A stretch of 64,000 nucleotides of DNA from Clostridiales bacterium (GTDB lineage: Bacteria > Bacillota > Clostridia > Lachnospirales > Lachnospiraceae): positions 1 through 64,000 of the forward strand of contig DUNO01000061.1 in the NCBI GenBank assembly GCA_012839295.1, given 5' to 3'. The position numbers and the translations under genes were made by a program. Position 1 is the stretch's first letter; each line of letters starts with the position of its first letter. Of the stretch, positions 1 to 64,000 are shown one piece after another. Under the pieces are notes generated by a model. It saw nothing but the letters and a program-made list of their open reading frames with translations, did no database searches and was not told where the DNA came from.

Positions 1-384
1 CATCTCATATGCCGTTTTCTCTGTAGTCCCCATACTTTTTGACATGGTACCAAGAACACCTGTGTACCGTTTTGCGACTGTCTCAGATAATCCGAATTGT
101 TCCATGGCGTTTGTAGCAAAATCATTTACGCTACCATTCATACTGGTAAAAGTAGTGTCTACTACATTTTGGACTTCTGTCAGGGCGCTGCCAAGACTAA
201 GACTCGACTTGAGGAAGCTCCCGACAGCGGCAGCCCCAATGGTAAAGCCTATCATGGAACCTAACCCGCTAAATGCCTTTTTAACACCTTTTTCAGCACC
301 CCCAGCAATGCCGGCCAACTGTTGGTTAAAGCTTTTTTGATTCACATACAAGCCCAGATCTATTCTTCCTACTTCCGTGCTCAC
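1..384 (-). CDS. Phage tail tape measure protein (N-terminal part)
   Basis: The gene is cut by the window edge; only the first 128 codons are visible. It starts at GTG (384) after a strong AAAGGAGG site. The visible part has a hydrophobic glycine/alanine segment near residues 40-60 (SMIGFTIGAAAVGSF), followed by an alpha-helical, Ser/Thr/Asn-rich stretch. This resembles the start of TP901-type tape measure proteins, which set tail length and help DNA injection. Its place directly after the tail assembly chaperone pair is the standard siphovirus order and is the main support. The rest of the protein, and therefore its length and domains, cannot be seen. Confidence 0.8.
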   Translation of the reverse strand, partial: MSTEVGRIDLGLYVNQKSFNQQLAGIAGGAEKGVKKAFSGLGSMIGFTIGAAAVGSFLKSSLSLGSALTEVQNVVDTTFTSMNGSVNDFATNAMEQFGLSETVAKRYTGVLGTMSKSMGTTEKTAYEM

Positions 385-422
385 AGCTATACAACCTCCT
401 TTCTTCGAATATTTCTATATAC

Positions 423-765
423 TTAGCTGAAGGTTGACTTCGCCCATTTCTGGAACCCTTCCCAATATGCCTTATAGGCTGTCGGATCCTCTCTGAGCTT
501 TTTATTACGTCTCAACAACCAGTCATTGCGGATTTTCCTTTGATCCGCCGTGAATTCCTTAATACGTTTCGGATCCTTCTCCGCTCGGATAGAAACAATG
601 CCCCCCAATGGAGTGTCCGGCATAATGCCGCTCAATAAAGAACAAAACTCCGGCCAGGACATATCATCTTCCTGTCGGAGCCTGATACCATATTGCTTTA
701 AAAAGCTTGCTTCGATTAATTCCCAGTCATCATACAGATCATAGTACGATTCCTGATTATTGAAA
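423..765 (-). CDS. Gp15-like tail assembly chaperone extension, read by frameshift
   Basis: This is the second half of a siphovirus tail chaperone (like lambda gpT), about 114 residues. The frame has no plausible start codon with a ribosome site near its conserved part (SYYDLYDDWELIEASF, then QYGIRLRQED and WPEFCSLLSGIMPDTPLG). Upstream residues in this frame are out-of-frame translation of the preceding chaperone gene. It resembles Gp15-family phage proteins, which follow the major tail gene. I infer it is made as a C-terminal extension of the 757-1113 protein by a +1 (or -2) shift near 760-768. There the zero frame reads AAA CGA TTT CAA TAA and the new frame continues at AAT AAT CAG. The given start is the inferred junction, not a start codon. 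Confidence 0.7.
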
Positions 766-1113
766 TCGTTTCTCCACTTCCTCCTGCGACTGCCCGGTAG
801 CAGCCGCCATAATACATTGATAAATGATCTTGTATTCCGGAAGAGGAAGATCCAGTTTTTCAATGGCATCTACGTTCTTTTGGCCAATAAGCATGGACAG
901 GATTTTAGACATAAAGGAGAGCTCATCAAACTCTTCCTTTTCGTCGTTTTCATCAGCTCTCTCCTTCGCCTTTCTCTCCTGTTCTTTTGACAGCAGCTGC
1001 ATACTCATGATCGTACTCTTACGGTTATTAACTGTAACAATGATCTCATCGGTAATCTTCACTACCGGAAGCTGGTTGGTAATCCTTGCTGAAATATCTA
1101 TAATATTGGACAT
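757..1113 (-). CDS. Tail assembly chaperone (gpG-like)
   Basis: This 118-aa acidic helical protein lies between the major tail protein and the tape measure gene, the position of lambda gpG. Its start has a good site (GGAGG, eight bases before ATG at 1113). The family coats the tape measure protein before tail tube polymerisation. No catalytic motif is expected or seen; residues 47-66 are a charged helix. The frame ends at TAA (757-759), directly inside the sequence where the following Gp15-like frame takes over, so a minority longer fusion is likely. Confidence 0.75.
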   Translation of the reverse strand: MSNIIDISARITNQLPVVKITDEIIVTVNNRKSTIMSMQLLSKEQERKAKERADENDEKEEFDELSFMSKILSMLIGQKNVDAIEKLDLPLPEYKIIYQCIMAAATGQSQEEVEKRFQ

Positions 1114-1136
1114 AAGTATGTCCTCCTTTCATTCAA

Positions 1137-1168
1137 TAAAATAGGAGCGGCATCCAGTCCGCTCCTGT
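1137..1168 (-). terminator. Intrinsic terminator after major tail gene
   Basis: On the minus strand AGGAGCGG pairs with CCGCTCCT around an eight-base loop and is followed by ATTTTATT. It lies between the major tail protein and the chaperone gene. It probably gives partial termination, so that the abundant tube protein is made in excess over the chaperones and tape measure. Confidence 0.7.
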
Positions 1169-1172
1169 AATT

Positions 1173-1610
1173 TTACGGTTCTGCAGGCGTGTATGTCGGC
1201 TTTCCATCGGAAAGAGCCTCCCACTCAAGCGCATCAATAGCAGTGCTGTCACCGGCCATGGAGGTAACATTGATTACGCAGTCAAAAACAAGCTTGTCTC
1301 CGTTAGGAAAAGTAACCGTGAAGATTGAGTTGCAATCCTGTCCGTTTTTCCAAGCCAGTCCGGCTACATAATCGTTGCCGGGATCCCCGTAATTCCTCTT
1401 GCCCCCCATGGAAATGGTTAACGACTTTGATGTAATTAAACGTCTTACCCATCCTGCCATATCCATCGGGTTCCACTCTTCAATATTGCCGTCAATGGCA
1501 ATCGCCAATGACTCTGCATCCTTTACAACCGTGCTGGTTGTACCGCTCCTTCCGGTAATGTTAACTCCGAAAGTTATCTCATTTACCGGATTAACTCCTG
1601 TACTTGACAT
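1173..1610 (-). CDS. Major tail tube protein
   Basis: This 145-aa protein is polar and beta-rich, with motifs such as GVNITGRSGTTS and DGNIEEWNPMDMAGWVRRL. It is like the tube proteins of Firmicutes siphoviruses that stack as hexameric rings around the tape measure protein. An ATG at 1619 abuts the GAGAGG ribosome site with no spacing, so the ATG at 1610 (MSSTGVN) is preferred. It follows a tail-terminator-like gene and precedes a terminator hairpin, the usual place for this highly expressed gene. Function rests on context and size rather than on a catalytic motif. Confidence 0.75.
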   Translation of the reverse strand: MSSTGVNPVNEITFGVNITGRSGTTSTVVKDAESLAIAIDGNIEEWNPMDMAGWVRRLITSKSLTISMGGKRNYGDPGNDYVAGLAWKNGQDCNSIFTVTFPNGDKLVFDCVINVTSMAGDSTAIDALEWEALSDGKPTYTPAEP

Positions 1611-1615
1611 TATAA

Positions 1616-2005
1616 TCATCCTCTCTTATAAACAATATTTAGGTCAATTACATACTCATAGATATCTTTATCATTTATGCCTACAGGTACAGGTTCATTG
1701 TTCAGCATATTGAAAAAGCACTCCGTACCGTTTATCACGGCATGCGTGCCCTTGAAGATATCATATATACTTTTTGCTTTTACCTCTGCGGCATCAGGAT
1801 CTTTAGACCACTGGACCAGGATACTGATGCCCTTGGTAGCCGTTGAAGTGTTAGCAAGGCCACCGACCGCAATAGTATCCGGGGAGCTGGCCCGGCCATA
1901 TACGCAGATGGATTTTTCCTTGGCAGGATCAGTCCTGCCTATATAGGCATTTCCTATGCCTGGTACCTTGGGCTTAAGCCAGTCCCTTATCTCTTTCAAG
2001 GTCAT
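1616..2005 (-). CDS. Phage minor capsid / tail terminator-like protein
   Basis: This 129-aa protein begins with KEIRDWLKPKVPG and has a mid-region ISILVQWSKDPDAAEVKAKSIYD. It matches the general pattern of the phage minor capsid family that follows the HK97-gp10-like gene and caps the tail tube. Genes on both sides are head-tail joining proteins and the major tail protein, and all are only a few bases apart. No enzymatic residues are expected. The exact structural role is inferred from position. Confidence 0.65.
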   Translation of the reverse strand: MTLKEIRDWLKPKVPGIGNAYIGRTDPAKEKSICVYGRASSPDTIAVGGLANTSTATKGISILVQWSKDPDAAEVKAKSIYDIFKGTHAVINGTECFFNMLNNEPVPVGINDKDIYEYVIDLNIVYKRG

Positions 2006-2011
2006 ATCGTA

Positions 2012-2383
2012 TCACACTCCTGTCAGTCTCTTGTAAATTGCGCGGAAGGCCTTTATTGCAAGATCCTTCTTCCTGCCGTTGATCCATGGATCGTACCACC
2101 TGCCCTGTGCATGCGGGTTCTTATCCTTATGGAAATTATACTCCGGATGGAAATAGAGCCGTCTCGCGTAGGGGGTATCGGATGATATCGCGGCATGCCC
2201 CCTTTTTGACCGGCTGGTATCAATCATGGTCGATTCATTCTGCAGGGTACCTTCATCAAAAGGTATGACATTAGCAGCCATGACATCTGTCTTAACCGCT
2301 TTCGCTGTCTGCTCCAGTGCCGTGATCTGTGCTTGTGACAAAGTCCTTATGGCTGACTTATTCATTTTCACTTTTACATGCAT
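2012..2383 (-). CDS. Minor capsid protein, head-tail joining
   Basis: This 123-aa basic protein contains TPYARRLYFHPEYNFHKDKNPHAQGRWYDPW, shown here only as a landmark spanning two motifs (YARRLYFHPEYN and GRWYDPW). Those are typical of the Minor_capsid_2/HK97 gp10-like family of head-tail joining proteins. Its ATG overlaps the stop region of the upstream connector gene, which suggests translational coupling. It probably assembles at the portal vertex between head completion and tail terminator proteins. The family assignment is from pattern recall, not a search. Confidence 0.7.
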   Translation of the reverse strand: MHVKVKMNKSAIRTLSQAQITALEQTAKAVKTDVMAANVIPFDEGTLQNESTMIDTSRSKRGHAAISSDTPYARRLYFHPEYNFHKDKNPHAQGRWYDPWINGRKKDLAIKAFRAIYKRLTGV

Positions 2384-2727
2384 TACATCAACTCCAATAC
2401 TGTAGCATAGACGGATCCGTCCGGATTAAGTGGGCGCTGGCACCGGTATATCTTATAGGCCTTTCCTGCACCTTTTTGAGCTGTACCCTTTGCTATCTCA
2501 GGGATATCAGGAAAAAGATCTCCAAGGGCAACCAGGACGCCCTCTAAACGAATTATATGCTTTTCGGCATCCATCACCTGATATGCCTTGCCACTGAACC
2601 AGCACTTCTCAGCAACAGGATCTGCCGGAGGCGTATACCCATCCTCGCTGAGCTCCTGATCAACTGTTATGGTCCAATCCTGATTAAAAATCTTCTTTGG
2701 TAACATGGGTAATTTATCAGGTATCAT
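2383..2727 (-). CDS. Minor capsid / head closure protein
   Basis: This 114-aa protein has the features WTITVDQELSEDGY, CWFSGKAYQVMDAEKHIIRLEG and a final IYRCQRPLNPDGSVYATVLEL. They fit the small beta-barrel Minor_capsid_1 family of head closure (adaptor) proteins. The ATG at 2727 shares its A with the TGA of the gene before it, and the next gene starts on its last base, so the connector genes are tightly coupled. The annotated start could also be six bases upstream, but the ATG at the overlap is favoured. Confidence 0.65.
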   Translation of the reverse strand: MIPDKLPMLPKKIFNQDWTITVDQELSEDGYTPPADPVAEKCWFSGKAYQVMDAEKHIIRLEGVLVALGDLFPDIPEIAKGTAQKGAGKAYKIYRCQRPLNPDGSVYATVLELM

Positions 2728-3056
2728 CAGCACACCGTCCTTACCATTAACCCTGTCTGTTTTAACAGGGAATGCGCAGCCGGGCTTACTCCGGCCGGAA
2801 CCGATTCACCGGTTCCCTGCCCGAAGCTGAGGCTTAACCCGGGAACACTGAAACCGCTTAATGCTCCCGGATCAACTCCATAGTCTTCATAATACTGCGC
2901 CTGCAACAGGGTAGCCTTTTCAATCTTATCTTTCTGGAAAGCAGTAAGATTAATAAATCCCCTGGCTACGATCCGGTTAAAGGTAAGCTCGTCAATCTTG
3001 CTACTAGCAAGTTCCAGGAGTTCATCATCCAATGTTTCACTAGTAGTATATGCCAT
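2727..3056 (-). CDS. Phage head-tail connector protein
   Basis: This 109-aa protein is mostly helical at the N-terminus (TLDDELLELASSKIDELTFNR, split here as TLDDELLELASS and KIDELTFNRI). The N-terminal helices and a later GALSGFSVPGLSLSFGQG segment are typical of gp6-type connector proteins that extend the portal channel. It sits just after the capsid-associated LEM-like gene and before the head closure gene, the canonical order. The start at 3056 follows an AAGGGGAT site. Confidence 0.65.
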   Translation of the reverse strand: MAYTTSETLDDELLELASSKIDELTFNRIVARGFINLTAFQKDKIEKATLLQAQYYEDYGVDPGALSGFSVPGLSLSFGQGTGESVPAGVSPAAHSLLKQTGLMVRTVC

Positions 3057-3058
3057 GA

Positions 3059-3352
3059 CTAATCCCCTTTCTTTTCAGCATCCTCAATTTTCTTCATGAT
3101 GCCATTAACAGAAGTTGCCTGACCAATGTTAATGCCGTGCTCTTCGGCGTATGCCCTCAGTTGATCGGCATTCCAACCATCAAACTTACCCGGTTCCTTG
3201 GGCGGCTCCTGTTCTTCATCTTCCACAATGTATCCGTGCTGCCTGAACCAATCAATAAGAACAGGGCTATCTGTCTCACCCTGCCCATTAATGAAAGGAA
3301 TGCTAGCCGATATACCGGTATATTGTTTGTTCGGTGCGATTATCTTTGCCAT
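3059..3352 (-). CDS. Small phage head protein with HeH/LEM-like domain
   Basis: This 97-aa protein follows the major capsid gene. Residues about 57-95 (FDGWNADQLRAYAEEHGI and a following TSVNGIMKKIEDAE helix) have the helix-extended-loop-helix form found in many phage head-completion-region proteins. The N-terminal half resembles the short beta segment of capsid-adjacent proteins. It ends two bases before the connector gene. Function is unknown; DNA or capsid contact is the usual suggestion for HeH domains. Confidence 0.6.
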   Translation of the reverse strand: MAKIIAPNKQYTGISASIPFINGQGETDSPVLIDWFRQHGYIVEDEEQEPPKEPGKFDGWNADQLRAYAEEHGINIGQATSVNGIMKKIEDAEKKGD

Positions 3353-3363
3353 AAGTCTCCTCC

Positions 3364-4329
3364 TTATTGAACCTTAATCTTTCTCATAACGCCGGCAGCT
3401 TTTGTTGCTTTCAAGGCTACAGCTGCAACCATTTCGACCTCACCTTTCTTAACAGCACCCGGGTCGTTAAAGTTAGGTAGCCAGGTCTTTACCGGAGGCT
3501 GTCCTGCCATAGATACGCCGTGGAAACCATCTAATCCAAAGCGGACAGCATATAAGGAAGTATGGCCTTCAGAACCGGTTGCTGAAAGGATAGGCACTAC
3601 AGGATTGTTGCTTCCGGCTTTCGCCCCAAGGTCAATTAACGGAATAGGACCGTATGATTCTATCTGCTGACCAAAATCATTTTTTGAAGTCATATACATA
3701 CCGGCACGTCTCGCACACGCTCTGATTTTAGCGATCAGTTTCAAGTTACCTGCAATAAAGGAAGGTTGCCCATCCAGACCCATAAGGAATTCGTCAAGCA
3801 CATCAAGAAAAACCTTGTAGTTAGCGTCAATTGCGGCAGAGGTAGAAAGATCAATTGCCGTGCCTGGTATATACTCTGTACTGGAGCCTGCAAGAGCTTT
3901 TTCAAGCCCATCAAAAGCATTCTCGTCCGTAGCACTGTCACCATTAATAACAGTGTCGTTAAAAAGCGCCTGGGCAGCTTTTACCTTTTGCTGGGACTGC
4001 GTGGTAACTTCGTTAGCGATACCACCCATACCGGCAATGATACGGTCAATCTCATAGCTTCCGCCAAACACCTTAAGATCACAGGTATATCTTTGTTTTG
4101 AAACTGTCTGGGGTGTGTATTCGCTGTTCACGGCACGGAATGCGGCTGTAGGCTGAGTTGTCAACCTCGTGTAAGCATAAGTAAGTGTTGCGCCGCCTCC
4201 CGTAGGGGAAACTGCATCATCAAAAGTAATATTGTCCAGAATATAATTTGATTTCCTGAACTCATCAATGATACCCATCTGAAGGGCATCCTGCACATTT
4301 TTTTGTGCTTCTGCTAAAGTAATCGGCAT
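3364..4329 (-). CDS. Major capsid protein (HK97-fold type)
   Basis: This 321-aa protein lies between the scaffold and the connectors. It begins with PITLAEAQKNVQDALQMGIIDEFRKS, of which the first 20 residues are a helical N-arm. It contains an E-loop-like SPTGGGATLTYAYTRLTTQP and the spine-like sections typical of HK97-fold coat proteins. It carries no obvious prohead protease site, and a separate GP20-like scaffold lies upstream. The start at 4329 has an AAAGGATG site. It forms the icosahedral shell around phage DNA. Confidence 0.8.
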   Translation of the reverse strand: MPITLAEAQKNVQDALQMGIIDEFRKSNYILDNITFDDAVSPTGGGATLTYAYTRLTTQPTAAFRAVNSEYTPQTVSKQRYTCDLKVFGGSYEIDRIIAGMGGIANEVTTQSQQKVKAAQALFNDTVINGDSATDENAFDGLEKALAGSSTEYIPGTAIDLSTSAAIDANYKVFLDVLDEFLMGLDGQPSFIAGNLKLIAKIRACARRAGMYMTSKNDFGQQIESYGPIPLIDLGAKAGSNNPVVPILSATGSEGHTSLYAVRFGLDGFHGVSMAGQPPVKTWLPNFNDPGAVKKGEVEMVAAVALKATKAAGVMRKIKVQ

Positions 4330-4345
4330 ATAAATTCATCCTTTC

Positions 4346-4933
4346 TTATTTGGTTTGAGCCTGGATTGCAGCCGTTACCGCATCCTTAAAGCTCACTGTT
4401 GAATTGTTATTATTGCTGCCAGGTACCGGAGGAGGACTGCCGATCGGAACGAATCCCGGCTTAGCAGGTGGTACCTCTTCCTTAAACAGGAACTTCTTAC
4501 TCTCCTGAAGGTTTTTCAGCTGATCATCCAGCCCGGTGATCTTCCCATCCTCCCCAAGGATCAGTTTAGACTTATCAAATAAGCCTGCGGCCAGATCCTC
4601 ATCATGCACCTTGCCGGCGATTGCCAGTTTGATAGCATTATTGAGTTTCAACTCTTTCAGTTCTGCCTGGTGCGTCTCATCCTTTGTCTTGTTTTCAGTT
4701 TGCAGAGTCTCAATCTGCTTCTTAAGGCCTTCAGCGTCACCGGTAGACTTTTTTAGGTCTTCCAGGGCTTTGTTATTCGCTTCAACGGTACCCTTGAGGG
4801 TTTTATTCTCCTCGGAAACCTCATCAAATCTATGTTTCGGGACATAAGTTTTCAGTTCGTTCCCGGATGCCTCAGCCGCCTTGGTTGCCTGCTCCTCTGT
4901 CAAACCTAATGCAATAAAATCTTCCTTCTTCAT
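4346..4933 (-). CDS. Phage scaffolding protein (GP20-like)
   Basis: This 195-aa acidic protein has a long coiled coil from about residue 35 to 110 (heptads rich in Lys/Glu/Leu) and a Pro/Asn-rich hinge (SPPPVPGSNNNN). It closes with a short C-terminal helix that would bind coat protein. This layout is typical of minor structural protein GP20 family scaffolds encoded just before the capsid gene. It is probably expelled before DNA packaging. The start at 4933 has AGAAG upstream and an independent terminator lies before it. Confidence 0.75.
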   Translation of the reverse strand: MKKEDFIALGLTEEQATKAAEASGNELKTYVPKHRFDEVSEENKTLKGTVEANNKALEDLKKSTGDAEGLKKQIETLQTENKTKDETHQAELKELKLNNAIKLAIAGKVHDEDLAAGLFDKSKLILGEDGKITGLDDQLKNLQESKKFLFKEEVPPAKPGFVPIGSPPPVPGSNNNNSTVSFKDAVTAAIQAQTK

Positions 4934-4990
4934 TTCTTCTCTCTCCTTCGCTTTGTTATCCCGGTCTCGTCCGGTGGATTGAATTGTATA

Positions 4991-5017
4991 ATAAAAGCAC
5001 CCACGGAGGATGCTGTT
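4991..5017 (-). terminator. Intrinsic terminator before the scaffold gene
   Basis: On the minus strand AGCATCC and GGGTGCT form a short stem, followed by TTTTATT. It sits just downstream of the minor capsid protein 2 stop. A closely similar hairpin (same stem, different loop) occurs at 9906-9931 between other late genes. Confidence 0.6.
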
Positions 5018-5021
5018 ATCA

Positions 5022-6059
5022 CTAATTTAATTTACTTTGCCATTCTTTCAGTTTAGCGTCATATTTTTTAATATTTTCCTGGTCCAGGCTGCCCTCCTTG
5101 AGCCGCCTGTATTTCTGGATATTGCGGTTAATCTCAGCCTGCCTTTGGGCTTTCTCGTACTGGTCTCCTATCTCGGACTTACGCATCAGTTCTGGCTCCT
5201 CGTTTACTTCCGGGAAAAATGTACTCATTGTATGCCGGCAGTTCGGATGAAATAACCCTCCTTCAATTGCCTGGCTCAAAAGAGGGTAATCGCCATCTTC
5301 CGGACTACCCCCAGAGTACACATCATCTATATATACTCGCCCCTGCCAGGGAAGGCATGTTTCAGAGCTCTGCATGTACTGGCTAACCAGCACTAGGCTT
5401 AATCCCCATTCTTTCCGGCGTTCACCTTCACCCATCAAGAATACCCGCTTATTAGCCGTCCTGACCGCCATCTGGGCATAAGAGGCTATGTTGACCTGTC
5501 TGCCACCGGCATATGTAATGCAGTTAATACCCTTTGCCAGGAAATCCTTTGTAGCCATGTCGATAGCTTTATCAAGAGTGGTTGCACCTGATCCAAGGAA
5601 TACCTCGGTCTTGAATATGGTTTTCCGATAGACATCATCCATCTGCCGAAACGCCGCATTCATGGCCTGTTTAAGGTCATTGTCAATAGCATTGATTAAA
5701 CGCTTCAATTTCTCACTATCGCCTTGAAAGAAATCATTGTTAGGCGTGCGCTTAACCAAACTATACCCCTTTTCAATCACCTTGGATACTTGCTTATCAA
5801 CCTTTCGACCGCCCTCCAAATACTGCTTTAATAGATCAATCCTGGTTGCAATGCCTAACTTACGGTCATAGCTTTTCATAATGGCTTTGTTCTGATTTCG
5901 GAACTTCCGTATTTCCCGGATCTTCTTCGCCTGCCACTGTTCCCATTTGAAGCCTTCTTCCTTTTCCCATTTCATATGCCTTCCAAGGTTCCGGCGCATC
6001 GACTTAATAAGCTCGATTTCAATTTCCTGCATGATCTTGCCGACATCATAATCATTCAT
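5022..6059 (-). CDS. Phage minor capsid protein 2 (MuF-like)
   Basis: This 345-aa protein is encoded directly after the portal gene and overlaps it by eight bases. The C-terminal half carries the MuF-type signature CLPWQGRVY near residue 234 and HPNCRHTMSTFFPE near residue 272. It is the family of head morphogenesis proteins that ride with the portal into the virion. The N-terminal third is highly charged and helical. No toxin domain is fused to its C-terminus, unlike some MuF proteins. Confidence 0.8.
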   Translation of the reverse strand: MNDYDVGKIMQEIEIELIKSMRRNLGRHMKWEKEEGFKWEQWQAKKIREIRKFRNQNKAIMKSYDRKLGIATRIDLLKQYLEGGRKVDKQVSKVIEKGYSLVKRTPNNDFFQGDSEKLKRLINAIDNDLKQAMNAAFRQMDDVYRKTIFKTEVFLGSGATTLDKAIDMATKDFLAKGINCITYAGGRQVNIASYAQMAVRTANKRVFLMGEGERRKEWGLSLVLVSQYMQSSETCLPWQGRVYIDDVYSGGSPEDGDYPLLSQAIEGGLFHPNCRHTMSTFFPEVNEEPELMRKSEIGDQYEKAQRQAEINRNIQKYRRLKEGSLDQENIKKYDAKLKEWQSKLN

Positions 6060-7557
6060 TTAGATCACCGTCTTCCGGATCTTCGTCCTCTTCTCGGTTA
6101 ATCAAGGGCTCCTCGGTGTTCATGCTGTTTTCAGCCTTGATCCTGGTCACCTCCTCCGCCTTCTCTTCATCCGTCATGGTATCGCCATAAAGTTCATCAA
6201 CGCATTTTTCAGTAGACATTATGCCATATGTCTTGGCCTTGCCCACCACTTCGACAACAGTGTCAAATCCAGGAGCGGCATATTCACCGAATTTTACCGA
6301 TGCCTTATATTCCCCAGGGGCCACGCTCCGCATAGTATCGTAAGCCATCATGACAGCAGCTACCAGCTGGGGGATAACCTTATTCAGCGCATTTATGATC
6401 TGACCACGGGTATAAAGAGTGACCTTTTCCTTTTCGCGCTGGCTCTCCGCATTATCTGTTTTCTTCAGGTCAATGCCAAGTGTAGCCGGGGATATGATCC
6501 CCTGTAGCACCAGATCAAGCCATCCGGCATAGGATTCGCGATATGCCTCATATGCAATCGTCGGTTGGGATACGTCGATCTTTGACTTATTGTCTTCTGC
6601 AAGTGAGGATCCTATCTTTACGTATTGATTGTCAAATGGGTTCGGAGGCAGCAACTCTCCTGTTTCAGGATTCCTTGGACATAAATCATCGGGAATATAT
6701 CTCTTTACCCTGCCGGACCGAACCGCATCCAGCCATTGACTAATTATCTCGTCCAGGGCGTCGATATCATCCGTCTTACTATCAAAAAGAGCTTTGCCTC
6801 TGCCTTTCCATTTAGAGGATGAGAATATCTTAAGTGGAATGCCCATAATAAAGTCACCAAGGAAGGCAACATCGACCAAATTCTTGGTTTCGGAAAGAGT
6901 GTTAAGTGGCACTTCCTTCCCATCCTCACTAAATAGTTTATAGTTAACATACCCTTTGCCATACGTCTCCTGGAGACGGTATTCCTTGTTGCCGACCGGG
7001 TAATTCGTATAAAAGAATATCTCCTGTAGCCGTCCTCGCTTATAAACATAATCAACTGAATCAGCTTCAAAAAACTCTATAACCGGGTATTCACTGACAG
7101 CGGGATCCACCGATAGCTTAAAAGCGCCATCACCGGCAGCAAGTGCTCCCTGGATTGCCTGGCCAAGGATTTCCTCAAAGTCGTTATCTTTTGCTATCTC
7201 ATCCCATAAATCCTTAAGCGGGGTAGGTTTGTTGTCCTTGCTGTCTTCACCCAAACTGATATCATCCAGGTCAGCCAGGACAATATCCTTGAACCGGTCA
7301 ATGACAATCTGCACGATACCGCTATGTATCTTCCTGACACGGTCCTGGGGAACCGATGCCCAGAAGCGCGCCTTCGATACATCGTCAATGCCAGCCTGTT
7401 TAAAGAACTGCTCAATTTCCGAGGGATCTCCCCGGTACCAGATCTGGTTTTTCAGGACATTGCCCTGGAAGCTCAACGGCTCCTTGATCGTGATCTTGCG
7501 GTCAACGGCCGGAGTGATCTTCAGGAGCCTTATAACCATATTCTTGAACCAACCCAT
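6052..7557 (-). CDS. Portal protein, SPP1-type
   Basis: This 501-aa protein has the portal pattern: an N-terminal KNMVIRLLKITPAV region, a central domain with LGDFIMGIPLKIFSSSKWKGRG (landmark within that segment: GDFIMGIPLKIF), and a helical crown. The crown is followed by the acidic C-terminus EEDEDPEDGD. The dodecameric portal forms the DNA entry channel and docks the terminase. It lies between the terminase genes and the MuF-type gene, the canonical head module order. The length suits the SPP1 gp6 family. Confidence 0.85.
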   Translation of the reverse strand: MGWFKNMVIRLLKITPAVDRKITIKEPLSFQGNVLKNQIWYRGDPSEIEQFFKQAGIDDVSKARFWASVPQDRVRKIHSGIVQIVIDRFKDIVLADLDDISLGEDSKDNKPTPLKDLWDEIAKDNDFEEILGQAIQGALAAGDGAFKLSVDPAVSEYPVIEFFEADSVDYVYKRGRLQEIFFYTNYPVGNKEYRLQETYGKGYVNYKLFSEDGKEVPLNTLSETKNLVDVAFLGDFIMGIPLKIFSSSKWKGRGKALFDSKTDDIDALDEIISQWLDAVRSGRVKRYIPDDLCPRNPETGELLPPNPFDNQYVKIGSSLAEDNKSKIDVSQPTIAYEAYRESYAGWLDLVLQGIISPATLGIDLKKTDNAESQREKEKVTLYTRGQIINALNKVIPQLVAAVMMAYDTMRSVAPGEYKASVKFGEYAAPGFDTVVEVVGKAKTYGIMSTEKCVDELYGDTMTDEEKAEEVTRIKAENSMNTEEPLINREEDEDPEDGDLNE

Positions 7558-7805
7558 TAACTATCAGCCTCCTCTACAAAAGGTACAGTGCTCAGGCAGA
7601 TAGGTGGATGCGCATTGCCATAAAGGGAAAAATACAATTTTCCGGTCCGGTTTATCTCCTGCAGTTCGTCTTCAGACAGCTCAAAGCAGCTCTGCATAGC
7701 AGGAATTCCGTCTTCTGTCACATACATAGTAACTGGCAGGTCCATAACGTCCGGAGCATTCCCTTTCATTATGCAATTAGTCGTTTCTGTTTTTATCGGA
7801 ATCAC
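7557..7805 (-). CDS. Small phage protein of unknown function
   Basis: This 82-aa protein starts at GTG (7805) behind AAGGCGG. It ends on the first base of the portal start. It has a regular beta-like pattern with LPVTMYVTEDGIPAMQSCFEL and GKLYFSLYGNAHPPIC. I recognise the pattern as common between TerL and portal genes in Clostridia phages but know no function. Tight coupling to portal suggests a head or packaging accessory. Confidence 0.6.
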   Translation of the reverse strand: MIPIKTETTNCIMKGNAPDVMDLPVTMYVTEDGIPAMQSCFELSEDELQEINRTGKLYFSLYGNAHPPICLSTVPFVEEADS

Positions 7806-7896
7806 GTTTACTCACCGCCTTATCAATTGTACTGGTTATCATAGCTACGCATATCATTACCGTGAAGCAAATAATACATAAATGCAATGTACTCAC
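7777..7896 (-). CDS. 39-aa single-pass membrane peptide overlapping terminase end
   Basis: This is a short frame from GTG (7896), which overlaps the TGA of the terminase gene in the form GTGA, to TAA at 7777. It encodes one hydrophobic segment (LHLCIICFTVMICVAMIT) and then a basic Lys/Arg/Asp-rich tail. The tail overlaps the start of the following gene by 29 bases. GTGA coupling and a sensible membrane peptide favour a real gene. It has no ribosome site of its own beyond the GGAGGATTGG in the terminase end. Function is unknown. Confidence 0.45.
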   Translation of the reverse strand: MSTLHLCIICFTVMICVAMITSTIDKAVSKRDSDKNRND

Positions 7897-9266
7897 TTAA
7901 CCAATCCTCCTATCTTTGTTTTAAATGGTATCCAGCCATACTGAGCCGCGTTAATAGTATGGTCATTCTTGTCCTCCGGCTCGTACTTATCATCCCTCCA
8001 ACTATAGACCTCGTGCTCCTGAATATGATATTTACAGTGATCCAGGACGTAATAAAAGACCGCATCATTGCAGTTGATCCAACCGAGCTGTAAATGGATA
8101 CGGTCTATAATTGTAATCTTTTTATATGCGTTCAGGAAGTTATATAAACAAGGGTAAGTCCGCTTATATTTCAAGCATTCTGTGATCGTGGCCTGATCCG
8201 CATTATCAATGAATACGTCCCTGGCAAACCCCCATTCCTGTCTATTGCGCTCCAGAAAAGCTATGAGCCGGGGAACAATATCTGAAGGTGCAAGCGGTAT
8301 CTGGAGATCCCGGTTGTTGTAGACCTCTTCATCCAATACGATACATTTGCCACACTTTGTAATGCCCTCAAAAATAAATGCGAATGTATCCGGGCTATCC
8401 TGACTGTAGGAGGTATCAACACCGCAGGTGAAGTACTCAAACTTTAAAGGTTTTTTCTCATCCTTCATCCATCGGAGCAGCTGAGCCTTGCTAATGACAT
8501 TCTTCTCCCGGGTGAAGTTCGGGAAAATCAACCCGGTTGCCCTACCCCTCAATCCCTGGATCTTATTCTTCCAGAGCTTTGTCCCTTTAGGTACATTCAA
8601 AATGATCCGATCAATCTTCTCCTGTGGCAAGCCGGCATTATGGGCAAAAGAAAAGAACCAATGCACCCATCCGGGCTTCGGCTCTTCGGTTAACATGTTA
8701 TTTATTTCATCCGGGGCATCACTCCTGTATTCCGGAAGGGGGCGGCTGCAATTGATGTATTTCTTATAGACCGGAAGGCTTGGATCATCCGGATTAAGCG
8801 TGGCCATGGTATAATCGGATCGCATCATGGCCTCTCCTACGAAGTCAATATCTGCCGTATTGATCTCGTCTATGTAAAGGCAGCCGTACTGACCGCCCAG
8901 GGCTTTCTGCCACTTTTTTTTGTCACCGTAGCCCATCACGTAGACTATTTTATCCCCATTGCTGGTATGATACAGGATGTGCGGTATTTTCTCGTCCTTG
9001 GTACCGTTGCCGTTGTATTCTGTCAGGATCCCGAAATCATCTATAATCCCCAGATCCTTGTTGATCATATTTTTCTCAGCGGTACCGGTATCCTTGGCAG
9101 CTATGATGTGGTACTTCTTCTTACTTTCGGCTACCAACAACATGAATTTGAATATGCCTACCGTGGTCTTGCCGGCTGCCGTGGTGCCCTCCAGAAACTC
9201 AACCGGAGCTGTATGCCGGATGAAGGCTTTGTACTTATCGGACAGAATCAATTGTTCCTGGCTCAA
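7893..9266 (-). CDS. Terminase large subunit (TerL)
   Basis: This 457-aa packaging motor has an N-terminal ATPase with Walker A GTTAAGKTT at residues 27-35 and Walker B CLYIDEIN at about 133-140. Its C-terminal nuclease has acidic residues in CGVDTSYSQDSPDT (about 285-300) and VFIDNADQ (about 352). The length and motifs suit the PBSX/SPP1-like branch. It cuts and pumps DNA into the prohead through the portal. It follows TerS by two bases, so the two are co-translated. Confidence 0.9.
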   Translation of the reverse strand: MSQEQLILSDKYKAFIRHTAPVEFLEGTTAAGKTTVGIFKFMLLVAESKKKYHIIAAKDTGTAEKNMINKDLGIIDDFGILTEYNGNGTKDEKIPHILYHTSNGDKIVYVMGYGDKKKWQKALGGQYGCLYIDEINTADIDFVGEAMMRSDYTMATLNPDDPSLPVYKKYINCSRPLPEYRSDAPDEINNMLTEEPKPGWVHWFFSFAHNAGLPQEKIDRIILNVPKGTKLWKNKIQGLRGRATGLIFPNFTREKNVISKAQLLRWMKDEKKPLKFEYFTCGVDTSYSQDSPDTFAFIFEGITKCGKCIVLDEEVYNNRDLQIPLAPSDIVPRLIAFLERNRQEWGFARDVFIDNADQATITECLKYKRTYPCLYNFLNAYKKITIIDRIHLQLGWINCNDAVFYYVLDHCKYHIQEHEVYSWRDDKYEPEDKNDHTINAAQYGWIPFKTKIGGLVK

Positions 9267-9268
9267 CC

Positions 9269-9838
9269 TTAACCACCCCTTAGCTGTGTGATAATGCCGT
9301 CAAGCTTGCTCTTTTCTTCATTGAGGCCGGTTATCTCGACCTTATCCTTAAACATGCCTAAATGCCGCCCTAGCAGCTCCAGAGCTCTGACCTTATCGCA
9401 GGTGGCTACCTCTATGCCATTCTTCCCTAGTTTAATCCCTGCGATTGCCTTACGCTTTTCCTCGGGAAGCTTATCGGTAGGAGTAATTTTAACGGTTTCC
9501 CAGGTCTTCAGTTTTCCGGTATCCGGATCCATTACATAGCTGCCGTTAACAAGTATAGGTTCGTCAACGACTTGGGCGAAATCTGCCCCGCTTGAGAAAG
9601 CAATAGCAGCCAGCTCATTCAGAACCTTGTCCTGGGTGATTTCGGTACGCCTTTCCCGATCTTTCATGCGATGTTCGATATATTCGGCAACCTTGACATT
9701 TCTCAACATCCTACTGCCGGCTTGAGCTGCTACCGCATCACTCTTAATATTCTTATACGCCGCCTTGTATGCCCTGGTGGCATTAAGGTCTATTAAGTAT
9801 TCATCTGCAAATAATTTCTGTTTATCTGTTAATGCCAT
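9269..9838 (-). CDS. Terminase small subunit (TerS)
   Basis: This 189-aa protein begins ALTDKQKLFADEYLIDLNAT, the classic Terminase_2 helix-turn-helix start. A second helix pair AYKNIKSDAVAAQAGSRML follows. It recognises the pac or cos site and recruits TerL. A GTG nine bases upstream is possible, but it lies too close to the AAAGGA site, so ATG 9838 is chosen. The C-terminal part has a segment LNEEKSKLDGIITQLR for oligomer contact. Confidence 0.9.
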   Translation of the reverse strand: MALTDKQKLFADEYLIDLNATRAYKAAYKNIKSDAVAAQAGSRMLRNVKVAEYIEHRMKDRERRTEITQDKVLNELAAIAFSSGADFAQVVDEPILVNGSYVMDPDTGKLKTWETVKITPTDKLPEEKRKAIAGIKLGKNGIEVATCDKVRALELLGRHLGMFKDKVEITGLNEEKSKLDGIITQLRGG

Positions 9839-9905
9839 CAGGTTCACGTCCTTTCCACGGCACTATCACGGTCTCCAAAACCGTGCATTTTATTTGTTTT
9901 GGGTA

Positions 9906-9931
9906 TAAGAAAAGCACCCCGAAGGATGCTT
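9906..9931 (-). terminator. Intrinsic terminator between MucR-like gene and TerS
   Basis: The minus strand reads AGCATCC-TTCG-GGGTGCT followed by TTTTCTT, a short stem with a stable UUCG loop. It would end or attenuate transcripts leaving the 9947-10114 gene. It shares its stem with the hairpin at 4991-5017. Confidence 0.65.
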
Positions 9932-9946
9932 ATTCCAATTTTTCTA

Positions 9947-10114
9947 CTACTTTTTTGAGTCCACCCCTTCTAGTTCAACTATGGTACTGTATACCGTCTT
10001 AATAAGATTGGGCAACTCTGATGATTTTACCGGGACACAATTACTTTGCGATCCCCATGCATGAATATAACTGCATATTATTTCAGCTGTTAATTCCTTA
10101 TCTGACTTTGGCAT
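9947..10114 (-). CDS. Orphan Ros/MucR-like N-terminal domain protein
   Basis: This 55-aa protein starts at ATG 10114 (GAAAGGAGG site). Its core ELTAEIICSYIHAW and ELPNLIKTVYSTI matches the pattern of the N-terminal oligomerisation region of Ros/MucR regulators (LTADIVSAYV and LPNLIQTVH). The C-terminal zinc finger that binds DNA in that family is absent. It is the first gene after a strong minus-strand promoter and lies just before the terminase genes. The role is unknown; a regulator of late genes or a partner of another protein is possible. Confidence 0.6.
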   Translation of the reverse strand: MPKSDKELTAEIICSYIHAWGSQSNCVPVKSSELPNLIKTVYSTIVELEGVDSKK

Positions 10115-10137
10115 TTTCGCACCTCCTTTCACTCCAA

Positions 10138-10166
10138 ATACTACCACAATCTGACAGCATTTGCAA
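10138..10166 (-). promoter_or_regulatory. Minus-strand promoter for MucR-like gene and terminases
   Basis: TTGCAA (-35, 10161-10166) and TAGTAT (-10, 10138-10143) are separated by exactly 17 bases. The -35 overlaps the tail of the terminator at 10168-10200, so the upstream tRNA-like transcript ends where this one begins. Confidence 0.65.
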
Positions 10167-10167
10167 T

Positions 10168-10200
10168 ACAAAAGGCACCCAGCCGAAGCCGAATGCCTTA
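10168..10200 (-). terminator. Intrinsic terminator after tRNA-like gene
   Basis: On the minus strand AAGGCA and TGCCTT close a stem that also includes GGC-TTCG-GC, followed by TTGT. It lies about 40 bases past the 3' end of the tRNA-like gene at 10240-10310. It would define the 3' end of the noncoding transcript. Confidence 0.65.
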
Positions 10201-10239
10201 TTAAGGGGATATATAAGGGGGATCCCTCCTAATGAGGGA

Positions 10240-10310
10240 AAGGAGCGACAGGACTCGAACCTGTATCCATTGACATACGTTTCATGCTCTGCCGATTGAG
10301 CTACGATCCC
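10240..10310 (-). tRNA. tRNA-like gene with defective anticodon arm
   Basis: The minus strand begins GGGATCG and has a perfect D arm (GCTC/GAGC with AATCGGCA loop) and a perfect T arm (ACAGG-TTCGAGT-CCTGT). The acceptor 3' side CGCTCCT pairs with one mismatch and one G-U. Only 21 bases separate the D and T stems instead of about 23, and no normal five-pair anticodon stem can be drawn, so the isotype cannot be assigned. No CCA is encoded. It is a degenerate phage tRNA or a tRNA mimic. It lies at the 3' end of a longer structured noncoding region. Confidence 0.6.
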
Positions 10311-10600
10311 ATATGCCAGGTTTACAAGGCACCTGGCAGCCTCCGCTTATCGTTCCCGCTTATGCCGTAATAAGCAGATGATGTATAAAGCAGTAACTAC
10401 ATCCTTCATCGGCTAATAGCCATCTTTTACTTTGAAAAAGGCTTACTCCAGAAGTCACTCTCAATCACTGAGTATGCGCTATTTGCTACCGATTTACAGG
10501 CTTCGTTTGAAATAGTAAGTCAACATACTGCCTAAACAGCCACTGGATATACTCTCATTTCCTTGGCAGTTTGATCATATCACAACCTTCGCATGAAATT
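10311..10600 (-). ncRNA. Candidate structured noncoding RNA upstream of tRNA-like gene
   Basis: This 290-base stretch is free of convincing genes. On the minus strand it contains at least five stems in series: ACTGCC with GGCAGT, GGCT-AT-TAGCC, GATGTA with TACATC, GCTTAT-TACGGC-ATAAGC, and TGCCAGGT with ACCTGGCA. The last stem ends three bases before the tRNA-like gene. Large ornate phage RNAs (GOLLD, ROOL) are known next to phage tRNAs, but this one is shorter and I cannot assign it to either. It could also include the terminase recognition site. No clear promoter was found; it may be read from the DUF1492-like gene. Confidence 0.4.
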
Positions 10601-11041
10601 CTATGAAATGTTAAAATTAATCAATGCCCTGCCGTGTAAATTAATTATCTGCCTCCCACTATACCCTAATTCTTCCCCTATCTGCTCCCATATCTTAAAT
10701 TCTATGTACCTCTTATGCAGTATCAGGCTGTCCATGCCGTCAGGTATATCAGCAATCCTGTTTTCAATCTCGATCCTAAGCTTCAGACATTCTCCCCTTA
10801 ACCTTACAATCTTAGTGAATATGATTTCGATTCTAACCATTAAGTCAGACAGATCTGTCTGCTTACCTCCCTTTGGCATATCACTCAGCTTTTGAATCTT
10901 GGCCGATTCCTCTACTTCACGAAGGGACTGCAACTGCTCCTCAAGGGACCTAAGCTTTAGGCATAAATTTTTATAGCCACTTAAGTACTGTTTTTTCTTT
11001 TCATTTTCCGTCAATCTATCTATCACCCCTTTATACCGCAT
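10601..11041 (-). CDS. Phage late transcriptional regulator, DUF1492/sigma-r4-like
   Basis: This protein of about 146 aa has an N-terminal coiled coil (residues 15-75). Its C-terminal helix-turn-helix resembles sigma region 4: LILHKRYIEFKIWEQIGEEL and GYSGRQIINLHGRAL. Such proteins lie before the packaging genes of Firmicutes phages and activate late transcription. The start is uncertain: ATG 11041 touches the AGGAGG site, ATG 11056 lacks a good site, and a TTG at 11014 has well-spaced AAGGGGTG. It overlaps the recombinase gene upstream. Confidence 0.7.
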   Translation of the reverse strand: MRYKGVIDRLTENEKKKQYLSGYKNLCLKLRSLEEQLQSLREVEESAKIQKLSDMPKGGKQTDLSDLMVRIEIIFTKIVRLRGECLKLRIEIENRIADIPDGMDSLILHKRYIEFKIWEQIGEELGYSGRQIINLHGRALINFNIS

Positions 11042-12032
11042 ACCTCCTATGCGCATCCTTAATTACATAGCTGCTTAAACGGGCATAGCATTGCAAAGTA
11101 GTCTGGATATACTTGTGTCCCAATATTTCCTTTACATGCTCCACCGGTGCCCCGTTATTGAGCATATTTGTGGCCATTGTCCTCCTGAACTTGTGTGGGT
11201 TAAGCTTTATATCTTCGCTACATATCCGATTAAGCATAGCTCTGACACCATCATCTGATAAGCGGTTATGTGGCGCACGTAATCCTACAAATAACGCCGG
11301 GTTATTATCTGTCCTGCTCTCAAGGTACCACATCAAATGCACTTTTGCCCTGCCATCAAGATACACCGGCCGCTCTTTACGGCCTTTACCGTATACGATA
11401 CACTCACCGTTTATAAAATCTATGTCAGACCTATTGAGCTTGACCAGCTCCCCAACCCTCATCCCGGTACTAGAAAGGATATTAACAATCGCCTTATCCC
11501 TCTCCTTATCGCACGAACAGCGCACAACCTCTGCCTGCATGTCCGTTATGGTGTCCATTACCTTTTGCTCTGTCTTGGCCTGCTTAATTTTAAGCATAGG
11601 ATCCTTGAGTATGTACTCCTCTGCCAGAAGCCACTTAAACAGTGTCTTAAGATTATGGATCCGGTTATTGATCGTACTGTCAATATTTTTACGTACAGTC
11701 TTGCAGTGAGCGAGATAAATCCGTATGTCATTGACCGTAATATCCCTAAAATTCTTGTTGACAAAATCAAAGAACACCCGGTACTCGCACTTATAGGCCT
11801 CTATGGTTCCGTCTGTCCTGCCCTCAATTTTTAGTGTAGCCAGAAATAGGTTGATCTTGTCGTCATTATCATCCAGGCCAGTAGCAAGTGCCGTTTCCTC
11901 CTCAAATATCTGGAGCCTGCCAAGATGCATATACAGGGAGGACTTAAGCTGGTCAAGCCCGTCCTGTGTTAAATGCTGCACTGATATTAATATTTTTGTT
12001 ATAATCTCATCAGCTTTCCACGTCAAGGGCAT
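11031..12032 (-). CDS. Second tyrosine recombinase (XerC/D-like)
   Basis: This protein of about 333 aa has a complete catalytic set: Arg in STGMRVGEL, Lys in GKGRKERPVYL, His-x-x-Arg in HKFRRTMA, His in LGHKYIQTT and Tyr in LQCYARL. A SAM-like core-binding domain lies before it (about residues 60-160). It is not at the prophage end, where another integrase (28207-29352) sits, but beside the late regulator, tRNA-like genes and packaging genes. Possible jobs are genome dimer resolution or inversion of a local segment. The start is unclear; ATG 12032, TTG 12026 or ATG 12050 are possible. Confidence 0.85.
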   Translation of the reverse strand: MPLTWKADEIITKILISVQHLTQDGLDQLKSSLYMHLGRLQIFEEETALATGLDDNDDKINLFLATLKIEGRTDGTIEAYKCEYRVFFDFVNKNFRDITVNDIRIYLAHCKTVRKNIDSTINNRIHNLKTLFKWLLAEEYILKDPMLKIKQAKTEQKVMDTITDMQAEVVRCSCDKERDKAIVNILSSTGMRVGELVKLNRSDIDFINGECIVYGKGRKERPVYLDGRAKVHLMWYLESRTDNNPALFVGLRAPHNRLSDDGVRAMLNRICSEDIKLNPHKFRRTMATNMLNNGAPVEHVKEILGHKYIQTTLQCYARLSSYVIKDAHRRYAV

Positions 12033-12126
12033 TAAGAACCATCCCGACATTATCCGGGTTATCCGTCTCCACCTCCACCAGATGCCTTATTTTTACCATT
12101 TCGTCAATGTAGATCGTACACTTCAT
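12010..12126 (-). CDS. 38-aa protein upstream of second recombinase
   Basis: It starts at ATG 12126 with AGGAAGGAGA well spaced and ends at TGA 12010, overlapping the beginning of the recombinase frame. The product (MKCTIYIDEMVKIRHLVEVE start) is acidic with no recognisable domain. The good ribosome site and overlap suggest it couples translation of the recombinase. Function is unknown. Confidence 0.5.
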   Translation of the reverse strand: MKCTIYIDEMVKIRHLVEVETDNPDNVGMVLNALDVES

Positions 12127-12141
12127 TTTAAATCTCCTTCC

Positions 12142-12159
12142 TGTCCCATATATGGGACA
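12142..12159. repeat. Perfect 18-bp palindrome, possible operator
   Basis: TGTCCCATATATGGGACA is a perfect inverted repeat in the 43-base gap between two small genes upstream of the second recombinase. It lies directly before the ribosome site of the 12010-12126 gene. It looks like a dimeric repressor site; an RNA hairpin masking the ribosome site is an alternative. Confidence 0.5.
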
Positions 12160-12169
12160 ACCATGGTTT

Positions 12170-12331
12170 TTAATCGGCTATTCCACATCTTTCCTCTAAT
12201 GCTCTGATTGCGTGTGACAGTACACAATCGTATAGCGGGTCATTGTCTACGCTTTCGGGAGTTAGCAGCACTCCAGCCTCGTTAAATTTTCTAAGGTCCT
12301 TTATCACTTCTAAAGCATCTTGATCACTCAT
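12170..12331 (-). CDS. 53-aa phage protein of unknown function
   Basis: ATG 12331 follows CAAGGAGG with good spacing, and the frame ends at TAA 12170. The protein (MSDQDALEVIKDLRKFNEAG start; ends LSHAIRALEERCGIAD) is acidic and helical. Small proteins ending in an ALE-rich helix are common in Clostridia phage early regions, but I know no role. It is transcribed away from the tRNA-like gene at 12386. Confidence 0.6.
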   Translation of the reverse strand: MSDQDALEVIKDLRKFNEAGVLLTPESVDNDPLYDCVLSHAIRALEERCGIAD

Positions 12332-12373
12332 AATTACCTCCTTGAAATTTTCCTTTTATTCTCAACATAGTTA

Positions 12374-12382
12374 TGCTATAAT
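12374..12382 (+). promoter_or_regulatory. Extended -10 promoter of class-II tRNA-like gene
   Basis: TGCTATAAT is an extended -10 element with a perfect TATAAT. No good -35 is present at 17 bases (TTTTAT only). Transcription would start near 12389, inside the apparent acceptor 5' arm of the tRNA-like gene. That implies an RNA with a shortened acceptor stem. Confidence 0.5.
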
Positions 12383-12385
12383 ATA

Positions 12386-12469
12386 CTTGCTGTGATGGAA
12401 TCGGAAGACATGTTGAGTTGCCAACTCAATGAGCTTACGCTCGTGCGGGTTCGATCCCCGTCAGCCCCA
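12386..12469 (+). tRNA. Class II (long variable arm) tRNA-like gene, anticodon GCC
   Basis: The body is that of a Leu/Ser-type tRNA: D arm ATG-GAATCGGAAGA-CAT, a five-pair anticodon stem TTGAG/CTCAA around loop TTGCCAA, variable arm GAGC-TTAC-GCTC, and T arm GCGGG-TTCGATC-CCCGT. The anticodon at 12420-12422 is GCC, which reads a glycine codon, although glycine tRNAs have short variable arms. The acceptor 3' side CAGCCCC pairs with only GCTG of CTTGCTG, and the first three positions mismatch. No CCA is encoded. It has its own promoter and terminator. It may be a decayed tRNA or an anti-defence tRNA mimic. Confidence 0.6.
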
Positions 12470-12470
12470 T

Positions 12471-12504
12471 GCCAAGCGCCTCTTAACAATGCGCTTGGCT
12501 TTTT
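12471..12504 (+). terminator. Intrinsic terminator of tRNA-like gene
   Basis: GCCAAGCGC pairs perfectly with GCGCTTGGC around an 11-base loop and is followed by TTTTTG. It lies two bases after the tRNA-like gene. The reverse strand lacks a good U-run in the useful direction, so it serves the plus strand. Confidence 0.8.
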
Positions 12505-12509
12505 GTTTA

Positions 12510-13286
12510 TCAAAAATTCATCCACAGCACTTCGGTTCTGGGAAGGCTGTTCTCCGCCCTGGCCGGTATGGATTCCTTGCGCCATCCTGACAGGTATGTA
12601 TTGTATATCTCATTGTCATACCCGGATAACATCACTGGGCCGGTGTGCTGCAGGAGTGTCTCTGCAAGCTCAATATGATCCTCGTCCGCCATCTCATGCC
12701 TGTACATCTTCCTGCCCCGGGTAGACATCACATAGGGCGGATCCGCATAAACCAGGACATTCGAGTGATTAAAGGCCTTTATCAGCTCAACGGCAGGCCG
12801 GTGCTCGATCTGCACCATCTTGAGCCTTAGGGCAACCCCGGAGATCTCATCCGGCAGCCGGTTCCAGTACCTCACGGCGTAGGCTGCCTCCCTGGCGTAT
12901 ACATCCCGCTTAAATCCGGTTTTCTCACAGAGGCGGAACCCATGCCCCATCCCCGAATGGATCAGGAAATTTTTTGCCCTTTCCACCGAACCCAGATCCC
13001 CAGGGCTTTCCGGAAAGGCTCCGTCATACTCGGCCCTGGCATAAGGCGTATAGACAACCAGCCTAATCAGTTCCTCCCTTTGCACAGGATTTTGGATTAC
13101 CTGGAAGAGGTTGACCACATCCCCGTCCAGGTCGTTCACTGTCTCGATCCGGGAAGGCTCCTTGTTGAAAAGGATCGCCCCTCCTCCGAAGTACGGTTCT
13201 AAATAACTATGGTGCGGCGGCATCTTGCTTATGATCCAGGGAGCTATCCGCTGCTTGCTCCCCGGGTACCGTAAAAGTGTCCTCAT
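12510..13286 (-). CDS. DNA adenine N6-methyltransferase, D12 (Dam-like) class
   Basis: This 258-aa enzyme has the alpha-type order: SAM motif I in YPGSKQRIAPWI with EPYFGGGAIL (about residues 30-40), and catalytic DPPY in VYADPPYVMS near residue 182. It would methylate adenine in a short site, probably to protect phage DNA from host restriction. No restriction enzyme is adjacent, so it is an orphan. It overlaps the cysteine-rich gene before it by ATGA. Length is normal for the family. Confidence 0.85.
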   Translation of the reverse strand: MRTLLRYPGSKQRIAPWIISKMPPHHSYLEPYFGGGAILFNKEPSRIETVNDLDGDVVNLFQVIQNPVQREELIRLVVYTPYARAEYDGAFPESPGDLGSVERAKNFLIHSGMGHGFRLCEKTGFKRDVYAREAAYAVRYWNRLPDEISGVALRLKMVQIEHRPAVELIKAFNHSNVLVYADPPYVMSTRGRKMYRHEMADEDHIELAETLLQHTGPVMLSGYDNEIYNTYLSGWRKESIPARAENSLPRTEVLWMNF

Positions 13287-13459
13287 GTTGCCTCCTTAAC
13301 CGGCTGCCTGCATACCTGCCGTATGACCGCATGCAGGAAATAATTATCGCAATAACCCTTGTCATTCCGGCATTCACAGTCCCGGCATTTCCTTTTGTCA
13401 TTGGCTCCCGGATCCCGAAGGATAATATTTACCGGATTCTTAGATTTTTTCTGCCTCAT
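13283..13459 (-). CDS. 58-aa cysteine-rich protein
   Basis: ATG 13459 follows GTGAGGAGG, and the stop overlaps the methylase start (ATGA). The centre has CRDCECRNDKGYC, a compact cluster that could bind zinc, in an otherwise basic protein. It is the middle of three consecutive tiny Cys-rich genes between two DNA methylases. Function is unknown. Confidence 0.65.
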   Translation of the reverse strand: MRQKKSKNPVNIILRDPGANDKRKCRDCECRNDKGYCDNYFLHAVIRQVCRQPVKEAT

Positions 13460-13468
13460 ACAGCCTCC

Positions 13469-13591
13469 TCACTCGCAATCCTCACAGTGTCCAAAATTGT
13501 CCAGCTCAACTGCATCCTTGCCGCAGATACCTTCGTCGTTATAGACACAATCCTCTGCTCCGCAGTATACGGTAGTATTTCTATTTGCCAT
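13469..13591 (-). CDS. 40-aa cysteine-rich protein
   Basis: ATG 13591 lies behind GAAGGAGG. The product begins ANRNTTVYCGAEDCVYNDEG and ends GHCEDCE, with five cysteines in CxxxxC and CxxC arrangements. That is like tiny zinc-knuckle proteins of clostridial phages. Its start lies inside or just after the end of the previous frame, suggesting coupling. Function is unknown. Confidence 0.65.
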   Translation of the reverse strand: MANRNTTVYCGAEDCVYNDEGICGKDAVELDNFGHCEDCE

Positions 13592-13597
13592 TAATCT

Positions 13598-13771
13598 TTA
13601 CCTCCTTCTCTCTCTGCCAGCACCGGGTATGAGTAAAGGCAAAGCCCCCCCCCTACTGGTTTTGCAGGCCTGGAACTCGCATGCATCTGCTTCGGCCTCG
13701 GTTATGTACTCCCAGCAAATCCTGCAGCGGGATACCTTGGCCTTATCGATCAGCTTTTTATCGTAAGTCAT
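13598..13771 (-). CDS. Cysteine-rich protein interrupted by a C9/G9 tract
   Basis: ATG 13771 follows GGAGGTG. The first 40 residues include RCRICWEYITEAEADACEFQ. At a run of nine G (coding strand, plus-strand 13645-13653) the frame turns to a Pro/Arg tail and ends at TAA 13598. With one more G (or two fewer) the frame would continue FAFTHTRCWQREKE, a natural zinc-ribbon ending, to TAG 13581, overlapping the next start. It is a frameshift by length variation in the tract, a phase-variable gene, or a sequencing error. Confidence 0.6.
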   Translation of the reverse strand: MTYDKKLIDKAKVSRCRICWEYITEAEADACEFQACKTSRGGALPLLIPGAGRERRR

Positions 13772-13780
13772 AGGCACCTC

Positions 13781-14440
13781 CTACCTGTTAGCCCTATAAA
13801 AGGCTTCTGCAAATCCCCTGGGTGTTATGGCTCTTATGGCAGCCCTTCTTTTCGCATAGGGTAGTTTGTTAAGCCATTCGTATTCTTCTGGACAAGGCGG
13901 GTTCCCAAATAAAACGGCGTGCCTTGTCCTTATTTCCTGGTGGGGCCTTTTAAAATTAGTCTGCTTCGGGGGATTGTAATATCCCCATAAATCAGTCGGT
14001 TTGATAAAATGCGTATCCTGTTCAAAGTACCAATGCTCAAAAGTGTATTGTGGCCTGCCCAGGAACTGCCTCAGGTATCCCCTCGGGTTCTCCATTGCCC
14101 AGAACCTCAGACTGCCGTTTATCCTGCACTGCCATATGATTTTCAGGCACGCCTCCACAACCTTTATGCCTCCTTGAAAATCCCTGGATGCATTGCCTTT
14201 TGCCAAACTGAATTCCGTACACGGAGGAGCTGCCAGGATACCATAAACGTCAGCAAATGGTATCGTCATAACATTTGTCCGGTCTGCATTCCTGAAGATC
14301 AGGAAAGTGTCATCATGCCCGGTCGCCAGAATGTCAAAATCGGGAAGGGTGACCACCCTTACATCATACCCGGCTTCCCTGTACGGCCGGCTCCAAGCTC
14401 CGGTACCGCCGCAGAGGTCTAAGATAACTTTGTTGTTCAT
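13781..14440 (-). CDS. DNA cytosine-5-type methyltransferase, short phage form
   Basis: This 219-aa protein has motif I LDLCGGTGAWS at residues 7-17, motif IV catalytic Cys in APPCTEFS at about 91-98, and motif VI ENP (MENPRGYLRQ) near residue 136. It ends with a C-terminal ITPRGFAEAF that matches the closing motif. The target recognition region is very short, so it is a minimal Dcm relative of the kind found in phages. It starts at ATG 14440, overlapping the preceding gene by ATGA. It pairs with the adenine methylase 0.5 kb downstream. Confidence 0.8.
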   Translation of the reverse strand: MNNKVILDLCGGTGAWSRPYREAGYDVRVVTLPDFDILATGHDDTFLIFRNADRTNVMTIPFADVYGILAAPPCTEFSLAKGNASRDFQGGIKVVEACLKIIWQCRINGSLRFWAMENPRGYLRQFLGRPQYTFEHWYFEQDTHFIKPTDLWGYYNPPKQTNFKRPHQEIRTRHAVLFGNPPCPEEYEWLNKLPYAKRRAAIRAITPRGFAEAFYRANR

Positions 14441-16746
14441 GCCTGCTTCCCCTCCATCTCTTTCAGGAGTAAGGATATTGCATCTAACCGCATCCTGGCT
14501 TTACGCCGACCAGGCATCGTGTCATTGTTCCGGCGGTATGTATCAACATACACGGTCAGCTTCCCAAGCTCCTCCTGCACGTCAGCAATGGTGTACTGTT
14601 CATCTATATCTTCCAGGGGGTCAGGTATTGACAGCATCTTCTCCAATAATTCCAGGGCATCAAGCTGCATCTTCTCCCTGCGGACTACAGGGGCATCCAG
14701 CTGACACTCTTTGTATGCTTCCATATTTTTGCGGTGGTCATGGATGAGGGATTTTATGTCCGGTAAGCCGTACTTGGATATCCTGTCAAAATCATATTCC
14801 GGCTCTGTCTGGATGATCTCGGCTTCTACAGTTTCAACCTGCTCAGATTCTCCCGCCTTCGGGATCCATGCACTTCCCAGCTCACACCAGTCACTATCAT
14901 CTTCATAATTGCAGCAGCCATTTATATCATGACCGCAGGTGTCGCACGGAAAAGATTCTTCCTCGGTAACGGTTTCCGTTGATTCAACAGTTTCATCCTG
15001 TTTAACAACAGATTTATTGTATTTCGATGTAGCTCCAGGGATCCAATTACATAGCCTGTCGTCACAGTCATTGCACGGTAGCCCACCATCATGATCAATC
15101 ATCTTAAACTCTTCAGGGGTCATGGTGTTGTAATTACAGCTGGAGCATTGCTTTACTACTGGCTTCCCTTCCCAGAAATCGAATATAAGAGCCTCTTCCT
15201 CAGGATCAATTACATCCGAATCATTCATGGTTTCGGGCTGATTATCCACAATTCCAGTGGCATTGTCCATGGAAGCGGGGATATCATCCGGCACCGGGTG
15301 ATTTTCTTTGAATCGTTCAAACTCATTTACAACCCTCTGGTAAGCAACTTTGAAATCTTTTCCGCTGTCTGCATTTTCGAAGGCAATATAATCCTCCTGC
15401 CGCTCCGCAAAATACGTGTATGCGAACACCTCGAAGCTATCAGTCCGGGATCCGATATCGGCAGGGCTTAAGTGTTTGCCATGCAGCATATCAAAGAATT
15501 GATCTACGGTTTGTGACCGCATCCATCCATAGCCTGCATTGTCATCCTCAAATACGCCTAGCTCCCAGTTACTTTTCTTGGGCTGCCCTTTTAAAACCCT
15601 GCCAACCCCCGCAAGCTTCTCCTGGACTTCTGCGACACACTTTGGTGCCAAATTATGTATCTGTGTTACTTCGTCCAGCGTCATGCTGCAAAGCTTTTCG
15701 ATTGTATTAATTCCGGCACGTTTCAAGCAGTTATATGTTCGGACACTAAGATCCAGATCATCAATCAGCCCGGATTCCTCCGGCTCCGATTCATCCGCAT
15801 TGTCCTCAGGAAGGGAGGTACCATCCGGTTTCTTATCGTCATATACCGGATATTTTAAATACAGATCCATGAATTCATCGGTGGGCATTTCTGCCTTATC
15901 ATTGTCCCATTGGATCTCTACCTTCCCCGGGGCATTGCCATGGCTCCCGTGGAGCATGAATCTAAATTTGGGATGTCCATTCTCCGCCGGCAGTGTTTGA
16001 CCATGGTTCCCATGAAAACTCAGAAAATCTTTACAGGCTTCCTCCTTGCCTTTTTTAGTGATATCTTCTTCGAGGAACCGCCTCCATATAACCAGGGAGC
16101 ACCACTCTTCGCTCATTAAATGATCTAATATTTCTTTGGCTTTATCATGCTTTCCAATAGCTCCAAGTTGATCTCGGGAAAGTCCCTCCGGCTCCGACTT
16201 GTCGCAATTGTCACACTCTTCTGATATTCCAGCGGAGCATTTCAATCCTTCTTCTCCGGTTTCGTTAATCTGATCACGGATGAAACATTCAGGTCGCTGT
16301 TCTGCATGCAGAACGGTTTCGATTTCCTTAGTTGGCTGCTTCATCTCTCTGATTTCTGCTCTCGTGGTTGCAATTGTTACTTGCTCCAGTTGCTCATCTG
16401 ATAATGTCAGCATCTCAGCCAGTTTACTGCTCGAAAAATCTTTGTACTGGTCGAGCAGAATAGGTGAGTTTCCGTCCTTAGAAAATTTATCATTGATACT
16501 CATGAACTGGCTCGCGCTGGATTTACCAATACCAAATTCACCTTTTGCAAATTCCCATATATTTTGATAATCATCCCTTTTAAAGAGCTCATTATCCCTG
16601 ACGTATTTAAGATAGTACCCTATTGCTACAAAACTTCTGCTTGCGCTGTTAATATTGTCCTGGATAAAAACCTTAACATCTTTGTACTGGAGGTTTTTAT
16701 ACCATTCCGGATTAGGATCTATAGTCCCCTGTAGTTCTTCGTTCAC
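14437..16746 (-). CDS. Large phage protein with RNA polymerase alpha-CTD-like domain
   Basis: This 769-aa multidomain protein starts at GTG 16746, which follows AAGGAGG and overlaps the previous stop (GTGA). Residues about 15-135 form a DUF3102-like or plasmid-type HTH region (FVAIGYYLKYVRDNE, FGIGKSSASQFMSIND). Residues about 327-383 (bases 15598-15768) are an alpha-[20 protein letters not shown], then IHNLAPKCVAEVQEKL. I count about 27 of 53 positions identical to the host rpoA at 36911-37870, including Arg265, Asn268, Cys269 and Asn294 equivalents. Gly296 and Ser299 equivalents are Ala and Cys. Two Cys clusters follow (CSSCNY...CNDCDDRLC; CDTCGH...CC). A transcription-related role is inferred. 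Confidence 0.8.
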   Translation of the reverse strand: MNEELQGTIDPNPEWYKNLQYKDVKVFIQDNINSASRSFVAIGYYLKYVRDNELFKRDDYQNIWEFAKGEFGIGKSSASQFMSINDKFSKDGNSPILLDQYKDFSSSKLAEMLTLSDEQLEQVTIATTRAEIREMKQPTKEIETVLHAEQRPECFIRDQINETGEEGLKCSAGISEECDNCDKSEPEGLSRDQLGAIGKHDKAKEILDHLMSEEWCSLVIWRRFLEEDITKKGKEEACKDFLSFHGNHGQTLPAENGHPKFRFMLHGSHGNAPGKVEIQWDNDKAEMPTDEFMDLYLKYPVYDDKKPDGTSLPEDNADESEPEESGLIDDLDLSVRTYNCLKRAGINTIEKLCSMTLDEVTQIHNLAPKCVAEVQEKLAGVGRVLKGQPKKSNWELGVFEDDNAGYGWMRSQTVDQFFDMLHGKHLSPADIGSRTDSFEVFAYTYFAERQEDYIAFENADSGKDFKVAYQRVVNEFERFKENHPVPDDIPASMDNATGIVDNQPETMNDSDVIDPEEEALIFDFWEGKPVVKQCSSCNYNTMTPEEFKMIDHDGGLPCNDCDDRLCNWIPGATSKYNKSVVKQDETVESTETVTEEESFPCDTCGHDINGCCNYEDDSDWCELGSAWIPKAGESEQVETVEAEIIQTEPEYDFDRISKYGLPDIKSLIHDHRKNMEAYKECQLDAPVVRREKMQLDALELLEKMLSIPDPLEDIDEQYTIADVQEELGKLTVYVDTYRRNNDTMPGRRKARMRLDAISLLLKEMEGKQA

Positions 16747-17030
16747 TCGAATCCCTCCTTTAACTCTTTTATAAATTCCCTGGCCTGCTCCATACCGTAT
16801 ATTACCCGGAAGTCGCATCCCATCTGCATAAACTGCTCACGTTGCCATACCTGTATCCCGGACAGCTTTCCGATAACCCGTTTCAGCTCCACGAAATAAA
16901 CTTTGCCATGAGGAAAAAGATATATCCGGTCCGGCACCCCGGGATTGTCCGGGCTGATGAACTTATACGACTTACCGCCGAGTTTCTTAATCTGGGTATT
17001 TAGCCAGCTTTCAATCTCACTTTCTAGCAT
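16743..17030 (-). CDS. VRR-NUC domain nuclease
   Basis: This 95-aa protein matches the whole VRR-NUC fold. It has an initial helix ESEIESWLNTQIKKLGG, the active-site motif GVPDRIYLFP (Asp), VYFVELKRVIGKLS (Glu-x-Lys) and a final Q in QVWQREQF. Such standalone phage nucleases are holliday-junction-like or repair nucleases and often sit by the replication helicase. It overlaps genes on both sides by a few bases. All expected catalytic residues are present. Confidence 0.85.
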   Translation of the reverse strand: MLESEIESWLNTQIKKLGGKSYKFISPDNPGVPDRIYLFPHGKVYFVELKRVIGKLSGIQVWQREQFMQMGCDFRVIYGMEQAREFIKELKEGFE

Positions 17031-17242
17031 ACTGCCCTCCTGACCATCTCCTGGTCTATGCTTTCCACCAGCCCCGCCAGGATATCACGGCACAGCTGGC
17101 AGTCATATTTCCTGTCCAGGGCATACACCTCCTGCATCATTGCGTCAGTGTCGTACCCGGTATCAGGGTTAGTCCATTTTTTATAAAACACATTATAGGT
17201 TTCGTGGAATATCTGTCTTACCTGTTTTTGGTCTGGTACCAT
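17024..17242 (-). CDS. 72-aa phage protein of unknown function
   Basis: ATG 17242 follows CAGGAGGTAG. The product is helical (PDQKQVRQIFHETYNVFYKK, LDRKYDCQLCRDILAGLV). It has the pattern of small proteins commonly encoded before VRR-NUC genes in clostridial phages. No function is known to me. It is the first gene after the GTTCCCA cluster. Confidence 0.6.
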   Translation of the reverse strand: MVPDQKQVRQIFHETYNVFYKKWTNPDTGYDTDAMMQEVYALDRKYDCQLCRDILAGLVESIDQEMVRRAVC

Positions 17243-17257
17243 ATCTACCTCCTGTGA

Positions 17258-17516
17258 GTACCCAAAGTTCCCACGGAGTTCCCAACCACTTGGGAACCGT
17301 CAAAGCCCTGATTTTTAAGGCAAAACTGGCATAGTTCCCAAAGTTCCCAAACTTTTTCGCGCGTATAGAAAATACTTTTTTATTTTTATAATTCTTATAT
17401 AGTTGTTAAAATTTCTGGGAACCGCACTTTTTTGGGAACTACGACCCTCAAAGCCTTGATTTTACTGGGTTTTCATGGTTCCCACTTTTTCAAAAACCGT
17501 GGGAACCGCTGGGAAC
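17258..17516. repeat. GTTCCCA iteron cluster, candidate phage replication origin
   Basis: Ten exact GTTCCCA/TGGGAAC heptamers lie in 250 bases. GTTCCCA starts at 17267, 17278, 17334, 17343 and 17478. TGGGAAC starts at 17291, 17416, 17433, 17500 and 17510. A near match lies at 17258. Two modules, 17291-17340 and 17433-17484, each contain TCAAAGCC(C/T)TGATTTT bracketed by inverted heptamers. Between them is an AT-rich stretch (about 17358-17415). Iterons plus an AT-rich region next to the replicative helicase gene fit an origin. The 285-base gap holds no gene. Confidence 0.6.
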
Positions 17517-17527
17517 TGGGGAGCCGG

Positions 17528-19417
17528 TCATTTGCCTTGTCCGGTTGCGCTCTTCCATCTTTCATCCGGCCATCCACCGTCGGTGGGATCATCTGCCCCG
17601 AATGGAAGCTGTGTCTGCCCGACCGGCTCAAATTCCGTATCCGGCTCAATAAGGCATATACACCATAGTTTAGTATTGTTAATACTGACCTTTTTAAATT
17701 CACGGTTTTCAGTATATTCCGTATATCCTTTCTGTTTCATCCAGCTTGCGAGGGCTTTTGAATCATAACCCCCGTCATTGCATAACCTTTCAAATACTGT
17801 TTTAAGTATGTTGGTCCTGCCCTTGGATAAGCTTCCCCAGCACTCACCATTCGGGGAGTATCCACCGTTTATGAGTTTATAGTGGTTCGCTGCTATCATG
17901 TCCCGCAGGTATTCATAAGCCCTCAGGTTCATGTCAACTGATTCCCTGGAGTGGAGGTACTTTTCAATGTCACCAGCTGTCAGGGCGTTCCCGTCACAGA
18001 AAATCCACCTGGTTGCCAGTGCATCAGCTGTCAGTATGATTGCGGCTGCCATGGTCTGCTTTTCCGTGGAATCAGTTCCCAGGGCATTATAAAACTCCTT
18101 GTAAAGCCTTGCCGCTTCTTCCTTGGCAGCATCATTGCTCAGGATTTCAATAAACCGCCTTCCTGCATCCCCGTAATTCTTCCGGATGATATCCGCCACT
18201 TTTGGGGCATCCTCAAAAAGCTTGCCCTTACATTCGATTTCTATGATCCTGTTGACGGCGCCACCCCCGGATGAAGCGTTGGTGACCGGGGATTCCCCGG
18301 AAGTCAGGGTACAGTTCTTCCATGTCGGTGTATCCTGGATCCCGCCGGTTTTCTTTCCCCTTAAACGCCCGATCCCTTCACAGATCATATAGACAATCCC
18401 TTCAAACATCTTCTTGTCCTTGACCAGCTGGAATTCATCCAGGATGAGCGGCATGCTGTTCGTAAAACCCTCCAGGAGCTCAATTGCTACCTGGGTACCA
18501 TTAAAGGTCTGTATGTATCCGTCCTCTGCCGGGTTTGCCCATACGGAGGCTGCAAGCATCAGGGAAACGGTCTTTCCTGCCTCCGTGCCTCCCCATAAAT
18601 GGACCATAAAATTAAGTTTGCCCAGGATCCTTATAAGCACGCTGGCAAAACTGGCAGCCAACATGATTTTTGCAGGGGAATCCGTAGAACGCACCGCCTT
18701 GGCAACCTTTAGCCACTCCTCGAAATCGCCCTCCGGCCTAACGGAATCGTATATGATCTTGAAGTTATTCACCCCATCAAATATCAGGTCATCGACATAA
18801 GGGCTGAACCCGTCACTGTTTGTCCACCCGAGCCGGCCGACTGATTTATGGTGGGGAAGGATATCATAATTGATGTTTTCCACGTCATGGAGGTAGCGCA
18901 CCAGGTATTTTGAGTTTTCGGAAGTAACCGCAACACCGTTATTGGCAAGCTCAAGGATATTGTTTGCACTGGCGATCGTCCGCCTCTCGTATATCTCATC
19001 CCTCCAAAACTTGCCTTTACGGAATGCAATGCGTATCTTTTCTATCCCGGTATCGATGTTGGTCAGGCATTCCACCGGCATGATCGGGTGTACGCATGCA
19101 ATGTCCTCGCCGTTGCGTTCATTCCTCCGGGAGACACCGAAATCATCCGCCAGCCATTCCCCGGTCTTAAGCTCCATCTCCTGGCCGTCAAACTGGGTCA
19201 CGTTGTCTATTATTACGCCCCTTCCGGCCTGTTCCTCGGCATAAGCCTTTAGCATCCTCCCAAAATCCTTGAACCCGACACTGGCCGCATTTTCTTTTAA
19301 TGACGTGAATACCTGATTATACTTGAACCGGTTGTTCCTGAGGTCAAACAAAAGCTTGTAAGGGGCTTCCGTATTGAATTCCTGTTTAGTAAACTGCCTG
19401 ACGGCTTCATCTGCCAT
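17528..19417 (-). CDS. DUF927 superfamily replicative helicase
   Basis: This 629-aa protein has its DUF927 core in the middle. It includes SVGRLGWTNSDGFSPY, Walker A WGGTEAGKTVSL near residue 275, Walker B MPLILDEFQ near 325, and an arginine-finger-like GAVNRIIEIEC near 400. It is the superfamily III type ATPase that acts as the replicative helicase of many Firmicutes phages. The N-terminal region is not a recognisable primase. The C-terminus may contact DNA (WMKQKGYTEY). It ends eleven bases before the iteron cluster and overlaps the preceding gene by eleven bases. Confidence 0.85.
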   Translation of the reverse strand: MADEAVRQFTKQEFNTEAPYKLLFDLRNNRFKYNQVFTSLKENAASVGFKDFGRMLKAYAEEQAGRGVIIDNVTQFDGQEMELKTGEWLADDFGVSRRNERNGEDIACVHPIMPVECLTNIDTGIEKIRIAFRKGKFWRDEIYERRTIASANNILELANNGVAVTSENSKYLVRYLHDVENINYDILPHHKSVGRLGWTNSDGFSPYVDDLIFDGVNNFKIIYDSVRPEGDFEEWLKVAKAVRSTDSPAKIMLAASFASVLIRILGKLNFMVHLWGGTEAGKTVSLMLAASVWANPAEDGYIQTFNGTQVAIELLEGFTNSMPLILDEFQLVKDKKMFEGIVYMICEGIGRLRGKKTGGIQDTPTWKNCTLTSGESPVTNASSGGGAVNRIIEIECKGKLFEDAPKVADIIRKNYGDAGRRFIEILSNDAAKEEAARLYKEFYNALGTDSTEKQTMAAAIILTADALATRWIFCDGNALTAGDIEKYLHSRESVDMNLRAYEYLRDMIAANHYKLINGGYSPNGECWGSLSKGRTNILKTVFERLCNDGGYDSKALASWMKQKGYTEYTENREFKKVSINNTKLWCICLIEPDTEFEPVGQTQLPFGADDPTDGGWPDERWKSATGQGK

Positions 19418-19691
19418 ATTTCTCGATTACCCCCTTACGCTCTTCATGTGTCCCGCTTTCCAATATTTCAAGATCCCTTTCATACCGCAGTACATATTCC
19501 ATGCATGCCGCCCAGTCGTCCGACATGGGTTCGAAGCCTTTTAGTATTGTCCTGTACCCGTTGACCATCTTTATGAGGAGCTCCCTTGTGGCGACATAAG
19601 ACGTTTTCCTGTCCTGTCTGGTTGTTGCAGGCTTTTCGCGCTTTGGCTTATGCTGCATCCATACAGCCATCTTCTGACGGTAGCTCCGCAT
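19407..19691 (-). CDS. 94-aa basic phage protein
   Basis: ATG 19691 lies two bases after the ERCC4-type nuclease stop, and the last codons overlap the helicase start. The N-terminus is basic (KMAVWMQHKPKREKPATTR); the rest is helical (WAACMEYVLRYERDLEILE). No family is recognised. Its place between a nuclease and the helicase suggests a replication accessory, such as a loader, but nothing in the sequence shows it. Confidence 0.55.
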   Translation of the reverse strand: MRSYRQKMAVWMQHKPKREKPATTRQDRKTSYVATRELLIKMVNGYRTILKGFEPMSDDWAACMEYVLRYERDLEILESGTHEERKGVIEKYGR

Positions 19692-19693
19692 GG

Positions 19694-20206
19694 TTAATCA
19701 CCACCCAGGATCTCAACTATCACTTTCCCGGCGTCACCACGGCTACAGAAGCGGAACTCTACCCCGTATTTCTCCTGCATGGTCTTCATGGCCTTGGAAA
19801 GCGTCTCACCGCTCGTAGGAGGCCTCATTCCGGCTACAGGAAGGCCTTTCCGCTGCATGGACTTAATCTTCCGCTCAAATGCGTCTATACGTGGATTACG
19901 CCAGAGGGCTACATCATCGATGTTTTTTATTCCCCATCCATGTTCCACTAGGATGATTAATTTAATTCCATGCTCCTGTGCCAGTTGGCACTCCCTCCGG
20001 AAACGGGGATGTTCTTTGCCGCAGATATTGCCCACGCATTCCTGAAGGTCTTTCTTGCTGTCTATAACAATGGATAAATCTTTTATGTTCGCATAATCCC
20101 CAACAGGGAGTTTGCTCCGTAAGAGTTTTACCCCGAGCTTTTCCAGCTGGGCATTCTCGATTTTATGTTTATCTGCCTGCTGTCTAGTGTCTTCAATTAT
20201 TGTCAA
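19694..20206 (-). CDS. ERCC4-domain nuclease
   Basis: This 170-aa protein starts at TTG 20206 after AAAGGAG. The N-terminus has the ERCC4/XPF nuclease layout: IIEDTRQQADKH, KLPVGDYAN and VIDSKKDLQE, where the usual ERK catalytic motif appears as DSKK. Later it has IKLIILVEHGWG. It would cleave branched or flap DNA during phage recombination or replication. The lack of Glu at the ERK position, replaced by Asp, is a conservative change. It follows the MBL hydrolase gene after a 110-base gap. Confidence 0.75.
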   Translation of the reverse strand: MTIIEDTRQQADKHKIENAQLEKLGVKLLRSKLPVGDYANIKDLSIVIDSKKDLQECVGNICGKEHPRFRRECQLAQEHGIKLIILVEHGWGIKNIDDVALWRNPRIDAFERKIKSMQRKGLPVAGMRPPTSGETLSKAMKTMQEKYGVEFRFCSRGDAGKVIVEILGGD

Positions 20207-20317
20207 TCTTATTGCTCCTTTCTCCGGGATGGGGGTCAGCCACCCCGGTATAAATCGGATAAGTAGGTCTATTCCATTCCGGATAAAATTTGTGATATGT
20301 TATACCGGAGGTGCTAA

Positions 20318-21070
20318 TTAATTAAATGGTAAGGAGTCCAGGTCCACGCAAAGTCCCTTGTCCGCTATAAAGACATTTACGCTGGGCCCGACGATCCCCT
20401 GCACCTCTTCCCGGAACAGTCTCTCGTCAGAATTGCTGTCTGATAAGTGCAGCAGGATTACATTATCCAGGTAAGTACTTATATTCGCCCGGATAAACTC
20501 CTTGCATGTCTCAAGCTCCATATGGGACTGGATGATCCTGTCCCTGAGCCCTTTCGCTGCTTCTCCCTGGTGCATACGTCTGTCTATGATCTTCTGGCTG
20601 TAATTGCACTCGACCATGATATGGTTGACTTCCCTTTTCCTGAAATTCTGCTTTATGTATTCCGTATCCGAGGCAAAGAGCAGGTCGCCCATATCAGCAT
20701 GCCAGACCAAAAAACCGAACGGCTCTGCTGCATCATGCACTACATTAAACGGTGTTACCTTGAAGCCCCCTAATTGGTACCAGTATCCCGGACGCATGAC
20801 CGATACAACCAGGCGGCCGGTATCAAGTTTTTCTGCCGTGCCCCGGGATGTGTAAACCATGATCCCTGTACTGACATAATCCTTGGCATAAGCGGCATGG
20901 TCACCGTGTTCATGGGTGACCAGGACACCGGCAATCTTCGATATGTTGAAATCTAAGGCCTCTTTGACTTTTTTGAAGGGAAGCCCAGCCTCCAGGACCA
21001 GGCATTCCTCCTCATTCTCCAGGAGGTAACAGTTACCTGTTGAATCGCTCCCTAAACATTTAAGCTTCAT
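20318..21070 (-). CDS. MBL-fold metallohydrolase, possible exonuclease
   Basis: This 250-aa protein starts at ATG 21070, one base after the RecT stop, with GGAGGG upstream. It carries LVTHEHGDHAAYAKD (metal site) and FASDTEY, and an HLSDSNSDE near the end, like the YycJ/WalJ group. In this phage type the gene regularly sits after RecT. No RecE or YqaJ exonuclease is present, so it is a candidate for the end-processing nuclease. That last point is inference. Confidence 0.75.
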   Translation of the reverse strand: MKLKCLGSDSTGNCYLLENEEECLVLEAGLPFKKVKEALDFNISKIAGVLVTHEHGDHAAYAKDYVSTGIMVYTSRGTAEKLDTGRLVVSVMRPGYWYQLGGFKVTPFNVVHDAAEPFGFLVWHADMGDLLFASDTEYIKQNFRKREVNHIMVECNYSQKIIDRRMHQGEAAKGLRDRIIQSHMELETCKEFIRANISTYLDNVILLHLSDSNSDERLFREEVQGIVGPSVNVFIADKGLCVDLDSLPFN

Positions 21071-21071
21071 A

Positions 21072-22010
21072 TCATCCCTCCGGCATCCAGTCAGGCTTAT
21101 CAGGTTGCGCCTGCTTGTCCTGTTTAGGTTCGGCAAACTCCTCTGAGTTGGCGTTGATCTTTATGTCATGGGCAACTACCTCATCAACCGTAACCTCGCT
21201 ATTATCAACGTAATGCGGGTTCCCTTGCTCATCGATTACCGCCATGTCCCTGGTATATGCGTCCTCCATTTCAATGCTCATGATTCCCCATTTACTGATC
21301 AGCTGGCGGATCATGGTTTTCTCGGCCATCTCATCAAAGGATTTATACCAGAAGGAAGAATATTTCCAGAGTTCCTTTTCGGGTATCTCCCCTTTCTGTA
21401 GCCTCCTGTATGCCTCCAGGCTAAAAGCCTGTGAATATGTATCCGCATGCTTTTCCATCTTGGCCTTGGACCAATAAAGCTGTTTCTTGAATCCGTTAAT
21501 TAGCTCGAAATATGCCAGATAACCGATGATAGGCAGATTCTCCTTTACCTCATCATCTTCTATAAACTCGAATTTGGGCTTGCCGGTATATCTGTCACGG
21601 CCTAAATATTCCCCTTCATGGATGTAGATACAGTCAATGTCGAGATACTGGCCTGTCCGCATTGCCAGTTGTTTATACCCCTTGGCTCCCAGCTGGAATT
21701 GGGCTTCTACCGAAATGACGTTTCCATTCCGGTCTTTTTTCTTATATGGCACCATATAATACTGGCCAAGCTGGGGGCTGGGGGAAAGGTTTAATGCTTC
21801 CCCCAGTAGCGCTGAACTTAAGATGCTGGTATTGCTACATTCCTGTAGCGCCGGGTTCGCCTGCACTGCCGATACCACACTGGCAATGAAACGCTGGCTG
21901 TTTTTCTGTCCTGCCACCTGGATGATATTTGCCCTGACTTTTTCATTAGCCAGGTATGACGCTATGCCTGTTTTTTGCGGCTGTGTTGCTACTGCGTTTT
22001 TATCTGCCAT
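21072..22010 (-). CDS. recT: RecT-family single-strand annealing protein
   Basis: This 312-aa protein has the RecT core: IIQVAGQKNSQRFIASVVSA, NPALQECSNTSILSSALL, LSPSPQLGQYYMVPYKKK and QFQLGAKGYKQLAMRTGQY. It pairs complementary single strands in phage recombination. The C-terminal 40 residues are acidic and Gln-rich with a closing DWMPEG that may contact SSB. It lies between a Rad50-like ATPase and the MBL hydrolase. AAGGAGG precedes ATG 22010. Confidence 0.9.
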   Translation of the reverse strand: MADKNAVATQPQKTGIASYLANEKVRANIIQVAGQKNSQRFIASVVSAVQANPALQECSNTSILSSALLGEALNLSPSPQLGQYYMVPYKKKDRNGNVISVEAQFQLGAKGYKQLAMRTGQYLDIDCIYIHEGEYLGRDRYTGKPKFEFIEDDEVKENLPIIGYLAYFELINGFKKQLYWSKAKMEKHADTYSQAFSLEAYRRLQKGEIPEKELWKYSSFWYKSFDEMAEKTMIRQLISKWGIMSIEMEDAYTRDMAVIDEQGNPHYVDNSEVTVDEVVAHDIKINANSEEFAEPKQDKQAQPDKPDWMPEG

Positions 22011-22015
22011 AATAA

Positions 22016-22156
22016 CTAAACCTCCTTAATGTCAATGCGGATAATGGTGCCGCATTTGTAAACTGTTATTTTCTTGTCCTGGCTGTCAACCCTGTTTGTC
22101 AGCCCGGATTTTATAGCCTCCACTGCCCTTTCAGTCCAATCAAAATCAATTTTCAC
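22016..22156 (-). CDS. 46-aa phage protein between ATPase and RecT
   Basis: GTG 22156 overlaps the ATPase stop by one base, and the frame ends at TAG 22016, within the RecT ribosome site. The product begins VKIDFDWTERAVEAIKSG and continues with a beta-like KKITVYKCGTIIRI. Its length and coupling favour a real gene. The function is unknown. Confidence 0.5.
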   Translation of the reverse strand: MKIDFDWTERAVEAIKSGLTNRVDSQDKKITVYKCGTIIRIDIKEV

Positions 22157-24093
22157 TATTCATTCACCACCTTTAGCTCCGGATCCTCGGTTACGGATAA
22201 AGTGATCAGCTGACAGTCCATGTGGGGAATGTTGAAATCGTTGATCCGCTCAGCGCTGTCCAGGAATACCGGCACCGATACTTCGTAAATCCTCTGTAAT
22301 GCCTGGATGATGTCCAGCTCTGCCAGGATCTTATGTCCGGAATTGAGGGCGCTGCTGTAAGCCTGTCCGTTCACAAGGGGCTCGCAGATCGGATTATAGC
22401 CGCCGTTGATCTGCCTTTCAAAGAGCTTCCAGCGGATTACCTTGAAATGGGCATTGATCTTTTCGGATAACAGGTTGACCTTCGCCTTATTAAATTCCTC
22501 AAGTAAATAAACCTCTTTCTCTGTGTTGGCAATATCCTGTGACAGCCGGCGCTGCTCCGCCTTAAGCTCTTCGACCCTGGCCCTGGCGTTAGCAATGGTC
22601 TGCTTTCCGGAAAGAATGCGGTTCATGGCATCGATCTCGGACTGGATAGCTTTCCTTTTCTCTATAACCGCCTGTTTTCTGGCATCAGCATCCTTTGTCA
22701 TATTTAAGGCGATCTGGAGGTTGCCTTCGGCGTTGATCAGGGAGCTTTCAGCAGCAAGGTATACATCATTCCTTGATAAATCCGCGGATACAGGAAGTGT
22801 TTCAAGTTCTACCTGCAGGTTAAGCTTGTCTGTTTTTAGTGCATCAATACGGTTGTTTCCAGAGGCCACGCGCCCCTCCAAGCCAATCGCCAGTGCCTTA
22901 TATGATTTAATATTCTCAGAGACGCTTTTACCGTTAAGGTTGATTTCTGCAAGCTTCCTCTCTTTTTCTGCTTCAAAGGCTGCGCGCATATTCCCCTTCA
23001 TGCTTTCCGGATACTCCTGATGGCATACCGGGCAAAGGTTCGACCCTTCCGGCATCTCCTTGGCCTTCTCAGCCTTGTAGTCCTCACCGAGCTTATACAG
23101 GCGCTGCTCATTGCCCGTAATAAGGGACCTTATGTTTTCAATCTGCTTCTCATCAGCTGACACCTGGCTGATTAGCCTGGTTAATTCCTGGTCAATATCA
23201 ATGATTTTGCACTGCACGTCCTTGCGGGCTTTGGTGATCTTAGTGTTAGCCCCACGTTCAATCTCCTGCAGTTCACCCTTGTACCTGGCAACCTCATCCT
23301 TAAGCTGGTTGACCTGCTCATATGCGGATGCATCCGACGTATCATCCTCAACAGACGCCAGCTGGTCGCGCAGGGTTTGTAGCCTTGCCTCGGCAGCCGA
23401 ATAATCCTGCTCGACAATGGACTTCGATACTTCATCGATCCTGGCCGGAATTTCAGCCAGCCTCTTCTTATTCTCAGAAAGGGCTTTTTTATCCCGGCTC
23501 AGGATCTCCTCAAATGTAAACTGTGCCAGTTGCTCCGCTAGTGGGTGGAACTTCGGATCGGTTGTCAGGACCTCCGTATCCGTCATGTCAGATACCAGCT
23601 TAAAAAGAGTTTTTCGGCGGTCAGCCGGCTTTTGCGACATGAAGGCATTAGTATTTGATACAAAGCGGAAAACCTCTTCTGGGATGACCGCTTCTATGTA
23701 TGCCTTAAACTCCTTTTCCGTTTTGGGAATGGTATTGATCTCATAGAGGTTCTCATTGCCCTCAAAGGTCTGGTTTTCAGATCCACGCTTCTTAACCCAT
23801 TTCTGCTTCTGGGTTTTGACAAGGGTCAGCTCCTTACCGTCTACATCCCAAACGGATTCCACCCTGATCTCAACAAAGTCAATATCATTGTTATCCTGAT
23901 CCTTTGGGCGGATATCAAATGTGGCAGCCCCGGTGCTGTCCTTGCCGAAAAGGGTCCACATGACCGCATCCGCAACCGTGGTCTTTCCGGCTCCATTAAT
24001 GCCTCTGATGGCCGTCTTATCGCTAAATTCAATTTCTCTCTCTTTACACCCCTTGAAATTCTGGATGCTTATTCTCTTCAAAACCATACGCAT
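22156..24093 (-). CDS. Rad50/SbcC-like ATPase
   Basis: This 645-aa protein has Walker A GINGAGKTT at residues 31-39, long coiled-coil arms, and a zinc-hook-like CPVC in LCPVCHQEYPES near residue 353. A C-terminal ATPase half holds a signature-like SGHKILAELD and Walker B VPVFLDSAERI. No Mre11/SbcD gene is adjacent. In this phage group the gene is paired with RecT and probably organises DNA ends for recombination. ATG 24093 follows AAGGAGG. Confidence 0.85.
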   Translation of the reverse strand: MRMVLKRISIQNFKGCKEREIEFSDKTAIRGINGAGKTTVADAVMWTLFGKDSTGAATFDIRPKDQDNNDIDFVEIRVESVWDVDGKELTLVKTQKQKWVKKRGSENQTFEGNENLYEINTIPKTEKEFKAYIEAVIPEEVFRFVSNTNAFMSQKPADRRKTLFKLVSDMTDTEVLTTDPKFHPLAEQLAQFTFEEILSRDKKALSENKKRLAEIPARIDEVSKSIVEQDYSAAEARLQTLRDQLASVEDDTSDASAYEQVNQLKDEVARYKGELQEIERGANTKITKARKDVQCKIIDIDQELTRLISQVSADEKQIENIRSLITGNEQRLYKLGEDYKAEKAKEMPEGSNLCPVCHQEYPESMKGNMRAAFEAEKERKLAEINLNGKSVSENIKSYKALAIGLEGRVASGNNRIDALKTDKLNLQVELETLPVSADLSRNDVYLAAESSLINAEGNLQIALNMTKDADARKQAVIEKRKAIQSEIDAMNRILSGKQTIANARARVEELKAEQRRLSQDIANTEKEVYLLEEFNKAKVNLLSEKINAHFKVIRWKLFERQINGGYNPICEPLVNGQAYSSALNSGHKILAELDIIQALQRIYEVSVPVFLDSAERINDFNIPHMDCQLITLSVTEDPELKVVNE

Positions 24094-24187
24094 GGTGTGT
24101 CTCCTCCTTATTTTCTCTGCACTCCAGGCACTCTTCGCCTGGGTCTAAATTTGCCCCGCATGTTGGGCAGGTATGGTAATAACTCAT
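24044..24187 (-). CDS. 47-aa zinc-ribbon protein overlapping the ATPase start
   Basis: ATG 24187 begins a frame with CPTCGANLDPGEECLEC, a typical zinc ribbon, and ends at TAA 24044, 50 bases inside the ATPase gene. The ribosome site for the ATPase lies within it. Similar mini zinc-ribbon genes are common in Clostridia phages. The last 16 residues, in the overlap, may have no function. Confidence 0.6.
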   Translation of the reverse strand: MSYYHTCPTCGANLDPGEECLECRENKEETHHAYGFEENKHPEFQGV

Positions 24188-24191
24188 AGGC

Positions 24192-24476
24192 CTATCCCTC
24201 CATTTTCAATCTCTGGTAATAGTCTGGATAATCCCTCTCGGCAGCCGGAAGGACATTCTCCGGGAATACTGAGTACCGGGATCCGCTCTTTGTTATAATT
24301 TCCTTATGATCCCCCATGTCCTCAATTCCAACTATGCGGGAGCTGTGTATGTATGACCCGTCCGGGAAAGAAGGATGCCCATAAACATGTCCACAAAGGA
24401 CACTGTATCCTAGCTCCGGAGCCCGGAAATCATTTAACGGTCTTAATGTCTTATACCAGTTTTTCAATACGATCAT
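24192..24476 (-). CDS. 94-aa phage protein of unknown function
   Basis: ATG 24476 overlaps the previous stop by four bases. The frame has conserved-looking blocks LRPLNDFRAPELGYSVLCG, VYGHPSFPDGSYIHSSRIVG and GSRYSVFPENVL. The pattern (Gly/His-rich start, then a strand-turn domain) is common in phage early regions, where the RIVGI motif is often next to small-ribbon genes. I know no function. The ORF could extend upstream but lacks a better start. Confidence 0.55.
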   Translation of the reverse strand: MIVLKNWYKTLRPLNDFRAPELGYSVLCGHVYGHPSFPDGSYIHSSRIVGIEDMGDHKEIITKSGSRYSVFPENVLPAAERDYPDYYQRLKMEG

Positions 24477-24847
24477 CCTTGCATCACCCTTTCCGCCACT
24501 TTGCCGGCACACTCCCAACACAGCGTATGGTTATTAACCTCGACCAGGTTCTCCGTCTCCGTACACCACTCGCACCCCGGCTTCCGGATGCAGATCGCCC
24601 CGTCCTCAGCGTAGACCTCCAACTCCTGGCCTGTGTCCCAGCCGTTTACCCTGCGGATCTCCTTCGGTATAACATACCTGCCTAGCTCGTCTATGTGCCG
24701 GCCGCTGCCTTTCGTAAGGCGGAGAACCCGGTCTTTAATCTCCAGGTCCAGGTTCATGTTTGTATTCAGGCCGGTGGCCTGCCTAATCTCTTTGGGAGGA
24801 CAGATCCTCCCCAGTTCATCCAATTTTCTAATAATGCCGTTTGTCAT
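24473..24847 (-). CDS. Tandem AbrB regulator with Cys ending
   Basis: This 124-aa protein has two AbrB/SpoVT-like swapped-hairpin domains in tandem: GIIRKLDELGRICPPKEIR (residues 4-22) and RHIDELGRYVIPKEIRRVNG (residues 50-69). A C-terminal CEWCTETENL and CWECAG zinc site follows. A single chain with two half-barrels could bind DNA as a monomer. It lies in the middle of the early operon and may switch early genes off. The ATG has AGGAAGAG upstream. Confidence 0.75.
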   Translation of the reverse strand: MTNGIIRKLDELGRICPPKEIRQATGLNTNMNLDLEIKDRVLRLTKGSGRHIDELGRYVIPKEIRRVNGWDTGQELEVYAEDGAICIRKPGCEWCTETENLVEVNNHTLCWECAGKVAERVMQG

Positions 24848-24849
24848 AA

Positions 24850-25125
24850 CTACTCTTCCTCCTTTATCTTCAAATAGTCAGCCAGCTCAGCTTTGAGTGC
24901 CTCAACCTTCTTGTCGAGCTGCTGCTTAAGCAGAATATAAATCGTTTGCCGAACATCCTCGCTATCAATAAAATCAGTTACATCAATTTTGCCGCGGGAT
25001 TGAGAAGATACTTCCAGAAATAATTTTTCACCTTCCCCAAGGATCATTAAACGGCGGAGAAGATTTCTCTTTTCCATCAATTCATTCAGGGTCTCATCGG
25101 CAATACTCACAAAGTTTCTTTGCAT
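24850..25125 (-). CDS. 91-aa coiled-coil phage protein
   Basis: ATG 25125 overlaps the end of the zinc-ribbon gene by 31 bases. It is helical throughout, with LNELMEKRNLLRRLMILGEG and a C-terminal Lys/Glu-rich coil (LLKQQLDKKVEALKAELADY). No domain is recognised. It ends three bases before the AbrB gene, so it is part of the early operon. Confidence 0.55.
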   Translation of the reverse strand: MQRNFVSIADETLNELMEKRNLLRRLMILGEGEKLFLEVSSQSRGKIDVTDFIDSEDVRQTIYILLKQQLDKKVEALKAELADYLKIKEEE

Positions 25126-25318
25126 AATTGACCTCCTTCAAATTTGGTGATACAATCACCATAGATAATTTTTTGTTTGGGCTTACATGGAATTCGCGGT
25201 TCCTGTGAGCCCGTTTTCTTTTTGTTGCACACCAGGGGCACTCATAACCTCCGGGCGGTATCTTTTGGCGGATGCTGATGCCCCAGGGCAGTCCGCAGTA
25301 TGTACAGCGTGCCTTCAT
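25094..25318 (-). CDS. 74-aa zinc-ribbon protein
   Basis: ATG 25318 (ATGA overlap with the previous frame) leads to KARCTYCGLPWGISIRQKI and GYECPWCATKRKRA, a classic two-CxxC zinc ribbon, followed by a basic beta segment ending in CEYC. It is probably nucleic-acid binding. It is one of several ribbons encoded in this early region. Confidence 0.65.
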   Translation of the reverse strand: MKARCTYCGLPWGISIRQKIPPGGYECPWCATKRKRAHRNREFHVSPNKKLSMVIVSPNLKEVNYAKKLCEYCR

Positions 25319-25497
25319 CCGTCTTCCTCCTTCAGGTTGTTGATCAGCAGCGCATCCAGTCCCAGCACGACTATCCCGATGCCTGTCCGGATAACGTACT
25401 GCTTAATGGTTATTGCGTCACACTCCAGGGCCCCGGCTTGTCCAAAAATATAGCCGATGGCTCCGGCGAACAGGACAAAGCTAATCCACTTTTTCGT
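25315..25497 (-). CDS. Two-pass membrane protein with ACG in place of a start codon
   Basis: The frame KKWISFVLFAGAIGYIFGQA, with a second segment TGIGIVVLGLDALLINNL, has two transmembrane helices and ends with ATGA coupling to the next gene. It is preceded by AGGAGG...GGAGGAAA, but the codon where ATG is expected (25497-25495) is ACG, and a TAG lies twelve codons above. No ATG, GTG or TTG occurs in frame near it. It may start at ACG or be silenced by a point mutation. Confidence 0.5.
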   Translation of the reverse strand, partial: TKKWISFVLFAGAIGYIFGQAGALECDAITIKQYVIRTGIGIVVLGLDALLINNLKEEDG

Positions 25498-25636
25498 TTT
25501 CCTCCGCCTCCTTCCTTTCGATAACTACCAATGCCTTTACTATCGCCTCCCTTACATCATCCTCGTGATAGGACGGTACCGGGTATGCTTCGTCCACGGC
25601 TTCCAGGATGATCCTGGCTTTCTCTTCCCTTGTCAT
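25481..25636 (-). CDS. 51-aa acidic phage protein
   Basis: ATG 25636 follows GAAAGAAGG. The product TREEKARIILEAVDEAYPVP, then DVREAIVKALVVIERKE, is a short helical protein common near the start of clostridial phage early operons. Its last codons overlap the ribosome site of the ACG-start gene. Function is unknown. Confidence 0.55.
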   Translation of the reverse strand: MTREEKARIILEAVDEAYPVPSYHEDDVREAIVKALVVIERKEAEENEKVD

Positions 25637-25651
25637 AATCCACCTTCTTTC

Positions 25652-25680
25652 TTGATAATCTTCCAAGTTTCTCCTATAAT
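25652..25680 (+). promoter_or_regulatory. Strong plus-strand promoter of Cas2-like gene
   Basis: TTGATA (25652-25657) and a perfect TATAAT (25675-25680) are separated by 17 bases. It points opposite to the surrounding early operon, so the Cas2-like gene can be expressed in the lysogen. Confidence 0.75.
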
Positions 25681-25728
25681 GTAGGTATCAGCTGGCGGGC
25701 TGAAATACTAATGGAAGGAGAAAATACT

Positions 25729-26004
25729 ATGGCTGCATACATGATTACTTATGACCTTAATAGCGCTGGACAGAAATATGAAGAGGTAATAAAAGCTATT
25801 AAGGATTCTGCCAGTGCCTGGTGTACGTATTGGAAATCAGCATATTTGATCAAATCAAATCTTACGGCTAACCAGATTTCCGATAAGATAACTCCGCACC
25901 TTGATAATAATGATAGAATGATAGTTATTGAGGTAAAGAGCCATTATCAGGGTTGGCTTGCGGAAGAAGATTGGAAATATATTCGTGAACATATTTTCAA
26001 TTGA
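25729..26004 (+). CDS. Cas2-like (SinR-family) small protein
   Basis: This 91-aa protein starts at ATG 25729 after AAGGAG. It has the Cas2/VapD-type ferredoxin fold pattern: AAYMITYDLNSAGQKYEEV (first strand with Asp at the Cas2 metal position), SAYLIKSNLTANQISDKI, and NDRMIVIEVKSHYQGWL. It matches the databank group called SinR family protein (not the Bacillus SinR regulator). No cas1 or CRISPR array is near. It stands alone on the plus strand with its own promoter, convergent with the next gene and overlapping it by eight bases. Function is unknown; moron or defence roles are inference. Confidence 0.75.
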   Translation: MAAYMITYDLNSAGQKYEEVIKAIKDSASAWCTYWKSAYLIKSNLTANQISDKITPHLDNNDRMIVIEVKSHYQGWLAEEDWKYIREHIFN

Positions 26005-26188
26005 CTTGCCCGGTATATGGATCCGGCATTTTTTCACTATGCTCAGTGCGTTTTCCATCACTATCCTCAGGAACAAATCTATTAATCTGCTGGCTTTGAA
26101 CTTTCCTTTCAAGGTCAGCAGTTTTCTTTTCCAGGGCTTCGACCCTGTCACACAGTATCAGAAAGCATTTTCTTTCAAATTCATTCAT
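25997..26188 (-). CDS. 63-aa coiled-coil phage protein
   Basis: ATG 26188 follows GAAAGGAGG. Residues 1-35 (FERKCFLILCDRVEALEKK) form a short coiled coil and the tail is polar. It is convergent with the Cas2-like gene. The leader GAAAGGAGGACAAGCC is repeated before the next gene upstream (26346). Function is unknown. Confidence 0.5.
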   Translation of the reverse strand: MNEFERKCFLILCDRVEALEKKTADLERKVQSQQINRFVPEDSDGKRTEHSEKMPDPYTGQVN

Positions 26189-26229
26189 CCCGGCTTGTCC
26201 TCCTTTCCGGTGTATTTTGCCGCAGTGGC

Positions 26230-26346
26230 TCATATTTCAATTCTTCTTCTCCAAAAGAAAAAGCATTTACCGAATACGTTAATTTGCGACCACGATTCAG
26301 CATATCGAATCCCTTTTTCTTCATACTTAGTTATATAATGCTTCAC
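26230..26346 (-). CDS. 38-aa phage protein
   Basis: GTG 26346 follows AAAGGAGG, and TGA at 26230 ends it. The peptide begins KHYITKYEEKGIRYAESWSQ and closes with an aromatic, basic WRRRIEI. It resembles many short proteins encoded by clostridial phages next to the Cro-like genes. Function is unknown. Confidence 0.5.
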   Translation of the reverse strand: MKHYITKYEEKGIRYAESWSQINVFGKCFFFWRRRIEI

Positions 26347-26385
26347 TGGCTTGTCCTCCTTTCTTCCGCTCAGGCGGATTCTCCT

Positions 26386-26622
26386 TCACATAATGAGAGC
26401 CTTTTCTTCGTCGCTCAGTTTCAGTACAGCACACAGTTTCCAGAGCTCACCCAGAGTAAATGTCTCCGGGCGCTTCCGTTTATTCTGAAATGTCCGCTTG
26501 GTAAATCTGAGCTTTACTGCGACCTGCTCTTCGCTCAGGCCGTACAGATCCATGTTTTTTGATATATACGCCCGGACAAGTCTGCTCTTCTGCATTTCTT
26601 CGGATTCTTTCAATTTCGGCAT
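26386..26622 (-). CDS. Small helix-turn-helix regulator
   Basis: This 78-aa protein has a phage-type HTH: YGLSEEQVAVKLRFTKRTFQ, then LWKLCAVLKLSDEEK. It lies after the Cro-like gene in the early operon, the place of a second regulator or a directionality factor. DNA binding is clear from the sequence; the target is not known. It starts at ATG 26622. Confidence 0.65.
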   Translation of the reverse strand: MPKLKESEEMQKSRLVRAYISKNMDLYGLSEEQVAVKLRFTKRTFQNKRKRPETFTLGELWKLCAVLKLSDEEKALIM

Positions 26623-26635
26623 ATTTCTTTACCTC

Positions 26636-26839
26636 CTATCCTGTTTTGACTTCTTCATTAACAAGCTCTTCCAGCGACACCCCTAAATAATTAGCTATTT
26701 TCATGAGCTTGTCCGTTTTAGGATTACTCCTTCCTTTCTTCCAATCCGAAAAAGTGGATTTCGTTATTCCCGTTCCCATGGCAACCTTATAATTCGTAAG
26801 CTTGCGCTCATCCCTAAGAGCCGCATACCTTTCATACAT
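26636..26839 (-). CDS. Cro-like XRE-family repressor
   Basis: This 67-aa protein contains one XRE HTH (NYKVAMGTGITKSTFSDWKK). It is encoded divergently from the CI-like repressor, whose HTH (ATGITKSTFSDWKS) is nearly the same, so both probably bind the shared operators at 26852-27009. It would promote lytic growth by blocking the repressor gene. ATG 26839 follows AAAGGAGG. Confidence 0.8.
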   Translation of the reverse strand: MYERYAALRDERKLTNYKVAMGTGITKSTFSDWKKGRSNPKTDKLMKIANYLGVSLEELVNEEVKTG

Positions 26840-26851
26840 TATTTTTCCTCC

Positions 26852-27009
26852 TTTCCGAACTTACTATTGCATTTAGTTCGGAAATCAGTTATAATACATT
26901 TACCAGATATAATATAACAAAAACAGTGACTGTTTTGATTTCCGAACCTTGAGCTTATGTTATCACGGATTTCAGAACTTGTCAATACTTTTTGTACGGA
27001 TTTTAAAAC
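26852..27009. promoter_or_regulatory. Lysis-lysogeny switch: operators and divergent promoters
   Basis: TTTCCGAAC or its complement occurs at 26852-26860, 26876-26884 and 26939-26947. Degenerate forms are at 26970-26978 (TTTCAGAAC) and about 26998-27009. The rightward repressor promoter is TTGTCA (26979-26984), 17 bases, TTTAAA (27002-27007). On the minus strand a lytic promoter TTGACA, 17 bases, TAACAT spans the fourth site. A second minus candidate lies nearer the Cro-like gene. This is the CI/Cro control region. Confidence 0.75.
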
Positions 27010-27027
27010 TTTTTTTAGAGGTGGAAT

Positions 27028-27363
27028 ATGTATGAAACTTATTGCAAATTGAGAGACCAAAAAGGTTACAAGGACGCCGATATAGTAAAAGCTACAGGCA
27101 TTACGAAATCCACTTTTTCGGATTGGAAAAGCGGAAGAAGTGCTCCAAAAAATGACAAATTGCAAAAAATAGCTGACTTCTTTGGCGTAACAGTGGATTA
27201 TTTAACAACCGGAAAAGAATCAGATGATAAAACCATCGAAGATGATACCCTGATGTCATATGAAAAACTTTTAAAAATCTACACCAGAGGTAAAAACAAT
27301 CTCACATCAGAGGAAAAAATCAGGCTCGCACAAATAATATTAGCAGATAGGAATGACAAATAA
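27028..27363 (+). CDS. CI-like phage repressor
   Basis: This 111-aa protein has an N-terminal XRE HTH (residues about 5-58), a linker, and a helical C-terminal part (SYEKLLKIYTRGKNNLTSEE). There is no LexA-type peptidase domain, so induction probably depends on the ImmA-like protease in the next gene, whose start overlaps this stop by one base. It would keep the prophage silent by binding the operators before it. Confidence 0.85.
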   Translation: MYETYCKLRDQKGYKDADIVKATGITKSTFSDWKSGRSAPKNDKLQKIADFFGVTVDYLTTGKESDDKTIEDDTLMSYEKLLKIYTRGKNNLTSEEKIRLAQIILADRNDK

Positions 27364-28043
27364 TGGATTATGACAGAATTAAATATGCTGTTTATGGTGT
27401 ATTTAAAACATGCTCAATTCACGCGCTCCCGTTTGACTGTATGTACATACTCGCCGAATTAGGATATAAATGCAAAAAATACTCCGATATGAGCGAAAAA
27501 GGATTTGACGCATGCCTGGAACTGAGCAACGATGCCCATACGATCGGAAAAGAAATATTTTATAATGATAAAAAGGCAAAGCGAAGAATACGTTTTTCGT
27601 TAATGCATGAGCTCGGCCATTTGGTTTTAGATACGGATGATGAAGCAGAGGCCAATACCTTTGCAAGCAATATCCTTGCCCCTTCCATGGCTGTGCATTA
27701 TTCCAATATCAAAAACGTAAGGGAGTTATCTAATTTATTTGATGTATCCTTGGAATGTGCAAAATACGCTTTAGACACCTGCGAGAAATGGTCATACAGC
27801 GCAAAAAAATACGGCATGACCGATATAGATAAGAAATTATATAATCATTTCTTTGATAGGGAAAACCAACGATTTGTATTTAAGAAAACCCAGTGCGCGT
27901 ACTGCGACACTATTTTGTTCAACTCTAATAAACCATTATGCCAGGAATGCGATAAGCCACACCATGATCCACTATCGTATACTGATCATAGGACGGAGGA
28001 TTTTATAATCGCTGAAAATCAATGGTTATATGGAGGCTTTTAA
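27363..28043 (+). CDS. ImmA/IrrE-type metallopeptidase
   Basis: This 226-aa protein has the zinc motif HELGH in LMHELGHLVLDTDDEAEANTFASN (two parts: LMHELGHLVLD and DEAEANTFASN), with the third ligand Glu in EAEANTFA. The C-terminal half carries a four-Cys ribbon (CAYCDTILFN and CQECDKPH). It is the classic partner of a CI-like repressor, in ICEBs1 cleaving ImmR on DNA damage. A terminator lies downstream. Confidence 0.85.
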   Translation: MDYDRIKYAVYGVFKTCSIHALPFDCMYILAELGYKCKKYSDMSEKGFDACLELSNDAHTIGKEIFYNDKKAKRRIRFSLMHELGHLVLDTDDEAEANTFASNILAPSMAVHYSNIKNVRELSNLFDVSLECAKYALDTCEKWSYSAKKYGMTDIDKKLYNHFFDRENQRFVFKKTQCAYCDTILFNSNKPLCQECDKPHHDPLSYTDHRTEDFIIAENQWLYGGF

Positions 28044-28049
28044 ATAAGA

Positions 28050-28086
28050 AAACCGCCCCAGTGCTACCAACACTGGAACGGCTTTC
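28050..28086 (+). terminator. Hairpin after the repressor operon
   Basis: CCAGTG and CACTGG form the core stem, with AACCG/CGGCTT below it and a short U-run. It separates the repressor operon from the integrase gene. The following 120 bases hold a GGCGCGGAGCC palindrome and TATAATA/TATTATA arms but no gene. Confidence 0.55.
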
Positions 28087-28206
28087 CATAGATACTATTC
28101 GGCGCGGAGCCGATATAATACCGCTTAGTCAAGCTTATTATATCATTTATGCTCCTGCACCGCAATAGGTGTATTTTTTATACCAATTTTTAAGGAGGAT
28201 GATATA

Positions 28207-29352
28207 ATGGCAGCAACAGCAAAAAAATTACCAAGCGGCTCCTGGAGGGCGCTGGCCTACAGTCACAGTGAGCCAATGTTCAAAGATGGAAAACCGGTTC
28301 TTGATGAAAATGGGAAACAAAAGCAAAGGAGGGTCTACGAATCCTTTACCAGCGACGACCCATCACCAGCCGGGAAGAAAGAGGCTGAGTTCGCAGCAGC
28401 TGAATTCATGCTGAATAAAGGTAAGGCAAAGAAGAAGAAAAAAGATTATGGTAAAATGAAACTCGGGGACGCCATCGATGAATACATAAAATCAAGAAAA
28501 GCACTTAACCGCTCCCCGACTACAATACAGGAATACGAATGCACCCGAAATCATGGTTTCCAGGATTTAATGGACATGCTCCTTGAAGATATAGACGAAG
28601 AGATCGCGCAAGAAGCAATCAATGTCGAGGCAAAAAGGCCGTCCAAAAAAAGAACCAAGAATCCAAAGCCGATATCAGCCAAACGCCTAAAAAATGAATG
28701 GTGCTTAATAAATGCCGTCCTACATAAATACCGTAGAGACTTTGACTTTGAAGAAATTGAGCTTCCTAAAGTCGTTCCCAGGGCCGTAGAACTCCCTCCG
28801 GCACGGGAAGTCCTACGGATCATCAAAGGTACTGATATAGAACTTCCTGTACTTTTAGCCGCATGGCTATCTTTCTCGATGAGCGAAGTCCGAGGACTGA
28901 CAAAATCTAAATCCGTACGTGGGAATTACATCATGATCAACGAGGTCGTCGTGGATGTGCATAACAAGCCTTTACGTAAAGACATAGCCAAGAACCCTAC
29001 CCGTAACCGGAGGCACCGGATACCCCCATATATTAAAAGCTTGATCGATCAGGTGGAGGGAGATGCCCTGGTACCGATCAGCGGCAGGGCATTGTTCCAT
29101 CGTTGGATCAGATTGCAGAATGAAAATAATATAGATCATATTACCTTTCACGATCTGCGGCACCTTAATGCATCTATTATGGCGCTCCTTCGGGTGCCGG
29201 ATAAATACGCCCAAGAGCGCGGCGGCTGGAAGAGTGACCAGGTTATGAAAAAAGTATATATGCAGACGTTTTCCGAGGAAAGAGAGAGAGTAGATGATCT
29301 GATGGATGAATATTTTGAAAAAGCTATTATGGCAGATGAAGAAGGAAGTTGA
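28207..29352 (+). CDS. Prophage integrase, tyrosine recombinase
   Basis: This 381-aa protein has an N-terminal arm-binding region, a core-binding domain (about 90-190), and a catalytic domain with Arg in SMSEVRGLTK, HDLRH at about 318, and Tyr in MKKVYMQTF. The second His is replaced by Trp in RGGWKSD, a change seen in many phage integrases. It faces the attachment site, 160 bases beyond its stop. Two TTTCGTGTTGC direct repeats after its end may be arm sites. ATG 28207 follows AAGGAGG. Confidence 0.9.
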   Translation: MAATAKKLPSGSWRALAYSHSEPMFKDGKPVLDENGKQKQRRVYESFTSDDPSPAGKKEAEFAAAEFMLNKGKAKKKKKDYGKMKLGDAIDEYIKSRKALNRSPTTIQEYECTRNHGFQDLMDMLLEDIDEEIAQEAINVEAKRPSKKRTKNPKPISAKRLKNEWCLINAVLHKYRRDFDFEEIELPKVVPRAVELPPAREVLRIIKGTDIELPVLLAAWLSFSMSEVRGLTKSKSVRGNYIMINEVVVDVHNKPLRKDIAKNPTRNRRHRIPPYIKSLIDQVEGDALVPISGRALFHRWIRLQNENNIDHITFHDLRHLNASIMALLRVPDKYAQERGGWKSDQVMKKVYMQTFSEERERVDDLMDEYFEKAIMADEEGS

Positions 29353-29363
29353 TATAAAGCTAA

Positions 29364-29386
29364 TTTCGTGTTGCCTTTCGTGTTGC
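29364..29386. repeat. Tandem TTTCGTGTTGC repeats, possible integrase arm sites
   Basis: TTTCGTGTTGC occurs at 29364-29374 and again at 29376-29386, one base apart. It lies between the integrase stop and the tRNA-like attachment sequence. An inverted ACGTAC...GTACGT pair lies farther on (about 29450-29482). Confidence 0.5.
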
Positions 29387-29510
29387 ATGATGCCGAAAAG
29401 GTGCATCACGGAAGGCAAAACCAATATGTACTCGGAAAAATAGAAACACGTACAAATCCCTTATTTATGTGGAATGTACGTATTTTCAAGGGTTTCCATT
29501 ATAGCTATGG

Positions 29511-29536
29511 CATGGGTTCGAGTCCCATTATCTCCA
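29511..29536 (+). mobile_element. Right attachment site: tRNA/tmRNA 3' fragment
   Basis: The bases form a T arm (ATGGG-TTCGAGT-CCCAT) and a 3' acceptor strand TATCTCC plus A, but no upstream tRNA body. This is the displaced 3' end of a tRNA or tmRNA gene, the standard mark of a site-specific prophage. The full gene should lie at the left end of the prophage, outside this window, on the plus strand. The 5' acceptor partner should read GGAGATA or GGGGATA. The identity is unresolved. Confidence 0.7.
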
Positions 29537-29584
29537 TTTTTAGTAACCTATCCATGGCATCATCTGCCATAGTTCTTTTCTAAT

Positions 29585-30437
29585 CTAGTAATTTGTAATA
29601 ATCATGTGCTTTGCATCTGCTTTGAAGCGGTTTCTAATGTTTACCACATATGATATCCCATATTCCTTCACCACAAATTTACCGTACAGCTCTTCTGTCA
29701 GCTTTGTTTTGCCTATTACCAGCAATGCCTTGCATGGCAGGTTTTTAAAATCATTAGCAAGCCCTCCTGTGCTCCTCTTCCCCAAAGCCGTCCTTATAGC
29801 CTCCATTGCCATAATCACTGAAGATACAATCATAGGGTGGATCCAGGAAAACGAAGTCGTCCTTGCCTGCCATATCAAATATTTCCGAATAATCTCTATT
29901 ATATAGTTCCGCCCTTTTCAACAAATCATAGTGCCCATCTGTAATCAATTTCGTATTCAAGTGTTTATATCTTCCAAAAGAGACATTATACTCACCTTTG
30001 ACATTGTAACGGATCATGCCGGAATATGCTGTTTTATTGATAAAAAAATAAATGACGCAAGCCAAATATTCCGAATGGATTTTTTTATTAAATGCATCCC
30101 GCATTATGTAATATAATTCTTCATTTTTATTTTCGATATGTTCATTCGGATATTTCTTTTTTAGGCGCTCATATTCCAACTGGTTACTTTCATATATGCT
30201 TCCTAATTCATCCAGCTGAACCCTTGCTTCCGGATAATGCTCCTTCATTTCCTTATAGAACTCATATAATTTAACATTCACATCATTAATGATTGCCCTT
30301 TCCGGCTGCAAATGAAAAAACAATGCACCTCCCCCAAAGAACGGCTCAATATATCTTGAGTAATTCCGCGGCAGGCTGCTTAAGAAATGAACAATTTCCT
30401 TAGATTTACCACCCCTATATTTAATCATTGGATTCAT
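29585..30437 (-). pseudogene. DNA adenine methylase (D12 class), frameshifted
   Basis: The start NPMIKYRGGKSKEIVHFL, EPFFGGGALFFHL and catalytic FLDPPYDC are intact. After GYKDGFGEEEHRR the frame ends at TGC TAA, while the natural ending LANDFKNLPCKALLVIGKTK continues in the next frame to 29585. One extra G in a GGG run at 29762-29764 explains the break. The gene lies between the attachment site and rpsI, so it belongs to the chromosome or to an older element. A sequencing error is possible. Confidence 0.8.
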
Positions 30438-30540
30438 AACAATATCCCTTACTCTCCAAAAGCCACAAGGCGTCCACTATCGAAACATTTTTATTTCTCT
30501 ATATAATACTATTTTACCATAGCCCGCCAAAAAAATATAC

Positions 30541-30572
30541 AAAAAACCTCCCAAAAAATTCCTGGGAGGTTC
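30541..30572 (-). terminator. Terminator of the rplM-rpsI operon
   Basis: AACCTCCCA and TGGGAGGTT pair perfectly around a nine-base loop and are followed on the minus strand by TTTTTTG. It lies 45 bases beyond the rpsI stop and ends the translation supercluster. Confidence 0.85.
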
Positions 30573-30616
30573 TGAGCTGTTTTGAATTGAAATAATCCGT
30601 ACTGGAATTGTAATCC

Positions 30617-31009
30617 TTATCTCTTCGAGAACTGAGGAGCACGACGGGCTGCCTTTAAGCCGTACTTCTTTCTTTCCTTCATACGAGGATCTCTTGTTAA
30701 GAAACCAGCCTTCTTGAGAGCCGGACGGTAATCAGCATCTGCATGTAATAATGCTCTGGAGATACCGTGTCTGATTGCACCAGCCTGACCGGTGAAACCG
30801 CCACCCTTAACATTTACTAATACGTCAAATTTATCTGCAGTCTCTGTAAGTGCAAGAGGCTGACGAACGATTAACTTTAAGGTATCTAAACCAAAATAGT
30901 TATCCATATCTCTTTTATTAATTGTAATCTTGCCAGTACCTGGTACTAAGTATACTCTCGCAATACTGCTCTTTCTTCTACCAGTTCCGTAATATTTTGC
31001 CTTAGCCAA
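30617..31009 (-). CDS. rpsI: Ribosomal protein S9
   Basis: This 130-aa protein has the full uS9 pattern: [19 protein letters not shown] near the start, [19 protein letters not shown], and the C-terminal tail RRAPQFSKR that reaches the P-site tRNA. Ends are complete. It follows rplM by 26 bases, the conserved pair, and is followed by a strong terminator. Confidence 0.97.
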
Positions 31010-31035
31010 TGTTATTTCCTCCTTTCAAACTCCGA

Positions 31036-31470
31036 TTAATATTTAATCTCTAACGCTTCCGGCTTTTGAGCTGCATGAGGATGCTCAGCTCCAGCGTATA
31101 CGTGTAATTTAGTGATCATGGATCTTCCTAAAGGTCCCTTTGGAAGCATGCCTTTCACAGCAAGTCTAATAACCTCTTCCGGTTTCTTAGCCATCATCTG
31201 TGCCAGGGTTGTCTCCCTCATACCACCTGGATAATCTGAATGGTTGTAGTAGATCTTCTGCTCTAATTTCTTTCCAGTAACCTTAATCTTATCTGCATTC
31301 ACTACAATTACGTAATCACCTGTATCAATGTGAGGAGTGAAAGTAGGTTTGTTCTTACCTCTTAAAATAGCCGCGATCTCAGAAGTGAGACGGCCTAATG
31401 TATGTCCTGTAGCGTCAACTACGTACCATTTTCTTTCAATAGTTGCCGGACTAGCCATAAAACTTTTCAT
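31036..31470 (-). CDS. rplM: Ribosomal protein L13
   Basis: This 144-aa protein has [38 protein letters not shown] and the [20 protein letters not shown] box, as in uL13. ATG 31470 follows AAGGAGG. A separate promoter lies 150 bases upstream, and the untranslated leader could hold the autoregulatory L13 leader known in Firmicutes. I did not verify its structure. Confidence 0.97.
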
Positions 31471-31621
31471 CGGTTTACCTCCTTATGAAAATGTATTCTC
31501 GAATTTTATTCTCTTAATGACACCTGTCTGCTGTAGCAAACATTCCGTCATTTTCACGTCATACGATTTCAAATACTGTTACCGGGGCTTTGGTTTAAGT
31601 ATTCTCACGTCACAATTCATA

Positions 31622-31650
31622 ACTATAGCACATGTTGCCGGGCGTGTCAA
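31622..31650 (-). promoter_or_regulatory. Promoter of rplM-rpsI
   Basis: TTGACA (31645-31650) and TATAGT (31622-31627) are separated by 17 bases on the minus strand. Transcription would begin near 31615, giving a leader of about 145 bases before rplM (31471-31615) that contains no gene. Confidence 0.75.
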
Positions 31651-31693
31651 GCCTTTTCAACTATATTCCTGGACAAACATTTACTGGCCTCCA

Positions 31694-32383
31694 TCAGATC
31701 TCTTCAGCAAATTCAACACCCTCTATAGCCGATATCTTAGTTATTACTTCCACCCTCAGGCTCTTCTGTTTTAGTTTAATCGTCATAATCGCCGCTGACG
31801 TTGCACTCCTGTCATAGGATGGTTTAACCATTTCTATGGATTCAATACTGACATTACTCTTCTTCAGTGTATCTAAAATCACCGAAATGGAGGCTGTTTT
31901 ATCAAACTCGATATAGATGTCCAGCACCTTGGATTTTGACAGAGCATAATTATCCAGACGGTGCAATACAATCGTTGAAAATCCGATCAGGATGCAGGTA
32001 AAGATTGCCGCTTTATAAAAACCAATTCCTATAGCCAGACCCATGCAGGCCGTTGCCCATAGACCGGCTGCCGTTGTCAGCCCCTTCACCTGGTGCCTGC
32101 CCGTAACAATAATCGTACCTGCCCCCAGGAAACCGATACCTGAGATAACCTGTGCCGCCATTCTGGTCGGATCACCGGTATTATACCGCTCCATAATATA
32201 CTGGTTCGTCATCACCGCAAGTGCCGATCCCAGACATACCAGGATATGTGTCCTAAGCCCTGCTGGACGTCCTGCCCTGCCACGTTCGAAGCCAATTGCC
32301 CCTCCGAGAATAACCGCAAGAAGCAGCCGTAAAATAATCGTCATATCATTGATGGAATAGATATCAACAATGTATCCCCGCAT
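31694..32383 (-). CDS. MgtC/SapB-family membrane protein
   Basis: This 229-aa protein has an N-terminal membrane part with four or five helices and MgtC signatures: LGGAIGFERGRAGRPAGLRT, ISGIGFLGAGTII and GLTTAAGLWATACMGLAIG. A C-terminal ACT-like regulatory domain follows (about 150-229). MgtC proteins are linked to growth at low magnesium. The gene interrupts the usual truA-rplM linkage on the same strand, only 26 bases after truA. It probably shares the operon's message. Confidence 0.85.
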   Translation of the reverse strand: MRGYIVDIYSINDMTIILRLLLAVILGGAIGFERGRAGRPAGLRTHILVCLGSALAVMTNQYIMERYNTGDPTRMAAQVISGIGFLGAGTIIVTGRHQVKGLTTAAGLWATACMGLAIGIGFYKAAIFTCILIGFSTIVLHRLDNYALSKSKVLDIYIEFDKTASISVILDTLKKSNVSIESIEMVKPSYDRSATSAAIMTIKLKQKSLRVEVITKISAIEGVEFAEEI

Positions 32384-32409
32384 CTAACTTCCTCCTTTTT
32401 CAACATAGC

Positions 32410-33147
32410 CTAAGGATATTCAATCCTAACCAATGTTAGCCCTTGTGCCGGTGCCGTCGGACCGGCATAATTCCTATCGTATGCCTGAAGGATATCCTTC
32501 ACTTTCTCCGGCGGATATGCGCCCCTGCCAACCTCAATCAAGGTGCCGGCTATAATACGTACCATATTATAAAGAAACCCATTTCCTGTCACAGAAATGG
32601 TTATGGTATCCCCGTCCCGGCCTGCCGTCAGCCGGTAAATTGTCCTTACTGTATCCAACGCCTGTGTTTTCACTGAACAAAAGCTTTTAAAGTCATGCTC
32701 TCCGACCAGATACCCCGCCGCCGCCTGCATTTTGCTTAAATCCATATCATAGTAAATATGGCATGCATATAAGCGCTGGGTGGGAAGGGCGATGCTCCGG
32801 TTCAAGATACGGTATTCATAGGTCTTACGGCTCTCTATCCTTCTCGGATGGAAATCCCCCGGTACCTGGACTGAGGTCTGTACCCGGATATCCTCCGGAA
32901 GACGTTGGTTGAGTGCCAGACATATCTTTTCCGCCGGAATCCGGCTCTCCGTGTCAAAAACGGCTACATTGCCAAGTGCGTGAACACCAGAATCAGTCCG
33001 GCTTGCCCCGATAACCGCAATATCCTCTCCTAACAGCTGGGTAAGTGCCCTATTTAGCTCAGCCTCAACCGTAGGCTGCCCCGGCTGGATCTGCCAGCCG
33101 CAATAGGCCGTACCATCATAGGCAACCTCCAATTTTATACGCTTCAT
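32410..33147 (-). CDS. truA: tRNA pseudouridine(38-40) synthase
   Basis: This 245-aa protein has the catalytic Asp in GASRTDSGVHALGNVA (about residue 53) and KTYEYRI and FLYNMVRIIAGTLIEVG boxes. It modifies the tRNA anticodon arm. Starting at ATG 33147 (KRIKLEVAYDGTAYCGWQ) gives the family's usual length; the frame runs 48 bases further up without a better start. It is the normal neighbour of ecfT in Firmicutes. Confidence 0.95.
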   Translation of the reverse strand: MKRIKLEVAYDGTAYCGWQIQPGQPTVEAELNRALTQLLGEDIAVIGASRTDSGVHALGNVAVFDTESRIPAEKICLALNQRLPEDIRVQTSVQVPGDFHPRRIESRKTYEYRILNRSIALPTQRLYACHIYYDMDLSKMQAAAGYLVGEHDFKSFCSVKTQALDTVRTIYRLTAGRDGDTITISVTGNGFLYNMVRIIAGTLIEVGRGAYPPEKVKDILQAYDRNYAGPTAPAQGLTLVRIEYP

Positions 33148-33208
33148 TACTGCTCTCCATTTATCATATGAGCACCGGTATTCGAAAAATACCAATCAGA
33201 CACCGGTA

Positions 33209-34021
33209 CTAGAATAATTGATCCCCAAATATCCCCAGGGCAATCACTGCTGCAAAATATACCAGAACGCAGGCATAGGCTGCATAATCCTTACCCTGGT
33301 AACGCAGGGGTTTCATTTTCGTACGTCCGTCCCCGCCCCGGTAGCATCTGGCTTCCATTGCCATGGCAAGGTCATTTGCACGGCGGAAGGCTGACACGAA
33401 AAGGGGTACCAGAAGGGGAATCAGGCTCTTTGCCCTTTTTAACACCCCGCCGGATTCAAAATCAGCGCCCCTGGCCATCTGGGCCTTCATGATCTTATCC
33501 GTTTCCTCCAATAAAATCGGTATGAAACGAAGGGCAATTGACATCATCATAGAAATCTCATGGACCGGAACCTTAATGTGGTTCAGCGGCCTCATAATCT
33601 TCTCCAGGCCGTCCGTCAGCTGGTTCGGCGTGGTGGTAAAGGTCATAAGCGAGGAGCCCAGGATCAGGAAGATCAGGCGGATCCCCATAAAAACAGCCTG
33701 CCGCAGGCCGTTATCCGTAACTTTTATAATCCAAAGCTCAAAAATAGTATTACCCGGCGTAAAAAACAAATTAAAGAACATCATAAACAGCATCAATACG
33801 ACAATTGCCTTCATACCCCTGGCAATAAAGCGGAAGGGTACCTTCGAAAGCTTTATCACCGCCCCTAAAAATAAAGCAACCACAATATATCCATAAAGGG
33901 TATTAAACATAAATAAGGACACAATAAAAATAAATGTCCCGATCAGCTTTACTCTTGGATCCAAACGATGCAGTACGGAGTTAGAGGGATAATATTGTCC
34001 GATTGTAATGTCTCTTATCAT
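33209..34021 (-). CDS. ecfT: ECF transporter transmembrane protein EcfT
   Basis: This protein of about 270 aa begins MIRDITIGQYYPSNSVLHRL. It has several membrane helices and the two Ala-Arg-Gly coupling motifs typical of EcfT (AQMARGADFESGG and MAMEARCYRGGDGR). These bind the two ATPases and energise vitamin S-components. A GTG seven codons upstream (34042) is an alternative start. It lies 237 bases after ecfA2; that gap holds no gene. Confidence 0.93.
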   Translation of the reverse strand: MIRDITIGQYYPSNSVLHRLDPRVKLIGTFIFIVSLFMFNTLYGYIVVALFLGAVIKLSKVPFRFIARGMKAIVVLMLFMMFFNLFFTPGNTIFELWIIKVTDNGLRQAVFMGIRLIFLILGSSLMTFTTTPNQLTDGLEKIMRPLNHIKVPVHEISMMMSIALRFIPILLEETDKIMKAQMARGADFESGGVLKRAKSLIPLLVPLFVSAFRRANDLAMAMEARCYRGGDGRTKMKPLRYQGKDYAAYACVLVYFAAVIALGIFGDQLF

Positions 34022-34258
34022 AACTATACCCGTGCCTTTCACTTTTTGATGACCTATCCAAAAAGTGAATAGGCCTTAATAAATAGTTTAAAAGCGACTT
34101 TCTTTCAAACTTTTTCTACTTTCTAACAGAATGTAATGCTAGGTATTCTTAAAACACTTATATAAAGGTATTTCACAGACATTGTTCCATGGAAAAATCA
34201 CCATGCCATGGCTCTTTTCTCCCTGATGTGTACTTCTGCCTGCCGGTGCCGGCAAGCA

Positions 34259-35116
34259 TCAGCGCTGCAGCAGCCCCAAGAGCTCTTTCCTGGCTTCCTC
34301 CACTGTTGTGGCATCCGTACTAACCTGAAAGCCCTGGTCTCGCAATGCATTCATAACATAGGTCACCTGGGGAGCTGCCAAATGCATTTTTTCCAGCTCC
34401 TTATAGTGGGAAAATACCGCCTTCGCCTTATCCTGCATTACCAGCTCACCACGGTTCATCACAAACAGCCGGTCCGCATAATTCGCAATATCCTCCATGC
34501 TATGGGTGACCAGGATGATTGTCATCCCGCTTTCCCTATGAAGGTACGCAATCTTCTCCAGGATATCATCCCGGCCCCTTGGATCCAGTCCGGCCGTCGG
34601 CTCATCCAGGATCAACACCTCCGGCCTCATGGCGAGCACGCCCGCAATGGCCACCCTTCTTTTCTGTCCGCCGGAAAGCTCAAAGGGAGATGCATCTAAC
34701 AGGTCATCACCAATACCAACCATTTTTAAGGCTTCATATGCCCGGAGCTCGCATTCCAGCTTATCCAGCCCAAGGTTTGCAGGACCAAAGACAACATCTT
34801 TAAATACCGTTGTCTCAAAAAGCTGGTGTTCCGGATATTGGAACACCAGTCCTACCTTGCTTCTTAAGCTCCGCAGGTTATAGTTTTTTTCATAGATATC
34901 CTGCCCATTAAAATAAATCCGCCCATCCGTAGCCTTAATCAGGCCATTCATATGCTGGATCAGGGTCGATTTTCCTGACCCTGTATGGCCGATTAAGCCA
35001 ATGAATTCGCCTTTATTAATGGTGAAGCTGATATCCTTGATGGCATGTCTTGAAAACGCCGTACCATCGCTATATATATAATTTACCTTATCAAATATTA
35101 TCTGCACCTGTCTCAC
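34259..35116 (-). CDS. ecfA2: ECF transporter ATPase EcfA2
   Basis: This 285-aa ABC ATPase has Walker A GHTGSGKST, Q-loop VFQYPEHQLFE, signature LSGGQKRRVAIAG and Walker B VLILDEPTAGLDP. It is the second of the paired ATPases of the ECF core module. Its start overlaps the ecfA1 stop by four bases. The ATPase pair is complete with no missing motif. Confidence 0.95.
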   Translation of the reverse strand: MRQVQIIFDKVNYIYSDGTAFSRHAIKDISFTINKGEFIGLIGHTGSGKSTLIQHMNGLIKATDGRIYFNGQDIYEKNYNLRSLRSKVGLVFQYPEHQLFETTVFKDVVFGPANLGLDKLECELRAYEALKMVGIGDDLLDASPFELSGGQKRRVAIAGVLAMRPEVLILDEPTAGLDPRGRDDILEKIAYLHRESGMTIILVTHSMEDIANYADRLFVMNRGELVMQDKAKAVFSHYKELEKMHLAAPQVTYVMNALRDQGFQVSTDATTVEEARKELLGLLQR

Positions 35117-35970
35117 CTGCTTTTTATCCTTTTAATCGCTTCTACCAGCTCTTCCACCGTTAAAATACCATCCGGTAAATCAACTCCTGCCTTTTTTAAT
35201 TCATAAGCCAATTCCGTAACCTGGGGCACATCCAGACGGTATTTTTTAATTTCGTCCACCCTGGAGAAAATCTCCCTCGGTGTCCCCTCCATCATGACCC
35301 GTCCCCGCTCCATGACAAATACCTTATCGGCGTGGATAACCTCATCCATATGGTGGGTGATCAGGATAACCGTAACATTTTCCCTCCGGTTCAGCTCACG
35401 GACTGTTGCAATAACCTCTTTACGTCCGTTGGGATCCAGCATTGCCGTAGGCTCATCAAGTACAATACACTGGGGCTTCATTGCCATAATACCGGCAATT
35501 GCCACACGCTGCTTCTGTCCGCCGGACAGCTTATTCGGGGAACTATTCCTGAATTCCAGCATACCCACGGCTTCCAGGCTCTGTTCCACCCTTTCCCATA
35601 TCTCCTCCGTCGGAACCCCCAGATTCTCCGGGCCAAAGCCCACATCCTCCTCCACCACAGTGGCAATAATCTGGTTGTCCGGGTTTTGGAATACCATTCC
35701 TGCCGTCTGGCGGATCTCCCATAGGTTCCTATCCTCTGCAGTATTCAGCCCGTTCACCCAGACGCCGCCCTCTGTCGGATACAATATGGCATTGATGTGC
35801 TTTGCCAGGGTTGATTTACCGGAACCGTTGGCTCCAAGCACCGCAATGAAATCCCCTTTGTTTACCTCAAGGCTGATACTGTCAATCGCTTTGTTGATTG
35901 ACTCCACATTGCCATCCTCATCACGTCTAATATATTCAAATGAAAGATCCTTCACTTTGATCATTTCCAT
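35113..35970 (-). CDS. ecfA1: ECF transporter ATPase EcfA1
   Basis: This 285-aa ABC ATPase starts at ATG 35970 (MEMIKVKDLSFEY) behind GAGGG. The longer frame upstream starts in a non-homologous region. Walker A is GANGSGKST, the signature LSGGQKQRVAIAG and Walker B CIVLDEPTAMLDP. It forms the heterodimer with EcfA2. It is the first gene after rplQ, separated by a terminator and about 380 bases. Confidence 0.95.
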   Translation of the reverse strand: MEMIKVKDLSFEYIRRDEDGNVESINKAIDSISLEVNKGDFIAVLGANGSGKSTLAKHINAILYPTEGGVWVNGLNTAEDRNLWEIRQTAGMVFQNPDNQIIATVVEEDVGFGPENLGVPTEEIWERVEQSLEAVGMLEFRNSSPNKLSGGQKQRVAIAGIMAMKPQCIVLDEPTAMLDPNGRKEVIATVRELNRRENVTVILITHHMDEVIHADKVFVMERGRVMMEGTPREIFSRVDEIKKYRLDVPQVTELAYELKKAGVDLPDGILTVEELVEAIKRIKSR

Positions 35971-36293
35971 AATAACCCTCATTCCTGCGCACGCTCTTTG
36001 TATATGCAAGCCTGTAATGTGCAATCCCAAACTTGCATGTGAAAACAACTTTTATTTTCACATTGCTTCTTTATCTTATACCATATCTTATACCATGCTA
36101 TTTTATTTCACAATGCTTCTTCAGTTCTGTTGGAACTAAATAATGGCATTGTTCGTGTTAGAATAGATAATACTCTATTTTAAATATATTTTCAACCTGT
36201 CAATTGTATTTTTTTCTACAAAGCCCCTTATAAACCACCTCTGGCAATCTGACAGGAAAAAGCATCTGCATCTAATCCACTTGACAAAGAGCC
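35971..36293. other. Gap between rplQ terminator and ecfA1
   Basis: There is no gene here. It is AT-rich and contains a tandem ATGGTATAAGAT pair and two similar GCA(T/A)TGTGAAA(T/A) segments on the minus strand, which may form the ecf promoter region. No promoter with a correct spacer is clear. Confidence 0.4.
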
Positions 36294-36332
36294 AAAAAAA
36301 GGCACTATCAACAGATGGATAGCGCCTTTTTA
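36294..36332 (-). terminator. Terminator of the alpha operon
   Basis: On the minus strand AAAGGCGCTATC pairs with GATAGTGCCTTT (one G-U) and is followed by TTTTTTT. It lies about 20 bases after the rplQ stop and closes the S10-spc-alpha transcript. Confidence 0.85.
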
Positions 36333-36352
36333 TAAATTTAAGTACAGTCTAA

Positions 36353-36889
36353 TTATACTAACTCGATCAATACTTCCATAGCTGCATCGCCCTTACGAGG
36401 TCCAATCTTTACGATTCTTGTGTAACCACCGTTACGGCTTGCATACTTAGGAGCAATATCATCAAATAACTTATCAGATAAATTAATCTCCTTGGTGTTT
36501 CTCTTCTTACCAGCGTTCTCTGCTGGAACCTCGGTAATCGGGTAAAGGTATTTCATCATCTGCTTTCTAGCATGAAGACGGGAAGGCTTATCCTTCTTGA
36601 TTGTCTTCTGAACATCATCAAAAACAGTAACTTTCTTACCTTCTACTACCTCTTTTACTCTCTTGCCATCTTTATCCTTACGGGCAACCTTAGCTGTTAC
36701 CGTAACGGTCTCAAAGTTGTCTCTTTCTTTAACCGCAAGTGCAATCATTCCTTCAGCAATTCTACGGATTTCCTTAGCCTTTGCTTCAGTCGTAACAATT
36801 TTACCGTGATATAATAAATTTGTCACCTGGTTTCTCAAAAGCGCCTTTCTCTGGCTTGAGGTTCTTCCAAGTTTTCTATAACCGGCCAT
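36353..36889 (-). CDS. rplQ: Ribosomal protein L17
   Basis: The product has the bL17 start [20 protein letters not shown] and the ending [22 protein letters not shown]. At 178 aa it is longer than the common 115-130; the extra part is a central Lys/Glu-rich insert (about residues 65-135) seen in Lachnospiraceae. It is last in the alpha operon, followed by its terminator. Confidence 0.95.
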
Positions 36890-36910
36890 TGTTTTCCCTC
36901 CTCTATCTAT

Positions 36911-37870
36911 TTAGTCGTCGCTTGCATTCAGTGATAATCCAAGCTCCTTTAATTTTGCAAGTACTTCTTCTAAAGACTTACGTCCGAGATTTCTTACCTT
37001 CATCATATCTTCCGCTGTCTTGTTCGTAAGCTCTTCAACGGTATTGATGCCCGCCCTCTTAAGGCAGTTATAAGAACGAACGGATAATTCAAGTTCGTCG
37101 ATATTCATCTCAAGAACCTTTTCTTTTTCATTGTCTTCCTTCTCGACCATGATTTCAGCGGTCTTTGCATGCTCAGACAAATCAATAAAGGAATTCAGAT
37201 GCTCGCTTAATACCTTTGCAGCCAAGCTTACAGCCTCATCCGGGATGAGTGTGCCATTGGTATATACATCCAAGGTAAGCTTATCAAAGTCTGTAATCTG
37301 ACCAACACGGGTATTCTCTACCGTAAGGTTAACACGCTCAACAGGAGTATAGATGGAGTCAATCGGAATGACACCGATTGGCAAATCATCATTCTTATTC
37401 TTGTCTGCGCTTACATAGCCCCTACCGTTTGTAATAGTCAGCTCCATGTAGAGCCTGCTATCAGGTCCACCACATAAGGTTGCGATTACTTGATCAGGAT
37501 TGAGTATCTCGATATCCGGGTCAGCCTGTATATCCCCTGCTGTCACTACAACTTCACCCTCAGCCTCAATATATGCGGTCTTAGGCTCATTCGTATCGCT
37601 TGTGTTTTTGATTGCTAAGCTTTTGATATTCATGATAATCTCAGTAACGTCTTCCTTAACACCTGGAATTGCACTGAATTCATGAACAACACCGTCAATC
37701 TTAATTTGACTTACAGCAGAACCTGGCAAGGATGAAAGCATAATTCTTCTGAGGGAATTACCTAAGGTTGTACCATAGCCTCTCTCCAGAGGTTCTACTA
37801 CAAAACGTCCAAACTTCTTATCTTCGGAAATTTCTGCAATCTCTATTTTGGGTTTCTCAAAATCAAACAC
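36911..37870 (-). CDS. rpoA: RNA polymerase alpha subunit
   Basis: This 319-aa protein has the dimer-forming N-terminal domain ([20 protein letters not shown]) and a C-terminal domain (about 252-305). The latter contains [16 protein letters not shown] and [15 protein letters not shown], with all DNA-contact positions (Arg265, Asn268, Asn294, Ser299 equivalents) present. It is the host counterpart of the alpha-CTD-like domain in the phage protein at 14437-16746. It lies in the usual place between rpsD and rplQ. Confidence 0.97.
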
Positions 37871-37912
37871 GACAGGACCCTCCTTCTGGGTATTTTGAGT
37901 TGCTTTTTATAA

Positions 37913-38509
37913 TTATTTGGAATACAACTCGACAATTAACACTTCGTTAACCGGAACATCAATCTGGTCTCTTGTAGGAACTTCCTTAACAACACCTGTA
38001 AAGGTCTCGTGATTTGATTCAAGCCAAGCAGGTACGGTTCTTCCGTCTGTTACCTCAAAGATATCCTTATATCTCTGTGTATTCTTAAATTTCTCTTTAA
38101 TTTCAATCTTATCGCCAGCTTTTAATGTGTAGGATGGAATGTTTACACAGCTGCCGTTAACTAATACGTGCTTATGATCTACGATCTGTCTAGCTTCTTT
38201 TCTTGTTCTGCCATATCCCATGCGGAACATAACGTTGTCAAGTCTGAGCTCTAACAGAGTGATCAGGTTTTCACCTGCAGTTGCACCCTTCATCTTCTTT
38301 GCCCTTGCAAATAAGTTTCTGAAAGGCTGCTCTAACATACCATAGATGAATTTAGCTTTCTGCTTCTCTCTTAACTGGAGACCATACTCGCTTACCTTCT
38401 TACCTGCTCTTGCAAATGATCTGTTTGACTTCTTATCAATTCCTAAGTAGGAAGGCTCCAGACCAAGGGATCTACATCTTTTTAATACTGGACTCATATC
38501 TCTTGCCAT
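37913..38509 (-). CDS. rpsD: Ribosomal protein S4
   Basis: This 198-aa protein has the uS4 N-terminal domain (without the four-Cys zinc site) and the S4 RNA-binding domain LDNVMFRMGYGRTRKEARQI and HKHVLVNGSCVNIPSY. It binds 16S rRNA early in assembly. It lies in the alpha operon between rpsK and rpoA, where bacterial S4 often represses its own operon. Confidence 0.97.
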   Translation of the reverse strand: MARDMSPVLKRCRSLGLEPSYLGIDKKSNRSFARAGKKVSEYGLQLREKQKAKFIYGMLEQPFRNLFARAKKMKGATAGENLITLLELRLDNVMFRMGYGRTRKEARQIVDHKHVLVNGSCVNIPSYTLKAGDKIEIKEKFKNTQRYKDIFEVTDGRTVPAWLESNHETFTGVVKEVPTRDQIDVPVNEVLIVELYSK

Positions 38510-38525
38510 TGTTATCTACCTCCTA

Positions 38526-38930
38526 TTAGACTCTTCTGCGTTTTGGCGGACGGCATCCGTTATGAGGAACCGGTGTTACGTCCTTAATACTTGTTACTTC
38601 GATACCACAAGCCTGAAGTGCACGGATTGCAGCTTCCCTTCCCTGACCTGGTCCTTTTACCATAACCTCTACGGTCTTTAAACCATGAACAAGTGCAGCC
38701 TTTGCAGCTGTCTCAGCTGCCATCTGTGCAGCGTAAGCTGTTGATTTTCTTGATCCCCTAAAACCTAATCCGCCGGCACTTGCCCAAGAAAGTGCATTAC
38801 CTTCTGAATCGGTCAGGGTTACAATTGTATTGTTAAAAGATGACTGAATGTGTGCCTGTCCACGATCGACGTTCTTTTTCACACGCTTCTTTGTCACTTT
38901 TTTAGCTGATGTTGCCATTTTCTTAGCCAT
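38526..38930 (-). CDS. rpsK: Ribosomal protein S11
   Basis: This 134-aa protein has the uS11 features [34 protein letters not shown] and a C-terminal [15 protein letters not shown]. The N-terminus has an extra Lys-rich stretch, normal for Clostridia. It sits 16 bases from rpsD. Confidence 0.97.
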
Positions 38931-39115
38931 CTAACAAACCCTCCTATTGGATTTTATTCGGAAACGAACCTAACCTATGAATAGATTATCTGTTCATTCT
39001 TAATCTAAATACTAAATATAATTGCGAACACACGAAAACAATTGAATCTCATAATTCAACTGTTTCATTCCGGAAAGTGAACCAGCAGGCTGATCCATCC
39101 CGTGCTTATATAGAA

Positions 39116-39484
39116 TTATTTCTTCTTGTTAGCAACAGTTCTTCTTGGACCTTTTCTTGTTCTTGCGTTAGTCTTTGTCTTCTGACCACGAACAGGAAGT
39201 CCTTTTCTATGACGGATACCTCTGTAGCATCCAATTTCCTGAAGTCTCTTGATATTAAGTGCGATTTCTCTTCTTAAATCACCTTCAACCATCTGGGTTT
39301 CATCAATAACATCACGGATTCTTCCCACTTCTTCATCTGTTAAATCCCTGACACGAGTGTCCGGATTAACATTTGCCTGGGCAAGAATACGATTAGAACT
39401 TACTCTACCGATACCATAAATATAGGTAAGTCCAATTTCTACACGTTTCTCTCTTGGTAAATCTACACCACTGATACGAGCCAT
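39116..39484 (-). CDS. rpsM: Ribosomal protein S13
   Basis: Starting at ATG 39484 gives 122 aa with [20 protein letters not shown], the helix-two-turn-helix [13 protein letters not shown], and the C-terminal [18 protein letters not shown] tail. The longer frame up to 39532 has no ribosome site. The gap to rpmJ upstream is unusually long (344 bases). Confidence 0.96.
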
Positions 39485-39828
39485 GTGCTTTTTACACCTC
39501 CAAAATATTTGTTTTGTTTTCCTGTAATGCAAGGCATGTGTAAGCCTTAAGCATTACATCAGCCGCTTTAAATTGTGACTGGCAAGACAATCAACTTGCA
39601 GCTAAGCACCTGTGATGACGGCACAGGAACTTAAAGCAGTAACATACCGGTTTAGATAGACCGTATGCCTGCCCACAATATCACAATGTTCTGCATGAAA
39701 GCAGAGAGATTGTAACACAGAAAGCAAGAGCTAAAGTATTCTGCCCACAGAATATCTCATATTTCGTAAGCATCATACTTTGTATATAAAACAATAACGA
39801 GTCTTTGAAGTACCCGAACTATTGTATA
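39485..39828 (-). ncRNA. Long untranslated region before rpsM
   Basis: The 344 bases between rpmJ and rpsM contain no gene, while the other gaps in this part of the operon are much shorter. On the minus strand a hairpin GTAATGC-TT-AAGGC-TTACACAT-GCCTT-GCATTAC (39524-39557) lies near the rpsM ribosome site. Further upstream are CTGTG/CACAG arms and a TTTAAA-flanked stem. It could be a regulatory leader for the alpha operon. No known leader type is recognised. Confidence 0.35.
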
Positions 39829-39942
39829 TTAGCCTTGTCTTTGTTTGTGTTTAGGGTTCTCACAGATAACTCTGATGGCACCCTTTCTTTTAATGATTTT
39901 GCATTTTTCGCAAATCGGTTTTACTGATGACCTTACTTTCAC
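39829..39942 (-). CDS. rpmJ: Ribosomal protein L36
   Basis: This 37-aa protein starts at GTG 39942 with AAAGGGGTG upstream. [20 protein letters not shown] and a closing [10 protein letters not shown] match bL36. The zinc ligands Cys, Cys, Cys, His are complete, so it is the zinc-binding type. It lies between infA and rpsM, as expected. Confidence 0.95.
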
Positions 39943-40035
39943 AGTAATTCACCCCTTTCAAAAAAGTCCGTTTACTATTATATCATTGGAACTTTATAAT
40001 AGCAAGCTATATTTTTAAATAGTTAATAAATGTGT

Positions 40036-40254
40036 TTATTTATCTCTCCAGATAATTCTGCCCTTAGTTAAATCATAGGGTGAAAGCTCGAGTGTAACCT
40101 TGTCTCCCGGTACGATCTTAATAAAATTCATACGGAGCTTTCCACTGATATGTGCCAATACTCTGTGACCATTTTCCAGTTCCACTTGGAACATTGCGTT
40201 CGGTAATTTCTCGATTACTGTTCCTTCGATTTCAACAACATCGGTCTTTGACAT
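40036..40254 (-). CDS. infA: Translation initiation factor IF-1
   Basis: This 72-aa protein is a single OB fold with [38 protein letters not shown] and [19 protein letters not shown]. It has the normal length. It lies in the standard spc-alpha border after map and the KOW gene. Confidence 0.97.
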
Positions 40255-40324
40255 TATGGGGCCTCCTTGTTTATTACGGATTTCACTGCGTTTTGACAGT
40301 TTAACTGCATGTTAACATGCTTTA

Positions 40325-40624
40325 TTATACCTTAATCGTTTCATTGTGTTTTAACAGTTTAACTGCTCTTTTAATCTCTTCATTACAAACTGATTTGGCG
40401 AGAACCTTATCAGCCAGTACCGGATCAAACCCGGCCAGCATTGTTACATGCTTCTTTTTCTTCTTTTTCGGACGGTCAATTGTTCTAATCCTGCCATCCA
40501 CTAAATATACATATTCTTTATCCGATAAAAATATTACATAGCTTTTACCGGAATCATGGCCCGCTGTTGCTACAGCATAGCCTCCGATCCTAAACTCATC
40601 CATATAACTGTCCATGTCCATCAT
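40325..40624 (-). CDS. KOW-domain RNA-binding protein
   Basis: From ATG 40624 the product has 99 aa, the family's usual size, with GHDSGKSYVIFLSDKEYVYL and DGRIRTIDRPKKKKKKHV, a KOW/L14e-like fold. Clostridia keep this gene between map and infA. The frame runs on to 40717 without homology (RDRVHADTSMAICAVQGQ). The start is uncertain by about 30 codons. It probably binds RNA on the ribosome. Confidence 0.8.
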   Translation of the reverse strand: MMDMDSYMDEFRIGGYAVATAGHDSGKSYVIFLSDKEYVYLVDGRIRTIDRPKKKKKKHVTMLAGFDPVLADKVLAKSVCNEEIKRAVKLLKHNETIKV

Positions 40625-40855
40625 TATGGGGCATTGTCCCTGTACTGCACAAATCGCCATGGACGTGTCGGCATGGACTCGGTCTCTCCTTTTACTCATT
40701 GGCTTTATTTCTTTCAACCTCGTTTGCCTTTCCCGGAAGAAGTTATATATGAACGGGCAATCCCTCCATTATTTCCTATATATAGAAGGATATCCAATTT
40801 TTATGAAATTATATTGCAGAAACAAAAAATATATTTCCTATAGCTTATCTATAGC

Positions 40856-41605
40856 CTATATCGTTAATAGTTCAGGCTCTCCCTTTGTGATAAGTACGGT
40901 ATTTTCATAATGGGCCGAAAGTGAACCGTCTGCCGTTACGACTGTCCAGTCATCAGCCTCCCAGTATACATCATATCTTCCAGCATTAATCATTGGTTCA
41001 ATGGCCAAAGTCATTCCTGCCTCCAGCTTAGGCCCCCTGCGCTTCTGCTTGAAGTTAGGGATCTGAGGCTCTTCATGAAGCTTCCTTCCTATTCCATGCC
41101 CCACTAAGTCCCTGACTACCGAGTAGCCATAGGATTCTACGTAGTTCTGGATTGCTTCGGAAATCTCATGCAGATGATGGCCTTCCTTTGCATACTTGAT
41201 CCCTTCATAAAAGCTCTGCCTTGTAACATCAATGAGCTGCTGGGCTTCCTTTGATATATTGCCGACGGGTATTGTCCTGGCTGCGTCTGAATGAAAGCCC
41301 TGATAAATCACTCCGCAATCCAGGCTCACAATGTCACCTTCGCGTAAAATACGCTTCTTACTCGGTATTCCATGAACAACCTCATCATTCACAGACACAC
41401 ATACGGATGCCGGATAACCATTATAATTAAGAAAGGAGGGGATGCAGTTATAGCTCTTTATGATTTCAGCACATTTCTTATCTATATCCAGAGTCGAAAT
41501 TCCTGGTCGAATCATTTCCTGTAGTGCCTCGTGTATTTTTGCAAGTATCCTTCCGGATTCACGCATTAGTTCAATTTCTTTCTCCGATTTTATGCTGATA
41601 GACAT
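40856..41605 (-). CDS. map: Methionine aminopeptidase, type I
   Basis: This 249-aa protein has the metal ligands Asp in VSLDCGV and FHSDAART, His in LVGHGIG, and Glu in LAIEPMI and HYENTVL. It removes the initiator methionine. ATG 41605 (SISIKSEKEIELMRESG) is chosen over the longer frame because the family starts there. It follows adk in the spc operon. Confidence 0.96.
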   Translation of the reverse strand: MSISIKSEKEIELMRESGRILAKIHEALQEMIRPGISTLDIDKKCAEIIKSYNCIPSFLNYNGYPASVCVSVNDEVVHGIPSKKRILREGDIVSLDCGVIYQGFHSDAARTIPVGNISKEAQQLIDVTRQSFYEGIKYAKEGHHLHEISEAIQNYVESYGYSVVRDLVGHGIGRKLHEEPQIPNFKQKRRGPKLEAGMTLAIEPMINAGRYDVYWEADDWTVVTADGSLSAHYENTVLITKGEPELLTI

Positions 41606-41738
41606 GTGCTCGCTTCCTTTCCAATCTTGTACCCGCGCATATCGCAAGCTCACCTGCGATGCTGCATTGGGCAGTTTGAAAATATTTTTTCAAACTATTA
41701 ACGTCTAATTGCATATTACTATTCATTATATGAAGCCA

Positions 41739-42383
41739 TTATGCCTCAATGATGCTGATGATGTCTTCTAATACCGCTTCCGGTTCCTTGGTTCCGTCCA
41801 CCGTCTTTAATATCCCCTTACCCTTATAATAATCAATAAGAGGCTGAGTCTGGTCATGATATACCTTTAAACGGTTCTGAACTGTCTCCGGCTTGTCATC
41901 CTCACGCAAAATAAGCTCCCCGCCGCAGACATCACAAATGCCTTCTGTTTTAGGAGGGATTGTAACAAGATGATAAGTACCGCCGCAGTTTACGCAGGCT
42001 CTTCTTCCTGACATACGGTTAATAATATTTTCATCCGGTACGTCAACATCAATTGCATATTCCATTGCATCATTATTCTTAGCAAGAGCCTCATCCAAAG
42101 CCTTTGCCTGGGGTATTGTCCTTGGGAATCCATCCAGTACATAACCCTTTTCACAGTCCGCCTCTGTAAAACGGTCCATGATCAAATCAACCACCAGCTC
42201 ATCCGGAACCAGCAGTCCCTGATCCATATAAACCTTCGCCTTTTTGCCAAGCTCAGTTCCATTTTTTATATTTGCACGAAAAATATCTCCCGTAGAAATA
42301 TGCGGAATACCATATTTTGAAGCAATCTTTTTTGCCTGCGTTCCTTTTCCCGCACCGGGTGCCCCCAACATAATAATCTTCAT
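41739..42383 (-). CDS. adk: Adenylate kinase, zinc-lid type
   Basis: This 214-aa protein has the P-loop LGAPGAGKGTQAKKIA and the long-lid form with a zinc site CVNCGGTYH and CDVCGGEL. It balances AMP, ADP and ATP. ATG 42383 lies behind TGGAGTG. It lies between secY and map, as in most Firmicutes. Confidence 0.96.
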   Translation of the reverse strand: MKIIMLGAPGAGKGTQAKKIASKYGIPHISTGDIFRANIKNGTELGKKAKVYMDQGLLVPDELVVDLIMDRFTEADCEKGYVLDGFPRTIPQAKALDEALAKNNDAMEYAIDVDVPDENIINRMSGRRACVNCGGTYHLVTIPPKTEGICDVCGGELILREDDKPETVQNRLKVYHDQTQPLIDYYKGKGILKTVDGTKEPEAVLEDIISIIEA

Positions 42384-42613
42384 ATACACACTCCATTCTG
42401 CGACAAACTTGTGATACTTAGAGGCTCTTAGGTATCGTTCCTTAATACCTTAGAGCTTCTTTTCACGCTACTTCCATTTAACCACAATATCCCGTTGCAA
42501 GGAAACATAAAGCAAATGCCGGACCAGGTGCAAAGACACCTGCTTGTGCTGGTGCATGGCACCTGCTTTTGCATATCCCGACATCAACTTCTGAACCTTA
42601 CAACGGAATGATG

Positions 42614-43936
42614 TTAGTCGTTTAAGAATCCTTTGTAGTGGCGAACCAGCAACTGGGACTCAATCTGTTTGATTGTTTCAATTACAACACCTACGATAAT
42701 GATCATGGATGTACCGCCAAAGCTAAAGTTTGCATTAAAGATACCGGAAAAGATGATCGGCACAATACAAGCTATAGTAAGTCCGATAGCACCAATGAAA
42801 ATTATATTGTTCAGAACCTTTGTCAGGTAATCTGTTGTTGGCTTTCCAGGACGGATACCAGGTATGAATCCACCCTGCTTCTTTATATTATTTGATACTT
42901 CAATTGGGTTAAAGGTAATTGAAGTGTAGAAATAAGCAAAGAAGATTGTCAATGCAACATAGATCAATACACCGATGGTATACTTGAAATCTCCAAAGCT
43001 CTTAGTTACAAACCAGCTGTTCTGATCCAACACCTTTAACACCTTTGGAAGAAAGGTTGTTCTTGCAGGTGATACATTGAAGAAGGATGCAATAACAATT
43101 GGAAATGACATTAAAGAGTTTGCAAAAATAACAGGAATAACACCTGAAGTATTTACCTTTAAGGGGATGTGGGAGGTCTGCCCACCGATCATTTTCCTGC
43201 CCTGTACTTTTTTAGCATAGGTTACCGGAATCTTCCTTTCTGCATTCTGCAGCAGAATAACAAAGACAATAGTAGCCACCGTAACTAAAATGATAATCAG
43301 AGCCGCAAGAATTGCCTGTACCACTGCTTGTCCTTGAATGTAAGTCTGGAATAGATTAATGAAATCACTTGGCATTCTAGAGATAATATTAACCGCTAAG
43401 ATTACGGAAATACCATTACCCACACCATTCTGTGTGATTTTTTCACCAACCCACATCAGGAATGCAGAACCTGCAGTAAAGGACGCAATGATTACGATCA
43501 GGTTTGTAAATGTTAATCCACCTTCCAAAGCACCTGAACCACCAAATCCAATTGCATAAGCCGCAGATTCAACCACAGCTAATCCAACGGTTAAATATCT
43601 AGTTAGCTCATTTAATTTCTTTCTTCCGTCTTCCCCTTCCTTTTGCATTTCCTCTAATTTAGGAATTGCAATAGTAAGAAGCTGGATGATAATGGAAGCA
43701 GAAATATAAGGAGTAATACTTAACGCGAAAATTGACATTTTCGAAAAGGAACCACCAGTAATACTGTTAAAGAAACCCAAAGCATCTGAGTTAAATATCT
43801 GATTGGTATAGTCCCTGCTGATTGCCGGAGCAGGCAGCAGAGTACCAATTCTTACAACTACAAGAGCAATAAGAGTATAAATTAATCTATTTCTAATATC
43901 CTTTACTTTAAAAGCATTTCGCAGTGTTTTGAACAT
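42614..43936 (-). CDS. secY: Protein translocase SecY
   Basis: This 440-aa protein has ten membrane helices. The plug region (NSITGGSFSKMSIFALSITP) and the C-terminal cytosolic loop that contacts SecA (KKQGGFIPGIRPGKPT) are intact. It forms the translocation channel. Its start is directly after rplO; the 230 bases to adk hold no gene but contain a GCACCTGC-rich inverted segment. Confidence 0.97.
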   Translation of the reverse strand: MFKTLRNAFKVKDIRNRLIYTLIALVVVRIGTLLPAPAISRDYTNQIFNSDALGFFNSITGGSFSKMSIFALSITPYISASIIIQLLTIAIPKLEEMQKEGEDGRKKLNELTRYLTVGLAVVESAAYAIGFGGSGALEGGLTFTNLIVIIASFTAGSAFLMWVGEKITQNGVGNGISVILAVNIISRMPSDFINLFQTYIQGQAVVQAILAALIIILVTVATIVFVILLQNAERKIPVTYAKKVQGRKMIGGQTSHIPLKVNTSGVIPVIFANSLMSFPIVIASFFNVSPARTTFLPKVLKVLDQNSWFVTKSFGDFKYTIGVLIYVALTIFFAYFYTSITFNPIEVSNNIKKQGGFIPGIRPGKPTTDYLTKVLNNIIFIGAIGLTIACIVPIIFSGIFNANFSFGGTSMIIIVGVVIETIKQIESQLLVRHYKGFLND

Positions 43937-44376
43937 TATACCACCTCAGCATTTCCACCAAGAGCTTGTATTTTCTCTACAGCACCTGCGCTAAAAGCAT
44001 TGACCTTAACATCAAGTTTCTTTGTTAATTCGCCGTTACCAAGAATTTTAACGCCATCTCTAGGATTTTTGATAATTCCTGCTTCCTGTAATGAATCAAC
44101 TGTAACTGTAGTACCTTCATCAAATCTATTTAATACATCTACGTTAATTGCAACGATTTCTTTTGTGTTTCTATTGTGGAAACCACGCTTCGGAATTCTT
44201 CTGTATAAAGGCATCTGACCACCCTCAAAGCCAATTCTGGGAGCTCCAGAACGAGCTTTTTGTCCTTTATGGCCTTTACCAGCTGTCTTGCCGTTACCTG
44301 AACCGTGACCGCGACCTCTTCTGAAATTATCATTCTGCTTAGAACCACAAGCCGGCCTTAAATCTGATAAATTCAT
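43936..44376 (-). CDS. rplO: Ribosomal protein L15
   Basis: This 146-aa protein has the Gly-rich N-terminal tail [20 protein letters not shown] and [20 protein letters not shown], as in uL15. ATG 44376 follows AAGGAGG. Its stop overlaps the secY start by one base. Confidence 0.96.
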
Positions 44377-44401
44377 GTCGTGCACCTCCTTCTTTTAGCA
44401 A

Positions 44402-44584
44402 TTATATTTCTTCAACCTTAACTAAGTGTCTTACCTGTTGGAGCATTCCTCTTACAGCAGCATTGTCCGGAAATTCCTTTACGTTATTAGGCCTTTTTAA
44501 ACCTAACGCCTCAACAGTTGCTCTGTGCTTTGGAATAGCGCCAATTGTGGATCTGACTAATGTTACTTTTAATTTACCCGCCAT
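44402..44584 (-). CDS. rpmD: Ribosomal protein L30
   Basis: This 60-aa protein has AGKLKVTLVRSTIGAIPKHR and VRGMLQQVRHLVKVEE, the uL30 pattern of short bacterial type. ATG 44584 follows GGAGG. It lies between rpsE and rplO. Confidence 0.95.
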   Translation of the reverse strand: MAGKLKVTLVRSTIGAIPKHRATVEALGLKRPNNVKEFPDNAAVRGMLQQVRHLVKVEEI

Positions 44585-44598
44585 TTCTGACACCTCCA

Positions 44599-45108
44599 TT
44601 ATTTTAATAACTGTTCTACCGGAATACCACGAAGCTTAGCTACTTCTTCAGGGGTCTTTAATTGGCTTAATCCTTCAATTGTAGCAAGAACTACGTTCTG
44701 CTTATTGTTAGAACCAAGGGATTTGGTACGGATATTCTTAAAGCCTGCAAGCTCAAGAACGTTACGTACGGGGCCACCTGCGATAACACCGGTACCTTCG
44801 GGAGCACGCTTTAATAATACGTTTGCGCTGCCGAATTTACCGATAAAGTCATGTGGTACACTGCCGTTCTCATCAATTGGAAGGCTGATTAATTTCTTAA
44901 TCGCATCTTCCTTGCCTTTACGAATTGCTTCAGGAATTTCAGAAGCCTTTCCAAGACCCGCACCAACGTGTCCGTTCTTGTCACCAACAACGACTAATGC
45001 TGTAAATCTGAAGTTACGGCCACCTTTTACAACCTTAGTTACACGCTTGATTGATACTACTTTATCTTCTAATTCCAGTTGACTTGTATCAACGATTGTA
45101 CGTTTCAT
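44599..45108 (-). CDS. rpsE: Ribosomal protein S5
   Basis: From ATG 45108 (after AAGGAGG) the 169-aa protein has [18 protein letters not shown] (double-strand RNA-binding part) and [18 protein letters not shown] with [10 protein letters not shown], the uS5 pattern. The longer frame to 45210 is read-through of the upstream gap, not homologous. Confidence 0.96.
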
Positions 45109-45124
45109 GTGTTTTCCTCCTTGC

Positions 45125-45493
45125 TTAGAATTCCAGACCAGCCTCGCGGGCTGCGTCTGCCAATGCTTTGATCTTTCCCTGATATATGAAGCCACCTCTA
45201 TCAAAGACAACAGTCTTAATACCTTTATCCAATGCTTTCTTTGCGATAACAGTTCCTAAGTAAGCTGCTGCTGCTATGTCATTGGTCTTCTGAAGCTCAG
45301 CCTTAACATCTTTTTCAAGTGTGGATGCTGCAACTAAAGTCCTGCCCACTGTATCATCAATCACCTGTGCATACATATGGTTGTTGCTTCTGAATACAGC
45401 CAAACGCGGTCTCTCAGGAGTACCTGTGAAACGATTACGTAATTTCATATGCTTTTTAACACGAATTTCAGATCTTGATTGTTTACTAACCAT
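45125..45493 (-). CDS. rplR: Ribosomal protein L18
   Basis: This 122-aa protein has [33 protein letters not shown] and [20 protein letters not shown], as in uL18, the 5S rRNA-binding protein. It lies 16 bases from both neighbours in the spc operon. Confidence 0.96.
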
Positions 45494-45509
45494 TTATTTC
45501 ACTCCTCCC

Positions 45510-46052
45510 TTATTTCTTACCGGTCTTACCAACCTTGCGTCTGATAACCTCGTCAGAATACTTAATACCCTTGCCCTTATAAGGCTCCGGCTCTCTCTTA
45601 GCTCTGATTTCAGCGGCATATTGGCCAACCTTTTCTTTGTCGATACCTTTTACAATAATTTTGTTCTGACCTTCCAACGTAGACTCAATGCCTTCCGGAT
45701 CAGTCATAACAACAGGATGGGAGTAACCTAATGTTAAAGTTAATTCCTTACCAGCTTTTGCAGCCCTGTAACCAACACCGTTGATTTCAAGTGTCTTGGA
45801 GTAACCTTCGGTCACACCGGTAACCATGTTGGAAATTAAGGTTCTTGTCAAACCATGTAAAGATTTCATTTTCTTTAAATCATTTGGTCTTGCAACCACT
45901 ACTTCGTTACCTTCAGCCTTGATCTGCATCTCAGCCGGTAATACTCTCTCCAAGGTTCCCTTGGGGCCTTTTACGGTAACTTTATTATTTTCTGCTATAG
46001 CCACAGTTACACCTGCAGGAATAGCGATAGGCATTCTTCCTATACGTGACAT
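45510..46052 (-). CDS. rplF: Ribosomal protein L6
   Basis: This 180-aa protein has the two-fold uL6 pattern, with [16 protein letters not shown] at the start and [17 protein letters not shown] at the 23S-binding end. Its usual place is between rpsH and rplR. The gap to rpsH (126 bases) contains a short stable hairpin (CTGAC-TTC-GTCAG). Confidence 0.96.
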
Positions 46053-46178
46053 GCCCGCACCTCCTAATATTTTTCTAGGTTGTTTCCAGCCGAACTCACA
46101 AAAACTTCGTTTTTGCTCGTTGTCCGTAACAAACTGACTTCGTCAGTACGCCTTGTTTCACAAGGCTTTGCTACCATC

Positions 46179-46580
46179 TTACCAGATGAATGCGAGAACC
46201 TCGCCACCTACATTTAATTCCCTGGCTTCTCTATCGGTGATAACACCCTTGTTTGTTGAAATAATTGCAACGCCTAAACCTCCAAGAACCTTAGGCAGAT
46301 TGTCTCTGTTCGCATAAACACGAAGACCTGGCTTGGAAATTCTCTTAAGACCTGTAATGATCTTAACATTTTTATCTTTACCATATTTTAAAGTGATATG
46401 GATGGTTTTGAAGCTCTCTACTTCCTCGATTTCATACTTCTTGATGTAACCTTCCTTCAAGAGGATATCGGCAATAGCAATTTTCATCTTAGAAGCAGGT
46501 ATATCTACTGTATCATGTTTCGCAGTGTTTGCATTACGGATTCTTGTAAGCATATCTGCAATAGGATCGCTCATTGTCAT
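46179..46580 (-). CDS. rpsH: Ribosomal protein S8
   Basis: This 133-aa protein has [20 protein letters not shown] and the C-terminal [20 protein letters not shown] box, as in uS8. It starts at ATG 46580 or, two codons later, at the second ATG. uS8 binds helix 21 of 16S rRNA and, in many bacteria, its own operon message. Confidence 0.96.
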
Positions 46581-46606
46581 TTTCAGTTGCCTCCTTTCTT
46601 TAACTC

Positions 46607-46792
46607 TTACCAGCTAGCTTTCTTTACGCCTGGTATCTGTCCTTTGTACGCTAAATCACGAAAACAAATTCTGCAGATTCCATATTTTCTTAAATATGCA
46701 TGTGGACGGCCGCAAATTCTGCAACGGTTATATTCTCTAGTAGAGAATTTCTGCGTACGTTGTTGCTTTACTTTCATTGACGTTTTAGCCAT
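46607..46792 (-). CDS. rpsZ: Ribosomal protein S14, zinc type
   Basis: This 61-aa protein has two zinc CxxC pairs, [20 protein letters not shown] (given at the 20-residue limit). This is the short zinc-dependent form of uS14, typical of Firmicutes. It starts [15 protein letters not shown] and lies between rplE and rpsH. Confidence 0.97.
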
Positions 46793-46805
46793 GGAAATAC
46801 CTCCT

Positions 46806-47345
46806 CTACTTTCTAAACGGCATACCGAATTGTGTTAACAGTTCACGTGCCTCTTCATCGGTCTTAGCAGTGGTAACGAAGATGATATCCATACCTCTTA
46901 CCTTATCTACCTTATCATATTCGATTTCAGGGAAGATCAACTGCTCTTTAATGCCGAGAGCGTAATTTCCTCTACCGTCAAATGCATTTGGGTTAACACC
47001 TCTAAAGTCACGTACACGGGGTAATGCCAGGTTAATTAAACGGTCAGCGAATTCATACATCTTTTCGCCCCTAAGGGTTACCTTGCAACCGATTGCCATA
47101 CCTTCCCTGATTTTGAAGTTAGCAACTGATTTCTTTGCCTTTGTGGTAACAACCTTCTGACCGGCGATAATCTCAAGATCCTTTACGGCTGTCTCAAGCA
47201 CCTTAGCGTTATCCTTAGCTTCACCAACACCCATGTTGATTACGATTTTATCTAATTTCGGCACTTCCATAACGTTCTTATAACCGAACTTCTTTGTCAT
47301 GCCGGCTACTACATCATTCTTATAAAAATCTTTTAATCTAGCCAA
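46806..47345 (-). CDS. rplE: Ribosomal protein L5
   Basis: This 179-aa protein has [34 protein letters not shown] and [18 protein letters not shown], all standard for uL5. It contacts 5S rRNA and the P-site tRNA. It lies between rplX and rpsZ. Confidence 0.97.
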
Positions 47346-47367
47346 CGCAATTTGCCTCCTCTCTTAA

Positions 47368-47685
47368 TTAATCAATGACATCGCCAGTTGTTTTTGCGAA
47401 ACGTACCTTCTTAAGGCCCTTCTTAGTCTCGATGGTCTTAAAACCAACTCTAGTAGGCTTGCCCTTATGAAGCAGCATTACGTTTGATGCATCGATTGGT
47501 GAATCCTGATGGATAATTCCACCCTTAGGATTCTTCTGGCTTGCTTTACTATGCTTGGAGACAGTGTTAACGCCTTCAACGATTACTTTACCGTCTGTGA
47601 CCTGGATAACCTTGCCTTCCTTGCCTTTATCCTTACCAGTGATAACCTTAACGGTATCATTTTTCTTAATCTTTGTCATAGCCAT
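47368..47685 (-). CDS. rplX: Ribosomal protein L24
   Basis: This 105-aa protein has a KOW motif KKNDTVKVITGKDKGKEGKV, then GGIIHQDSPIDASNVMLL, as in uL24, an assembly starter for the large subunit. It begins at ATG 47685; a second Met two codons on is possible. Confidence 0.96.
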   Translation of the reverse strand: MAMTKIKKNDTVKVITGKDKGKEGKVIQVTDGKVIVEGVNTVSKHSKASQKNPKGGIIHQDSPIDASNVMLLHKGKPTRVGFKTIETKKGLKKVRFAKTTGDVID

Positions 47686-47699
47686 TTGTCGACACCTCC

Positions 47700-48068
47700 C
47701 TATAATACTTCTGGTGCTAGAGAAACAATTTTCATAAACTGCTTCTCTCTCAGTTCTCTCGCTACCGGTCCAAAGATACGTGTTCCTCTCGGGTTCTTAT
47801 CTTCCTTAATAATTACGGCAGCATTCTCATCAAATCTAATATAGGAACCGTCTTTACGACGTGCGCCCTTAACAGTACGAACAACAACAGCCTTAACAAC
47901 GTCGCCCTTCTTTACAACACCGCCTGGTGTTGCATCTTTAACCGAAGCAACGATGATATCGCCTATATTAGCATATCTTCTGGTTGATCCGCCAAGTACT
48001 CTGATGCAAAGCAATTCTTTCGCACCTGTATTGTCAGCAACCCTAAGTCTGGTTTCTGCTTGTATCAT
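47700..48068 (-). CDS. rplN: Ribosomal protein L14
   Basis: This 122-aa protein has [37 protein letters not shown] and [20 protein letters not shown], all fully matching uL14. It lies between rpsQ and rplX. Confidence 0.97.
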
Positions 48069-48217
48069 GGTAATACTCCTTTCAGTGTAATCTGCAGGAT
48101 GAACCGATCAAATGGTTCCCTGCCTCAAATTAGGTGATATGCAGCTGGTGCATAGCTCCCTATAGAATTCCCAGAGCAAAACATGGGTCGTTTTGTTACA
48201 AAATTCTTTGTCCGAGA

Positions 48218-48472
48218 TTACTTCGCCTTGTCGATAATCTCCACAAGTCTCCATCTCTTATCCTTGGACAGCGGCCTTGTTTCCATCACCTTTACTCTAT
48301 CTCCGATGTTGCATTCATTGTTCTCATCATGAGCCTTAAGCTTGTAAGTTCTCTTTACGATCTTGCCATAGAGAGGATGCTTAACGTTATCAACTACAGC
48401 TACAACGATTGTTTTATCCATCTTATCGCTAACTACTTTACCGATACGAACTTTTCTTAAATTTCTTTCCAC
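48218..48472 (-). CDS. rpsQ: Ribosomal protein S17
   Basis: This 84-aa protein starts at GTG 48472 ([20 protein letters not shown]) behind AAAGGAG. The longer frame at 48490 overlaps that ribosome site. It has the OB-fold pattern with [20 protein letters not shown], as in uS17. The 150-base gap to rplN has no gene. Confidence 0.95.
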
Positions 48473-48528
48473 AACGATACTCCTTTCCACGACCGAAGGC
48501 CACTAAGCAGTAGACCCCCGACCCTAAA

Positions 48529-48747
48529 TTATTTAGAAGCCTTAGAAAGTTCAGAGATTACTGTCTGAATTCTTGCAATGTTTTTTCTAACTTCTTTAAT
48601 TCTGCTTGTATTATCCAACTGATTAGTTGCATTCTGGAACCTTAAATTGAAAAGCTCCTTTTTCGCAGCTACTAATTCCTGGTTCAGTTCTGCAGCTGAT
48701 TTTGATTTTAACTCTTCTACATACTTATTAATTTTCACTGTTTTCAC
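48529..48747 (-). CDS. rpmC: Ribosomal protein L29
   Basis: This 72-aa two-helix protein ([20 protein letters not shown], then [20 protein letters not shown]) is uL29, located at the exit tunnel. Its start overlaps the rplP end by 20 bases. Confidence 0.96.
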
Positions 48748-49165
48748 CGCCTTCTAAGTCCGCACGGGATACAATCTTGCATTTAACCGGCAATTTATGC
48801 ATAGCAAGACGTAATGCTTCTCTTGCTGTCTCTTCAGGAACGCCTGAGATTTCAAACATAACACGGCCTGGCTTAACTACAGCTACCCAGTACTCTAAGG
48901 AACCTTTACCGGAACCCATTCGAGTTTCAGCCGGCTTTGTTGTAACAGGCTTGTCAGGGAATATCTTAATATATACTTTACCGCCACGCTTCGTAAAACG
49001 GGTCATAGCGACACGGGCTGCTTCAATCTGGTTTGATTTAATCCAGCATGGTTCCACTGCAACCAGGCCAAATTCGCCCTGGTTAATGGTTGTACCTCTG
49101 CATGGCTTACCTGCCATACTGCCGCGGAATTGCTTACGGCGTTTAACTCTTTTCGGCATTAACAT
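48728..49165 (-). CDS. rplP: Ribosomal protein L16
   Basis: This 145-aa protein has [39 protein letters not shown] and [20 protein letters not shown], as in uL16, which touches the A-site tRNA elbow. The last ten codons are an extension overlapping rpmC. Start at ATG 49165, or the second ATG. Confidence 0.96.
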
Positions 49166-49824
49166 TAGTTATCGCTCCCTTCTACTTTTGCTCCTTTAAC
49201 AGGAAGCACTTCGCCAAGATAAATCCAAACCTTAACACCTGTCTTACCGTATGTGGTAGTTGCCTCTGCAAATCCATAATCGATGTCAGCACGTAAGGTC
49301 TGCAACGGGATAGTTCCTTCACTATAGAATTCAACACGAGCCATATCTGCGCCGCCAAGACGTCCGGCAACAGCAGTCTTGATACCCTTAGCACCAGATT
49401 TCATTGTTCTGGACATTACAGACTTCATAGCTCTTCTAAAGGAAATACGGTTCTCAAGCTGGGAAGCAATGTTCTCCGCTACTAACTGAGCGTTAAGATC
49501 CGGTTTCTTGATTTCCTTGATTTCCAGGTTTAACTTCTTATCAGTAAACTTCTGGACTTCCTTCTTTAAATTTTCGATCTCTGCACCGGCTCTGCCAATT
49601 ACTACGCCAGGCTTTGCGGTGAAGATTATTATTTTTAAGCGGTCAGATGCTCTTTCAATCTCAATCTTGGAAATTCCTGCACTGTATAACCTTTTCTTAA
49701 GGAATTTTCTGATATTGTAATCTTCAACGAGATTGTCAGCAAAATCGCTTTCCGCGTACCATTTAGAGTCCCAGTCTTTAATAATGCCGACTCTTATGCC
49801 ATGAGGATTAACCTTTTGTCCCAT
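49165..49824 (-). CDS. rpsC: Ribosomal protein S3
   Basis: This 219-aa protein has [20 protein letters not shown] at the start, the KH motif [18 protein letters not shown], and the C-terminal [16 protein letters not shown]. It lines the mRNA entry. It overlaps rplP by one base. Confidence 0.97.
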
Positions 49825-49836
49825 GTGTTGCCCTCC

Positions 49837-50220
49837 TTATCTTTCATCCAGAACCACTGTAATATGACACATTCTCTTTTCGATACGGTAAGCTGTGCCT
49901 CTGGCTCTAGGTCTAATTCTTTTCATAATTGGTCCTTGGTTAGCAAAACATTCATCAATGTAAAGCTTAGAAGTATCCATATTTTTAACTTCAGCATTCG
50001 CAATTGCTGACTTTAATAATTTCTCAATTACAGCGGATGCGTATCTTGGGCTGTATGCCAGGATACCAAGGGCTGTCTGTACATCCTTACCACGAATGGC
50101 GTCTAAAACGAAACAAGCCTTCTGTACAGAAATTCTTGCAAAGCTTAATTTAGCTGATGCTCTGTTATCCTTCTGCTCATTTCTTTCTCTCTTTATTTGG
50201 GATCTATGTCCTTTCGCCAT
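49837..50220 (-). CDS. rplV: Ribosomal protein L22
   Basis: Starting at ATG 50220 (after GGAGG) gives 127 aa with RASAKLSFARISVQKACFVL and the tunnel hairpin RIRPRARGTAYRIEKRMCHI, as in uL22. The longer frame adds only MEGGSS from the ribosome site. Confidence 0.96.
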   Translation of the reverse strand: MAKGHRSQIKRERNEQKDNRASAKLSFARISVQKACFVLDAIRGKDVQTALGILAYSPRYASAVIEKLLKSAIANAEVKNMDTSKLYIDECFANQGPIMKRIRPRARGTAYRIEKRMCHITVVLDER

Positions 50221-50252
50221 GGATGAACCTCCTTCCATTCAATGCTACTGCA

Positions 50253-50531
50253 TTATCTTCTTGTTTTCTTTTCGTCTTTTCCGTGTCCCCTATAGGTTCT
50301 GGTAGCAACAAACTCACCAAGCTTGTGTCCAACCATATCTTCTGTCACATATACAGGCACATGTCTTCTTCCATCATGAACCGCGATTGTATGACCAACC
50401 ATCTGGGGGAAAATTGTTGAGCGGCGTGACCATGTCTTAATAACAGTCTTCTCTCCGCTTGCATTCAACGCATCTATTTTTTTCAATAAATGATCATCAG
50501 CAAATGGTCCCTTTTTAAGTGAACGAGCCAT
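50253..50531 (-). CDS. rpsS: Ribosomal protein S19
   Basis: This 92-aa protein has [39 protein letters not shown] and [15 protein letters not shown], as in uS19. It lies between rplB and rplV. Confidence 0.97.
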
Positions 50532-50544
50532 GTATTCTAACCTC

Positions 50545-51387
50545 CTATTTCATCGCCTTACCATCTCTTCTTCTGATGATAAGCTTATTAGATTTCTTGT
50601 TATGCTTTCTAGTCTTAAGACCGAGAGCCGGTTTACCCCAAGGAGTAACAGGGCCTGGACGGCCGATACCTGTTCTGCCTTCACCACCACCGTGGGGATG
50701 GTCATTCGGGTTCATTACGGAACCACGTACTGTAGGTCTGATACCCATGTGACGCTTACGTCCTGCTTTACCGATGGTTATAAGCTCATGGTCGATGTTG
50801 CCAACCTGGCCGATGGTTGCCCTGCAGATGATTGGAACAAGTCTCATTTCACCGCTAGGAAGACGAAGTGTTGCATATTTACCTTCCTTAGCCATAAGCT
50901 GTGCGGAGTTACCAGCTGCACGAACCAACTGGGCACCCTTTCCAGGATACAGCTCGATGTTGTGGATCTGGGTACCTACCGGAATATTCTGAAGCGGTAA
51001 GCAGTTACCAACTTTAATTTCAGCTGTCTCGCCATTCATGATCTTGCTTCCAACAGTAAGGCCGTTAGGAGCAATGATGTAGGCTTTCTCGCCGTCAGCA
51101 TAGCTGATCAATGCGATATTCGCTGTTCTGTTCGGATCGTATTCGATGCTGGCAACAGTTCCCGGAATACCGTCTTTTCTTCTCTTGAAATCGATGATTC
51201 TATATTTTCTTCTAGAGCCACCACCCTGGTGTCTTACCGTGATTTTACCCTGGTTGTTACGTCCTGCTTTCTTATTTAAAGAAACAACCAGTGATTTCTC
51301 AGGCGTTGATTTTGTGATTTCTGCAAAATCAGAACCAGTCATGTGTCTTCTGGAAGGTGTATATGGGTTATAGGTTTTAATTCCCAT
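50545..51387 (-). CDS. rplB: Ribosomal protein L2
   Basis: This 280-aa protein has [40 protein letters not shown] and the conserved [20 protein letters not shown] near the end, the peptidyl-transferase-side uL2 loop. ATG 51387 is chosen because the frame above it (MKGVQI) is the ribosome site. Confidence 0.97.
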
Positions 51388-51489
51388 GATTTGCACTCCT
51401 TTCAAAACGATGTTAAATAGGTTTTCTTAACACCTTATCTTTAAATGCGAATCTCATCCGCATTGCGAAATGTTTTTCTTCCGCATTTC

Positions 51490-51789
51490 TTATAGTCCTG
51501 AGAATATCTCGATCTCAGCACTGTCAGCTGTCAGCTGAACGATTGCTTTCTTCACCTTAGAGGTCTTGCCTGAGGTAGTACCACGCCTGCGTGTCTTTCC
51601 CGCCTGGTTAATTGTATTAACCTTCTCAACCTTTGCTCCGACAAACATCTTCTCGACAGCTTCTTTAATCTGATTCTTTGTAGCTTCCGGATGAACTGAA
51701 AAAGTATATTTTTTCTCACCCATGGTGCTCATGCTCTTTTCAGTTACGATTGGTTTAATGATGACATCATAATATTTTAAATCTGCCAT
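51490..51789 (-). CDS. rplW: Ribosomal protein L23
   Basis: This 99-aa protein has YYDVIIKPIVTEKSMSTMGE, KYTFSVHPEATKNQIKEAVE and VNTINQAGKTRRRGTTSGKT, as in uL23 at the exit tunnel. Its start overlaps the rplD stop by one base. Confidence 0.96.
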   Translation of the reverse strand: MADLKYYDVIIKPIVTEKSMSTMGEKKYTFSVHPEATKNQIKEAVEKMFVGAKVEKVNTINQAGKTRRRGTTSGKTSKVKKAIVQLTADSAEIEIFSGL

Positions 51790-52409
51790 TATGCGTACAC
51801 CTCCTCAATCTTTGCTACAGCATCCTTAGTTAATACGAGGGTATCATACTTTAAGATGTCGTATACGTTAATGGAGTTTGATATAACTGTTCTTACCTTA
51901 GGAAGGTTTCTTGCAGAAAGCTGTACCTTTTCGTTCTTCTCACCAAGAATAACGAGTGCCCTCTGTAACTTTAAGCTATCAAGAACTGCCTTCATCTTCT
52001 TTGTCTTGATCTCATCAAAGCTCAAGTCATCAAGAACATAGAATTTATTCTCATTTACCCTGGATGTTAAAGCTGACTTAATCGCAAGGGCTTTTTCCTT
52101 TTTATTCATCTTGAAGGAATAATCTCTTGGCTTTGGAGCGAATACAACGCCGCCGCCCTTCCACTGGGGTGATCTGGTTGAACCCTGTCTGGCATGGCCA
52201 GTTCCTTTTTGTCTCCAAGGCTTTCTTCCGCCGCCGCTTACTTCAGCGCGGGTTTTTGCACTCTGTGTTCCCTGACGCTTGTTTGCCAGCTGCAGTACAA
52301 CTGCCTGGTGAACTAAATGTTCATTTATCTCTACTCCGAAGATTGCATCGTTGAGCTCTAATGTGCCAACTTCTTTACCTTCGATATTGTAAACTTTTAC
52401 GTTTGCCAT
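51789..52409 (-). CDS. rplD: Ribosomal protein L4
   Basis: This 206-aa protein has the tunnel loop KTRAEVSGGGRKPWRQKGTG and ARQGSTRSPQWKGGGVVFAP and a globular Rossmann-like part, as in uL4. L4 is a classical repressor of S10 operons in Proteobacteria; here such control is not shown. Confidence 0.97.
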   Translation of the reverse strand: MANVKVYNIEGKEVGTLELNDAIFGVEINEHLVHQAVVLQLANKRQGTQSAKTRAEVSGGGRKPWRQKGTGHARQGSTRSPQWKGGGVVFAPKPRDYSFKMNKKEKALAIKSALTSRVNENKFYVLDDLSFDEIKTKKMKAVLDSLKLQRALVILGEKNEKVQLSARNLPKVRTVISNSINVYDILKYDTLVLTKDAVAKIEEVYA

Positions 52410-52434
52410 TTATGCTTCCTCCTTTCTTAAAGCT

Positions 52435-53070
52435 CTAGTTTGCTTTCTTTACTGTTTCTTTCAGCATTACTAAGGATTTCTTTGGTCCGGGTACAGCACC
52501 CTTTACAAGAACAAGGTTCTTCTCGACATCAATTCTTACAATTTCAAGATTCTGAACGGTAGCTCTTACAGCTCCCATATGACCAGGCATGTGCTTGCCC
52601 TTGAATACCCTGCCAGGTGTTGTTGCAGCACCGTTAGAACCTGCATGCCTGTGGTATTTGGAACCGTGCTTCATAGGTCCTCTTGATAAATTGTGTCTCT
52701 TGATTGCTCCCTGGAAACCTTTTCCCTTAGTCTTACCTACTGCATCAATTCTGTCGCCTTCTGCGAAGATGTCAGCCTTGATTTCCTGACCAACCTTGTA
52801 GTCAGCAGCATTCTCAAACTTGAATTCTCTAAGATATCTTTTATTAGCAACACCCGCTTTTGCAAAGTGTCCTTTTCTCGGCTTATTAACCAGGGCTTCC
52901 CTGATATCGCCATAACCAACCTGTACTGCTGCGTATCCATCATTATCAACAGTTTTAACCTGTGTAACGAAAACCGGACCAGCCTGCAATACAGTTACCG
53001 GAACAAGAACTCCGTTTTCACCGAAAACCTGGGTCATTCCGATTTTTGTAGCTAAAATCGCCTTTTTCAT
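52435..53070 (-). CDS. rplC: Ribosomal protein L3
   Basis: This 211-aa protein has [40 protein letters not shown] and [20 protein letters not shown], the uL3 loop near the peptidyl transferase centre. It follows rpsJ by 163 bases without a gene. Confidence 0.97.
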
Positions 53071-53232
53071 TGTCTTACCTCCTATTTAATCTACAGCGGA
53101 TCACACATTGGGTGCGATCATCCTAGATGGTTATATACGCTCATATATGAACCCTAAGGATTTTTCTTTACTTGGTTTGTTACCTGTTTGGTCTTTCCTA
53201 TGCCGTCAATGTCCATCCATCTGATGAGCGGA

Positions 53233-53550
53233 TTACTTCGTCTTCATCTTGATGTCGATGTACACACCTGCTGGCATTTCCAGTCTGGACAATGCATCTA
53301 CAGTCTTCTGAGTAGGTGTGATGATATCAATTAATCTCTTGTGTGTTCTCTGCTCGAACTGCTCTCTGGAATCCTTGTACTTATGAACCGCTCTCAGAAT
53401 TGTCACAACTTCCTTCTTCGTAGGCAACGGAACGGGTCCGCTCACCTTAGATCCTGTCTTCTTCACAGTATCGATGATCTTCGCAGAAGATTGATCGACT
53501 AAATGATGATCATACGCCTTTAATGTGATTCTCATTACTTGACTTGCCAT
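53233..53550 (-). CDS. rpsJ: Ribosomal protein S10
   Basis: From ATG 53550 ([20 protein letters not shown]) the protein has 105 aa with [20 protein letters not shown] and [20 protein letters not shown], as in uS10 (NusE). AAAGGAGG precedes it. The frame runs on into the leader to 53628 without homology. It is the first gene of the supercluster. Confidence 0.96.
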
Positions 53551-53858
53551 AAAAAAAGCCGCCTCCTTTTCGCACTTAATTTCAGTACGACAAGTGGTGA
53601 CTGTACACTTATCCGTGTGTATCTTCATTTTTCATAGGAATAATCCGGCGAACCGGACTTCTACCAGCAAGTCCCTATAAGGCTTGCCGACAATATGAAG
53701 CATGATATTTTCTCACACGTTTTATCTGCCCTTGGCAGAACATATATGGTACAGTGACTTGTCGCCAGTTTTGATAACTTGACCTTCGCTCCACGGAAAA
53801 CCTGCCAGGCTTAGCAGCAACCTCACGCTTCAACGCTATCAATGTCACAACACGAGAT
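53551..53858 (-). promoter_or_regulatory. Untranslated leader of the S10 operon
   Basis: About 300 bases separate the promoter from rpsJ. The leader contains GC-rich arms (CCGGTTCGCCGG near 53645-53660; TTGTCGGCAAGCC with GGACTTGCTGG), so an RNA fold is likely. It contains a 70-codon open frame that shows no protein features and is probably not translated. No known leader type is identified. Confidence 0.45.
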
Positions 53859-53887
53859 ATTATACAATAACTTGAAAGTATTTGCAA
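53859..53887 (-). promoter_or_regulatory. Promoter of the S10 operon
   Basis: TTGCAA (53882-53887) and TATAAT (53859-53864) are 17 bases apart on the minus strand. Transcription would start near 53852 and run through about 23 kb of translation genes. Confidence 0.8.
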
Positions 53888-54114
53888 GTACTTTTTTTTG
53901 AGTTTTTTATCTGTTTTTTATCTGAGGTTTTTTATCATCTTTTATTTTTTAGATGCATTCCTTCTATAGGTACCTTTCTTCCATGCAAACAAATCACATT
54001 ATTAATTCCCTGATTATTCCCTGCAAAATATATAACCACATTACTTCCTATTATAAGCAGGATAATTATAATTAGTAAAATCAATAAAATAATGCAGATT
54101 TACTTGTCATGACC
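53888..54114. other. AT-rich gap upstream of S10 promoter
   Basis: There is no gene. Several TTTTTTATCTG-like repeats lie directly upstream of the -35 and on the minus strand form A-tracts (CAGATAAAAAA), which may act as an UP element. Nothing else is recognised. Confidence 0.45.
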
Positions 54115-54170
54115 AAAAACAAAGCTCCATAAAACTCTTGTTTCAGTTTTATGGAGCTTTGTTTTGTTTT
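54115..54170 (-). terminator. Bidirectional terminator
   Basis: AAAACAAAGCTCCATAAAAC pairs perfectly with its complement at 54146-54165 around a ten-base loop. U-runs occur in both directions. It ends the membrane-anchored protein gene. Confidence 0.85.
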
Positions 54171-54190
54171 AACATTTTTCTCTTCTATTA

Positions 54191-54880
54191 CTAATCTGCC
54201 GGATCATAGCCTGTTACTGTCCATATACCTGTTTCATCCTGACGTACCAGTCTTTCTAAGTAGATATATTTTGCGACGGTATTCCCACTATCAATTTCAG
54301 CAATTGCTTTTGCATTATCGCTCTCTATAATCTTAACATCCTCATAAGCAATGGGATAATCTCCCACTATGCCCTCCGGAGATACCAACAGGCTTGCATA
54401 TACCTGTGCAACAAAGGCAGGATCAAGCTTCCATGGGGAATGCCCCTCATCCACACTCTTTTGCTCATTTTCCTCTACGGTCAGATCAACATCCGCTTTT
54501 ATCTGTGGCTCTTTCCCCTGCTCTGCTGCCGGAGTTACAGTTACGTTATCTTGCTGGTCCGTCTGCACTTCACTCTGTGAGCTGTCTTGTGCTCCATCCT
54601 TTGTATCTGCTTGTACTTCATCCTGTGCATCAACCTGCCCGTTAACATTTATATCCGAATTACCGGTATCACTCATATTTGTAGTCTCTTTACCAACATT
54701 TTCTGACTGCTCAATTCCAGTATCTTTTGGCTCAATATCTGCATTTGCTTTTTTATCAAGTGCAAATGTTAAAACAGCTGCCAATATGGCTACGGGGATA
54801 GCCAGCTGCAGCCACCTCACCAACTTTTTCTTGTTTGCTTCATTTGTTTTTTTGTTACCATCAGACTTATTATTCATCAT
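54191..54880 (-). CDS. Membrane-anchored protein of unknown function
   Basis: This 229-aa protein has a short basic N-terminus and one membrane helix (WLQLAIPVAILAAVLTFAL, about 24-42). A low-complexity Asp/Gln/Ser/Thr linker follows (about 50-130, with repeated DAQDEVQADTKDGAQDSSQS-type units), then an outside domain of about 85 residues (SPWKLDPAFVAQVYASLLVS to TGIWTVTGYDPAD). ATG 54880 follows AGGAGG. It is probably cell-surface located; the domain is common in Clostridia but unnamed to me. Confidence 0.7.
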   Translation of the reverse strand: MMNNKSDGNKKTNEANKKKLVRWLQLAIPVAILAAVLTFALDKKANADIEPKDTGIEQSENVGKETTNMSDTGNSDINVNGQVDAQDEVQADTKDGAQDSSQSEVQTDQQDNVTVTPAAEQGKEPQIKADVDLTVEENEQKSVDEGHSPWKLDPAFVAQVYASLLVSPEGIVGDYPIAYEDVKIIESDNAKAIAEIDSGNTVAKYIYLERLVRQDETGIWTVTGYDPAD

Positions 54881-55095
54881 CAATTACCTCCTATTTATAA
54901 ATTTGAATTAAAAATTGCATTTATACTTTTTGTAGTATTCCTTATCCTCAACCTCCCTTATCCTTCATACTAATATAGACGAAGCAGCTATACCTTCCGT
55001 TACATGATATTTTATAATTTATATTCTTAAGTTATATTTCAAACTTTACCAGTTTCTGATATAGTATAGCTATCATACTTTTGGAGTTGTTGCTT

Positions 55096-55209
55096 ATGAA
55101 AACCTATAAAAAACCCAAGCACATAACAATCGCATATTTCACAGGTACAGGAAGTACCAAACTGGCTGCACGCGAATTTTCAACTGCTTTCCGCAGGATG
55201 GGTCAGTAA
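55096..55209 (+). pseudogene. Remnant of flavodoxin-like (EFR1-type) protein
   Basis: A 37-codon frame begins MKTYKKPKHITIAYFTGTGS and continues TKLAAREFSTAF before TAA. IAYFTGTGSTK is the FMN-binding start of EFR1-type flavodoxin-ferredoxin proteins, which normally run over 250 residues. Here the match stops after about 33 residues and nothing follows but a terminator. It is a truncated relic. Confidence 0.6.
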
Positions 55210-55249
55210 GACAATTCATTTAAATTCATCTGTTATGAATAGCCAGAAA

Positions 55250-55304
55250 AAGCTGAATGAAATTTAGTATGATAATCCATACCATAATTTCATTCAGCTT
55301 GATT
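55250..55304. terminator. Bidirectional terminator hairpin
   Basis: AAGCTGAATGAAATT pairs perfectly with AATTTCATTCAGCTT (55286-55300) around 21 bases. It lies between the flavodoxin relic and the convergent methyltransferase gene and can serve both. Confidence 0.75.
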
Positions 55305-55335
55305 TATTAAGCTCTGTAATTTCTACCAGCTTAAT

Positions 55336-56199
55336 CTATCTTTCCCAGCGCCCTGAAGCGCCACAAGGAAGAACCAGTCCATTTCCCGACACCGGAAGCC
55401 CAATTTCATCAGAGGACACCTTACCTCCAAATTTCCTGGAAATTTCCTCAGAGAGCATATAGGTTAATACCCCTGCCTGCAGCCCTGTTGTATAAGAATT
55501 TAAAAGGAAAAACAGGGGCTCCTCCGTCAGCACCTGGGTACACAGCTGGATAAAAGGGTGGATGCTGTCCTCGATCTTCCAGGTCTCACCCTTTGGCCCC
55601 CTTCCATAGGAGGGTGGATCCATGATGACCGCATCATATTTATTACCCCTTCTGATCTCCCGTTCCACAAACTTCACACAGTCATCTACAATATAACGGA
55701 TCGGCGCTTCTGCAAGCCCTGAAGCAGCCGCATTCTCCTTTGCCCAGGCCACCATCCCTTTGGATGCGTCCACATGGGTTACTGCCGCCCCGGCTTTCGC
55801 TGCTGCCAGGGTTGCGCCGCCGGTATAGGCAAATAAATTAAGCACCTTTACCTGCTTATCCTCAACGCCCTTAATCTTCTCAGAAAACCAATCCCAGTTA
55901 ACCGCCTGCTCAGGGAATAATCCGGTATGCTTAAAGCTGAAGGGCTGGAGCTGGAAGGTTAAGCCCTTGTAGCTGATATTCCACTGCTTGGGCAGGTCAA
56001 AGAATTCCCATTCACCGCCGCCCTTGGAGCTCCGATGGTAATGTGCATTCGGTTTTTTCCAGCCTTTATTGTTTTTTTCAGTGTTCCAGATTACCTGGGG
56101 ATCCGGACGCACCAATATATATTGTCCCCAGCGTTCCAACTTCTCTCCGCCGGAGGTATCAAGCACTTCATAGTCTTTCCAGTCACTTGCGATCCACAT
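55336..56199 (-). CDS. SAM-dependent (probable rRNA) methyltransferase
   Basis: This 287-aa protein has motif I VLNLFAYTGGATLAAAKAGA near residue 120 and the catalytic motif IMDPPSYGRGPKG near residue 193, as in the COG1092 group with RlmI/RlmK relatives. The N-terminus lacks a PUA domain. Substrate is inferred as rRNA. The ATG follows AAAGTGAGAG weakly. It stands alone, convergent with the relic gene. Confidence 0.8.
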   Translation of the reverse strand: MWIASDWKDYEVLDTSGGEKLERWGQYILVRPDPQVIWNTEKNNKGWKKPNAHYHRSSKGGGEWEFFDLPKQWNISYKGLTFQLQPFSFKHTGLFPEQAVNWDWFSEKIKGVEDKQVKVLNLFAYTGGATLAAAKAGAAVTHVDASKGMVAWAKENAAASGLAEAPIRYIVDDCVKFVEREIRRGNKYDAVIMDPPSYGRGPKGETWKIEDSIHPFIQLCTQVLTEEPLFFLLNSYTTGLQAGVLTYMLSEEISRKFGGKVSSDEIGLPVSGNGLVLPCGASGRWER

Positions 56200-56488
56200 A
56201 ATACTCTCACTTTCCTGTAATCATTTCTCTCCCATTATAAAGCAGGATGTCCTTAATTACAATGTAAAGTTTCATTCGTGCAGCAGCACTTTCTTAACGG
56301 CCTATTACCTGTTTCTTAACAGATTTTAACTTGACCTTACCGGTAAGAACGTTTAAACTTGTAATTGTAATGAGTCACTAATATCTGCATAAACATGATA
56401 TTAGAGCAAAATTTTGATGGGCACAATATAATATTTGCAGACACGAACAGTAAATTAATCACCGCTTAGCCGGTAGAATGGAGGAAAT

Positions 56489-57166
56489 ATGGGTATTTTA
56501 ACAAGATTCAAAGACATTATGTCCAGTAACATCAATGCACTTTTAGACAAGGCCGAGGATCCTGAGAAAATGATTGACCAATGCCTTCGCAACCTCAATT
56601 CCGATTTAGGTAAAGTAAAATCAGAAACTGCTGCGATCATGGCAGAGGAACAGAGGGCAAAGAGGGTTCTTGATGACTGTAATGAGGAAATTGCTAAGAT
56701 GCAGGCTTACGCCGTAAAAGCTTTGGAGGCTGATAATGAAGCGGATGCGAGAAAATTCCTTGAGCAAAAGGCTTCTTTATCCGGGAAGCTGCCCGGCCTC
56801 CAGGAGGCCTATGACTTAGCGCATTCCAATGCAACTCATATGAGGCAGATGCATGATAAATTAGTAAATGACATCAACGAACTGGAAGCCCGCAAGGACA
56901 TGATCAAGGGTAAGCTTGCCGTTGCCAAGACCCAGGAGAGAATCAATAAAATGGGCTCCTCCGTCGGCAGCGCAAATGACTCCATTGCAAGCTTTAAAAG
57001 ATATGAAGAAATGGCTGACAAAGCCCTGGATAAGGCAAATGCAATGGCTGAGCTGAACGCCTCCTCACAGGAACAGTCCATCGAGGATCTGACAAAGAAA
57101 TACACACAGGATTCCGGCGTAGACGATGAGCTCGCCGCCCTGAAAGCCAGCTTAGGGCGTGGCTAA
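56489..57166 (+). CDS. pspA: PspA/IM30-family membrane stress protein
   Basis: This 225-aa protein is an almost continuous coiled coil with GILTRFKDIMSSNINALLDK, AEDPEKMIDQCLRNLNSD and FKRYEEMADKALDKANAMAE. It would form ESCRT-III-like assemblies on stressed membranes. It leads a cluster with zinc ribbon, TPM and SPFH genes, as in Bacillus ydjFGHI. GGAGG precedes ATG 56489. Confidence 0.92.
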   Translation: MGILTRFKDIMSSNINALLDKAEDPEKMIDQCLRNLNSDLGKVKSETAAIMAEEQRAKRVLDDCNEEIAKMQAYAVKALEADNEADARKFLEQKASLSGKLPGLQEAYDLAHSNATHMRQMHDKLVNDINELEARKDMIKGKLAVAKTQERINKMGSSVGSANDSIASFKRYEEMADKALDKANAMAELNASSQEQSIEDLTKKYTQDSGVDDELAALKASLGRG

Positions 57167-57191
57167 AAAAGCACTCAAAAAAATAATCCAA

Positions 57192-57336
57192 GTGATAGGA
57201 TTATCACCTGCGGGTTATGATATAATATCGCCAGATATTATATCATGTCCGCTTGCGGACATTGGTGCCGGAACGAAGCGGAGTGCGCATCCCTGGCACG
57301 GAGTGCCATATCATGTGGTTTGTACATGATATAATG
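57192..57336. repeat. Multi-palindrome intergenic element
   Basis: Four inverted repeats stand in a row: GTGATA-GGAT-TATCAC (57192-57207), ATGATATAATAT-CGCCAG-complement (57217-57246), GTCCGC-TT-GCGGAC (57247-57260) and ATATCATGT-GGTTTGT-ACATGATAT (57308-57332). A GGTGCC...GGCACC-like arm lies between the last two. The 294-base gap has no gene. It resembles a MITE-like or boundary repeat. A similar but shorter GGCGCGGAGCC/TATAATA pattern is at 28098-28142. Confidence 0.5.
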
Positions 57337-57373
57337 TGCTGAAAAGTTAATTCATTATGTAACTACCCTGTCA

Positions 57374-57414
57374 TAAACCGGAGGAAAAGGCACGCTTGCT
57401 TCTCCGGTTTATGT
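57374..57414 (+). terminator. Hairpin after pspA
   Basis: ATAAACCGGAG and CTCCGGTTTAT form a perfect 11-pair stem around an 18-base loop. It lies just before the next gene, with a weak U-run, so it may reduce read-through from pspA rather than end it. Confidence 0.5.
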
Positions 57415-57460
57415 ACATAATACGAAGCTTCTAAATAGAAATTCGTATAAGGAGGATTCT

Positions 57461-58606
57461 ATGCCCACTGTAATACATTATAAATGCCCTAACTGCGGGG
57501 CTGATATGGCCTTTGACAGCCAGACCGGCCTTCTTCGCTGCGGGAGCTGTGGAAGAACTGACAATATTGAGCGGATGGCAGGAAAAGATCCCTCCCATGA
57601 AACAGGTGATGTATCCTTTGACATGGATGAGGAAGACCATAAGGCTGCTGATTCTGCTTTTGAACATGATTACCATGACCCTTCCCATGAAGATGAGCCA
57701 AGCGCACACTCTACCTTCGGAGAAAACGAAGCCACCGAGTACCACTGCAACAACTGCGGCGCCGTACTGATTACAGATGCCCAGACCACCGCGACCACCT
57801 GCAGCTTCTGCGGAGCAGGCGTGGTCCTGGGCGACCGCCTCTCGGGGAGCCTGGCCCCTGCTAAGGTAATCCCCTTTACTATCAGCAAGGAGCAGGCTCA
57901 GGAAGCCTTTAAAAAATGGTGCAAAAAAGGCCTTTTGACCCCCGGGGACTTTATGACCGCGGACCGCATCAAAAACATTACAGGCCTATATGTCCCCTTC
58001 TGGCTATACGACTTAAACGGGCGGGGTGAGGCGGAAGCCACCTGTACCAGGGTACGTACCTATACCATGGGGGACTGGATCTATACGGAAACAAAATGGT
58101 ACCATGTCTATCGGAAGGTGGACCTAAATTATAACCGGATTCCCTGCGATGCCTCAAAAAAGATGGAGGACTCCATGATGGATAAGCTGGAACCCTTTAA
58201 TTACACCAACCTGAAAGACTTTAATATGCCCTATTTGGCGGGGTATATAGCCGAAAAATATGATTTTACGGATGAACAGATGCTGCCAAGAATCAAGGAG
58301 CGTGTCGGCGGCTATGTTGACAACTACCTCAGATCCACCATTAACGGCTACAATACCGTTAATATTAACCGCAAAGAAATCAATGTAAGGAAACGGCGGG
58401 CTGATTATACCTTGCTTCCCATTTGGATGGTCTGCTATGATTACCGTAAAGCGGAGCATATCTTTGCAATGAATGGCCAAACAGGTAAAATTGTAGGAAA
58501 GCCCCCCTTAAGCAAGCAGAAGATATTTACCTGGTTCGCAGCTATCTCTGCCGGCAGCTTCCTTATCATGCGGCTTCTTACCTTAATATTAGGAGGTGGA
58601 TTCTGA
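57461..58606 (+). CDS. TFIIB-type zinc ribbon membrane protein (YdjG-like)
   Basis: This 381-aa protein has two N-terminal zinc ribbons (CPNCGADMAFD...CGSCGR, residues 9-31; CNNCGAVLITD...CSFCGAG, about 95-120). A large soluble beta domain (VPFWLYDLNGRGEAEATCTR) and one C-terminal membrane helix (FTWFAAISAGSFLIMRLLTL) follow. It matches the YdjG type of the Bacillus membrane-stress operon. AAGGAGG precedes ATG 57461. It may link PspA to the SPFH protein. Confidence 0.8.
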   Translation: MPTVIHYKCPNCGADMAFDSQTGLLRCGSCGRTDNIERMAGKDPSHETGDVSFDMDEEDHKAADSAFEHDYHDPSHEDEPSAHSTFGENEATEYHCNNCGAVLITDAQTTATTCSFCGAGVVLGDRLSGSLAPAKVIPFTISKEQAQEAFKKWCKKGLLTPGDFMTADRIKNITGLYVPFWLYDLNGRGEAEATCTRVRTYTMGDWIYTETKWYHVYRKVDLNYNRIPCDASKKMEDSMMDKLEPFNYTNLKDFNMPYLAGYIAEKYDFTDEQMLPRIKERVGGYVDNYLRSTINGYNTVNINRKEINVRKRRADYTLLPIWMVCYDYRKAEHIFAMNGQTGKIVGKPPLSKQKIFTWFAAISAGSFLIMRLLTLILGGGF

Positions 58607-59613
58607 TGAAAGCAAAAAAAGCACTTAGCTTAATTTCCTTTCTTACCATGCTTGTTTTACTTTTCAGCCTGTTCCTTCCTCTTTCTTATGCGTCAGCTAC
58701 GGAGGCGTCGGATGCCTCTACCGCTGAGGCAGGAGATACTTCTGCCGCCGAATCCGCAGATGCCTCTGCCGCCTCCGCGGCGGATATTCCCGTTGACGAG
58801 GCTATAGATACTTATCAACATGTTTATGATGAGGCGGGACTTTTATCCACGGATGAAATTGCTGACCTTGAAGAATTGTGTAAAAGCTATGGGGATGATG
58901 CAGGGCTTGAGATCATGATCCTGACCCATAATGATTCCGCTGCACCTTATGCTGAGGATTATATTGAAGATTTTGAGGATCAGCTGCCTGTTGGAGACCG
59001 GGTATATATTCTCGTTGATATGTATAACCGTGTCGTATTCATGGAAGGCTATGGTAAGGCTGAGACCTATATCCATTCCAAACGGATTGATTCCATCATC
59101 GACGAAATAACACCGGATCTGTCAGGCGGCAACTACTATAACGCCTTTGTAACCTATATCGAACGTTCCGCAGCATATATGAGTGACGATTCGGAGTTGA
59201 ACTATGATCATGATTATACTGCCGATACTCCCCAGTCCAATAATCCAGGTGCCCCCAATTATGACGAAACCTGGCCATCCGATTATAATTCTTCGGCCAG
59301 TAAGGCCGCAAACATTCTAAGTAATGTATGGATCCAATTACTGGCTGCAGTTATTATCGCAGGTATCACCGTAGCTGTTATGGCTTACAATTCTGGCGGA
59401 AAGATGACCGCCGGTGCAGGCAACTATGTTGACCAAAGCCATTCCGGCCTGATTGGACGCAGGGATGACTATATCCGGACAACCGTAACCCGGGTAAGAA
59501 AGCCCCAGAATAACAATAACAATCACGGAGGCGGTGGTTTTAATTCAAGCGGCTTCCGCGGAGGTGTATCCAGTGGCGGACGCTCCCACAGCTCCGGCGG
59601 CGGAAGGTTCTAG
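58606..59613 (+). CDS. TPM-domain membrane protein (YdjH-like)
   Basis: This 335-aa protein has a signal peptide (KALSLISFLTMLVLLFSLFL) and an Ala/Asp/Ser-rich stretch to about residue 62. A TPM domain follows (about 68-190; VYDEAGLLSTDEIADLEELC, LEIMILTHNDS and GDRVYILVDMYNR). A membrane helix (about 245-265) and a Gly/Ser tail ending SSGGGRF complete it. Its ATG overlaps the previous stop. It is in the PspA-SPFH cluster. Confidence 0.85.
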   Translation: MKAKKALSLISFLTMLVLLFSLFLPLSYASATEASDASTAEAGDTSAAESADASAASAADIPVDEAIDTYQHVYDEAGLLSTDEIADLEELCKSYGDDAGLEIMILTHNDSAAPYAEDYIEDFEDQLPVGDRVYILVDMYNRVVFMEGYGKAETYIHSKRIDSIIDEITPDLSGGNYYNAFVTYIERSAAYMSDDSELNYDHDYTADTPQSNNPGAPNYDETWPSDYNSSASKAANILSNVWIQLLAAVIIAGITVAVMAYNSGGKMTAGAGNYVDQSHSGLIGRRDDYIRTTVTRVRKPQNNNNNHGGGGFNSSGFRGGVSSGGRSHSSGGGRF

Positions 59614-59650
59614 AAGCTTATAAAATTTAATTTCATAGGAGGATCCCAGA

Positions 59651-60697
59651 ATGGGTTTATTTTCAAAACAATTTGCAAATGTTGTGGAATGGCAGGAATT
59701 CCGCGAGGATATGATTTTCTATAAATGGCACAATGATGAAATCAAAAAAGGCAGCCGTTTGATTATCCGCCCGGGACAGGACGCCGTATTCCTCTATAAC
59801 GGAAAAATCGAAGGTATTTTCAAGGATGAGGGCGACTATGATATCGAATCACAGATTATCCCCTTCCTTTCCACCCTGTCAGGCTTCAAATTCGGCTTCA
59901 ACAGCGGGATGCGTGCCGAGGTCTTATTTATTAACACAAAGGAATTTATCGTAAAATGGGGAACGCAGAATGCCATCAACATCCCCACCTCCCAATTGCC
60001 CGGCGGCATGCCGATCCGTGCAAACGGCACCTTTACCTTTAAGGTAGCAGATTACGTTAAATTGATTGATAAAATTGCAGGCGTAAAGGATTCCTATCTT
60101 GTGGAGGATGTAAGGCTGCGTATTGTAACCATCCTTGACCAGCTTCTTATGAAGTGGATCAGTAAGGAAGGAAAGGATATGTTTAACCTTCAGGCCAATT
60201 CCTTTGACATATCCTCCGGAATACGTACTGATTTGGATATGCAGCTCTTTGACAGCGGCCTCACTGTAACCGGCTTTAACATCATGAGCTTTACTTATCC
60301 TGAAGAAGTCCAGAAGATGATTAACAAAAATGCTTCCTTTAGCATGGTAGGCGATGTGAACCGCTACCAGCAGATGGCCATGACGGAGGGTATCGCAGGC
60401 GGCCAGGTAAAGGGCGGCGGCGTTGCCTCCGATATGGCAGGCATGATGATGGGCATGAATATGGCTAACCAGATGATGCAGAATATAAACCAGATGAACC
60501 AACAAGGAAAAATGAAGGATGAATCCTTCATTCAGCAAAATGGTACCGCCCAGCCAAACGGGGGCGCTGCTCCTAACGGTGGCAATGTAAATCCCGGCCA
60601 GGCTGCTCCCGCCGGTACAAAGCCAAACTTCTGTCCAAATTGCGGTACAAAGACCGGGGAAGGGAACTTTTGCTCTAATTGTGGACAGAAGCTTTAA
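59651..60697 (+). CDS. SPFH-domain protein with zinc ribbon (YdjI-like)
   Basis: This 348-aa protein begins MGLFSKQFANVVEWQEFRED and has a flotillin-like SPFH domain (about 30-230). A Met/Gln/Asn-rich linker (MMGMNMANQMMQNINQMNQQ) and a C-terminal zinc ribbon (FCPNCGTKTGEGNFCSNCG) follow. It matches YdjI-type proteins, which in Bacillus localise PspA to the membrane. GGAGG lies before ATG 59651. It ends the cluster. Confidence 0.9.
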   Translation: MGLFSKQFANVVEWQEFREDMIFYKWHNDEIKKGSRLIIRPGQDAVFLYNGKIEGIFKDEGDYDIESQIIPFLSTLSGFKFGFNSGMRAEVLFINTKEFIVKWGTQNAINIPTSQLPGGMPIRANGTFTFKVADYVKLIDKIAGVKDSYLVEDVRLRIVTILDQLLMKWISKEGKDMFNLQANSFDISSGIRTDLDMQLFDSGLTVTGFNIMSFTYPEEVQKMINKNASFSMVGDVNRYQQMAMTEGIAGGQVKGGGVASDMAGMMMGMNMANQMMQNINQMNQQGKMKDESFIQQNGTAQPNGGAAPNGGNVNPGQAAPAGTKPNFCPNCGTKTGEGNFCSNCGQKL

Positions 60698-60800
60698 GAT
60701 CGGGTAGGAGGCTAACCATTATTTGATTAGCCGGCCTCCCACACCGCACATACGCACTATTCGTTACACGGCAGTTCCTTAGTTTTCAAAGATTTTCAGA

Positions 60801-60848
60801 TAATAGTCAGACATATTGGTGTATCCTAGTCTGGCTATTATTTTATTT
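60801..60848 (+). terminator. Terminator of the PspA-SPFH cluster
   Basis: TAATAGTCAGAC and GTCTGGCTATTA pair with one G-U around a 16-base loop and are followed by TTTTATTT. A second hairpin (GAGGCTAA...TTAGCCGGCCTC) lies just after the stop at 60697. Confidence 0.75.
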
Positions 60849-60908
60849 GTCAGCACACTATTCCGCATTTTCGCTGTTCTCCAATGACTTTTGCGACAGT
60901 TTGCCATT

Positions 60909-61262
60909 TCATACCCCTTCCAGCTCTAAAAAGTCCGCTACCTTCATACATCTTGGACGTTCTATATCCAGGCAAAGGAAGTCCTTATCCCCTGTCAATA
61001 TGATATCTACATCAGCGATAATAGCGGCGTTAAGTATTGGTTGATCTTTCGTGTCCCGTATCAGCTTTTCAGCATAATAAACTGCAGGAACCAGCTCATA
61101 AGTCAACTCAGCCAGAAGAACTTCCGCATCCGGAAGCTTTTCTGGCTTCTTTCGATTCAATACCTCTCTTAACTCAAATATATTGCGATCACACAAAATC
61201 ATATCATGGCGTTCAGTGACATATAGAAGCGCTTGGGCAACACATCATCTTCATTATACACG
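60909..61262 (-). pseudogene. PIN-domain toxin, N-terminus deleted
   Basis: The frame has QALLYVTERHDMILCDRNIF, ELREVLNRKKPEKLPDA, KDQPILNAAIIADVDIILTG and DKDFLCLDIERP, the later parts of a PIN toxin. The first strand with its catalytic Asp (normally about 25 residues before QALLYV) is missing. The frame runs into a TGA inside the AbrB gene at about 61240. A start at ATG 61202 is possible but gives 97 aa. It looks inactivated by a deletion that also removed the antitoxin end. Confidence 0.7.
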
Positions 61263-61465
61263 CCGATTTCCTCGGCGACACCTTCAAATGCTTTTTGGGC
61301 TTTATATATTGCCTGCGCTGATGCATTGTCAATTACAATCTCACCGTTTGAGTTTTGGAAAAACAAAACTTTATCGCCCGATTTCAATCCAAGAAGTCTA
61401 CGTATTTCAATCGGAACCGTAATTTGTCCGTTGGCAGAGATTTTAGCTAAATTCATGAAAATCAT
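61199..61465 (-). CDS. AbrB-family antitoxin, C-terminus altered
   Basis: This 88-aa protein has an AbrB/MazE domain (LAKISANGQITVPIEIRRLL, then GDKVLFFQNSNGEIVI) and the toxin-binding helix AIYKAQKAFEGVAEEIG. After VYNEDDV the tail LPKRFYMSLNAMI is out-of-frame toxin sequence, so a deletion joined the two genes. The DNA-binding part is intact and may still repress. The start may be ATG 61465 or three codons later. Confidence 0.75.
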   Translation of the reverse strand: MIFMNLAKISANGQITVPIEIRRLLGLKSGDKVLFFQNSNGEIVIDNASAQAIYKAQKAFEGVAEEIGVYNEDDVLPKRFYMSLNAMI

Positions 61466-61682
61466 TCTTTCTTTAAACCTAAAGAATTCTTTATATTTAT
61501 TATACTCAAATATATCTGATAATTCGACTTATTCACAGAATTTATTTGCCAAACCCATAGAACTCACCAGATTTTTGGATCCTTCATTTATGGCAGTTAT
61601 AAGAAAAGATGAATTTTTTCTCCATCGATGCAGCGAATGTTATACTTGGAAAAGGCAAGCCAAGAGAAGCCCGAAGCATAAC

Positions 61683-61737
61683 AAAAAGATAGGCCGTCTC
61701 TCTTCATTCATTCCGAGAACCCGGCCTATCTTTTTTA
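61683..61737. terminator. Bidirectional terminator
   Basis: AAAAGATAGGCCG pairs with CGGCCTATCTTTT at a distance of 26 bases, with U-runs on both sides. On the minus strand it ends the ABC transporter operon ten bases past the permease stop. Confidence 0.8.
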
Positions 61738-61746
61738 ATTACTTAC

Positions 61747-63897
61747 CTACCATCCTAAATCCTTCTTCACCTTATCCGGCACCTTATCCTTCAATATCCT
61801 GTAGGAAAAGCTCTCCGCAAGCCCGTTCTCCCCAAGCCGGTAGGTCACATACACCTCGATATTAGGCTCAACCACCACATACGCCATATTATCCCGGCAA
61901 TATTCCATTGGCAGAAGGGCTGGCAGAAGCCCAAGGATATCCTCTTTTTCCGTATATGACAGCGGCTCATATGCCTGTACATTCACCGCATCCCCTTCCT
62001 TAACTTCATATGTGTATGTACGTTCCATTTGCTTCCTATCGTAAATTGATATTTCCACAACATTATCTATATCAATCTTTTTTGTCACATCAAAACCACG
62101 CTCTGCTAAAAAAGCTAAGGATTTTACAAAGGACGGATAAACATGATATCCATTATACCCGACATAATTATTCTTCCCAAAAAGATTCCTTTCAAAGGTC
62201 AGAGTTGCTACAGGGGCCCCGGAAGCCATCTCATCCAAGGTCAGATTTTTTAATTCCTCCTTGTATATCTGTATGAATTCCTCCACACTATCCCCTACCA
62301 GGCTAAAGCGGTAATCCTCCCTGGAATATCTATTGTTGGATATATAATTCAAAATATCCATTTCATACGCCACTGAAATCCGGTCAATACTTCCCTTCTT
62401 CCATTGGTAAACCATATAATGGGTTTCCTTGTAGCCCTGGTCCGAATATACCTCATTCAGTAAATCCTTACAATCCTTTAATCTGATGCCATAGCAACGG
62501 TAGGCTGTCTTTCCGCTCTTTAAGGTATATTTAACATAATAGCTGAAAGCCTCCTTATCTATCTCATGGGAGTAGTAGTCGCTTCTGCCTGCCCTGCCTA
62601 TCCCACGCTTGGATCCAATTTTAGCTATTTCATAAGCTGCATGGAAATCCTTCAGCTCCATGTTGGCAAGTTCATATTCTGCCGTTCCCCAGTATTTCAT
62701 TTCTCTTTCGCTTACATCATAGTAATTCATTCCCCCGTCAATCCCGGCAATAGCTACACTGATGCTCCGGATCTCATCCTTCTCCGGCAGATATCTGTCA
62801 TAGCCAAATACATCAAGCTGTAAAGCCCCTGCGATTACGCCGACCAGCACTGCACATACAAGCATCTGCAGCTTATGCTGGAAGGCACGCTTGATATCAA
62901 ACTCGTACAGGACCTGGATCAATCCATAGCTGATGATGAAGGCAAATACGGTGCCAAAGATAAACCATGCATTATGTCCGAGGGAAACCACATTTTTCAG
63001 GAATATTCCTCCGCCCAGGGACAGGGGAACCACCAGGAAAAATCTGATGATGGGCTTCGCTGCTGCGAAGGTCATTGATTTGCCCGCTGTCTCGGAAGGG
63101 CGTTTTCTGTATAACAGTATTGCCAGGCCAAATAAGACCAGGGTAATTGCACAGGTAATAACAATTCCATAGATGTACCTGGAGCCTTTCAGGGATCCAA
63201 ATGCTATATTGACATAATTTTCAATCGGTGAAAGGAAGGAACTGATGCCCATGGTTTCCCTCCGCGTAAAATAAGAGGAAAAAAAGCTTAAGCACAGGGC
63301 ATTTTTTAGTTCCCGTACAGCGGGGACATACACCAGGAATACCCCTGTCCCGCAAATACTGATGATTAAATTACCTGTAAGCATCACCGCTATAATTGTC
63401 ACGGTATAGATCAGGCAGAAGAATAGCAGGTTAATTCCTATGCCGGCCAATGCAGCCAGCACTATCTCCTGATTGATGTAATCGTTGGCTTTCAATACGA
63501 TCAGGCTTAAGCACAGGCTTATGACATAGGGAATAAAATAAATGAAGATTCCATTCAGATAGGAGGCCAGGAACAATACTTCCCTCCTTACGGGAATACT
63601 GTGGTAAAAATCCACCTTTTTTCTGGAATGGAGATAGTAGAAGCCGCTCAAACCGCATACAACTGCACATAGGATTACAACAAAAATTGTTATATCATTC
63701 CGGCTTCCGACCATGCCCGTCAGTTGGTCCAGCTCCCATTCCAATTCCAGGCTTGCTCCGCCCCGGAAATTGCTGACTTGGATGGCACATAGGATAGGAA
63801 ATAGTATGATAAAAGTCAGGGCAGAAAGCACAATACTCCATATCCTTCTTTTCCCATCCTCCTGCAATAATTTAATAAATGAGTTTTTTGATGTCAT
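61747..63897 (-). CDS. ABC transporter permease (DUF6449-like)
   Basis: This 716-aa protein has about ten membrane helices in its first 380 residues (RIWSIVLSALTFIILFPILC near the start; HSIPVRREVLFLASYLNGIF) and a large soluble C-terminal domain (about 390-716). The pattern fits two-component exporters in which the ATPase gene is just upstream and overlapping, often linked to peptide antibiotic sensing. ATG 63897 overlaps the ATPase gene by 26 bases. The substrate is unknown. Confidence 0.8.
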   Translation of the reverse strand: MTSKNSFIKLLQEDGKRRIWSIVLSALTFIILFPILCAIQVSNFRGGASLELEWELDQLTGMVGSRNDITIFVVILCAVVCGLSGFYYLHSRKKVDFYHSIPVRREVLFLASYLNGIFIYFIPYVISLCLSLIVLKANDYINQEIVLAALAGIGINLLFFCLIYTVTIIAVMLTGNLIISICGTGVFLVYVPAVRELKNALCLSFFSSYFTRRETMGISSFLSPIENYVNIAFGSLKGSRYIYGIVITCAITLVLFGLAILLYRKRPSETAGKSMTFAAAKPIIRFFLVVPLSLGGGIFLKNVVSLGHNAWFIFGTVFAFIISYGLIQVLYEFDIKRAFQHKLQMLVCAVLVGVIAGALQLDVFGYDRYLPEKDEIRSISVAIAGIDGGMNYYDVSEREMKYWGTAEYELANMELKDFHAAYEIAKIGSKRGIGRAGRSDYYSHEIDKEAFSYYVKYTLKSGKTAYRCYGIRLKDCKDLLNEVYSDQGYKETHYMVYQWKKGSIDRISVAYEMDILNYISNNRYSREDYRFSLVGDSVEEFIQIYKEELKNLTLDEMASGAPVATLTFERNLFGKNNYVGYNGYHVYPSFVKSLAFLAERGFDVTKKIDIDNVVEISIYDRKQMERTYTYEVKEGDAVNVQAYEPLSYTEKEDILGLLPALLPMEYCRDNMAYVVVEPNIEVYVTYRLGENGLAESFSYRILKDKVPDKVKKDLGW

Positions 63898-64000
63898 AAC
63901 CGACTACCTCCGTTTCACTAACAAAGATTTCTTCCAGCGATAATGGGATAACTTCCGAGAAAACCGGAGCCGCCTTTTCCATACGCTTTTCCACTTCTTC
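63872..64000 (-). CDS. ABC transporter ATP-binding protein (C-terminal end only)
   Basis: The window shows only the last 42 codons: KRMEKAAPVFSEVIPLSLEE and IFVSETEVVGYDIKKLIY. This is the typical C-terminus of the ATPase partner of such permeases. No ATPase motifs are visible because the gene continues beyond 64000. The identification rests on this tail and the overlap with the permease. Confidence 0.65.
   Translation of the reverse strand, partial: EEVEKRMEKAAPVFSEVIPLSLEEIFVSETEVVGYDIKKLIY

Follow-up and report, generated by a model that had tools for sequence, protein, structure and literature searches.

The 64,000-nucleotide window of contig DUNO01000061.1 (Clostridiales bacterium) contains a prophage gene whose product carries what profile searches and structural models confirm as a genuine, long-diverged homologue of the RNA polymerase alpha C-terminal domain (alpha-CTD). 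The best reading, which we put forward tentatively, is that of a portable contact module with a putative promoter- or polymerase-directed function. Our findings suggest that this part of the host's transcription apparatus is reused by phages.

The fusion gene and its prophage

14437..16746, (-) strand: alpha-CTD fusion gene, mosaic phage protein, 769 aa from GTG; 793 aa from ATG at 16818
16743..17030, (-) strand: upstream VRR-NUC-like nuclease gene, phrog_93 endonuclease (E 1.1e-22); its stop overlaps the GTG start
13781..14440, (-) strand: downstream DNA methyltransferase gene, phrog_757 (E 1.1e-32); its start overlaps the fusion-gene stop
17528..19417, (-) strand: DUF927 primase/helicase gene, same direction, present at 10 of the 14 related loci
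10601..11056, (-) strand: downstream phage transcription regulator gene, phrog_36; DUF1492 below cut-off

The frame is open from 14437 to 16818 on the minus strand, and in the ORF listing of the window its first ATG gives a protein of 793 aa. Judged from the sequence, the GTG at 16746 is the more likely start, because it is preceded by AAGGAGGG, overlaps the stop codon of the upstream gene and lies at the position equivalent to that where relatives start with MSEELQ or MNEELQ. The module positions below follow the 793-aa reading; residue numbers in the initial annotation of this DNA equal that numbering minus 24.

The initial annotation had called this a phage gene, and the same element indeed holds genes for the small and large terminase subunits, portal, minor and major head proteins, an integrase and a repressor-like protein. 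The fusion gene lies in the replication/early gene block of this integrated tailed phage. It is surrounded by genes for the DUF927 primase, ERCC4 and VRR-like nucleases (the VRR_NUC Pfam score of the upstream nuclease is below the cut-off), RecT and methyltransferases; its neighbours are concerned with replication, methylation and phage transcription regulation. The phrog_36 regulator is 64–67% identical in loci L036, L049 and L062.

Modules of the fusion protein

16279..16713, (-) strand, aa 36-180: N-terminal helical domain, phrog_15077-like
15814..16293, (-) strand, aa 176-335: second module (iterated search)
15592..15795, (-) strand, aa 342-409: alpha-CTD module (PF03118, PDB, Foldseek)
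15259..15588, (-) strand, aa 411-520: module after the alpha-CTD (iterated search)
15004..15201, (-) strand, aa 540-605: first cysteine cluster module (iterated search)
14809..14976, (-) strand, aa 615-670: second cysteine cluster module (iterated search)
14440..14811, (-) strand, aa 670-793: C-terminal module (iterated search)

PF03118 matches aa 342-402 with 67 bits against a gathering cut-off of 23.8 (E 1.2e-18). Chance does not explain the match: a PF03118 scan of the complete host assembly yields just two hits with E no greater than 0.001, rpoA and the fusion ORF. The module matches PDB entry 3gfk_B (E 1.4e-14), and Foldseek aligns its model with 1z3e_B at 0.7 A over 62 columns, RNA polymerase alpha-CTD entries ranking first. 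The alpha-CTD homology proposed initially thus holds: the module shares with the B. subtilis alpha-CTD (1z3e, 3gfk) the fold, R265, N268, C269, K271 and the acidic residues at 258, 259 and 261. Unlike RpoA, the fusion protein has no alpha N-terminal domain and carries the CTD in mid-chain of a 769-aa mosaic. A Pfam scan at E up to 1 found neither of the alpha N-terminal/dimerisation domains PF01000 and PF01193 in the fusion ORF, whereas host rpoA shows both together with PF03118. The best score of the fusion ORF against the curated rpoA models is 61.4 bits, below the cut-off of 406 (NF003515). The same scan, at E up to 1, found no Sigma70_r4 in the fusion protein.

The N-terminal domain belongs to the phrog_15077 family (PHROG search, E 3.4e-45 over aa 38-173) and has 58 distinct relatives. 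Its AF2 model has a pLDDT of 86.7; a structure search with this model gave no PDB fold match (best E 4.4), and no Pfam family exceeds its cut-off on the domain of this protein. The plasmid-type HTH of the initial annotation was not confirmed. ParB was rejected, as an hhalign profile comparison of all 58 N-terminal domains with 13 ParB proteins from relatives gave a probability of 0.2 percent. Weak hints come from borfam_49, a Borrelia chromosome replication/partitioning model (E 0.0061; 17.1 bits, with the cut-off at 60), and from BFVD entries whose names refer to chromosome partitioning or a ParB-like protein (E 0.64 to 8). DUF3102 was also rejected, with no match in 61 related genomes; BFVD proteins bearing that name share the fold weakly (TM 0.48-0.59, E 0.018-0.67).

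Scanning viral contigs with the whole protein gave two stretches that fit a pattern, neither confirmed as a relative, and a module-by-module search was used thereafter. The Cys-containing start of the second module is common to L055 and L057 and its remainder to L053; in L057 this start stands directly before an alpha-CTD, while L053 and L055 have none. The module after the alpha-CTD recurs in a single relative, L062, where the order is the same (200 bits), and the model of this module is poor (block pLDDT 43-68). Cysteine clusters are seen in the translation at about aa 557-590 and 622-647; the first cluster module is common to L068, L005, L052, L055, L056 and partly L047, the second to L005, L047, L052 and L057. 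The C-terminal module is common to L068, L051, L062, L004 and others. The initially described fusion to other modules and two cysteine clusters is thus present, and these parts recur as modules in relatives.

Divergence from host rpoA and origin of the domain

36911..37870, (-) strand: host rpoA, comparison gene outside the phage (profile matches)

The fused CTD and the host rpoA CTD are identical at 30 of 59 residues and at 0.57 of DNA positions, and synonymous change is saturated (pS 0.77), in line with the 27 of 53 identities, widely differing codons and old divergence reported initially. The initial description of the domain as a copy of host rpoA does not hold, as the CTD groups with six other phage fusions in one clade of seven (support 96/94), apart from the 19 sequences of rpoA and the six further proteins in the tree. 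A recent copy of host rpoA is ruled out by this tree and the codon divergence.

The fusion protein resembles the phrog_15077-type family of clostridial phages in its N-terminal domain and gene neighbours; it differs from most of it in that 51 of the 58 distinct N-terminal homologues lack an alpha-CTD and seven have one. On the N-terminal tree the alpha-CTD is patchy, requiring five changes, two of them forced by strongly supported branches. It appears that this phage protein family acquired the domain a single time, in the distant past, from the alpha subunit of a bacterium, with gains or losses among its members since then.

Helix 1 of the fused CTD is identical to host alpha at 17 of 20 positions, with the equivalents of R265, N268, C269 and K271 intact; the N294 equivalent is present as well, as the initial annotation had it for all of these except K271. 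Conservation is highest over residues 265-273 (RTYNCLKRA), and the hairpin has diverged. Among the residues which we take to be the DNA contacts of alpha (265, 268, 269, 294, 296, 298, 299, 302) six of eight are kept; in the hairpin, unlike in RpoA, G296 is replaced by Ala and S299 by Cys. In the 793-aa numbering these two residues are Ala391 and Cys394, and the R265 equivalent is Arg360. The importance of residues 265 and 296 is supported by PMC4495994, which also cites earlier work in which G292A, the change of this hairpin Gly in B. subtilis alpha, was reportedly impossible to introduce. Exact mimicry of alpha by the fusion module is therefore unlikely, and the initial proposal that it mimics alpha at UP elements is weakened.

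Across the seven fused CTDs, R265 is kept in six, N268 in seven, C269 in six, N294 in five, K298 in six and E302 in six. Asp stands at 258, 259 and 261 in all seven; in E. coli this acidic patch faces sigma. G296 is absent from all six non-degenerate members (Ser in five relatives, Ala in our protein) and S299 from all seven. The degenerate member, L052, keeps the module and has lost R265, C269 and K298. L036, L051, L054 and L057 form six pairs, and in the five whose dS can be measured dN/dS is 0.07-0.17; the fused alpha-CTD is thus under purifying selection and therefore in use. Pairs with L052 are higher, at 0.23 (our protein) and 0.32 (L062); between our protein and the other five, synonymous sites are saturated.

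Other phage proteins with an alpha-CTD

The search for alpha-CTD fusions in other phages, which the initial annotation had proposed, was positive. Using the pattern [VI]R[TS][YF]NCLK, by which conservation at 264-265 and 267-271 is partly built in, we picked 45 viral-contig loci, several of them contigs already met in an earlier scan of this analysis. Twenty encode a single ORF in which an alpha-CTD comes 44-78 residues after sigma-70 region 4, 19 have other builds, five belong to the family of our protein and one (L165) has no ORF hit; no alpha N-terminal domain was found among the 45. The commonest build seen, sigma region 4, a 44-78 residue linker and alpha-CTD, was confirmed by Pfam in 14 of the 14 scanned (all of the 20 except L143, L144, L150, L155, L160 and L161), and the 20 include near-copies (L158/L160/L161 and L136/L143). 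These viral fusions (L115, L116, L118, L120, L126, L129, L132, L137 and others) resemble our protein in placing an alpha-CTD outside alpha; they keep a nearly full DNA-contact set and a sigma region 4, whereas our protein has no sigma region 4.

Contact residues were compared with host alpha in a set of 53 domains, from which the repeat loci L001-L003, any domain scoring below 35 bits and identical copies had been removed; six come from bacterial genome assemblies (L039-L042, L045, L048), and three further rows (L048 and the 84-aa domains) were left out of the tree of the domains. We relied on positions 272-310 only, which lie outside the search pattern; the position shuffles ignore the relatedness of the sequences. 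In 19 sigma-4 plus alpha-CTD domains (18 viral and genome L041) contact residues agree with those of host alpha at 0.87, compared with 0.39 elsewhere, with 4 of 20,000 shuffles as high (28 of 20,000 counting conservative changes). The same test on the clade of our protein gave 0.51 against 0.35, with 4383 of 20,000 shuffles as high, or 15543 of 20,000 when conservative changes were counted. For all 53 domains, counting conservative changes, 961 of 20,000 shuffles were as high. A biased test including 265, 268 and 269 (0.79 against 0.43, 5 of 20,000) was not relied on. Over the 53 domains identity to host alpha is 0.25 in the activator-facing set (285-288, 290) and 0.32 in the sigma-facing set, both low values; an acidic residue (D or E) occupies 258, 259 and 261 in 44, 42 and 40 of the domains.

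PF03118 is also found in the "RNA polymerase subunit alpha" of Bacillus phage vB_BmeM-Goe8 (QDP42789.1), Microbacterium phage Atraxi gp24 and Mycobacterium phage Zenteno07 gp68, which differ from our protein in length (139-210 aa), in their N-terminal parts and in having the alpha-CTD towards the C-terminus. Three of 16 phage records were examined: Goe8 proved to be a genuine phage fusion, L035 carries the N-terminal domain but no alpha-CTD, and L034 was rejected as a full rpoA of 316 aa. The three plasmid records examined out of 56 were likewise rejected, two being full rpoA beside ribosomal genes and the third an unannotated record with a 317-aa rpoA-like ORF; the plasmid records and the 13 unexamined phage records are left out of the counts. 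Judged by titles and the starts of abstracts, none of the papers listed in the literature searches deals with phage-encoded alpha-CTD fusions, and such papers may still exist in print.

Possible roles of the fused domain

On the reading that we tentatively favour, the module has most likely kept a role at promoters. The data show the domain, its clade and selection, the mosaic construction, the pattern of residues and the order of genes; contact with DNA or polymerase and any effect on transcription we infer. The helix-1 face (R265, N268, C269, K271) and the acidic patch (258, 259, 261) would touch AT-rich minor-groove DNA and/or parts of the host polymerase, candidate partners being those that normally meet the alpha-CTD, such as sigma region 4. 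Such contact would tether the rest of the mosaic protein to promoters or polymerase, and the changed hairpin may reflect a retuned module and not a simple substitute for alpha at UP elements. This is supported by the alpha-specific PF03118 and PDB matches, the single clade, purifying selection, the kept residues, the neighbouring genes and the other phage proteins that set an alpha-CTD in a promoter-like context with sigma region 4. It is weakened by the null contact test in the protein's own clade, the loss of G296 and S299, the degenerate L052, the 51 of 58 family members without the module and the lack of sigma region 4 in the protein.

A wider proposal, which we regard as somewhat doubtful, is that phages have repeatedly captured the alpha-CTD as a portable promoter-recognition part. 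Sigma region 4, linker and alpha-CTD would then read the -35 and UP elements on one core-free chain, and our protein would be a divergent branch on a shuffled replication-block protein, with a hairpin adapted to a new partner, either DNA or protein.

It is unlikely that the fold simply binds DNA, as an ordinary helix-hairpin-helix module in a protein for replication, recombination or packaging, and has no link to RNA polymerase. The company of primase, nuclease, RecT and methyltransferase genes and the hairpin altered away from alpha would suit such a role, as would the actinophage alpha-CTD-like proteins annotated "DNA binding protein" and BREX PglW, which has a helical alpha-CTD-like domain after its kinase (PMC12839542). 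PglW resembles our protein in having this fold within an unrelated protein (PMC12839542); it differs in being a kinase defence protein, and its sequence match to ours is E 0.11 and 10.1 bits against a cut-off of 990. However, the identity in helix 1 exceeds what a generic fold needs, and every member of the clade has Asp at 258, 259 and 261. Alpha-CTD structures rank first, and the domain is thus not the generic helix-hairpin-helix without an alpha-specific surface that the initial annotation had considered.

Factors that grip or modify the alpha-CTD include Spx-type anti-alpha proteins, ADP-ribosyltransferases hitting Arg265 and gp67-type proteins. A decoy that shows the alpha helix-1 surface to such factors of the host or of rival phages, sparing or freeing the polymerase, is improbable. 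It would agree with residues 265-273 being best kept while the hairpin diverged, and with the best structural match of the module, the Spx-bound B. subtilis alpha-CTD. Phages do attack this domain: T4 Alt and ModA act on Arg265 (PMC2988021) and gp67 attacks the alpha-CTD (PMC4495994). A decoy, however, does not need a mosaic of other modules, nothing in this analysis points to high expression, and Arg265 is lost in L052.

A passenger domain, picked up by recombination in mosaic phage proteins and now without a role, is very improbable: its presence in 7 of 58 relatives, patchy distribution and degeneration in L052 would fit, but purifying selection and the derived hairpin shared by six members speak against it.

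Modification, cleavage and blocking of the host alpha-CTD by phages are known. A phage that carries an alpha-CTD of its own, detached from alpha and fused to other parts, would follow another strategy, in which the promoter-sensing part is borrowed and not attacked. The sigma-4 plus alpha-CTD single chains above all would be natural constructs for asking which promoter contacts work outside the polymerase, and the fused clade, in which helix 1 is conserved and the hairpin altered, sets the two halves of the DNA-binding face apart.

The prophage gene and its domain

The gene under study encodes a prophage mosaic protein carrying the C-terminal domain of the RNA polymerase alpha subunit (alpha-CTD). 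Residues 342–402 match PF03118 (RNA_pol_A_CTD) with 67 bits and an E value of 1.2e-18, and no second family was found in the protein by Pfam at E values up to 1. Residue numbers follow the longest reading, of 793 aa from an alternative ATG at 16818, and those of the initial annotation are 24 lower. The likely start is GTG 16746: AAGGAGGG precedes it, the nuclease gene lying upstream has a stop codon that overlaps it, and relatives begin at the same motif.

Features of the window
14437–16746, minus strand: gene of the mosaic protein (stop at 14437, likely GTG start at 16746)
36911–37870: host rpoA, comparison gene
10601–11056: transcription regulator of the prophage
28207–29352, plus strand: integrase, tyrosine recombinase (Phage_integrase), adjoining a repressor-like gene
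11031–12050, minus strand: second tyrosine recombinase (Phage_integrase) of the prophage, adjoining the late regulator
10240–10310, minus strand: tRNA (Rfam, 41.6 bits)
12389–12465, plus strand: weaker tRNA (Rfam, 33.6 bits)

Set against a generic helix-hairpin-helix, the alternative reading, the closest PDB sequences and model superposition agree that the domain is an alpha-CTD. Among solved structures, those nearest in sequence come from alpha subunits, with the B. subtilis domain 3gfk_B at the top (1.4e-14). An AlphaFold2 model of residues 334–520, with block pLDDT of 81–88 across the domain core (model residues 21–70), superposes on the Spx-bound alpha-CTD 1z3e_B at 0.7 A over 62 columns. 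RNA polymerase or alpha-CTD entries make up all 22 of this model's structure matches with E values up to 0.001.

The window covers the first 64 kb of the contig and starts inside the prophage, whose genes reach about 29.4 kb and include structural genes (major and minor head, portal, terminases), methyltransferases, a VRR-NUC-like nuclease, a DUF927 primase/helicase, an ERCC4 nuclease, RecT, an AAA protein and the repressor-like gene. The gene overlaps both of its neighbours and is therefore probably co-transcribed and translationally coupled with them. Of 14 related loci, which in some cases are one element present in two collections, 13 have a match to the small ORF at 17024, and 10 each to DUF927 and to ERCC4. 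The presence of two tyrosine-recombinase (Phage_integrase) genes in one prophage is a separate observation. ARAGORN called a tmRNA at 10241–10461 inside the prophage, whereas Rfam at its thresholds over 1–34000 gave only the two tRNAs, both within the prophage, and no tmRNA; the tRNAs are probably phage genes and the tmRNA a false call.

Origin of the fused domain

The window's own assembly comprises 82 contigs and is 97.9% complete and 3.9% contaminated; PF03118 is found in it at two places only, this gene and host rpoA (E values up to 0.001). The two domains share 30 of 59 amino acids and 0.57 of their DNA, with synonymous change saturated, which together with a separate clade rules out a copy of this host's rpoA.

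Searching with the N-terminal domain as query and sorting the ORFs with domain models, we found the fusion in six further distinct proteins. One is a 443-aa protein of a same-genus genome and viral contigs (loci L004, L036, L049, L050 and L081); the others are from related loci L051, L052, L054, L057 and L062. In a tree with 19 rpoA sequences and six other proteins, the seven alpha-CTDs form a single, separate clade (96/94), so the copy proposed initially does not hold: the window's domain groups with phage fusions. The clade is retained in a 72-row tree (96/86), now with the viral protein L117 inside, which has Ser and Cys at positions 296 and 299. Within the genus, two of 34 genomes have a fused-clade-type match (122 and 128 bits), three have no match at all, and the remaining matches reach at most 81.1 bits in rpoA-length frames.

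A shuffled protein with an optional alpha-CTD

The N-terminal domain was seen in 58 distinct forms, seven of which carry the alpha-CTD. In a midpoint-rooted tree of this domain all seven fall within one group of 15 (support 86), interspersed with eight that lack it; five changes are needed, two of them forced by strongly supported branches. The alpha-CTD starts anywhere from residue 142 to 342. Each of the other modules searched was seen again in one relative or more, for the most part in different combinations, and the module after the alpha-CTD is found again in L062 only, in the same order. The protein is thus a shuffled one, and the alpha-CTD is an optional module of it. Locus L011 (595–1884) seemingly joins the N-terminal domain to what we take, by eye, to be an ASCH/DUF3850-looking C-terminal module.

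AlphaFold2 predicts the N-terminal domain confidently as mainly helical (pLDDT 86.7), with no match among PDB folds (best E value 4.4). Four predicted viral proteins match it at E values up to 0.001, the first being a 392-aa phage protein (44% identity). A plasmid-type helix-turn-helix, as first annotated here, found no backing from the PDB folds, and comparison of the domain profile with ParB proteins (13, from related genomes) was negative. Hints in that direction are a match to a Borrelia replication/partitioning model, which at 17.1 bits falls short of its cut-off of 60, and BFVD matches by name that are very weak.

Residues kept and proposed role

In E. coli numbering, R265 is kept in 6/7 of the fused domains, N268 in 7/7, C269 in 6/7, N294 in 5/7, K298 in 6/7 and E302 in 6/7, while positions 258, 259 and 261 are Asp in 7/7. 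At G296 five have Ser, the window's has Ala and only the degenerate L052 has Gly, and at S299 six have Cys and one Tyr. G296 corresponds to B. subtilis G292, and R265 to R261 (query 7–76 on 6wvj_A chain 241–310, equal lengths), so that the G292 equivalent of the window protein is Ala. PMC4495994 reports, citing an earlier study, that neither G292A nor R261A could be put into B. subtilis alpha. Judged from its residues, helix 1 appears alpha-like and, given this Ala and the changed S299 position, the hairpin does not, which makes it unlikely that the domain simply mimics alpha at UP elements, as was suggested at first.

We tentatively propose that the domain is a contact module directed at promoters or polymerase, the hairpin of which would have been retuned; it is carried by a shuffled protein encoded in the replication gene block. 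The protein places a known domain in a new context, with a derived hairpin that members of the fused clade share. In the literature library searched, no paper dealt with alpha-CTD fusions encoded by phages. PMC12839542 describes an alpha-CTD-like domain in BREX PglW.

The DNA-binding face was compared at positions 294, 296, 298, 299 and 302 (outside the search pattern) with the other positions of 272–310.

Match to host alpha at contact versus other positions, and shuffles of 20,000 scoring as high (in brackets, with conservative changes counted as matches)
53 non-rpoA domains: 0.72 vs 0.36; 30 (961)
Sigma-4 set, 19 domains: 0.87 vs 0.39; 4 (28)
27 other domains: 0.67 vs 0.34; 97 (1451)
Window's clade, seven domains: 0.51 vs 0.35; 4383, no signal (15543)

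Across the wider class the DNA face is conserved, and the sigma-4 fusions show this most clearly; for the window's clade conservation is not demonstrable. That the module is a plain DNA-binding helix-hairpin-helix is somewhat unlikely. The alpha-CTD is attacked by phages, through T4 Alt and ModA on Arg265 (PMC2988021) and through gp67 (PMC4495994); a decoy for alpha-CTD-binding factors seems improbable here. In five of six alpha-CTD pairs of L036, L051, L054 and L057 dN/dS is 0.07 to 0.17 where dS is measurable, the sixth (L057–L051) being saturated; the window's domain gives 0.23 against L052, and against five non-degenerate relatives its synonymous sites are saturated with pN of 0.19–0.27. 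The domain is maintained, and a mere passenger is very unlikely.

Other alpha-CTD builds in phages and bacteria

Viral contigs were scanned twice, the query being the fused-clade domain the first time (17 loci) and a diverse domain set the second (45 loci). Of these 45, 20 have sigma-70 region 4 and alpha-CTD in one ORF, five belong to the window's family, 19 are other builds and one has no ORF hit; the alpha N-terminal domain was found in none (phmmer, host rpoA residues 1–230, E values up to 1e-5). These single-chain proteins (20 loci among L123–L161, four under the names L115, L116, L118 and L120) seem more striking than the window protein itself. Sigma region 4 lies ahead of the alpha-CTD in all 20, with a gap of 44–78 residues; both domains are Pfam-confirmed in all 14 scanned, and in five (L116, L118, L120, L137 and L158) a general or Cro/C1-type helix-turn-helix precedes both. 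It is natural to infer that one such chain may read a -35-like and an UP-like element, because sigma region 4 and alpha-CTD contact those elements in holoenzyme (PMC2988021).

Two related bacterial assemblies have further builds.

L041, 6756–9386: 877 aa, alpha-CTD then sigma region 4, the reverse order
L039, 6847–8682: 612 aa, alpha-CTD and AAA ATPase with AAA_lid_6

Named phages with alpha-CTD proteins are Bacillus phage Goe8, whose protein is annotated "RNA polymerase subunit alpha", Microbacterium phage Atraxi (gp24) and Mycobacterium phage Zenteno07 (gp68). By hand count, and with no more than 14 candidates scored for each genome, 58 of 397 genomes of the family have at least two PF03118 matches; a second copy of rpoA or contamination will account for some of them, and non-rpoA alpha-CTD proteins look common in the family. 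Viral contigs also have paired adjacent small genes, each alpha-CTD-like, of 84 aa and then 175, 167 or 97 aa.

Paired alpha-CTD-like genes in viral contigs
L112, 4443–5222
L140, 7–763
L142, 2436–3192
L163, 2231–2726, the two genes overlapping
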